Of a stretch of 34,815 nucleotides of DNA, positions 1 to 34,815 are shown piece after piece; position 1 is the first letter of the stretch; every line of letters begins with the position of its first letter. The position numbers and the translations under genes are program-made. The notes beneath the pieces were generated by a model. It saw nothing but the letters and a program-made list of their open reading frames with translations, ran no database searches and had not been told where the DNA came from. Source of the stretch: a virus. The stretch is taken from the IMG/VR virus record IMGVR_UViG_3300032893_000202, positions 1-34,815 of that record. One strand, given 5' to 3'.

Positions 1-108
1 GCCGGGTTCGTCGTCCAGCAGGGCCGCGTTCGTTCGAGCAGCTACTACATCCTTTCCGGCAAGGGACAGAAAGTTCTCGGAGTCATGAGAGATGTCAGTT
101 TCGAGTAA
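1..108 (+). CDS. 3' end of an upstream gene (partial)
   Basis: Frame 1 is open from the first base and stops with TAA at 106-108, giving about 35 C-terminal residues ending in DVSFE. The residues SSSYYILSGKGQKVLG look like the end of a small winged-helix or basic domain, but this is too short to assign. It overlaps the next gene's start by 17 bases, consistent with tight phage packing. The last codons overlap the first copy of the dispersed TCASTTTC-type site. I do not recognise a family. Confidence 0.45.
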   Translation, partial: AGFVVQQGRVRSSSYYILSGKGQKVLGVMRDVSFE

Positions 109-307
109 CATTATAGATATATGTTACGAACCTTCGTTCGGTGGCTACTCGGCGACGTGGCACGAGGAGACTGGTAGACTCGCCTTGACCATGCCTGGAA
201 ACACGGTGCACGAGGCACTCTTCAACCTCATGACCCACCCCGAGATCAGGCGTAGGTTCAACGTCAGTTTCAGGATGCTCTACGAAGGCAAGTTCAACCC
301 GGAGTGA
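92..307 (+). CDS. small hypothetical protein, 71 aa
   Basis: A 71-residue protein starting at ATG 92 behind a weak purine-rich stretch (GAGAG). The central part (GGYSATWHEETGRLALTMPG, then a VHEAL helix) vaguely recalls the beta-strand plus helix layout of HicB-like small domains. Key residues cannot be checked, so no function is assigned. Its stop codon lies four bases inside the GGAGTGA that also supplies the Shine-Dalgarno (SD) site of the next gene. Its last 15 codons contain a second partial copy of the dispersed site (263-271). Early position and co-orientation suggest a shared transcript with the SSB-like gene. Confidence 0.6.
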   Translation: MSVSSNIIDICYEPSFGGYSATWHEETGRLALTMPGNTVHEALFNLMTHPEIRRRFNVSFRMLYEGKFNPE

Positions 308-312
308 CTATC

Positions 313-1059
313 ATGGGAATCAAGGTGTCGCAAAACCAGTTCGCGAGCACGTCCCGCAAGCCGGCCCCCGAAGGTTGTTACCTGGGCGTCGTCTGCGGGT
401 TCGCCGACCTCGGCTGGCAGGAGGGCCAGTACGGACCCAAACGCCAGGTCATGATCTGCTGGGAACTCAGGGACACGAAGGACGGCTCGCCCGTGCTCGA
501 CGACGAGGGCAAGCCGTTCGTCGTCAACAACCCCTACCCGTTCACCGTCAACCCCGATTTCGCCGGAAACCCGTCCCGGTTCGCACAGTGCCTCGCGGCG
601 CACGGGCTCGACGTCAACGGCGGCAAGGAACTCGACATGGAGACCGACATCAAGGGCCGCGTCGCCCTGCTCGAGGTCGGCCTCGACGCGAGCCAGCAGT
701 ACGCCCGCGTCCAGGGCATCGCGCTGATCGAGGACCCCCACCGCCAGCTCGGTAAGGACGGCAAGCTCAAGCGCACGCTCCCGTTCACCTACTGGGACGC
801 CGACAGGAACGCCGATCCGCCCGGCTGGGCCTGGGGACTGCTCAGACAGGGCGACCTCTTCCACCGCGTCCCCGGCGCTCGCGGCACCGGCCGAGACCGC
901 GCCGAGCCGCCCCACCGGCCGTGGTCGGAGCAGGGTGCCCACGGCGGCGGCGGCGATGGCGGCGCTGGCAGCGCGGCGGCGAGTCAGCGCGGACTGCCGG
1001 GACCGAGCAGCGGCCGGCATCCTGCGGCCGGCGGAGAGGACGAGGATATCCCGTTCTGA
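313..1059 (+). CDS. SSB-like single-stranded DNA-binding protein
   Basis: A 248-residue protein. The N-terminal ~165 residues resemble the phage family with a GxYxGVVxGFADLG...KRQVxxxWEL start and a later DIKGRVALLEVG / YARVQGIA stretch, which I associate with OB-fold-like phage ssDNA-binding proteins. A Gly/Ala-rich linker follows, and the protein ends in EDEDIPF. That ending is the acidic tip by which bacterial SSBs recruit partner proteins, so an SSB role in replication or recombination is likely. The start at ATG 313 is preferred over GTG 304 because GGAG at 301-304 sits 8 bases upstream. Residues ~165-215 are Arg/Pro-rich and unlike the rest; a pair of compensating frameshifts there cannot be excluded, but the DEDIPF ending is in frame. 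The assignment is inferred from motifs, not alignment. Confidence 0.7.
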   Translation: MGIKVSQNQFASTSRKPAPEGCYLGVVCGFADLGWQEGQYGPKRQVMICWELRDTKDGSPVLDDEGKPFVVNNPYPFTVNPDFAGNPSRFAQCLAAHGLDVNGGKELDMETDIKGRVALLEVGLDASQQYARVQGIALIEDPHRQLGKDGKLKRTLPFTYWDADRNADPPGWAWGLLRQGDLFHRVPGARGTGRDRAEPPHRPWSEQGAHGGGGDGGAGSAAASQRGLPGPSSGRHPAAGGEDEDIPF

Positions 1060-1087
1060 TCGCGGGGACCGACCAGGAGACCGACGG

Positions 1088-1339
1088 ATGGACGAACCCA
1101 GGATAAAAGTCACTTTCCACGCCAGGTGCGACATCTGCAAGCACTACGTGTTCAAACAAGATTCCGCCGTGTTCCTGGCGATCAACCGGAATACGGCGAC
1201 CAAGAACCTGGAGGCAGCCCACACGGTCCTCGAGCGGGAGGCGAGCTTCCCGCCCTCCAACGTCAGGACCGTCTGCCTCAAGTGCGCCGACGCCATCGCA
1301 GGGGCCAGGCTCACGATGGCGGCGCGAGGGATCGGTTAG
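1088..1339 (+). CDS. small zinc-finger-like protein, 83 aa
   Basis: ATG 1088 has AGGAG at 1075-1079 at good spacing. The protein carries CDIC near residue 15 and CLKC near residue 64, a CxxC...CxxC arrangement suited to one zinc ion, and is otherwise unremarkable. A near-perfect copy of the dispersed palindrome (1105-1117) lies within the first 10 codons, encoding IKVTF. It probably belongs to the same early transcript as the SSB-like gene. Function is unknown; DNA, RNA or protein binding would be typical of such small Cys-pair proteins. Confidence 0.65.
   Translation: MDEPRIKVTFHARCDICKHYVFKQDSAVFLAINRNTATKNLEAAHTVLEREASFPPSNVRTVCLKCADAIAGARLTMAARGIG
1105..1117. repeat. dispersed palindrome copy (1 mismatch)
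   Basis: AAAAGTCACTTTC; inside the first codons of the 83-aa zinc-finger-like gene. Confidence 0.8.
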
Positions 1340-1354
1340 TCGGGAGATAACCAC

Positions 1355-1705
1355 ATGATGTGCGACGCTAAGTGCAAGAAGTGTGGTAGGCATTTCGGCT
1401 GGAGCGGATCGGTGCAGGATGCCCCGTCCTGCCCGCGATGCGGCGCCAAGCTCTCGCAGGATGACCTGGAGCACGACCAGGCCGTGATTGATGAGTTTCG
1501 CCAGTTCCTCCGCGAACGGCCGGCGCGGACCGGAGCAATGGCATACTGGAACCGCGCCCGGTTCGCCGCCGGGCTCTCAACGGGCCAGGCGGCGGGGCTC
1601 CTGGGCGTGCCACTGTCGGAGCTGGTCGCCATCAACGAGGGCCGGGCCGACCCGCTGCCGGCGTTCGCCGCGCAGATGCGCCGGGTTTACCTTGGTTTAT
1701 CTTAG
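1355..1705 (+). CDS. zinc ribbon plus helix-turn-helix protein
   Basis: A 116-residue protein with CKKC at residues 7-10 and CPRCG at about 27-31, a zinc ribbon of the FmdB/rubredoxin-knuckle kind. Its C-terminal half (RFAAGLSTGQAAGLLGVPLSELVAINEGR split over the turn) reads as an XRE-like helix-turn-helix. A sequence-specific regulator is the natural guess. GGGAG at 1341-1345 precedes ATG 1355; ATG 1358 is the alternative. The ribbon-plus-HTH layout makes it one candidate for the protein that reads the dispersed palindromes, but nothing in the sequence proves that. Confidence 0.7.
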   Translation: MMCDAKCKKCGRHFGWSGSVQDAPSCPRCGAKLSQDDLEHDQAVIDEFRQFLRERPARTGAMAYWNRARFAAGLSTGQAAGLLGVPLSELVAINEGRADPLPAFAAQMRRVYLGLS

Positions 1706-1717
1706 AGAAGTAAACAC

Positions 1718-1783
1718 ATGAAAGCTATCATGATGGACGGCCCCGCAGACGGAGAACTGAATCCCAATTGCCTGTTCGATTAG
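1718..1783 (+). CDS. possible 21-aa micro-ORF
   Basis: ATG 1718 to TAG 1781-1783 encodes MKAIMMDGPADGELNPNCLFD. It begins just after the previous stop, with AGAGAAG upstream as a possible ribosome site, and ends on the base before the tRNA-like element. It may be a genuine leader or micro-gene or chance; length alone cannot decide. Confidence 0.3.
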   Translation: MKAIMMDGPADGELNPNCLFD

Positions 1784-1914
1784 GCACCGGTGGTGTAGGG
1801 GCCTGTAAGCCAGACAGATCTGGCGGCGCTGCTAGGCTGTGTTGGTGGTCCTAGGAAGCATGAGACCGTTGCTCCGGTGGCTGCGGGGTGTTGGTTCAAA
1901 TCCAACCCGGTGCA
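1784..1914 (+). tRNA. tRNA-like element with acceptor and T arms, unusually long (131 nt)
   Basis: GCACCGG (1784-1790) pairs perfectly over 7 bp with CCGGTGC (1907-1913), followed by A1914 as discriminator. Directly inside lies a textbook T arm: GTTGG (1890-1894), loop TTCAAAT, CCAAC (1902-1906). The acceptor and T-arm geometry is exactly that of a tRNA. The 99 bases between are too long for ordinary D, anticodon and variable arms. They contain other hairpins: GCCAGA/TCTGGC (1809-1824), CTAGG/CCTAG around 1832-1854, and ACCG/CGGT near 1865-1878. I cannot assign an anticodon. It could be a tRNA with an insertion or intron, a long-variable-arm tRNA with a degenerate middle, or a tRNA mimic. CCA is not encoded. 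Confidence 0.5.
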
Positions 1915-1933
1915 TTGACATGGAGGCGCAAGG

Positions 1934-2122
1934 ATGCGACGATACTACATCGCTTACGTTGTGACGGACTACAACGCTCACACGAATGATTTCTTCGACA
2001 TCACACTGGAGTTCGAATACAATCCCACGATCGGCATGATCAAGGACAAGATCCGGGATAGTACGAACTTTTACGATGTCAGTCTTACGATCATTTCGGT
2101 GATCAACACTGCAACACTCTGA
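1934..2122 (+). CDS. small hypothetical protein, 62 aa
   Basis: ATG 1934 is preceded by a strong GGAGG at 1922-1926, directly after the tRNA-like element. The 62 residues are beta-strand-rich and aromatic (RRYYIAYVVTDYN, then FFDITLEFEYNPTIG), followed by one helix. It reads like a compact single-domain protein, but I do not recognise a family. Base composition is more AT-rich than its neighbours. Confidence 0.6.
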   Translation: MRRYYIAYVVTDYNAHTNDFFDITLEFEYNPTIGMIKDKIRDSTNFYDVSLTIISVINTATL

Positions 2123-2148
2123 CTCTTTTAGGGATAAGGAGGTCCATC

Positions 2149-2487
2149 ATGTCTGAGATCATCATCACGGGCGAAGACAAGCCCGAGGACGAGCAGCCGC
2201 AGGAAGAGCAGATGGAGATCAACTTCCAGGCTACCGAGGAGGACGAAGAGCCGTTCGTGAATGTCGGCGACACGCCGGAGCTGGTCGTCGTAGCCAAATC
2301 CGTCAAACTGAATCAACGCACTGCGAAGTTGGCCAGGATAGTTTCAGCCTATCGAGATGAGTCTATTACTGATCTTCTCAGTGATATCCTAGAGCCAATC
2401 CTGGCCAGGTTAGAGCAAGAAGAAATCGTGAAGCAGTGCGAGGCAATGGCGAGCCAGACAGGCGAGCCCCACGACGAACACGACTAA
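2149..2487 (+). CDS. ribbon-helix-helix-like DNA-binding protein with acidic N-terminus
   Basis: 112 residues. The first 40 are strongly acidic (many Glu/Asp). From about residue 50 a SVKLNQRTAKLARIVSAYR / SITDLLSDILEPILARLEQ pattern appears: a short strand followed by two amphipathic helices, the layout of CopG/Arc-type ribbon-helix-helix repressors. In this family the strand pair enters the DNA major groove and the helices dimerise. AAGGAGG lies about 8 bases before ATG 2149. A role as a small repressor or antitoxin is plausible; no toxin partner is obvious next to it. A 2-fold-symmetric RHH dimer would suit the 13-bp palindromes in this window, which is inference only. Confidence 0.65.
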   Translation: MSEIIITGEDKPEDEQPQEEQMEINFQATEEDEEPFVNVGDTPELVVVAKSVKLNQRTAKLARIVSAYRDESITDLLSDILEPILARLEQEEIVKQCEAMASQTGEPHDEHD

Positions 2488-2522
2488 CGGGCGGAGCAAG
2501 GCACCGCCGAGGAGCACGAGCG

Positions 2523-3164
2523 ATGAGCGGATCGAGCGAGTACGAACGACTGGCCGCCGCATACGATCCCGCAGTGCGGCTGGCCCACTGTCCCGATCCC
2601 GATTCGACCACGCTGAGCCGGATCGAGGTCAATTTCCGCATCCCCGTGGAGATGACCCAGGAGCAGCAGCGGCACATCATTGAAGCAATCGATGACATCG
2701 TGGACAGTCCGTGGAATTGTCCCGCCGAGGGCGTTCACTGGCTTGCCGAGATGGGGGCGAAGCCGCACTGGTCCCGCGCCGATTCGTGCTTGCTCGGGAT
2801 CAACCCCGAGCCCGGCGCCCCGACCACCGGCGAACCGTCGTTCGACGACGACGTGTTTCATCTCGCGACCTGCGCCCGCGCGTTCGTCAGCGACCATGAG
2901 CGGGCAAGGAAGATCGAGCGGCGGGGCGACCGGAGGAAAAACGCGACCCCTCCTGCCGTGGATCGGGCGATCGAGGCGTTGGAGGCCGTCGCCGATTTTT
3001 GGGGCAAGGACCCGGAGGCGTTCGGCGACAGGGCCACGGTGACGAGCCTGGCGGGGCGATTTGCCCGCATCGCCGATAAGTGCCGCAAGGCGCTTGTGGT
3101 GCTTAAGGAGGCGAAACTGAAGGCGGAGGCAGCACGGCGCGCCGATCCCACGGAGGACACTTAA
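2523..3164 (+). CDS. conserved phage/planctomycete-type hypothetical protein, 213 aa
   Basis: The start is placed at ATG 2523 because GAGGAG lies at 2510-2515; a longer reading from 2436 adds an implausible Arg-rich leader. Residues ~25-90 (RIEVNFRIPVEMTQEQQ, then GVHWLAEMGAKPHWS) resemble a family that I recall from phages and planctomycete genomes without known function. The C-terminal half is helical and charged. It is followed closely by three more small genes with 3-base gaps or overlaps, so it is part of an operon. No catalytic motif is visible. Confidence 0.65.
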   Translation: MSGSSEYERLAAAYDPAVRLAHCPDPDSTTLSRIEVNFRIPVEMTQEQQRHIIEAIDDIVDSPWNCPAEGVHWLAEMGAKPHWSRADSCLLGINPEPGAPTTGEPSFDDDVFHLATCARAFVSDHERARKIERRGDRRKNATPPAVDRAIEALEAVADFWGKDPEAFGDRATVTSLAGRFARIADKCRKALVVLKEAKLKAEAARRADPTEDT

Positions 3165-3167
3165 GCG

Positions 3168-3368
3168 ATGGACGACTGCAAGACGGAGACCTGCAAGAGC
3201 GCCAAGCGATTGCGATGGCTCCTCGTATTGCTCTGGGACATCGACCGGATCGGCGATGAGAACATCGAGGCGCGGCGGAAGTTCCGTGCGCTGAGGCGCC
3301 GCATTCAATGCGACGGCTTTCCCTTTACCAAGGCGCTGGACGAAACGATCGGAGAGGATGAATCATGA
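3168..3368 (+). CDS. small helical hypothetical protein, 66 aa
   Basis: ATG 3168 follows the previous stop by three bases, with GGAGGA at 3152-3157. The N-terminus has two Cys (DDCKTETCK), then a hydrophobic stretch RWLLVLLWDIDRIG and a basic helix. It could be a small soluble helical protein or a peripheral membrane peptide. Its stop overlaps the next gene's ATG (ATGA at 3365). Confidence 0.55.
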   Translation: MDDCKTETCKSAKRLRWLLVLLWDIDRIGDENIEARRKFRALRRRIQCDGFPFTKALDETIGEDES

Positions 3369-3896
3369 GCAGCCTGCGTGACCGACTGGGGAATCGTCGA
3401 CCAACGCCACCCGCGCCCGCGAGGCCCGGCAACAAGCCGCCGCAGCCGCCGCCCAAGGGCAAGCCCAAGCCCAGCGTGGCCGACAAGGGGCAGTGCGAGC
3501 GCGTGCCCATCACGGCGGCCTGCGGGCACGCGGTCAGCCTGAAGGTCAAGCCGACCACCGACCGCGCGGAGCAGATCGCGACCGCGCAGGCGGCCAAATG
3601 CGGCCCCTGCCGCTGCCTCGACCACAACCGGCCGGCGCAGGAAGCCCGGCAAAAGCGGCTCTCCAGCCGGCTGACCCAGGGCTTCGAGGTCGATGTGCTG
3701 CCCGAGGGGGGCGGCGTTCACCTTCGTGAAGGTGCGGCACCATTCGTTCCTGGCCGAGCTGCGGCTGCCCGATGGCGAGGTCTATGCGTCGGAGGGGATC
3801 GGCCCGCTGCGGCAGATTCCGGCGCTGTGTCGGGCGTATGCGAAGGCGAAGGGAATCGAGGGTGGCGGGGCGAAGGGGGAGGAGTTGAAGCCATGA
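3365..3896 (+). CDS. zinc-binding-like hypothetical protein, requires a +1 frameshift at 3706-3711
   Basis: Frame 2 from ATG 3365 encodes a Pro/Lys-rich N-terminus, then a Cys/His cluster (AACGH, KCGPCRC) up to FEVDVLPEG. Beyond the six-G run at 3706-3711 that frame turns to low-complexity Gly/Arg. Frame 3 continues sensibly as AAFTFVKVRHHSFLAELRLPDGEVY and ends at TGA 3894-3896, overlapping the next ATG by ATGA. Skipping one G joins both parts into a protein of about 176 residues. An over-called homopolymer is the simplest explanation; a programmed +1 shift is the alternative. Left uncorrected, frame 2 runs on into the next gene and would be mis-annotated as a 255-aa fusion. Confidence 0.6.
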
Positions 3897-4132
3897 AACG
3901 TCTCGAAGACATGACCGAGCCCGAATTGCGGGACCTGATGAACACGATGGGCCGTGCGATTGAGTGCGTGGCGGTCGATGAGTTCGGCGTCGAGAAGCCA
4001 CTCTTTGCCCTCCTGTTGTTTAATGACCCCAAGGTTGCACAGTGGATGTCGAACTGCCAGCGTGGCGACGTCATCGCGGCCATGCGCGAGACGGCCGACC
4101 GGCTGGAGCGAAACCAGGACGTCACCCGATAG
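3893..4132 (+). CDS. conserved small hypothetical protein, 79 aa
   Basis: ATG 3893 overlaps the preceding stop and has GGGGGAGGAG just upstream. The compact helix-strand-helix protein (MTEPELRDLMNTMGRAIE, then FALLLFNDPKVAQWM, then VIAAMRETADRLE) resembles a small family that I recall from phage and planctomycete genomes. Function is unknown. It is intact, with TAG as stop. Confidence 0.65.
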   Translation: MKRLEDMTEPELRDLMNTMGRAIECVAVDEFGVEKPLFALLLFNDPKVAQWMSNCQRGDVIAAMRETADRLERNQDVTR

Positions 4133-4143
4133 GAGGCGTAGCC

Positions 4144-4446
4144 ATGAACGAGGCAAGCGTGGGCGAGACGCAGGTCGAGCGGCTCCTGCAAGCCATCGTG
4201 GGCCTAGAGGCGCGGCTGGTGGACAGGGCCGCCGAGCTGGAGCGGGTCCGGGCGGAGCGGGATCGGCTTGCGGTCGAGATTACATGCATGCACGAGGACC
4301 ACAGACAGGGCATTACGAGGGCGATCAGGATCATGCGGTGGGGTCAAGGGCCGGGAACCGGGAGCGAGATCGAGACAACCCTCGCCGGGCACGACCGCCA
4401 GGCTAGCGAGCGCCAGGAGCCACACCAGGAGCCAGCAGAATCATGA
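4144..4446 (+). CDS. coiled-coil hypothetical protein, 100 aa
   Basis: The start at ATG 4144 is supported by AGGAGG at 4131-4136. Residues ~8-45 form a heptad-like coiled coil (VERLLQAIVGLEARLVDRA, then ELERVRAERDRL). The C-terminal third is Gln/Glu/Arg-rich and probably disordered. Its stop overlaps the next gene (ATGA at 4443). Probably an oligomeric accessory protein; no family is recognised. Confidence 0.6.
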   Translation: MNEASVGETQVERLLQAIVGLEARLVDRAAELERVRAERDRLAVEITCMHEDHRQGITRAIRIMRWGQGPGTGSEIETTLAGHDRQASERQEPHQEPAES

Positions 4447-4865
4447 CTATGCACGCCGCTCATGCTACGGCCACGCACTCGAACCGGGTCATCAACGTCT
4501 GCGGCCGGTCCTACCGGCCGTGGTCCGAGCAAGACATCCTGACGCTCAAACGCATGTACAGAATCCACCCGGCCGCCGTCGTCGCCGTGACGCTCCAGCG
4601 GAGCGTCAGCGCCGTCGACAGCATGGCCCGCAAGGTCAACTGCCGGAAGTACAACCTCGGCCGGAAGTACAACCTCGGCCCCTGGGACTGGGACGAGCAC
4701 CACCCCGACAGCCTGGCCGACGACTGGACGCCATCCCAGCCCAGCCGGCACCTGCCCGGCACCCCTGGCCGCATGCGCGACTACTCGCTGAGGATCAAGG
4801 CCCGGCTCCCGATCTTCAACCCTCGTGACCCGCGAGCCGGGTCAGACCTGGACCTGGCGAAGTGA
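4443..4865 (+). CDS. Myb/SANT-like DNA-binding protein, 140 aa
   Basis: Residues ~24-65 (YRPWSEQDILTLKRMYR, then VAVTLQRSVSAVDSMARKV) have the W-spaced three-helix pattern of SANT/Myb-like or GcrA-like HTH domains, in which the third helix reads DNA. Two tandem RKYNLG units follow, produced by a perfect 18-bp duplication at 4643-4678, then a Pro-rich C-terminus. A transcription-factor role is likely. The stop codon TGA (4863-4865) is the centre of a copy of the dispersed palindrome, GAAGTGACTTC. The gene ends the first rightward operon. Confidence 0.65.
   Translation: MTMHAAHATATHSNRVINVCGRSYRPWSEQDILTLKRMYRIHPAAVVAVTLQRSVSAVDSMARKVNCRKYNLGRKYNLGPWDWDEHHPDSLADDWTPSQPSRHLPGTPGRMRDYSLRIKARLPIFNPRDPRAGSDLDLAK
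4643..4678 (+). repeat. perfect 18-bp tandem duplication
   Basis: CCGGAAGTACAACCTCGG occurs twice head to tail, encoding RKYNLG twice within the Myb/SANT-like protein. In-frame and identical copies suggest a recent slip or selected expansion. Confidence 0.9.
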
Positions 4866-4869
4866 CTTC
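4859..4869. repeat. dispersed palindrome copy (short form)
   Basis: GAAGTGACTTC, perfect 5-1-5 palindrome; its TGA is the stop codon of the Myb/SANT-like gene. Confidence 0.75.
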
Positions 4870-4981
4870 CTGGTCGTCCGTGAATCTGGTATGCTTTTGA
4901 ATATCATATAAATAGGTATCTAAATTGCCTGGAATTTTAGGGGAACTTGGATCACAAGTATGATGTGAAGTTTTGTAGATA
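4866..4981. other. AT-rich intergenic spacer between convergent genes
   Basis: This 116-base gap lies between the end of the plus-strand Myb-like gene and the end of the reverse-strand gene, and is clearly more AT-rich than the surroundings. CACAAGTA (4953-4960) and TACTTGTG (4983-4990) form an 8-bp inverted repeat that straddles the reverse gene's TAA. It may serve as a weak terminator for the reverse transcript. No tRNA or ORF is seen. Confidence 0.4.
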
Positions 4982-5872
4982 TTACTTGTGTGTATTGGCG
5001 AGCCTGGGTGACGACCTCTTCTTTGGCTTGGCAGGCTTGCCGGTCTTGCGGGGGCTCTTGGGCTTTGGCTTGGGTATGGGCTTGCCTGGCCGGGCGTCGA
5101 GACGAACCGGGATCTTGACCTCGACGCCGCACTGGCTCATCGTGAAGCAGAACGCCTTGCCCTGGTCCTCCGTCGTCTCGCCCGTATCCAGGTCGGCGAC
5201 CCACAGGACCCGGTTCGTGCTGGCCTCGGGCCGGGCACGCCTGTCCTCGGGGTCGAACGTCAGGGGATGCTCCAGCGAGTCCCTGGGACACCGGCAGGAC
5301 CGATCCGGCACGCAGCTGCGGACCCACATCAGCTCCAGGTCCCACCGCCGCCGCCGCTTCCAGACCCGCTTGCCGGTCTTGACGCACTCGCCCCGAAACC
5401 GGCTGACCCATGTGATCGTGTACTCGACGAGCTTGTGACCGACCACGTACGCCCCCCAGGGCGACAGCGTCACCGCCAGGTAGCCGTCCGGGTGCGCCCA
5501 CCGCTCCAGGTAGCCGCCGGGAACGCCCACGCTGTCCCGCAGCATGGCATCCACGAGAGTGTCGCCGTGAGCGAGCCTCAGCTCGGTTTCCGTCGCCCAG
5601 GCCACGGGCCGGAGCTTGCCCTGGACGACCAGCCGGCTCTCGACGATGGATTTCAAGACCGCCAGGCGCCCGGGATCGTTCTGGTTCCAGGGCTCGAAGG
5701 CCCAGGTAAACTCTTCCGGCGAGGGCTGGGTAGCCGGCTCCAGGTCTGACGGTGGTAGGACCGGCGAGGACGTGGCAGGACAGGCTATCGGGGCGACCTG
5801 AGACGGCTGCGACGCACCGTTCGGGGCCGGTGGACGCGAAGTCAGTTTCGGCGGCCGTCGGACTTTCTTCAT
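4982..5872 (-). CDS. reverse-strand hypothetical protein with basic C-terminal tail, 296 aa
   Basis: The start is placed at ATG 5872 (MKKVRRPPKL...), 57 bases inside the longest open frame, which otherwise adds an odd leader. Layout: Pro/Ser-rich N-terminus (~1-65), a globular centre with many Trp and Val-rich strands (GGYLERWAHPDGYLAVTLS, VEYTITWVSRFRG), a Cys cluster (SCVPDRSCRC, ~205), and a Lys/Pro-rich tail of about 40 residues that looks nucleic-acid-binding or disordered. I do not recognise the fold. It is the only sizeable gene of the first 19 kb on this strand, so a moron or an oppositely controlled regulator is possible. A dispersed-site copy (5837-5850) lies 8 codons into the gene. 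Confidence 0.65.
   Translation of the reverse strand: MKKVRRPPKLTSRPPAPNGASQPSQVAPIACPATSSPVLPPSDLEPATQPSPEEFTWAFEPWNQNDPGRLAVLKSIVESRLVVQGKLRPVAWATETELRLAHGDTLVDAMLRDSVGVPGGYLERWAHPDGYLAVTLSPWGAYVVGHKLVEYTITWVSRFRGECVKTGKRVWKRRRRWDLELMWVRSCVPDRSCRCPRDSLEHPLTFDPEDRRARPEASTNRVLWVADLDTGETTEDQGKAFCFTMSQCGVEVKIPVRLDARPGKPIPKPKPKSPRKTGKPAKPKKRSSPRLANTHK
5837..5850. repeat. dispersed palindrome copy (variant)
   Basis: CGAAGTCAGTTTCG, in the 5' coding part of the reverse-strand gene ending at 4982. Confidence 0.65.
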
Positions 5873-5938
5873 GGCAAACCACCGAAAAATCATTTTTTTT
5901 GGTCGCTGCAACATGACCCAGTGAAACAAGATAGGAGC

Positions 5939-5952
5939 GAAACCCAGTTTTC
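5939..5952. repeat. dispersed palindrome variant at the divergent promoter
   Basis: GAAACCCAGTTTTC, ten bases upstream of the -35 box at 5962; weaker match, but in an operator-like place between diverging genes. Confidence 0.5.
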
Positions 5953-5961
5953 TTGGCGACC

Positions 5962-5990
5962 TTGTTTCTTCCGCTCGGCGTGACTATACT
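5962..5990 (+). promoter_or_regulatory. sigma70-like promoter, rightward
   Basis: TTGTTT at 5962-5967 and TATACT at 5985-5990 are separated by exactly 17 bases (5968-5984) in an AT-richer gap between diverging genes. Transcription would start near 5997, giving a short leader before the HTH gene. A palindrome-like site (5939-5952) sits just upstream of the -35 element, a natural operator position. Confidence 0.7.
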
Positions 5991-6036
5991 TATTACAGAG
6001 AGATCGCCCTTGAGTCAATCATGACCAGCACCGAAA

Positions 6037-6318
6037 TTGCCAACCAACTGGGAAAACAGGGAAGGCCGGACACGACCTCGGGCCGGCTCGAACGGCCTGA
6101 CCGGGAGGACGGGGCGCCCGCCGGCCTCGCCACGACAGGACCGGATCAGGGTCGTCTCGCTCCTCCTGCTCGGCTCAATCAGCTCTCGTGAGGCTGCCTC
6201 CGTTCTCGGGACCACAGAGCGAAACGTCCGGTTGATCCGCAAGAACCTCCTCGAAGACGACCAGCCGGACACCGACACGCTCCGCGACTGGAACAGGAAA
6301 ACAGGCAAGCGAACCTGA
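6037..6318 (+). CDS. helix-turn-helix protein, 93 aa
   Basis: The C-terminal half (ISSREAASVLGTTERNVRLIR, ~50-70) is a clear HTH of the homeodomain-like/recombinase class, preceded by GRPPASPRQDR. The only start in this frame is TTG 6037, without an SD site. ATG 6021 lies in another frame and encodes MTSTEIANQLGKQG, a more natural N-terminus, before a stop at about 6189. A real protein starting at 6021 and shifting frame, or a non-ATG start on a nearly leaderless transcript, are both possible. As first gene after the promoter at 5962-5990, it is a good candidate regulator of the cluster. Confidence 0.55.
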   Translation: MPTNWENREGRTRPRAGSNGLTGRTGRPPASPRQDRIRVVSLLLLGSISSREAASVLGTTERNVRLIRKNLLEDDQPDTDTLRDWNRKTGKRT

Positions 6319-6608
6319 TGGCGCGGAACGACAAGGTCGGGGCTGGGACCGGAGCTGGAGCCGGAGCCGGACGGCGGCACGTCTGCAAGGAGGGCGGCTG
6401 CCTGGAACGCGCTGATGCCAGGTGCCAGGGCTGCGGCAACTGGTTCTGTCATAGACACCTGGAACGAGGAACCACGGTCGACTTCCGGTTCGGCGACGGA
6501 GCCGACGTCTGCATAGACTGTGCCTTCGAGCCGCCGGACCTCAGCGATGGGCTCTTGCTCTGGTCGTTGAACCCCGGTAGCGGCTCGACAGAGAAACGAG
6601 ACCGATGA
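6318..6608 (+). CDS. zinc-finger protein, 96 aa
   Basis: ATG 6318 overlaps the preceding TGA. A Gly/Ala repeat (TGAGAGAG) is followed by CKEGGC, CQGCGNWFCHRH and CIDC: eight Cys/His ligands spaced like a B-box or AN1-type two-zinc finger (residues ~23-68). Such domains usually mediate protein-protein contacts. The stop overlaps the next gene (ATGA at 6605), so translation is probably coupled to the CAP-domain protein. Confidence 0.65.
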   Translation: MARNDKVGAGTGAGAGAGRRHVCKEGGCLERADARCQGCGNWFCHRHLERGTTVDFRFGDGADVCIDCAFEPPDLSDGLLLWSLNPGSGSTEKRDR

Positions 6609-7087
6609 CCCTCTCCTCGATACTCCAGTGGCTCGAACGGGTCATCCTCGGGCCTGCTCCCACGCCTGCCCCGCCCTCACCTACGCCTCCTCCTCCTCCG
6701 CCGGCCCCGCCACAGGTCACGGCGCTCGTGGCCGCGATCAACGTCCAGCGTGCCGCCTACTCCCTGTGCCCCCTCGCCGAGTCGGGCACGCTCGACACGT
6801 TGGCCCATAGCCGATCCGAGAGCATGGCCGCGATGGGGGGGCTCTCCGATGCTGGATTCAACCTCCAGGTCGTACCGCAGCTCGCCGGCCTCTTCCCCGG
6901 CTACGCCGCCGCCGCCGAGAACGTCGCCGAGGGCCAGCCCGACGTTGCTTCCGTAATAGATGCCTGGATGAACTCACTACCGCACCGCGCGAACATTCTT
7001 GGCCCCTACAACCTGATCGGCGCCGGGATCGTGACCGATGCGTCGGGCCGGGTCTGGTGGACCAACCTTTTCGTCGCCCAGCGCTGA
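6605..7087 (+). CDS. CAP/SCP-domain protein (cysteine-rich secretory protein, antigen 5, PR-1 family)
   Basis: 160 residues: a short hydrophobic amphipathic N-terminus (~1-16), a Pro-rich hinge (~17-37), then a CAP domain. Conserved features are NVQRAAYSLCPL, LAHSRSES (His68), ENVAEG (Glu105), W..SLPHRANIL (His127) and the closing GAGIVTDASG..WWTNLF. The two His and the Glu are the CAP cavity residues. Bacterial CAP proteins are usually exported or surface-bound, with roles in binding lipids or glycans, or sometimes in proteolysis. In this position, next to a cysteine peptidase and before a membrane-protein cluster, a role in host-envelope breakdown or virion attachment is reasonable but inferred. 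Confidence 0.8.
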   Translation: MTLSSILQWLERVILGPAPTPAPPSPTPPPPPPAPPQVTALVAAINVQRAAYSLCPLAESGTLDTLAHSRSESMAAMGGLSDAGFNLQVVPQLAGLFPGYAAAAENVAEGQPDVASVIDAWMNSLPHRANILGPYNLIGAGIVTDASGRVWWTNLFVAQR

Positions 7088-7104
7088 GACCAGGAGCCGC
7101 CGCG

Positions 7105-7926
7105 ATGCCGATCAAGATCCCACCAGTCGTGCGAAGGACGAAGAGGGGCCACCGGCTCAACTGGATTCCCGACCCGAACCCCGTCCGCGAGTCGCCGCAC
7201 CATTACGCGATCCCGCCGGCGCACATCGTCGAGTCGCTACCGGCGTCTGTCGACCTCCGCCCTTTCTTCGCGAGTCACAACATATCAGTATATGACCAGG
7301 GGTCTGAGGGTTCGTGCACGGCCCATGCGTGGGCCGGCTGCGCCCAGTACCTCCGCGCCGTGGCCAAGAAGCCCAACAACTGGGTTCCGTCTCGGCAATT
7401 CATATATTGGTGTGAGCGCTTCATCGAGAACGACACGGGCACCGACGCCGGCGCGATGGTGGGCTCTGGCCAGACGGCGCTCGCGAAGTGGGGCGTCTGC
7501 CCGGAGAGCACCTGGCCCTACGTGGCCAGCGACATGCTCACGCAGCCGTCCCAGGTGGCCTACGCGCAGGCCAAGCCGCACGTCCTCAAAGGCGGGCAGC
7601 CGATCGACAACCGGAACCTGAAGGCGCTCAAGTCGGCCCTGGCGCTCCGGCTTCCGATCGTCAATGGCTTTTTGGTCTACTCCAGCTTCGAGAGCGACGC
7701 CGTCGCTCAGACGGGAATCATCCCCATGCCCGACGCCGCGACCGAGCAACTCCTCGGCGGCCACTCGACCCTTACCGTGGGCTACGACGACGCGAAGCAA
7801 TGGTTCATCTGCCGCAACTCCTGGAGTCCGGGATGGGGCGCTCAGGGATACTTCTACATGCCATATAACTACCTGACGAACGAGGCATATGCCCAGGATT
7901 TCCACCTCGGGCACTCGTTCTCGTAA
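7105..7926 (+). CDS. papain-like (C1A) cysteine peptidase
   Basis: 273 residues. The start at ATG 7105 has AGGAG at 7092-7096. Near the N-terminus is the typical PASVDLRPFF, then YDQGSEGSC with catalytic Cys71, GGHSTLTVGYDD with His220, and CRNSWSPGWGAQGYFYMP with Asn238, i.e. the Cys-His-Asn triad in the usual order and spacing. There is no long inhibitory propeptide and no signal peptide. C1A peptidases of this short type occur in many phages, giant viruses and bacteria. Possible jobs are host-envelope protein digestion at lysis or entry, or virion maturation. The neighbouring CAP protein and membrane proteins favour an envelope role; this is inference. Confidence 0.85.
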   Translation: MPIKIPPVVRRTKRGHRLNWIPDPNPVRESPHHYAIPPAHIVESLPASVDLRPFFASHNISVYDQGSEGSCTAHAWAGCAQYLRAVAKKPNNWVPSRQFIYWCERFIENDTGTDAGAMVGSGQTALAKWGVCPESTWPYVASDMLTQPSQVAYAQAKPHVLKGGQPIDNRNLKALKSALALRLPIVNGFLVYSSFESDAVAQTGIIPMPDAATEQLLGGHSTLTVGYDDAKQWFICRNSWSPGWGAQGYFYMPYNYLTNEAYAQDFHLGHSFS

Positions 7927-7945
7927 GCTGCGAGCAGTCATCGTG

Positions 7946-7958
7946 AAAACTGACTTTC
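7946..7958. repeat. dispersed palindrome copy (1 mismatch)
   Basis: AAAACTGACTTTC, within the 147-base gap between the cysteine peptidase and the glycosyltransferase. Confidence 0.8.
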
Positions 7959-7988
7959 ATGACGGTTACATGCGTACGGCGGGGAGTC

Positions 7989-8120
7989 ATGACCCTGCCC
8001 AGGGGCATCGGCGGACGGCCAATCCTCCGGTTCGCCGCTCCGTCGGTGCCCCGCAAACCGGAGGAGAAAGGCCGTGGGGATCGCGATCTCGGCGGTGACG
8101 GTCTGCGTCGGTTGCTCTGA
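7989..8120 (+). CDS. possible small ORF, 43 aa
   Basis: ATG 7989 with GGGGAG a few bases upstream encodes an Arg/Pro-rich 43-residue peptide that ends inside the glycosyltransferase gene (other frame). Decent SD spacing is the only support. It may be a leader that couples translation to the GTG start at 8074, or nothing. Confidence 0.25.
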   Translation: MTLPRGIGGRPILRFAAPSVPRKPEEKGRGDRDLGGDGLRRLL

Positions 8121-8865
8121 TTTCCTCGAAGAAGTCGCTCGTCACAACAGGCATCTATTCAGGCAATGGATGGTCGTCACCCATCCCCGCGACGGCGACA
8201 CCCTAGAGACGTGCCGACGTAACTCGCTCGACTGCCTCCGCACCGAGGACGTCGGCCTCTACGGGCAGCCGTTCAACAAAGGCCGGGCGCTCGCCCGGGG
8301 CATCAGCCAGCTCTCGTGGCAGGACTGGCTGCTCGGAGTCGACTGCGACATCGTGCTGCCGAGGAACACCCTGAACGTGCTCGACTCGGCCGAGCTGGAG
8401 CCCGGCAAACTCTACGGCGTCGATCGGGTCTGCCTGTACTCCTGGGAACAGTGGAAGATCCTCGAAGCGTCGGACTATCTCCATCGGCAGCATGATTACC
8501 ATATCAACGTTCACCCGCCGAACATGCCGTACGGGTTCCCGCCGCTAGCCTCGCGGATCATGCGCGACGGTTTCGGCTATACGCCGCACGGGTACTTCCA
8601 GCTCTTCCACGGGTCGGACGGGCTCCACGAGGGCTGGCGGTATAAGACTAATGCCCTGGTCCCGGAGACGTGCGGCCACACCGACCAGAAGTTCGCTGAG
8701 CGTTGGGACCGGAGGAACCGGGTCCTCATCCCCGAGATCATCGCGGTCCACCTGGAGTCGGAAAGGGTCCGCTTCGGGACGAACTGGACGGGCCGCAGGA
8801 CTCGCTGGTTCGGGCCGGAAGGGTCGGAGCCGAAGACGCCGCCGACCGGGAGAGCCTACCCGTGA
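8074..8865 (+). CDS. glycosyltransferase, GT-A fold (family 2-like)
   Basis: 263 residues starting at GTG 8074 with GGAGGAG at 8059-8065. The N-terminus has a beta-strand start (ISAVTVCVG), then NKGRALARGI and DWLLGVDCDIVLP, whose Asp90-x-Asp92 is the metal/nucleotide-sugar DxD motif of GT-A enzymes. The remainder (YGVDRVCLYS, FGYTPHGYFQLFHGSDGLHEGW) is typical of phage and bacterial glycosyltransferases that act on surface glycans. It lacks a membrane segment. Its stop overlaps the sulfotransferase start (GTGA), so both are probably made together and may act on one glycan. Substrate is unknown. Confidence 0.75.
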   Translation: MGIAISAVTVCVGCSDFLEEVARHNRHLFRQWMVVTHPRDGDTLETCRRNSLDCLRTEDVGLYGQPFNKGRALARGISQLSWQDWLLGVDCDIVLPRNTLNVLDSAELEPGKLYGVDRVCLYSWEQWKILEASDYLHRQHDYHINVHPPNMPYGFPPLASRIMRDGFGYTPHGYFQLFHGSDGLHEGWRYKTNALVPETCGHTDQKFAERWDRRNRVLIPEIIAVHLESERVRFGTNWTGRRTRWFGPEGSEPKTPPTGRAYP

Positions 8866-9407
8866 AGTGCTTCGGCATCGGTCCTCCTCGCACCGGGACC
8901 AAGAGCCTAAACGAGGCCCTCTGCTGGCTCGGGATCAGGTCGGTCCACTACCCGATCGATGACCGGACGTGCCGCGAGGTCGTCTCCGGGGAGCCCTACT
9001 CGATCCTGAACACGCACGACGGCCTGACCGACCTCCACGCGATGGTTCGGTTCAAGAGCCTGGATCGCCGCCACCCGGGCAGCAAGTTCATCCTGACCGT
9101 GCGGGAGCGCGAGGCGTGGGTCAACTCGAACATGAGCTGGTTCTCCTGGATCAAGATGGAAGACATGCCGGAACCAGAACGTTCGGCGTGCGCCAGGCTG
9201 CGCGTCCAGGCGTGGGGGAGCGTTGACCTGTCTCGCGAACGTCTCCTCGCCGCTTACGACCGGCATGTCGCCGACGTCGAGAACCACTTCTGTCAGCGGC
9301 CTGCCGACTTGCTCATCATGAACGTCTTCGCTGGCGACGGCTGGAGAAAGCTATGCCCGTTCCTGGGCAAGCCGTTCCCAGCCGTGCCGTTCCCGCACCT
9401 GAAGTGA
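8862..9407 (+). CDS. sulfotransferase (PAPS-dependent, Sulfotransfer_4-like)
   Basis: 181 residues from GTG 8862, overlapping the glycosyltransferase stop. Residues 5-16 (GIGPPRTGTKSL) are the 5'-phosphosulfate-binding loop. Later FILTVRER is the typical strand before the PAPS 3'-phosphate-contacting Arg/Ser, and the C-terminus LLIMNVFAGDGWRKLCPFLG with PFPHLK is the signature of the Sulfotransfer_4/NAD-dependent-epimerase-linked family. The enzyme would move sulfate from PAPS to a hydroxyl, here most simply of a glycan built by its neighbour. The longer frame upstream of 8862 is antiparallel noise within the glycosyltransferase gene. Sulfotransferases are rarely reported in phages. Confidence 0.8.
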   Translation: MKCFGIGPPRTGTKSLNEALCWLGIRSVHYPIDDRTCREVVSGEPYSILNTHDGLTDLHAMVRFKSLDRRHPGSKFILTVREREAWVNSNMSWFSWIKMEDMPEPERSACARLRVQAWGSVDLSRERLLAAYDRHVADVENHFCQRPADLLIMNVFAGDGWRKLCPFLGKPFPAVPFPHLK

Positions 9408-9415
9408 TCGGGCGC

Positions 9416-9428
9416 GAAAGTGAGTTTC
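9416..9428. repeat. dispersed palindrome copy (exact consensus)
   Basis: GAAAGTGAGTTTC in the 44-base gap between sulfotransferase and the 111-aa gene. Confidence 0.9.
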
Positions 9429-9451
9429 ACGGACCCTCGCGAGGGCAAGAC

Positions 9452-9787
9452 ATGAGCAACGAGTTGCTTACTCGTGTTAGCCGGGCCGGGCTGGCGCCCC
9501 AGGATGTTATCACGGAAATTGAGGCGATCGTCGCCAGGATGCCGCGGCTGGGCAAGTTCCTGGCGAATCTTGAGTCGGCCGTCGGCGCGACCTCGATCAA
9601 TTGGACGGTGCTCTTCCAGGTCATCACGACGGCCCTCCAGTCGGGCGGCGGCCTGCCCGCTGTCCTCGCGGCGATCCTGGAGCACCTCACGACCATCGTC
9701 AGCAACCCGGCGTTCCACGCCGCCGCTGCCGCCGCCGCCGCGCCGGCGATTCGCGACCTTGTAGTCAAGCCGCCCGGCGGGAAGTGA
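9452..9787 (+). CDS. helical hypothetical protein, 111 aa
   Basis: ATG 9452 has GAGGG at 9441-9445. An exact copy of the palindrome (9416-9428) lies 23 bases upstream. The protein is almost all helix and Ala/Leu-rich, with an amphipathic stretch (WTVLFQVITTALQSGGG, LPAVLAAILEHLTTIV) and a poly-Ala segment near the end. It could be membrane-associated. No family is recognised. Its TGA stop also sits in a degenerate site, AAGTGACTC. Confidence 0.6.
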   Translation: MSNELLTRVSRAGLAPQDVITEIEAIVARMPRLGKFLANLESAVGATSINWTVLFQVITTALQSGGGLPAVLAAILEHLTTIVSNPAFHAAAAAAAAPAIRDLVVKPPGGK

Positions 9788-9806
9788 CTCTTGCGTGGAG
9801 CATGTC

Positions 9807-10082
9807 ATGGCGAACCCCTTCGACGACGATGACCTCGAACGACAACACGACGCCGACCTGGAACGCGGCCAGTGGATCGCGGGCATGGCCGCACCCGATG
9901 GCCCGTTCGGCCCTCGCGTCCTCCTCGAGCCGCCCCGCGTGCTCAACCCGCACGTCATCGTTGTCTCGCCCGCCCACGCGACAGCGACCGCGACCGACGC
10001 GGATCGCATCGCGCACCTGGAAAGGCAGGTCGAGCTGCTTGAAGCCGAGATGATCCGGCTGTCGCGGGGCTTCGATCGATGA
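9807..10082 (+). CDS. small hypothetical protein with C-terminal coiled coil, 91 aa
   Basis: ATG 9807 is chosen over GTG 9795 because GGAG (9797-9800) is placed correctly for it. The N-terminus is Asp-rich (FDDDDLE), the middle Pro-rich, and the last 25 residues form a coiled coil (RIAHLERQVELLEAEMIRL). It overlaps the following membrane protein by ATGA. It may be a soluble partner of the membrane cluster. Confidence 0.6.
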   Translation: MANPFDDDDLERQHDADLERGQWIAGMAAPDGPFGPRVLLEPPRVLNPHVIVVSPAHATATATDADRIAHLERQVELLEAEMIRLSRGFDR

Positions 10083-10543
10083 CTCAGGCGGCCCCCCATC
10101 ATCACGATCCGATCACCGGCTATGACGTGACCGCTGGTGTCGGCTCGGCGATGGCTATGGGGGGTGGCATTGGCATTATGGCTACCAACGACGGGAACAC
10201 TACGGTCGGTATCCTGGTCGGCGTCGCTGGGATCATTACGGCGGTCGGCACGCTCCTGGCGCGATGGATGGAACACAAGCGACTCGAACGGCAAGCGAAA
10301 TGGGAGCGGCAAGGGATCGTGGTTCAGCTTCGAGAAGCTCTCGTAGAATTGAAGATCGACAAGGAGAGGATCGATATCCTAGAACAAACTAAAGAATCAA
10401 ACTTGCGGCGGATCATCGAGCTGGAGCGAGAAGTCGCCGCCGAGCAACATCTCATGACCGACCACGAGAAGCGGCTTCGCCAGATTGCCGACTCCGGGAT
10501 GTTTCCCGTTGTCAAGATCGACCCTCCGCCAGACCAGCCATGA
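10079..10543 (+). CDS. membrane protein with cytoplasmic coiled coil (holin/spanin candidate)
   Basis: 154 residues: a His-rich start, two hydrophobic glycine-rich segments (~19-34 and ~43-62, ending LLARW), then a long charged coiled coil (~65-135) and a Pro-rich tail. A membrane hairpin plus coiled coil fits a holin or a spanin-like tether, and it is followed immediately by two more membrane proteins in overlapping reading frames. There is no lipobox. Assignment rests on topology and context only. Confidence 0.6.
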   Translation: MTQAAPHHHDPITGYDVTAGVGSAMAMGGGIGIMATNDGNTTVGILVGVAGIITAVGTLLARWMEHKRLERQAKWERQGIVVQLREALVELKIDKERIDILEQTKESNLRRIIELEREVAAEQHLMTDHEKRLRQIADSGMFPVVKIDPPPDQP

Positions 10544-10833
10544 CGCCGCAGGAACCACTCTCGCCGACGCTCGGCGATCCGCTGGGCCTCAGGCCATCGA
10601 ACGCCCCCGCGGGCGTCCTGGCCCCCGTATCGGTGCCCCGGGCGATGGCGGCCGGCTCGGTCGTCTACACGGCGGCCCAGGTCATCGTGACGGTGCTCTC
10701 TGCGGTCGCCCTGAGCCCCGAGCTGCTCAAGCTCCTGCTCCACCATCCGGCCGAGTGGGCGGGCGTAGCCGCCGCCGTGGGCTATCTGATCCAAGCGTAC
10801 CTGAGAGATGGTCGAGCCAAGGGGTCTGTCTGA
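10540..10833 (+). CDS. small membrane protein, holin candidate, 97 aa
   Basis: ATG 10540 overlaps the preceding stop (ATGA). After a Pro-rich N-terminus (~35 residues) come two hydrophobic helices (SVVYTAAQVIVTVLSAVAL and WAGVAAAVGYLIQAYL) and a short basic end, a typical class II holin layout. The length (97 aa) is in the holin range. Function is inferred from topology and neighbours. Confidence 0.6.
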   Translation: MTPQEPLSPTLGDPLGLRPSNAPAGVLAPVSVPRAMAAGSVVYTAAQVIVTVLSAVALSPELLKLLLHHPAEWAGVAAAVGYLIQAYLRDGRAKGSV

Positions 10834-10837
10834 TCGA

Positions 10838-11413
10838 ATGCTCCATGCGATACTGGCCAAGCCCGGTCTCTTGATGATCTACGGAGGCGCCGGACTGGCG
10901 ATCGCCGTGTGGGGATTACATGCCGAGGGAGTGGTCACGGGACAAGCCTGGTACGATCTGGGATTTGGCGGCCTGGCCCTCTCGATCCTCGGCCTGATCC
11001 TGAGTTACGCCGGACCGTGGTTTTCCGCGTGGGTCAATATCCAGCTCTCCAATCGCGAGAGCGACAAGAACCTGCAAGTGCTCAAGAGCGAGTTTGAGGA
11101 ACACAAGCAGGGCGTTGCGATTCGGCACCAGTTCATCATCGGGCGGCAGGATCAGATCATCTCGCGGCTTGATCACATTGATAAAACCACGACCGACGTA
11201 GCTGAGATCGCCGCCAAGATCGCCGCCGACGAGGTCGCGGCGATGGGCGCCGTGCTCTCGAAGCGGTTGGCGAAGGAAGTGGTCGAGATCGTCTGCGACA
11301 CCGACGCTCACGCCTTGACGCCGGTCCTGCTCCATCCGGAGCAGCCCGACGCCGAGGTCAAGTTCGTCAAGAAAGACGGCAGCCCCGGTCCCGATGCCGG
11401 CCATGCTAGCTAA
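10838..11413 (+). CDS. two-pass membrane protein with long soluble C-terminus, 191 aa
   Basis: Two hydrophobic helices (~10-30, LLMIYGGAGLAIAVWGL; ~40-65, GGLALSILGLILSYAGPW) are followed by a charged helical domain that could form a coiled coil and an acidic end. ATG 10808 in the same frame would add ten residues and overlap the previous gene by 26 bases. I prefer 10838, because MLHAILAKPGLLM is a natural membrane-protein start, but the choice is open. It is the third membrane protein in a row; possibly a holin/antiholin partner or an inner spanin. Confidence 0.6.
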   Translation: MLHAILAKPGLLMIYGGAGLAIAVWGLHAEGVVTGQAWYDLGFGGLALSILGLILSYAGPWFSAWVNIQLSNRESDKNLQVLKSEFEEHKQGVAIRHQFIIGRQDQIISRLDHIDKTTTDVAEIAAKIAADEVAAMGAVLSKRLAKEVVEIVCDTDAHALTPVLLHPEQPDAEVKFVKKDGSPGPDAGHAS

Positions 11414-11424
11414 AAGTCAGTTTC
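11412..11424. repeat. dispersed palindrome copy (1 mismatch)
   Basis: AAAAGTCAGTTTC, overlapping the stop of one membrane protein gene and 33 bases before the next start. Confidence 0.8.
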
Positions 11425-11457
11425 GTCAGGAGCAGAGATCGAGTCGGAGGCACGTTC

Positions 11458-11646
11458 ATGCAGCTCGTCGCGATCTTAGTCGGCCTGGTCGTGCTGGCGC
11501 TGTTCCTGTACGTCCTGAACCTGATCCTTGACAAGCTCCTCCCCAGCATGGGGCTGGATGCTGGCTGGGCCGTGATCGTCAAGCTGATCGTAACCCTGTT
11601 CGTCCTCGTGCTCGCCGCCGGAACGCTCGGCGTCGGGCCGGCCTAG
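11458..11646 (+). CDS. small two-helix membrane protein, 62 aa
   Basis: ATG 11458 is preceded by GGAGG at 11446-11450 and, further up, by the palindrome copy at 11412-11424. Two very hydrophobic helices (LVAILVGLVVLALFLYVLN and AVIVKLIVTLFVLVLAAG) with a short polar turn make a minimal holin-like hairpin. Being preceded by its own site, it may be controlled separately from the three membrane genes before it. Confidence 0.6.
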   Translation: MQLVAILVGLVVLALFLYVLNLILDKLLPSMGLDAGWAVIVKLIVTLFVLVLAAGTLGVGPA

Positions 11647-11665
11647 ATCAGATGGAGGTAGTTTC

Positions 11666-11824
11666 ATGCCGCTCAAGAAGGGGAAGAAGAACATCGGCGC
11701 GAACATCAAGGAGCTTGAGGAGCACGGGTCTCGCCCTCGCTCCAGGAAGCAGATCCTCGCGATCGCGCTCAGCGCGGCGGGCGTGGCCAAGAAGAAGAAG
11801 AAGAAGACCGCCAGGAAGAAGTGA
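11666..11824 (+). CDS. DUF6496-like small basic phage protein, 52 aa
   Basis: MPLKKGKKNIGANIKELEEH followed by SRKQILAIALSAAGVAKKKKKK is the pattern of a very common small phage protein family (MP+KKG...NI.EL...G....QA+AIAL..AG..+). Such genes often sit near head or packaging genes; the function is unknown. GGAGG lies 8 bases before ATG 11666. Its TGA stop (11822-11824) is the centre of a palindrome copy, GAAGTGACTTTC. Confidence 0.75.
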   Translation: MPLKKGKKNIGANIKELEEHGSRPRSRKQILAIALSAAGVAKKKKKKTARKK

Positions 11825-11829
11825 CTTTC
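11818..11829. repeat. dispersed palindrome copy (variant)
   Basis: GAAGTGACTTTC; its TGA is the stop of the DUF6496-like gene, and the next ATG is 25 bases downstream. Confidence 0.8.
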
Positions 11830-11854
11830 GTCGCGGGGAGACCGGGAGAGAGGC

Positions 11855-12142
11855 ATGGCCAGACGCAAGGCGCAGAACGGGACGGTCCAGGAGCCAGCGC
11901 AAGAGCCTGAACCGGAGACTGGGCCTGGGCCTGGGCTGGTTGAGAGCCAGGGCCAGGCTCAGGTCGTCGCCAGGACGACCGTCGTCGACATTGATGACGT
12001 TCACATTGACCAGGGTAACGTTCGCATCCACGACGACCGAAACCTGTCCGTCATCGGTGATTCGCTCGTCCAGTTCGGGCCGGCACGCTCGATCGTCCTC
12101 GACTCCAGGAACATCGTCCGCGCTGGCAACGGCACCGTCTAG
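11855..12142 (+). CDS. N-terminal fragment of a ParB-like protein
   Basis: 95 residues. After a Gln/Glu/Pro-rich leader (~1-40), residues ~45-95 ([39 protein letters not shown]) match the ParB/Srx N-terminal fold: strand, helix, FGxxRxIV strand, and the AGNGT loop that binds nucleotide in ParB-type domains. The frame stops at TAG 12140-12142 exactly where the domain should continue as [14 protein letters not shown], which is present immediately after the stop. The gene is therefore truncated, unless the amber codon is read through. GGGAGAGAGG supports ATG 11855. Confidence 0.65.
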
Positions 12143-12702
12143 GCGGCGCGACAGGCGGGAATCCGCGAGCTGCTCGTGGTCGAACCGGCCCCGATCAGCT
12201 CGTCGCCGTCAAGCGGTCTGACTGGTCACCGTCGCAAGCCGTTGGGTACTCGATCAACGACAACAGGTCAACCGACCTGTCGCGGTTCGACTTCGGTCCG
12301 CTCCTCAAGCAGGTCGAGACGCTGCGGCTAGAGGGGATCGCACCGGACCTCCTCGGCTGGACCGAGGTGGAGCTGGCTGCCCTCCGCGAGAGCCTGAACG
12401 GTGTCGGTGACGGGACTAATGGCCAATCGGGCGATGGTTCTGGCGGGGAGGCCGCCGTTGCCGAGACCGATGGGCAAAGCCTGGAGAAGATCGCCGGGGT
12501 GATCCGGCGTGACCCCGTCACGCAGGCCAAGCTGGGCGACGTCTTCCGGCTCGGCGAGCACCTTTGCATGACCATGCGTGGGATCAGGACTCCGTCCCGC
12601 ATGACGACCAGCGTCGTTCGCGGACTGTTCAAGACGAACCACGACGCCAGGAGCGAGTTCCTCAGGATCATCGCGCTCCCGGCTAGCCAGAGAGTCCTCT
12701 AG
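12143..12702 (+). pseudogene. remainder of ParB-like gene fused to the C-terminus of GTP cyclohydrolase I (FolE)
   Basis: After TAG 12142 the same frame reads [16 protein letters not shown], then a one-base loss near CCCC (12189-12192) moves the homology to frame 1: [35 protein letters not shown]. This is the second half of ParB-like N-terminal domains found in ParB-methyltransferase proteins. [11 protein letters not shown] (to ~12561) is how the methyltransferase part of such proteins begins. From there the text switches to [27 protein letters not shown], which is the C-terminal ~45 residues of FolE, including the Zn-ligand Cys of HxCM. The FolE catalytic core is missing. The last 170 codons are open, so a product could still be made from an internal start. 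Confidence 0.65.
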
Positions 12703-13320
12703 ATGCCCGCAAGAATCTCACCAGAGTCCGTCGCCGAGATCATCCGGCTCAATGAGCAGGGGTTCACCCACCTGGAGATCAGGGCAAGACTCGGCATCGG
12801 CCATACCACCATCTGCAACGCGCTCAAGAAACACCACGAGCGCGTCTACGAGGCCCTCGTCGAGTCCCACGTCGCTGAGCGGGGGCGACAGCTCAAGTGG
12901 CTTCACAAGATGTTCCGCGAGTGCTGGGAAGAGTGGAACCGATCCAAGGGACAGCAGACGACCAAGAAAGTCAGTTCTGAGAAGAACCTGCTCCCAGGAA
13001 CCAAGAACCAGACGTCTACCATCGAACGGTCCGAGATCCAGATCAAGGACGGCCTGGGAAACCCCGCCTACGTCGATCGCATGAATGCTATTCTTGGAGC
13101 AATACGCGAAGTCCTCATGCTCGACAAGACCCCCAGGCGAGACGAAGAGGCCAACCCCGGGGCCGGCGACCACGACGTGACAAAAGCTCTCGAAGACCTG
13201 GAGCGCATCGAGCAGGCCATGAGGCAGAGCGGCGGACTGCCCGCGAAGCCACAGGGGCAGGGCCAGGCGAGCAGGCACGATGACGATGACGACGACGATC
13301 AGGACGACGACGACCGATGA
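12703..13320 (+). CDS. terS: terminase small subunit-like protein, 205 aa
   Basis: Starts at ATG 12703, directly after the preceding TAG. Residues ~6-45 (SPESVAEIIRLNEQGFTHLE, IRARLGIGHTTICNALKKHH) are a helix-turn-helix typical of small terminases. The central NPAYVDRMNAILGAIREVLMLD is a phrase common to phage small-terminase or terminase-associated proteins. The C-terminus is a run of Asp (about 15 in the last 20), possibly a disordered contact for the large subunit. It overlaps the large terminase by four bases. The protein would recognise the packaging start on the phage DNA. The pac/cos site cannot be located from sequence alone. Confidence 0.75.
   Translation: MPARISPESVAEIIRLNEQGFTHLEIRARLGIGHTTICNALKKHHERVYEALVESHVAERGRQLKWLHKMFRECWEEWNRSKGQQTTKKVSSEKNLLPGTKNQTSTIERSEIQIKDGLGNPAYVDRMNAILGAIREVLMLDKTPRRDEEANPGAGDHDVTKALEDLERIEQAMRQSGGLPAKPQGQGQASRHDDDDDDDQDDDDR
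12966..12977. repeat. dispersed palindrome variant
   Basis: GAAAGTCAGTTC inside the small terminase gene; half-site degenerate. Confidence 0.45.
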
Positions 13321-14858
13321 TGACCATCGGCGAACTCCGGAACGCCGTCGGACGAGAGCCGACCAAGAGCGAGAAAGTCGCGCTCCTGATCCGGTCCTGC
13401 CGCGACGATCCTGTGCGATTCAATGACGAGGTCCTCGGTCGGAGATACTACGACCCCGTTCTTCGAAAGGACCGGCCCGCGCGCTACTGGAGCGGCCAGC
13501 GCAAGGTCTGCGAGGCCGTCGTCAGGCACAAGACTGTCGTCGTCCCCACCGGACACTCGATCGGGAAGTCGTTCCTGGCCGCCGGGATCATCCTATGGTG
13601 GCTCTACACCAGGCCGCACTCGCTCGTCATCGTCACGGCGCCGAGCCAGAACCTGCTCGGCTCGGTCGTCTTCAAGGAGGTCCGCCGGGCACTCACCAAC
13701 CCGCTTATTCCGCTCGCAGGACAGGTAACTGATAGCCCCAAGGTCAGTCCTCAAACGCTCGCCGTGAACAACACCGGATGGCAGGTGATCGGGATCGCGA
13801 CCCGGGGCATGGAGCGGATCTCGGGGCAGCACACGGGCGAGCTGCTGGTCGTGGTTGACGAGGCGTCCGGCATCGACGAGGACATCTGGGAGGCGCTCGA
13901 CTCGCTCAATGCCCAGAAGACTGTCGTCTTCGGCAATCCGATCCGCGCCGAGGGCCGGTTCCGAGACCTGGACCTGAGAGCGACCCGCGAGAAGGACGAC
14001 CCGACCATCCCCGACGAGGACCGGGTCGTCTCGATCCGCATACCCTCGACCGACAGCCCTGACATCGACAAGCCTCGATCGTCGCGCGGCCTAGCCGACA
14101 AAGGGTTCCTGGACAACAACCGCCGCCAGTACGGCGAGGGGTCGCTCTGGTGGCGGTCGCGCATCCTCGCCCTGTTCCCGGACATCTCGGTCGACGCCCT
14201 GATCCCGCCCGGGTGGATCGATGCCTGCATCAGTCGCCGCCGTAAGCCGGGCGAGTTCCTGGGCCACCCGCGCATGGGCGTCGACCTCAGCGAGGGCGTC
14301 GGCAAGGACCGCTCCGTGATCGTCGTTCGCGACGACCTGGGCGTCCTGGACGTCTACTGCGACAACCTGGCCGGCCCCGAGGACGTCGCCGGCCACATCG
14401 TCCGCAAGCGGTTCCAGTGGAACGTCGCCGAGCACCGGATCTGCTACGACGTCGGCGGCGTCTACGGCAAGGACCTGGCCCGCTACCTTGAGGCCAAGGG
14501 CATCTTCGGCGCCACGCCCTACTCGGGCTCGTTCCACGGCGGCCCCGACTTCGTCAACCTGCGATCCTGCGCCGGCTGGCGGCTCCGTATGCGCCTCGAC
14601 CCAGGGACGACCCTTGACCCGGCCCCAGACCCCAAGACCGGCCGGGTCGACCCGAAGATCACCCGCGAGAAGCAAACTCAGTTTCTCATCCCGCCCGAGT
14701 CCTGGTACCCTAGCATGCGAGAGGAGATCGGGCTACTGCGCTACGAGCTGTACGGGCACCGGACCAAGCTTGAGCCCAAGGAAGACCTGATGCAGCGCCT
14801 GGGAAGATCGCCCGATCTCGGCGACGCGCTGCTCATGACGTTCGCGTACCTCGACTAG
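13317..14858 (+). CDS. terL: terminase large subunit (ATPase and nuclease)
   Basis: 513 residues. Walker A: VVVPTGHSIGKSF (~74-86). Walker B with catalytic acid: LLVVVDEAS (~175-183). Coupling-type motif FGNP near 201. RNase H-like nuclease: GVDLSEGVGKDRS (~321-333), CYDVGGVYGKDL (~373-384) and the final DLGDALLMTFAY (~500-511), with the expected Asp residues. It pumps DNA into the prohead and cuts the concatemer. The start has tandem ATGs in TGATGATG overlapping the small subunit's stop; either may be used. The gene is intact and ends with TAG, showing that TAG works as a normal stop here. Confidence 0.95.
   Translation: MMTIGELRNAVGREPTKSEKVALLIRSCRDDPVRFNDEVLGRRYYDPVLRKDRPARYWSGQRKVCEAVVRHKTVVVPTGHSIGKSFLAAGIILWWLYTRPHSLVIVTAPSQNLLGSVVFKEVRRALTNPLIPLAGQVTDSPKVSPQTLAVNNTGWQVIGIATRGMERISGQHTGELLVVVDEASGIDEDIWEALDSLNAQKTVVFGNPIRAEGRFRDLDLRATREKDDPTIPDEDRVVSIRIPSTDSPDIDKPRSSRGLADKGFLDNNRRQYGEGSLWWRSRILALFPDISVDALIPPGWIDACISRRRKPGEFLGHPRMGVDLSEGVGKDRSVIVVRDDLGVLDVYCDNLAGPEDVAGHIVRKRFQWNVAEHRICYDVGGVYGKDLARYLEAKGIFGATPYSGSFHGGPDFVNLRSCAGWRLRMRLDPGTTLDPAPDPKTGRVDPKITREKQTQFLIPPESWYPSMREEIGLLRYELYGHRTKLEPKEDLMQRLGRSPDLGDALLMTFAYLD
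14673..14685. repeat. dispersed palindrome copy (1 mismatch)
   Basis: CAAACTCAGTTTC inside the 3' part of the large terminase gene. Confidence 0.65.
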
Positions 14859-14901
14859 ACCAAGCCAGAACAGACCAGACCGTTGTCCCGAGGAACCTGC
14901 C

Positions 14902-15165
14902 ATGTCTCTGTCCGGCGACATCACCACGCTCCAGGGAGAGGTCGACACCGTGGCCACGACGCTGGCCACCCAGCTGTCCACGCTCCAGGGCTACATGGCC
15001 TCGCTGGCCACCCTGGAGGTCGAGCTTGCCGCTGCCCAGGTCGCCGGGACCGCCACGCCGGCCAACGCCGACGACGTCGCCAGGGTCGGCGTCCAGCTCC
15101 GCGGCATGATCGTCAACCTGATCGACGCAATGGCGCAGTACAACAACGCGCCGCGGCTCCAGTGA
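14902..15165 (+). CDS. coiled-coil hypothetical protein, 87 aa
   Basis: ATG 14902 has GAGGA nearby. The protein is Leu/Thr/Ala-rich with a long amphipathic helix (DITTLQGEVDTVATTLATQL, STLQGYMASLATLEVELAAA) and no Cys. Between terminase and portal, such small coiled-coil proteins are sometimes head accessory or packaging factors. No specific family is recognised. Confidence 0.6.
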   Translation: MSLSGDITTLQGEVDTVATTLATQLSTLQGYMASLATLEVELAAAQVAGTATPANADDVARVGVQLRGMIVNLIDAMAQYNNAPRLQ

Positions 15166-15209
15166 AACGAGCGTTGACAGGACACACGCCGCGCCGGTCT
15201 AGCCCGAGC

Positions 15210-15222
15210 GAAAGTGACTTTC
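15210..15222. repeat. dispersed palindrome copy (exact consensus)
   Basis: GAAAGTGACTTTC, ending one base before the portal gene's TTG start, where an SD site would be expected. Confidence 0.9.
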
Positions 15223-15223
15223 C

Positions 15224-16918
15224 TTGAGCCGGTTCACGCGATCTATCGCGACCATCTTCTCCTCGGCGCTGGGGACACAGCTCTATCCCCGGCCCACGAA
15301 CGTAACGAACGACCTCGGCAAGATCATGGACTCGATCCGGGACGGACTCACAAACGAGTTCAACCCCAGGATCGACGACGCCATAAGAAATCAGCGATTC
15401 TACGAGGGCAAGACCGAGCAGTACATCCGTTACAGGGACGCCGAGAACGTCTGGGACCACGAGCAGAAACCTAAGCGGACGACCAATATTACTCGCCGGG
15501 CGGTCAACGCCCTCTGCGAGCACCTCTACGTCCCGGGGCCGGCCCGCCGCGTCGAGAACTCGGAGGAGGCCGACGCCTGGCTCCAGTCGGTCTACGAGGC
15601 AAACCACGTCAATGCCAAGTTCCTCCGGGCTGACCGGCTCTCGACCCTGAACGACGTCGCCATGTTCCAGGTCGCCGCCGCCGGCACGGACGCCACGCTC
15701 GACCCAAACGTCGCCGAGGCGATGGGCGACGCGCCGCTCATCATCCACGTCCGAGGGTCCGAGGAGTTCGCCGTCTGGTGCAGTCCCGAGACGCCAACCA
15801 AGCCATGGGCCGTGTGCGTGATCTCGATGTACGACGAGACCCGCCAGTTCCAGCTCTGGACGGCGACCAACATCTACACGTTCAAGACCGAGAAGCTCGG
15901 CCTGAGCCAGACGACCGGCGGCCGGGTCGCCAGGTACGTCCCGGAAGAGTCGGGCGAGAACCCGTACGGAATCCTGCCGTTCTCGTTCTTTCACTACGAG
16001 CTGCCGGTGCGGGACTTCTGGAACGACTCGCCGGGCACGGACATCGCTAACGCCAACTATCAGCTCAACATGGACATGACCGACACGGCTAACTCTGTGT
16101 CGATCTACCGAAACAAGATGATGCTGGCCTACAACGTGAGGTCCGACTGGAAACCGATCTTCACGCCTGGGTGCATCACGCACGTCCCGGGGATGCCCAA
16201 CCAGACCCAGACCGGGCTCGAACCGCGGATCGAGGCGCTCGAAGGAACGATCGACATAGGCGGCTCCTGGCAGGACATGGATGAGTACCGGAGCGTGATC
16301 TACGAGGACAACGGGATTCCCGAGGCGGCGATCCGCATGAAGCAGCAGTCGGCAGCGTCGGGCATCGCGATCCTCTCTGAGCAGGCGCCGCTCCTGACCC
16401 GTGCCCAGGCCCGGCGGTCGATGGCGATGATCTACGAGAAGGACCTGGCCCGCGTCTGCTTTGCCGTCTCGGGCGCCTACTACGACATCCCGGAGAATAC
16501 CGAGGTCGCCGCCCAGCTCCAGCTCTCGTGCACATGGTCCGAGCCCGAGATCCCGATCCCCGGTCCCGAGCGGGACCAGGCCGACGAGTGGGAGGTCGCC
16601 AACAACTACGCGTCAGAGGTCACGGTCCTGATGCGTCGGCGCGGCCTGTCCCGCGACGCGGCCAAGGCCGAGTTGGAGCAGGTCATGGAAGACAAGAAGT
16701 GGATGAACGATATGAAGAAGAAGTACGGTCTTGACCAGGCGTCGTTCTTCGGCGCGAACGGCAACGGGGAGCCGGGCAGCAACGGCCAGCCGGGCGAGGG
16801 TCGTTTCCCCGGGGCATCTCCAGGCTCCGACGAGGAGCCCGAGGCCGGCCCCGGCGCCGGCCCCGGCGCCGTCGAGCAGGACAAGAACAACGTCGCCGCC
16901 GGCGCCGCAGCCGAGTGA
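15224..16918 (+). CDS. portal protein
   Basis: 564 residues. Recognisable portal features are an N-terminal N-I-T/R-RAVNALCEHLYVPGP segment, strands such as AVCVISMYDETRQFQLWT, and ESGENPYGILPFSFFHYELP. A long helical stem/wing follows, with MKQQSAASGIAILSEQAPLL and RARRSMAMIYEKDLARV (~380-410), as in SPP1-type portals. The C-terminal ~70 residues are Gly/Pro/Glu low complexity. It forms the dodecameric DNA gate at one capsid vertex. The only early start in frame is TTG 15224, since a stop lies at 15215-15217, and no SD precedes it. Instead an exact palindrome copy (15210-15222) ends one base before the start codon. Confidence 0.85.
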   Translation: MSRFTRSIATIFSSALGTQLYPRPTNVTNDLGKIMDSIRDGLTNEFNPRIDDAIRNQRFYEGKTEQYIRYRDAENVWDHEQKPKRTTNITRRAVNALCEHLYVPGPARRVENSEEADAWLQSVYEANHVNAKFLRADRLSTLNDVAMFQVAAAGTDATLDPNVAEAMGDAPLIIHVRGSEEFAVWCSPETPTKPWAVCVISMYDETRQFQLWTATNIYTFKTEKLGLSQTTGGRVARYVPEESGENPYGILPFSFFHYELPVRDFWNDSPGTDIANANYQLNMDMTDTANSVSIYRNKMMLAYNVRSDWKPIFTPGCITHVPGMPNQTQTGLEPRIEALEGTIDIGGSWQDMDEYRSVIYEDNGIPEAAIRMKQQSAASGIAILSEQAPLLTRAQARRSMAMIYEKDLARVCFAVSGAYYDIPENTEVAAQLQLSCTWSEPEIPIPGPERDQADEWEVANNYASEVTVLMRRRGLSRDAAKAELEQVMEDKKWMNDMKKKYGLDQASFFGANGNGEPGSNGQPGEGRFPGASPGSDEEPEAGPGAGPGAVEQDKNNVAAGAAAE

Positions 16919-16962
16919 CCTTGTCCGGTCCTTGACCCGACCATCGCGAGGCACGGGCAGCC

Positions 16963-17229
16963 ATGAGACGCCAGGAAAAGACCCGCGAGGTGATAGACCT
17001 CGTTTACCAGCAAGTCAGTTGCGACTACTGCAAGAAAGACGTCCCGCCAGGAGAGAAAGTCAACGGTAACTGGAATGGCGGAGTAGCTTTCTATAAGCTC
17101 TCATGGACCCGGGAGCGCAACGGCATCTCGACGGCCAGCCCGATCTCCTCGCTGGAGCTGTGCGGCGATTGCTGGAATAATCTCGTTGCTCCGGTCCTCC
17201 GGTTGCTGGGCGTCGAGAACGTAAACTGA
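16963..17229 (+). CDS. small zinc-finger-like protein, 88 aa
   Basis: CDYC at residues ~20-23 and CGDC at ~72-75 frame a beta-rich middle (NGNWNGGVAFYKLSWTRE). This is a treble-clef-like small zinc domain. It lies between portal and head proteins. The start at ATG 16963 lacks a strong SD (AGGCACGGGCAGCC). Function unknown; small Cys-pair proteins recur throughout this genome region. Confidence 0.6.
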   Translation: MRRQEKTREVIDLVYQQVSCDYCKKDVPPGEKVNGNWNGGVAFYKLSWTRERNGISTASPISSLELCGDCWNNLVAPVLRLLGVENVN

Positions 17230-17256
17230 TCTTACAGATACTGGTGGGAGCATATC

Positions 17257-17382
17257 ATGTCATGTACTGGCAAGGCTGACTGCGGGTGCGGCTGCGGCGG
17301 CAAGACGCCCGGCTCGCACAAGAAGAAGAAGACGATCAAGGGCAAGAAGCTCGTCAAGTCCAAGCGGGGCGGCAAACGCTGA
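17257..17382 (+). CDS. 41-aa Cys/Lys-rich micro-protein
   Basis: ATG 17257, with GGTGGGAG at 17243-17250, encodes MSCTGKADCGCGCGGKTPGS followed by an almost pure Lys/Gly/Arg tail. Four Cys in the first 14 residues and the basic tail suggest a metal-binding nucleic-acid-associated peptide. Similar tiny Cys-then-Lys proteins occur in phage head regions, without known role. It precedes the next gene by nine bases. Confidence 0.6.
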   Translation: MSCTGKADCGCGCGGKTPGSHKKKKTIKGKKLVKSKRGGKR

Positions 17383-17391
17383 GGCCCGGAC

Positions 17392-18343
17392 ATGCCCGCC
17401 ACGGCCAGGAAAGCGACGTTCAAGGGCGGCCACTACGCCGCCGTGGGCAAAGGCTCCAAGACCCGAGACCCAGCCTGCTCACAGGCGATGTCGTCCTGGA
17501 AGTCCGGCGGCACGCTCACACATGACCTGGCCAAGATCCTCGCCGGCTGCCGCAAGAAGGCGGCTGCCCTCCGAGGCTCGCCAGGGACGGGGACTCCTGA
17601 CCAGGCGCTCGGACGGGTGAAAGCTAGGATAGCCTCTGCCGGGGGCTGCCGTCGCCGCGGGAGCCGTCGCCGGCCCGTCGGCCGTCAAGGTGGCCAGCGC
17701 CAAGGGAACAGCCATCCCGATCGAGATCGAGAAGGCCAAGTTCCTCGGAAAGACCGTCGGCAAGGAAGAACGGGCGCACGCTGACAGGATCGAGGCCCGC
17801 GTCGCCCGCTGGCTGGGAGCCACGCGCAAGACCGGGTACAAGGCCGACGACGTGAGGCTCAAGACCAGGGGCATGACGCACCACGTCGAGGTCAAAACCA
17901 AGCTCACCGGGTCCAAGCAAGCGCTCACCGTCCACGATGACGCTCTGCACCGCAAGGCCCTGATCGTGAACTCAAGCCCGAATGCCGAGTTCCACACGAT
18001 CGTCGTCGACGAGCGGCACAGGTACCAGGGCGGGGCACACAAGAGCAACTATTCAGGTCATAATCTCTACTATCGTCGCGGCTCGGGTCCGTGGACGTTG
18101 TCATCAATGCACAAGGTTTCCGATCCCCGAGAACTGCGCCGCCTGGTAGAATCGCCGGAGCATGAGCTGCCGGCAAAGGCTCGCGGGACGCTCAGGATGT
18201 CCGAAGAAGAACTGGAGACCCTCCGTGCCAGGGCGGCAGCCGCCAGCGAATCGCGCAAGCAGCGTCAGGAATCCTACAAGGCCAGGCTCGCCGCCGAAGG
18301 CTTGACCAGGCACGGCAAGAGGATTAACCCTGATGTCCGTTAA
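17392..18343 (+). CDS. minor-head-associated protein, requires a +1 frameshift at 17641-17645
   Basis: Frame 1 from ATG 17392 encodes a module (GGHYAAVGKGSKTRDPACSQ, AMSSWK, LAKILAGCRKKAAALR) also found at the start of the 915-aa protein at 19883. At the five-G run 17641-17645 the sense moves to frame 2: AAVAAGAVAGPSAVKVASAKG, then EERAHADRIEARVARWLGA, HHVEVKTKL, HTIVVDERHRY, LYYRRGSGPWTLSSMHKVSD. The last part resembles a domain seen at the end of phage MuF/minor-head proteins (EVKT ... HTVVVD ... YYRRGVGS), and EVKTK could be the core of a PD-(D/E)xK-type nuclease. Removing one G gives about 316 residues. A homopolymer sequencing error is most likely; programmed shifting is possible. Confidence 0.6.
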
Positions 18344-18635
18344 CATCGTCATGACGAACGCCCAGGGCCGGGAGGTCGGCTATCACCTCGCCAGCCACGG
18401 CGGCCTGAAGTCACTTTCTAAGTGGGCCGAGTCGCTCCCGGACGACGGTTTCCAGGCAGTCCAGGAGCTGTTCCGCGACGGCCTGACGATGGACTCAAGC
18501 GTCTTCGCCGGCCAGCTCGCGAGAGCCATCCAGGATCACAGGCCGGCTCGCCGCGATGTCGCCGACATGCTCGCCAGGCTCAAGGAAGAGGTCGGGTCGG
18601 GAGAGCCGGGCGAGTCGATCCTCTTCGAACTCTGA
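18333..18635 (+). CDS. small hypothetical protein, 100 aa
   Basis: ATG 18333 overlaps the previous gene by 11 bases, with AGAGG upstream. The protein has a short strand pair (VNIVMTNAQGREVGYHLAS), then helices (LSKWAESLPDDGFQAVQELF, ARRDVADMLARLKEE). Codons 25-29 overlap a palindrome copy (18407-18418). No family is recognised; it sits in the head gene cluster. Confidence 0.6.
   Translation: MSVNIVMTNAQGREVGYHLASHGGLKSLSKWAESLPDDGFQAVQELFRDGLTMDSSVFAGQLARAIQDHRPARRDVADMLARLKEEVGSGEPGESILFEL
18407..18418. repeat. dispersed palindrome copy (variant)
   Basis: GAAGTCACTTTC inside the 100-aa gene at 18333. Confidence 0.65.
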
Positions 18636-18676
18636 ACTTAACTTTGGCTGACTCTAGCCAGACCAGGGTCATTCCA

Positions 18677-19210
18677 GTGGGACAGCAACTCAAGCCGTGC
18701 CGACTGCTCCGCTTCACCTGCATGACGGCCTCGGGCTGGAGGTCCACGGGCGACTTCGACAGGGACGTACGAATGATCCTCGCCGAGGCCCGAGAACGAT
18801 CCGGCAGCCCGGCGGCCAAGATCACCAACCAGCGCATGGGCCGGGCCGACCTCAAGAGGACCGCCGGGAAGCGGGCCAGGACCGAGCAGGAGCCGTCCGC
18901 GCCGCGATCCTGGGAATCAAGGCACTGGACGCTGGAACGCCCCCAGGACGCCGTCCTGGTCGCCCTGATCGCGTGGGCCGCGAAACTCAACGGCGGGCCG
19001 CCCTATCCCGAGGTCCGAAGGCTGTTCCGCAACGGACGGAGCAGCGAGGCGTCGCTCTTGCCCGAGCAGATCGACCGGGTACTCCTGAAGCAGCCTCCCC
19101 AGGACCGCGAGTCCCGCGAAGTCCTCCGGGCAATCCGGGACCAGCTCAGGAAAGCCCGGCAGAACGACACGGCAGCGTTCGACGGGATGAACAAAGAAGA
19201 AGATGAATAG
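18677..19210 (+). CDS. basic hypothetical protein, 177 aa
   Basis: The frame is open far upstream, but the preceding gene ends at 18635. GTG 18677 with AGGG at 18665-18668 gives the most credible start (MGQQLKPCRLLRF). ATG 18722 is the alternative. The protein is Arg/Lys-rich and helical; it contains PQDAVLVALIAWAAKLNGGP and ends NKEEDE. Function is unknown. It ends two bases before the convergent HNH gene. Confidence 0.55.
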   Translation: MGQQLKPCRLLRFTCMTASGWRSTGDFDRDVRMILAEARERSGSPAAKITNQRMGRADLKRTAGKRARTEQEPSAPRSWESRHWTLERPQDAVLVALIAWAAKLNGGPPYPEVRRLFRNGRSSEASLLPEQIDRVLLKQPPQDRESREVLRAIRDQLRKARQNDTAAFDGMNKEEDE

Positions 19211-19211
19211 A

Positions 19212-19853
19212 CTATTTATTATGCTTAATCGGAGTTGTCAATGTTCGCTCATCAGACCAACCTTTGCTAAGCCTCGAATGGATGTTCTGCCAAGGAATCC
19301 CCAATAATATCGACCATTCTGAGACTGTCCTGGTTTCTCCGGCAAAAGTCAGTTTGCGATTGTTTCTCCGATTCTGGCTCTGTTCAATAGGCGTAGCCCA
19401 TCGGCAGTTTCCGGGCTCATAGTTCCCACGATTATCAGGGTAACGATCTATGGAATATTCTGGACCTGGACAGTGGCCCATGTCTCTCAGGAAAGCTAGG
19501 AACGAACTCTTCCATTCCTCGTTCATCGTGACTCCGACTGCTCCATATAATCTATATGCTGGATTATTCTTATTGTAGCATCTAGTCTTAATTGCACACC
19601 AAATTCGATACTCTATTATACTGTGAGAATACTTGTTTTCATACTTTATCTTTTGTGATGCTATCATCGCTCCTTTGTTGCACCCGCAGCTTTTCGTCTG
19701 TCCTTTGGTCAGATTATCCCCGAACTGAGTTTTCTCGGACCCACACTCGCATCGACACAACCATAACGCTTTCCTGTTCCTGCGACCGGCGAACTTGACC
19801 ACGGTCCAGAGTCCGTATACGTTGCCAGTGAGGTCAGCTTTCGGGAACGCCAT
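19212..19853 (-). CDS. HNH-family homing endonuclease (free-standing, selfish)
   Basis: 213 residues from ATG 19853 (MAFPKADLTGNVYG...); a longer start at 19898 would run into the next gene's ATG region. The N-terminus has CRCECG and SCGCNKG (~34-60), a zinc-type cluster. The core YRIWCAIKTRCYN, YGAVGVTMNEEW, IDRYPDNRGNYEPGNCRWAT and NRRNNRKLTFAGE matches phage HNH endonucleases whose Asp-Asn-Cys/His segment binds the metal. The C-terminus is a small HTH-like DNA-binding module (VSEWSILLGIPWQNIHSRLS). The gene is on the opposite strand and much more AT-rich than its neighbours, as expected of a mobile homing gene inserted between head genes. Confidence 0.8.
   Translation of the reverse strand: MAFPKADLTGNVYGLWTVVKFAGRRNRKALWLCRCECGSEKTQFGDNLTKGQTKSCGCNKGAMIASQKIKYENKYSHSIIEYRIWCAIKTRCYNKNNPAYRLYGAVGVTMNEEWKSSFLAFLRDMGHCPGPEYSIDRYPDNRGNYEPGNCRWATPIEQSQNRRNNRKLTFAGETRTVSEWSILLGIPWQNIHSRLSKGWSDERTLTTPIKHNK
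19342..19357. repeat. dispersed palindrome variant inside the HNH gene
   Basis: GCAAAAGTCAGTTTGC; falls on the conserved NRKLTFAGE codons, so it may be coincidental. Confidence 0.45.
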
Positions 19854-19882
19854 CGCGGAACTCTTTCTGGAGAAATGATTAT

Positions 19883-22630
19883 ATGCCAGCAAAATCATCG
19901 AAATTGAAGATGTCTGGCGGTCACTATGTCTCTGCTAAAAGCAAGACATCGGACCCATCCTGTAGTAAAGCTATGTCCTCTTGGAAGACAAGCGGGATGA
20001 CCGCTGAAGTCGCTGCGGTTCTCGGTAAATGTAGGGCCAAGGCACACGCACTCCGCAAGGGTGAATTATACCGCGCGAGCGGGGCAACTTTAAAGGCACA
20101 GGTCCACGAGCACCGGGCCATGCACGGCGTCGTCGGCGTCAAGGCTCGTGCTGCCGCCGCCCGGGAGAAGATCGATCAACGCAAGCAGGCCCAGGCCGCG
20201 CGAGCCCAGGCGCACGGGCCGACCGGCCCGTCGCTCCGCGAGCAGGTCTCCGCCGCCGGCGCCACGGCCATGAGCCATCGCGTCGAGAAGGCCAGTCCAC
20301 GGACCCACAAGACCGAGGGCGGGCTCGCCGCCCGCGTCCGGGCCAAGGCCGCCGCCGACATGAAGACGGCCCGCGTCGACATCGCCAGGGCAGAGAGCGA
20401 GAAGGCCAAGGCCAAGGCCGGGCCGTCCGGGATCATGTCGTTCTTCTCGCACGGCGGCAAGAGCGAGAAGCCTAAGGGGGCGCCGGTCCCGCCGCCGCAC
20501 GTCGGCAAGCTCAGGGAGCAGGCCGCCATGTCCCGTGCGGCCAAGGGCTCTCCCGAGACTCGTGCCGCCCAGCTCGCCGAGCGAGCAAAGGCCAGGTCCG
20601 CGACCTACCGGGCCAAGGGCACGCAGGCCGAGGCCGACGTCAAGGCAGCCAAGCACGAGCTGCTGACCTCGGCCACGATGACCAAGGCCCGCCAGGAGGC
20701 GCTGCTCAAGACGATCAAGCACGGTCCTCGCGCCGCCGTCAAGGCACACGCCCACGCCCGGGTTCTGGGGACTCGGGCCGAGGGGCTTGAGAAACGTTCT
20801 TACGGTGTCAAGACCGAGGAAGCACGCAGGACCGCCACCGGCAAGCGCCCGTCTTCGAGCGTTCCCGGCCACGAGGAGCGGATCGCCGCCCACGCCAAAC
20901 GGATCGCCGAGGGTCTCAAGGCCGAGAAGGTGGCGAAGAAGGGGCGCAAGATCGCCGCCAAAGAGGGGGCTGGAAGCGTCGCTGTTGCGGCAGCGCCCGC
21001 CGCGGCGAAAGTCACTTCCAGGAGCCGCCGGTGGGACGAGCCGGGCGCCGCCGGCAAGGCGCCGAGCTTGCGCGAGACGCTCGGGCTCGCGCCGTCCGCT
21101 CGCCAGCCCAGGAAGCCGGGCGAGACCCACGAGGAGCGGCTGGCAAGGGTCCGGGCGCGAGCCCGCGACATCGCCCATGAGCAGTACCAGCGGCACGACG
21201 TCGCCGAGAGGTTCGGGATGGCCGGGCGAGGCCCGCACGTCGGCCGCGGCATGACCGGCGAGGAGACGCACGCCGTCGCTCGCTCCGAGCAGGCAGCGTG
21301 GCGGTCGGCGGCACTCCAGGGCCAGCACCCGCTGCCCAGGTTCGGCGGCCGGCACGCCTCGGCCGCCCCGTCCGGCACGCCAACGGCCGCCCACGCCGCC
21401 GTCGAGCGGGCGAAGGCCGCCACCGGGACGCACGGGACGACCGGGCACGTCGGCGGCCTGGCCGGCGGTCGCGAGCACGGCGTCGCCACGCCATCGCTCA
21501 AAGAGCAGGCGGCGGCGCATCGGTCTCGGATGGGCATGACAGCAGAACAACGCACCTTGGCCGCTGGCATCGCACGCCAGGAACGCGGAGCCAAGAGAGC
21601 AGCCCGTCTTGGAATCCTGTCAAAGGCAGGGATGGAATATCGTGAATCCAAGGTTGTTGCCGCGAAATCAATTCGCGAGCAGCATGCCAAAGGGAGCATT
21701 ATCGCAAGTGTCAACCCACCAACCGTATCCGCTCGTCCAGCCACGCCGTCGCTCAGAGAGCAGGCCGCTGCCAAGCGGGCAGCCAAGGGAAACAAGGTCC
21801 AGCGGGCAAGGATGCTTGCTGAAAAGGCGACTTCAATCGTAAACCGGCGTGTCGGCACTCCGGGTGAGGCAACCGCATCCAAGCGACAGAGAAGTCTGCT
21901 TGAAGCTGGTTACTTTGCTCCGCAGCGGGCGCATGCCGCGGCAAAGGCAGCAGTCGAGGAACGCGAGAAGAAGTCACTTCCGGCCAAGGAGCAGGCTGCG
22001 GCAACCCGGAGTGATAAGGGGAACAGGGTCCAGCGCGCAAGAACACTTGCCGACAAGGCGACTGATATCGCTGAGCGTCGCGCTGGCTCTCCAGGTGAAG
22101 CGTCGGCGGCGAAGCGGCAGAGGCAGCTCCTTGAAGCCGGATACTTTGCTCCGCAGCGGGCGCACGCCGCCGCAAAGGAAGCCGTTGAACAGGCTCATCC
22201 CGAGAAGGTCCGCCTCGGCCAGATCAACCGCAGCCTGGGACGGACGACCACCCAGGAGGCCCGCGTTCGCGCCGCCATGACTCCCAGGAAGGGAACAGCA
22301 TCCTCGCCTGTGCCGCCGACATCGACGGGACGGGCCACCGGGGTCGGCATGCACAACCCGCATGCCGGGGAGCACACGGCCGTCGCACGGACCAAACAGA
22401 AGGCCAGCCGCGAGGAGCGCATCGCCAGGATCGACAAGCGCGCCAAGGAGATCATGGGCGGCCTCCGCGAGCGGCTCGGCAAGCTCTCCGAGACGCACCT
22501 CTACGAGGGCTCTCCCGTCGCCAGGCAGATCAAGCACATCGGCCGCCGGCTCAACATCACGCACCGCCGGACCAGCGAGTACAAGAAGATGGTCGAGAAG
22601 GAAAAGGCGGCCAGGGCCAGGCATGGTTGA
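19883..22630 (+). CDS. 915-aa Ala/Lys/Arg-rich helical protein with internal repeats
   Basis: Residues 1-60 repeat the GGHY...KTSDPSCSKAMSSWK...CRAKAHALR module of the gene at 17392. The rest is extremely rich in Ala, Lys, Arg, Glu and Gln and lacks Trp/Cys over long stretches, so it should be long charged helices. A short motif SLREQAAAxRxxKG recurs at least six times. Residues ~626-770 contain two 77-residue tandem units (VQRAR.LA.KAT, LLEAGYFAPQRAHAAAK). Position before the scaffold suggests an internal virion or head-assembly protein that could bind DNA. The first ~70 codons are low-GC like the neighbouring HNH gene, and codons ~550-770 also differ from the centre, so the gene is a mosaic. 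A 1.5-kb antisense open frame is a codon-bias shadow. Confidence 0.65.
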   Translation: MPAKSSKLKMSGGHYVSAKSKTSDPSCSKAMSSWKTSGMTAEVAAVLGKCRAKAHALRKGELYRASGATLKAQVHEHRAMHGVVGVKARAAAAREKIDQRKQAQAARAQAHGPTGPSLREQVSAAGATAMSHRVEKASPRTHKTEGGLAARVRAKAAADMKTARVDIARAESEKAKAKAGPSGIMSFFSHGGKSEKPKGAPVPPPHVGKLREQAAMSRAAKGSPETRAAQLAERAKARSATYRAKGTQAEADVKAAKHELLTSATMTKARQEALLKTIKHGPRAAVKAHAHARVLGTRAEGLEKRSYGVKTEEARRTATGKRPSSSVPGHEERIAAHAKRIAEGLKAEKVAKKGRKIAAKEGAGSVAVAAAPAAAKVTSRSRRWDEPGAAGKAPSLRETLGLAPSARQPRKPGETHEERLARVRARARDIAHEQYQRHDVAERFGMAGRGPHVGRGMTGEETHAVARSEQAAWRSAALQGQHPLPRFGGRHASAAPSGTPTAAHAAVERAKAATGTHGTTGHVGGLAGGREHGVATPSLKEQAAAHRSRMGMTAEQRTLAAGIARQERGAKRAARLGILSKAGMEYRESKVVAAKSIREQHAKGSIIASVNPPTVSARPATPSLREQAAAKRAAKGNKVQRARMLAEKATSIVNRRVGTPGEATASKRQRSLLEAGYFAPQRAHAAAKAAVEEREKKSLPAKEQAAATRSDKGNRVQRARTLADKATDIAERRAGSPGEASAAKRQRQLLEAGYFAPQRAHAAAKEAVEQAHPEKVRLGQINRSLGRTTTQEARVRAAMTPRKGTASSPVPPTSTGRATGVGMHNPHAGEHTAVARTKQKASREERIARIDKRAKEIMGGLRERLGKLSETHLYEGSPVARQIKHIGRRLNITHRRTSEYKKMVEKEKAARARHG
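21007..21019. repeat. dispersed palindrome copy (1 mismatch)
   Basis: GAAAGTCACTTCC inside the 915-aa gene. Confidence 0.65.
21758..22195 (+). repeat. two 231-bp (77-codon) tandem repeats inside the 915-aa protein
   Basis: Unit 1 begins at 21758 and unit 2 at 21989, both starting with codons for EQAAA and sharing VQRAR, RRxGxPGEA, KRQR, LLEAGYFAPQRAHAAAK. The DNA of the last 60 bases is almost identical between units while the middle has diverged. Confidence 0.75.
21970..21980. repeat. dispersed palindrome copy (short form)
   Basis: GAAGTCACTTC, perfect short palindrome at the boundary between the two 77-codon repeats; absent from the matching place of the other unit. Confidence 0.6.
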
Positions 22631-22638
22631 GAAATCCA

Positions 22639-22651
22639 GAAAGTGACTTTT
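22639..22651. repeat. dispersed palindrome copy (1 mismatch)
   Basis: GAAAGTGACTTTT, between the 915-aa gene and the scaffold-like gene, four bases before its GTG. Confidence 0.85.
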
Positions 22652-22655
22652 AACC

Positions 22656-23720
22656 GTGAGTATCCGACCTGGCGAGGCGACCGCCGAGGACCCGTTCGAG
22701 CCCGAGTGGGCCGAAATCCTCGCGGGCCGCGACCGGGAGAAGGCCGGGCTAGAACCAATCGATCGACCTGATCGACACGTTGATCCAAATCCAGATCCCA
22801 TGACAACGCCAGCAGAACGAGACGAAGCCATGTCTGACGTCAACGAAGCTAACTCGCTGCTCCGGTCCCAGCTCCGCGAGAAGGAAGCCGACGCCGCAAG
22901 CTGGCGACAGAAGTTCGAAGCGTCGAGGACCCGACACCGGACCATCCAGGAGAAGTACGACAACCTCCTGAAGGAGCACGAGAACCTGAGATCCCAGCAC
23001 CAGACGCTCCTCGAAGCGGCGCCCGACCTGGAGTACCTGGAGAAGACCATCGACGAGTGGAAGCCCATCGTCGAGGCCGCCGAGGCGATGGAGAGCGAGT
23101 ACAACTCCGTCGTCGCCGAGCGCGACGAGGTCACCCAGGCCCTCAATGCCTTGACAGACGAGTACACTCAACTCAAGAATCTCTACGAGGAGACCGAGGC
23201 CCGGATCGCGTTGCCGCCCGATGAGGCCAACGCCCGGATCAGGGACCTCGAAGCCCAGATCGCACGACGCGACCACGAGCGGGCGTTCCTCGCCGCCGTG
23301 CGCGAACTCAAGGACGAGCAGAACCACCCCGTCACGCTCAACGACGGCGTCACCATCGACGACGTCTGGAGCCGTGTCGGCTACGTCCCCGAGGGCCAGC
23401 CGCCCGAGGCGACGACCGCCCTGGAGCAGCTCAGGCAGGCCCGAGCCAAGGCCCGCTTCCTGTTCCAGGCCGCCAGCAATGGCTCCAGCGGGTCCGCAGG
23501 GAACGCGCCCGCCGTCCTGCCCAGGGAACCCGTGCCGCCAGGCCCGGGAGCGCCGCGAGGCACGCCCATGACCCAATCGGGCGTCCTCAACGTCGGGCCG
23601 ATCGTCAACAAGCCTGGCGTGATCTCGACCGCCGACTCGATCGCGATCGCCGAGGCTGCCGCCGGCAAAACGCTTCGCATGGCACCGATCCAGCCGCCCG
23701 GCCAGCCCCGTCGCCGCTGA
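22656..23720 (+). CDS. capsid scaffolding-like coiled-coil protein, 354 aa
   Basis: Located directly before the major capsid gene, as scaffolds are. The protein has an acidic N-terminus and a long coiled coil (~65-210: LLRSQLREKEADAASWRQKF, YDNLLKEHENLRSQHQTLLE, ARIRDLEAQIARRD). A Pro/Gly-rich C-terminal part ends in basic RRR, as a capsid-binding tail would. It probably forms the internal scaffold of the procapsid. The start is GTG 22656, with no convincing SD. A one-mismatch palindrome (22639-22651) ends five bases upstream. A start at ATG 22801 or 22830 cannot be excluded. Confidence 0.65.
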   Translation: MSIRPGEATAEDPFEPEWAEILAGRDREKAGLEPIDRPDRHVDPNPDPMTTPAERDEAMSDVNEANSLLRSQLREKEADAASWRQKFEASRTRHRTIQEKYDNLLKEHENLRSQHQTLLEAAPDLEYLEKTIDEWKPIVEAAEAMESEYNSVVAERDEVTQALNALTDEYTQLKNLYEETEARIALPPDEANARIRDLEAQIARRDHERAFLAAVRELKDEQNHPVTLNDGVTIDDVWSRVGYVPEGQPPEATTALEQLRQARAKARFLFQAASNGSSGSAGNAPAVLPREPVPPGPGAPRGTPMTQSGVLNVGPIVNKPGVISTADSIAIAEAAAGKTLRMAPIQPPGQPRRR

Positions 23721-23731
23721 AACTGAGTTTC
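23719..23731. repeat. dispersed palindrome copy (exact consensus)
   Basis: GAAACTGAGTTTC, overlapping the scaffold-like gene's stop and 72 bases before the capsid start. Confidence 0.9.
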
Positions 23732-23803
23732 GGCGATCAGAATCAATCCCGGGAACACCCCAAGGTGAAGGCGATAAGGGATTGATAAACAGGAAGAGAT
23801 ATC

Positions 23804-24745
23804 ATGTCAGTTGACGCCTCTAATTTCTATCAAAATCTTGTTGCCGCCTTCGGAGAGGCGAACGCAGCGGTGGTTGGACCTACCAAGATCATTGAGAGCG
23901 TCTACGTCGACTACAAGCCCGAGGAGGCCGCACTCGGCCAGACGATCAACGTCCCGCTCCCGGCACGCCTGACGTCCCAGGTCGCCGACATCGGCACCGG
24001 GTCGTTCACCCCGATCAACCCGAGCAGCACCGTCGTGGCGCTGCCGTTCACCAACCATCCCGGCATCTCGTTCGTCGTCTCGGACTTCTCGCAGTACAAC
24101 ACGCCGACCGACATCCGCAAGATGTTCCTCGATTCCTGTCTCAAGGGAATCCTGGAGTACATCAACCAGGACCTCGGCAGCCTGTTCAACTCGACGAACT
24201 TCAACGTCTACGGGTCGCCGATCGCGGGCTCCTCCAACGAGTTCACGACGGCGAACATGGTCACCGCGTTCGGCAAGCTGGCCTCGGCCAGGATTCCGGT
24301 ACGCGACTTCGGCAACTTCTTCGGGCTGTTCCACCCGCTCGTGTTCGCGAACATGACCAACGACACGACGTGGTCGGCCAACTCCCAGATCGGCTACCAG
24401 ATCGCCGGCGAGACGCGGCGCTACGGGATGCTGGGCGAGCAGTGGGGGGCACTCCTCGACTTCGACCCCGACATGCCGAACGTCACGTCGGGCTCGCCCG
24501 CCACGACGACCTACACGTCGGCGATCTTCCATCGCCACGCGGTCGCCCTGGGGATTCGGCCCCTGCCGATCCCCGACACCCCGAACGTGCTGGCGAACAA
24601 CATCATGCTCAAGGACATCGTCCCGGTCCGGGTCATGGTGGGCTACCAGCAGCAGTACGGCGGGTGGATGATCACCGTCGACGCCGGCTACGCCCGGTCC
24701 GTCATCCGGCCCGACCACGGCATCCTCGGCACCGTCTCGTTCTGA
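23804..24745 (+). CDS. major capsid protein
   Basis: 313 residues, starting at ATG 23804 with AGGAAGAG in front. The order of segments fits P22-type/HK97-fold coat proteins: N-terminal helix, YVDYKPEEAALGQTINVPLP, FTPINPSSTVVALPFTNHPG, ISFVVSDFSQYN, a spine helix with the peripheral loops, FHRHAVALGIRPLP, and a final strand GGWMITVDAGYARSV. The position behind the scaffold and ahead of a strong terminator hairpin also fits a highly expressed coat gene. It shows codon bias to C/G-ending codons throughout. No protease domain is fused. Confidence 0.85.
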   Translation: MSVDASNFYQNLVAAFGEANAAVVGPTKIIESVYVDYKPEEAALGQTINVPLPARLTSQVADIGTGSFTPINPSSTVVALPFTNHPGISFVVSDFSQYNTPTDIRKMFLDSCLKGILEYINQDLGSLFNSTNFNVYGSPIAGSSNEFTTANMVTAFGKLASARIPVRDFGNFFGLFHPLVFANMTNDTTWSANSQIGYQIAGETRRYGMLGEQWGALLDFDPDMPNVTSGSPATTTYTSAIFHRHAVALGIRPLPIPDTPNVLANNIMLKDIVPVRVMVGYQQQYGGWMITVDAGYARSVIRPDHGILGTVSF

Positions 24746-24790
24746 CCAGACGAGACCGGGCCAGCGACAAACCTTCTCCTCTCCCGGACG

Positions 24791-24821
24791 ACGGGCGGCC
24801 TGGTCGCTTCAGGCCGCCCGT
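24791..24821 (+). terminator. strong hairpin after the major capsid gene
   Basis: ACGGGCGGCCTG (24791-24802) pairs perfectly with CAGGCCGCCCGT (24810-24821) around a 7-base loop. It lies 45 bases after the capsid stop. No proper U-run follows (TTGCCT), so it may be a partial terminator or an mRNA 3'-end stabiliser. Confidence 0.75.
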
Positions 24822-24856
24822 TGCCTACCGTCCGCCGCCGGCCGACCTGGCGACCC

Positions 24857-24871
24857 CGAAAGTCACTTTCG
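24857..24871. repeat. dispersed palindrome copy (perfect 7-1-7)
   Basis: CGAAAGTCACTTTCG, the longest perfect copy, between the capsid terminator hairpin and the next ATG. Confidence 0.95.
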
Positions 24872-24899
24872 ACGGAGCGAAGAGACGGAGGGTCCACCG

Positions 24900-25064
24900 A
24901 TGAAACGGATCGAGAGACCGCGGTCGCTCGCGCACATGACAACCGAGAGGATCGCCACCGCCTGCCGCCGCCAGATCGGCGAGCAGGGCTCCGAGGCGGT
25001 CAGACGCTACGCCGAGGAGGTCTGTCCGACAGAACCGCCAGGACGTGCTCGTAATCGTGCCTGA
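24900..25064 (+). CDS. head-tail region protein, N-terminal part (54 aa; frameshift to the next frame likely)
   Basis: ATG 24900 has CGGAGGG upstream and a perfect palindrome (24857-24871) 29 bases before it. The frame encodes MKRIERPRSLAHMTTERIAT and EAVRRYAEEV, then loses sense (PTEPPGRARNRA) before TGA 25062-25064. Frame 1 over the same bases reads VRQNRQDVLVIVPETAQ, which continues smoothly into the ORF beginning at 25045. Skipping one base near 25020-25025 would make a single ~148-aa protein. Two separate overlapping genes are the alternative. Function unknown. Confidence 0.45.
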   Translation: MKRIERPRSLAHMTTERIATACRRQIGEQGSEAVRRYAEEVCPTEPPGRARNRA

Positions 25065-25347
25065 GACCGCGCAGATCAGGCCGACCGTCCAGCGGATATC
25101 GACCCTCGCCGAGACGTGCCAGACGCTCGCCTCGAACTCGATCGTCGACAACCACGTCGAGCTGTTCAACGGGACGTGGTTCAACGTCGATGACTCGCAC
25201 AGCATTGCCGTTCGCAGGCCCGAGATCCTTGACTTGATCGTCATCCTGGACGCCGACCGGATGTCCGTCCCCGAGCTGACGCGAGCCTGGATGGTCGGCG
25301 GCGAGAAGGCCAGCCTTATCGTCGCCAGAAAGACGGACCGGCCATGA
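25045..25347 (+). CDS. head-tail region hypothetical protein (100 aa, or C-terminal part of a frameshifted gene)
   Basis: Open from GTG 25045 (weak AGGA before it). Alternating strands and helices are visible (VLVIVPETAQIRPTVQRIST, ILDLIVILDADRMSVPELTR). The frame is open upstream to about 25003 and continues the sense of the preceding ORF. It ends by ATGA overlap with the next gene. By position, after the capsid gene and before a connector-like gene, it may be a head-completion protein. I do not recognise the family. Confidence 0.5.
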   Translation: MLVIVPETAQIRPTVQRISTLAETCQTLASNSIVDNHVELFNGTWFNVDDSHSIAVRRPEILDLIVILDADRMSVPELTRAWMVGGEKASLIVARKTDRP

Positions 25348-25589
25348 CGCCCGTTTTCACGAGGTTCACCTCGCTTTCGATCTCGGCCGAGGACCTGGCC
25401 CAGGAACACGGCTCCAACCCGTTCGGCGAGTTCACCAGCGGGCTCGACTCTTACAGCGAGGCTACCGGGGTCTCCGGGCCGGTGCCCAAGCTGGATAGGT
25501 TCACCTCGCTGCCGATCTCGGCCGAGGATCTCGGCCAGGAAGACGTCTCCGAGCCGCTCGGCGAGTTCGCGAGCGGCCTGCTTTACTGA
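25344..25589 (+). CDS. 81-aa protein made of two near-identical 45-residue units
   Basis: RFTSLSISAEDLAQE...GEFTSGL is followed 45 residues later by RFTSLPISAEDLGQE...GEFASGL, so the whole protein is an internal duplication. It is acidic, with no Cys and no Lys-rich part. ATG 25344 overlaps the previous stop. A small adaptor or a pseudo-dimeric plug is conceivable; no family is recognised. Confidence 0.6.
   Translation: MTPVFTRFTSLSISAEDLAQEHGSNPFGEFTSGLDSYSEATGVSGPVPKLDRFTSLPISAEDLGQEDVSEPLGEFASGLLY
25362..25589 (+). repeat. 135-bp period internal duplication
   Basis: AGGTTCACCTCGCT begins at 25362 and again at 25497 with closely similar sequence after it, coding for the two units of the 81-aa protein. 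Both DNA copies differ mainly at a few codons. Confidence 0.8.
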
Positions 25590-25622
25590 GAGATCGAGGG
25601 ACCGAGAGGCCAGGAGTACCCA

Positions 25623-26558
25623 GTGGGCAAGGATCTAGAGATCGTCCAGGGGACCGCCCGGGACTTCGTGCTCCAGATCTACAATCCCGACGGAACCGAC
25701 GCCACCGGATTCCTGTCCACGGACACGCTGACGTCCAAGGTCTGGGGCGGCCAGGACCAGGCCGTCCTCTTCTCCCCGTCCGTGTCCTGGCTCACCCTGC
25801 CCAGCCCGCCGCCGCACGGGTACGACCTCGGGCAGTACGTGATCTCGTTCAACAACGCGGACACGGCGACCTGGCTGCCAGCCAAGTACGACTACCAGGT
25901 TTACCTGACGCGCTCCGGCCGCACCGGCGAGATCACGGGCGGCGGCGGGAACCTCCAGGTCTTGCCGTCCCCTGGCACGGCGACGGCCCTGCCGACCTAC
26001 TGCACGCTCCAGGACATGCTCGGCTGGTGCCGGTGGCTCCAGAACCTCTCCGTCTTCGAGGCCGACGAAACTGGCTTTTTGACCCAGCGTGCCGCCGCCC
26101 GGAACTGGATGGACAACATGATCCAGCGGCACTACCGGCTGACCGCCGGGCTGAACATCTCCGTGTTCGGCAACCCCGTGCCGACGTGGGGTCCGCGACG
26201 CACCGGAGGCTACTCGGTCTGGCTCCAGGCCCAGCTTGACGCCGGACCGGCCCAGCCGACCAACGGGCCGGCGAACAACTTCGACCTCACGCCGGTCGTT
26301 CCCGGTCTGAGCCCAGGGCTCATGATTAACCAGCCCAGGCGGGTCCGCGAGATCTGTGCCAAGTACGCCGCGTTCCTGGTCATGCAGGACGTGATCGTCG
26401 GCTCCGGGCAGCGCGAGAACTGGTACAGCGCCAAGGCAGACTGGCTCATGCTCGAAGTCGAGAACCTCGTCAAGGGGTTCACGGCGGAGATATCCCCGGT
26501 CAACGGCTACCCGACGATCACGGTCGAATGCGGCCTGATCGACGCGATGAGGGGCTAA
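25623..26558 (+). CDS. fusion of an Ig-like/BppU-like N-domain with a head-tail connector-like C-domain
   Basis: 311 residues from GTG 25623, with AGGAG at 25611-25615. Residues ~1-110 are beta-rich (GTARDFVLQIYNPDGTDATG, YDYQVYLTRSGRTGEITGG) like the N-domain of baseplate BppU-type or Ig-like phage proteins. From ~118, TYCTLQDMLGWCRWLQN with following helices (AARNWMDNMIQRHYRL, REICAKYAAFLVMQDVIV, LMLEVENLVKGF) resembles gp6/gp15-type connector proteins. It probably helps close the head or join the tail. The stop is followed within five bases by a palindrome copy (26563-26575). Confidence 0.6.
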   Translation: MGKDLEIVQGTARDFVLQIYNPDGTDATGFLSTDTLTSKVWGGQDQAVLFSPSVSWLTLPSPPPHGYDLGQYVISFNNADTATWLPAKYDYQVYLTRSGRTGEITGGGGNLQVLPSPGTATALPTYCTLQDMLGWCRWLQNLSVFEADETGFLTQRAAARNWMDNMIQRHYRLTAGLNISVFGNPVPTWGPRRTGGYSVWLQAQLDAGPAQPTNGPANNFDLTPVVPGLSPGLMINQPRRVREICAKYAAFLVMQDVIVGSGQRENWYSAKADWLMLEVENLVKGFTAEISPVNGYPTITVECGLIDAMRG

Positions 26559-26851
26559 ACCTGAAACTCACTTTTCGCCTCTTCGGGCTCCCTGGTTACG
26601 CTGAACGGCTGGCCGACGAGCATGACCGCGATGTCCTCGGGGACCGCCACGAACTCGCCCGACGGCCGCCGGAAGTAATCGCGGGGATACCGCCCCGCCT
26701 CGGCGATGTCGGACGTTGCCGGATCGCGGAGCGACCGGCCCCACCAGACGACCTTGCCCGCGCGGCGGCTCTCCGCGATATCCAGGATCATGTAACGATT
26801 CTGCATGTAGGCGTGATTCTGGTTATGGCTGCTCTTTTCCATCGGTCCCAT
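26555..26851 (-). CDS. reverse-strand small protein, 98 aa, with its own promoter
   Basis: The protein reads YMILDIAESRRAGKVVWWG, then DIAEAGRYPRDYFRR and GEFVAVPEDIAVMLVG. The WW plus D-AG-Y pattern recalls a small phage family (VIWW...GYT.DI..AG.Y) of unknown function. Start ATG 26851 or 26842. An extended -10 promoter on the same strand lies ~45 bases upstream. The gene ends tail to tail with the connector gene, overlapping its stop by four bases, and its last codons include the palindrome copy at 26563-26575. An individually controlled reverse gene among late genes suggests a moron or regulatory function. Confidence 0.6.
   Translation of the reverse strand: MGPMEKSSHNQNHAYMQNRYMILDIAESRRAGKVVWWGRSLRDPATSDIAEAGRYPRDYFRRPSGEFVAVPEDIAVMLVGQPFSVTREPEEAKSEFQV
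26563..26575. repeat. dispersed palindrome copy (1 mismatch)
   Basis: GAAACTCACTTTT at the tail-to-tail junction of the connector gene and the reverse gene. Confidence 0.8.
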
Positions 26852-26895
26852 CGCCCTGTGCCCGTCTGTCTGTGCCCCGCCCGGTTGACCGTTGC

Positions 26896-26901
26896 ATTAT
26901 A
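26896..26901 (-). promoter_or_regulatory. extended -10 promoter (TGGTATAAT) for the reverse gene
   Basis: On the minus strand TATAAT (26901 to 26896) is preceded by TGG, a consensus extended -10. The -35 region (TTACCC, 17 bases further) is weak, as usual for extended -10 promoters. Transcription would start near 26889, about 38 bases before ATG 26851. It partly overlaps the leader of the giant fibre gene on the other strand. Confidence 0.6.
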
Positions 26902-26910
26902 CCAGTTTTC

Positions 26911-34815: not shown

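Follow-up and report, generated by a model that had tools for sequence, protein, structure and literature searches.

A phage-borne glycosyltransferase gene overlapping a sulfotransferase gene, and a candidate role for the pair in glycan sulfation

In this work, we analyzed the IMG/VR virus record IMGVR_UViG_3300032893_000202, a 34.8-kb stretch of DNA that we call, at its full length, the window. The genes discussed here from that of a CAP-domain protein (starting at 6605) to that of the portal (ending at 16918) all lie on the plus strand. The CAP-domain protein is YkwD-like (6605-7087; PF00188, 1e-10; TIGR02909, 8e-17, below cut-off), and its gene stands just 5' of one for a papain-family (C1) protein (7105-7926; PF00112, 5.1e-20), in which the catalytic-triad Cys, His and Asn are apparently all there. 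Directly downstream of the papain-like gene come the genes of a glycosyltransferase (GT; 8074-8865) and a sulfotransferase (ST; 8862-9407), placed within this plus-strand block 5' of the genes for the terminase TerL (13317-14858; phrog_2, 1e-32) and the portal (15224-16918), a recognizable phage core gene, as is that of the major head protein (23804-24745). A sequence-only reading of this DNA had left room for the region being host sequence; the terminase, portal and head genes bear out a virus record, and the GC3 and codon preference of the GT and ST genes are the same as those of these three genes, so that host carry-over is unlikely. Towards the end of the window, 1493 codons of a plus-strand frame (30336-34815) run without a stop to the end of the record, the last gene thus being truncated by the contig end. 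ARAGORN reported a tRNA-Leu (24462-24545, minus strand) antisense within the major head protein gene, which is probably spurious.

The GT gene opens with a GTG codon preceded by a strong Shine-Dalgarno-like GGAGGAG (8054-8073, plus strand), and its 263-residue product carries a DxD motif at residues 90-92. On its own, this protein scored 19.5 bits against the Pfam profile Glyco_tranf_2_4, under the cut-off of 27.5, so that relatives and a predicted fold were needed for confirmation. Relatives were sought in IMG/VR by means of a DNA motif derived from W-x4-DxDI-x-LP, which retrieved 47 stretches, 42 of them encoding viral GT relatives with up to 40% identity and E values to 7e-53. Among these, L074 exceeds the cut-off of Glyco_tranf_2_4 (27.7 versus 27.5) and L112 and L095 exceed that of Glycos_transf_2 (27.7 and 23.9, respectively, versus 23.3). 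An alignment of 31 sequences left D84-W85, D90-x-D92, Q176, D204, H226 and N237-W238 invariant. Furthermore, the AlphaFold model of the window GT (pLDDT 85.8) matched the K4 chondroitin polymerase (K4CP; Foldseek, 1.3e-6; VIA Z 16.7 over 206 residues), and the structure search also returned GalNAc-T2, TarP and other GT-A enzymes. The sequence-only reading had proposed a GT-A glycosyltransferase from the DCD at 90-92, and the invariance of this DxD, the relatives that pass Pfam and the GT-A fold of the model all agree with it; we firmly predict that the product of 8074-8865 is a GT-A glycosyltransferase of the GT2-like clan with intact catalytic motifs. In alphaproteobacterial genomes, the window GT had no better than weak matches over part of its length, in 8 of 190. 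In another viral contig (L082, 9213-11003, minus strand), a 597-residue ORF joins a Radical SAM domain to a GT of the window type.

The ST gene, also on the plus strand, starts with GTG and has a ribosome-binding site of its own (GGGAGAG); it encodes 181 residues. A start at 8703, giving 234 residues, had been entered in the ORF list and was set aside because the GTG at 8862 is where the homologous domain sets in. The second gene had been read as a PAPS sulfotransferase with a PRTGTKSL loop, and the profile search placed it in Sulfotransfer_4 (PF17784) with an E value of 2.3e-28 and 100 bits (cut-off 22.8), residues 2-180 covering profile positions 1-209 of 215. Its motifs comprise the PAPS loop (PRTGTKSL, residues 9-16), D57, R81, S89 and GDGWRKLCPFLG (residues 158-169). 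Family membership was judged on R81 and S89, taken as the 3'-phosphate site, and on D57, taken as the acidic catalytic residue: T11, T13, D57, W86 and H135 do not vary across 42 ST sequences, R81 and S89 are at least 90% conserved, and the motif positions align with those of the solved enzymes. A PDB search with a profile of the ST and six bacterial relatives matched SgdX2 (1.3e-35), Cpz8 (1.9e-34) and schistosome SULT enzymes (1e-24 to 4e-27). The AlphaFold model (mean pLDDT 96.8) superposed on Cpz8, SgdX2 and the schistosome enzymes with TMq values of about 0.76-0.83, the value for Cpz8 with PAP being 0.82. In the schistosome sulfotransferase, the side chain of Asp91 hydrogen-bonds the accepting hydroxyl (PMC4618941); D57 aligns with this residue, its position having been counted by hand. 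Both profile and model lead us to the firm prediction of a PAPS-type sulfotransferase with a full catalytic set at 8862-9407.

The two genes share the four bases GTGA (8862-8865, plus strand), in which the start codon of the ST lies over the stop codon of the GT, and their coordinates, frames and overlap are as they had first been read. This arrangement is likely to reflect translational coupling. The exact pair is rare. Scans of IMG/VR with the single GT, ST and TerL proteins as queries gave no confirmed match, and relatives in this collection could be reached only by profile- or motif-based scans; a 7-row ST alignment held no conserved block usable for scanning. Besides, tblastn of the GT and ST against INPHARED phages found no match, and PHROGs holds no family for either protein. 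When 40 further contigs that carry a GT of the window type were examined, Sulfotransfer_4 was present in one and absent from 39, which makes the exact pair nearly unique among the contigs searched and suggests that the ST may have been acquired late. A window-type GT and Sulfotransfer_4 were thus found together in a single further contig, of 153 kb (L110/G075), in whose ST (106999-107508) an in-frame TAG separates the matches.

A scan of IMG/VR with the ST profile retrieved 41 viral loci. In 36 of them, the ST forms the C-terminal half of a single frame of 430-590 residues whose N-terminal half is a GT; three of the other five are cut by the contig end and two (L027 and L028) are free-standing. 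Pfam recognized Sulfotransfer_4 in all 34 fusion proteins submitted to it, Glyco_transf_7C in 30 and Glyco_tranf_2_2 in 25. The fusions are diverse, falling into 30 clusters at 70% identity with a median pairwise identity of 51%. A wider scan for the fusion family retrieved 72 loci, in 69 of which the matches extend over both halves (single frames were unchecked for the added loci), counts that, like the others from IMG/VR, take in related samples and contigs that may be incomplete. The phrog_2 terminase was found in 22 of the 36 records tested, the window included, and in several records it is 1.4-6 kb away from the fusion. A papain-like ORF is located within 2 kb of the fusion in 21 of the 72 loci, and a relative of the window papain-like protein (34.8%) adjoins the fusion in L059. 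When the pair was sought in other phages, what recurred was the joining of GT and ST in one protein; the exact pair of the window is not conserved. Papain-like genes also stand beside some window-type GTs (L071, L095 and L100). A different viral cassette (4099-6612 in L008 and L010; 591-3094 in L009) comprises a Sulfotransfer_1/3-type gene, a short gene like those of DegT aminotransferases, one for a small protein that has a DDDT motif and, by eye, a GT-A look, and a Sulfotransfer_4 gene; in G004, an APS-kinase-like gene lies about 3.5 kb upstream.

The viral ST closest to that of the window is the free-standing one of L027 (51% identity), which lies between portal and TerL, 9 bases from a divergent GT of 488 residues and two domains; a rescan with the window ST subfamily returned nothing beyond it. 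In the ST tree, the proteins of the window, L027 and L028 and three chromosomal proteins of Maricaulales form one clade (SH-aLRT 97), and the STs of the fusions form a separate one (SH-aLRT 93) that leaves the window ST outside. No similarity was detectable between the window GT and the GT of the fusions, and with its separate, overlapping ORFs the window pair is not a member of the fusion family. Given these differences and the rarity of the pair among contigs with this GT, the window shows the two activities of the fusions paired independently or in a rearranged form. Among cellular proteins, the nearest ST relatives that we found belong to Maricaulales (Alphaproteobacteria; Glycocaulis and Oceanicaulis), at 41-45% identity. 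Plasmid-borne bacterial relatives lie among glycosyltransferase genes, and in Jannaschia the ST overlaps a GT61 gene by 4 bases. With regard to the host, the sole hint at Planctomycetes is LECRSLLAP in a protein of L027, which we take to resemble planctomycete sorting motifs.

APS kinase supplies PAPS, the sulfate donor of sulfotransferases. Full-length APS kinases (155-206 bits) are encoded in five of the fusion contigs: in the near-identical phages L030 and L036, the kinase gene follows the fusion gene directly, with an overlap of 8 bases, and in L034, L042 and L056 it lies downstream at a distance of up to about 1 kb. The wider scan of 72 loci added a sixth full-length case (L167). PF01583 was matched in 8 of 40 records of the ST set, three of the matches being weak or partial, against two of 40 control contigs chosen for a window-type GT only, where the matches were weak (57-59 bits). 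This difference in counts is modest; stronger evidence comes from the adjacency and full length of the kinases in the ST set. Both control contigs (L091 and L076) lack an ST, and the APS-kinase-like gene is directly adjacent to the GT in L091/G080; in L098, an ORF beside a window-type GT (298-1149) looks by eye like a PAPS reductase. The window, a record that may be incomplete, has no PF01583 match, so its pair would depend on PAPS of the host.

Taken together, the repeated fusion, the gene overlap and the linkage to APS kinase suggest that the ST acts with the GT on one substrate. The best-supported mechanism, which we consider probable, is that of a two-enzyme phage module in which the ST sulfates the glycan that its partner GT builds, or the acceptor of that glycan. 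With a nucleotide sugar as donor, the GT would attach a sugar to an acceptor; the ST coupled to it would then transfer the sulfate of PAPS to a hydroxyl of the added sugar or of its immediate acceptor. The overlap may cause both proteins to be made together, as fusion would in related phages, with PAPS drawn here from the host and, in some relatives, probably made with an APS kinase of their own. The likeliest product would be a glycan that carries sulfate at a surface, either that of the host envelope or that of the virion, and the papain-like, CAP and packaging neighbors, with no replication genes among them, favor a late or surface role. The shared substrate, the order of the steps, the surface location and the biological benefit are the parts of this mechanism that we infer.

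Some observations count against such a module: there is no fusion in the window, its GT differs from that of the fusions and comes from a family that seldom carries this ST, APS-kinase-like genes, if weaker ones, also occur in two of the 40 control contigs, and the solved STs act on small molecules. The difference between the GTs and the small-molecule substrates would equally fit two independent cargo genes, a GT with its own acceptor and an ST acquired beside it for a metabolite, lipid or protein. Window-type GTs mostly occur without this ST, and the characterized ST relatives are small-molecule enzymes (activation of a drug in schistosomes, natural-product synthesis for Cpz8 and SgdX2), which keeps this alternative alive. 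We nevertheless hold it to be unlikely, since the great majority of viral loci of the ST family encode fusions with a GT, the stop and start codons of the two genes overlap in the window and the nearest viral ST relative, in L027, is also found beside a GT gene.

Modification of DNA or nucleotides, with the GT glycosylating a modified base and the ST sulfating it for protection against restriction, is less probable still. Phage nucleotide modification systems with glycosyltransferase and sulfotransferase are attributed to Iyer 2013 in PMC10829341, and an ORF just downstream of a window-type GT in L073 (4444-4773) is by eye like thymidylate synthase. However, PF00303 (thymidylate synthase/hydroxymethylase) is absent from the window and was detected in two of 30 ST-phage contigs, the neighboring genes are papain-like, CAP and packaging genes instead of replication genes, and the fold matches of the GT are GT-A enzymes acting on polysaccharides and proteins. 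That the pair is decaying or inactive and was kept by chance after transfer would agree with a combination so nearly unique among the contigs examined, but neither frame is broken, each gene has a full catalytic set and a ribosome-binding site, and their codon usage is like that of the phage core genes, all of which makes decay very improbable.

Phage glycosyltransferases are common. Sulfate alters surface charge and blocks many glycan-degrading enzymes, and could thus affect adsorption, superinfection or virion stability. Phage sulfotransferases have been listed among auxiliary genes (PMC8290583, PMC12285232), and the function of those of marine OM43 phages (Sulfotransfer_3) was called unclear (PMC10580990). 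The open-access literature that we searched gave no account of a phage GT-ST fusion or of an APS kinase linked to one, in line with the view of the sequence-only reading that this combination is not well described in phages. Of the coupled pair that it had proposed, the family assignments and the overlap stand and are joined by the fusions found elsewhere; the uses that it suggested, to mask a receptor, exclude rivals or decorate virions, are possible ones. Our results tie the ST to a GT, by fusion in dozens of contigs and by overlap in the window, and sometimes to a donor-making kinase. An annotation that had gone unexplained thereby becomes a concrete hypothesis open to testing, that of sulfated glycans made by phages. 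Since dozens of phage contigs encode a relative of this ST joined to a GT, sulfated sugars seem to have been overlooked among the products of phage infection. It is tempting to speculate, as a possibility to which we give somewhat less than even weight, that phages of many lineages carry a sulfation module, fused or overlapping and sometimes with an APS kinase, which would sulfate glycans of the envelope or virion; if so, this module would be a previously unrecognized way of changing receptor access or surface charge.

Among the systems that can be set beside the window, the phage GT-ST fusions of IMG/VR share with it the ST family, a GT-A partner and often a papain-like gene nearby; they differ in consisting of one ORF, in the Glyco_transf_7C type of their GT half and in their ST clade. 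In Maricaulales, the ST of the clade shared with the window is the C-terminal part of a protein of 475 residues, encoded next to a second sulfotransferase and an ABC transporter. Its N-terminal part, once taken for a GT on account of a DAD motif, has no Pfam or PDB match and is thus not established as a GT; that assignment was withdrawn. The OM43 phage enzymes (PMC10580990) are, like the window ST, phage-encoded PAPS sulfotransferases, whereas they belong to another Pfam family and were reported there with no coupling to a GT. For the GT, K4 chondroitin polymerase and related GT-A enzymes have the same GT-A fold with a DxD, at 11-13% identity, from which donor and acceptor are not inferable. 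Cpz8, SgdX2 and the schistosome SULT-OR agree with the window ST in profile, PAPS loop, W86, H135 and fold, at 22-28% identity, and act on small molecules; unlike them, the window ST is borne by a phage and coupled to a GT.
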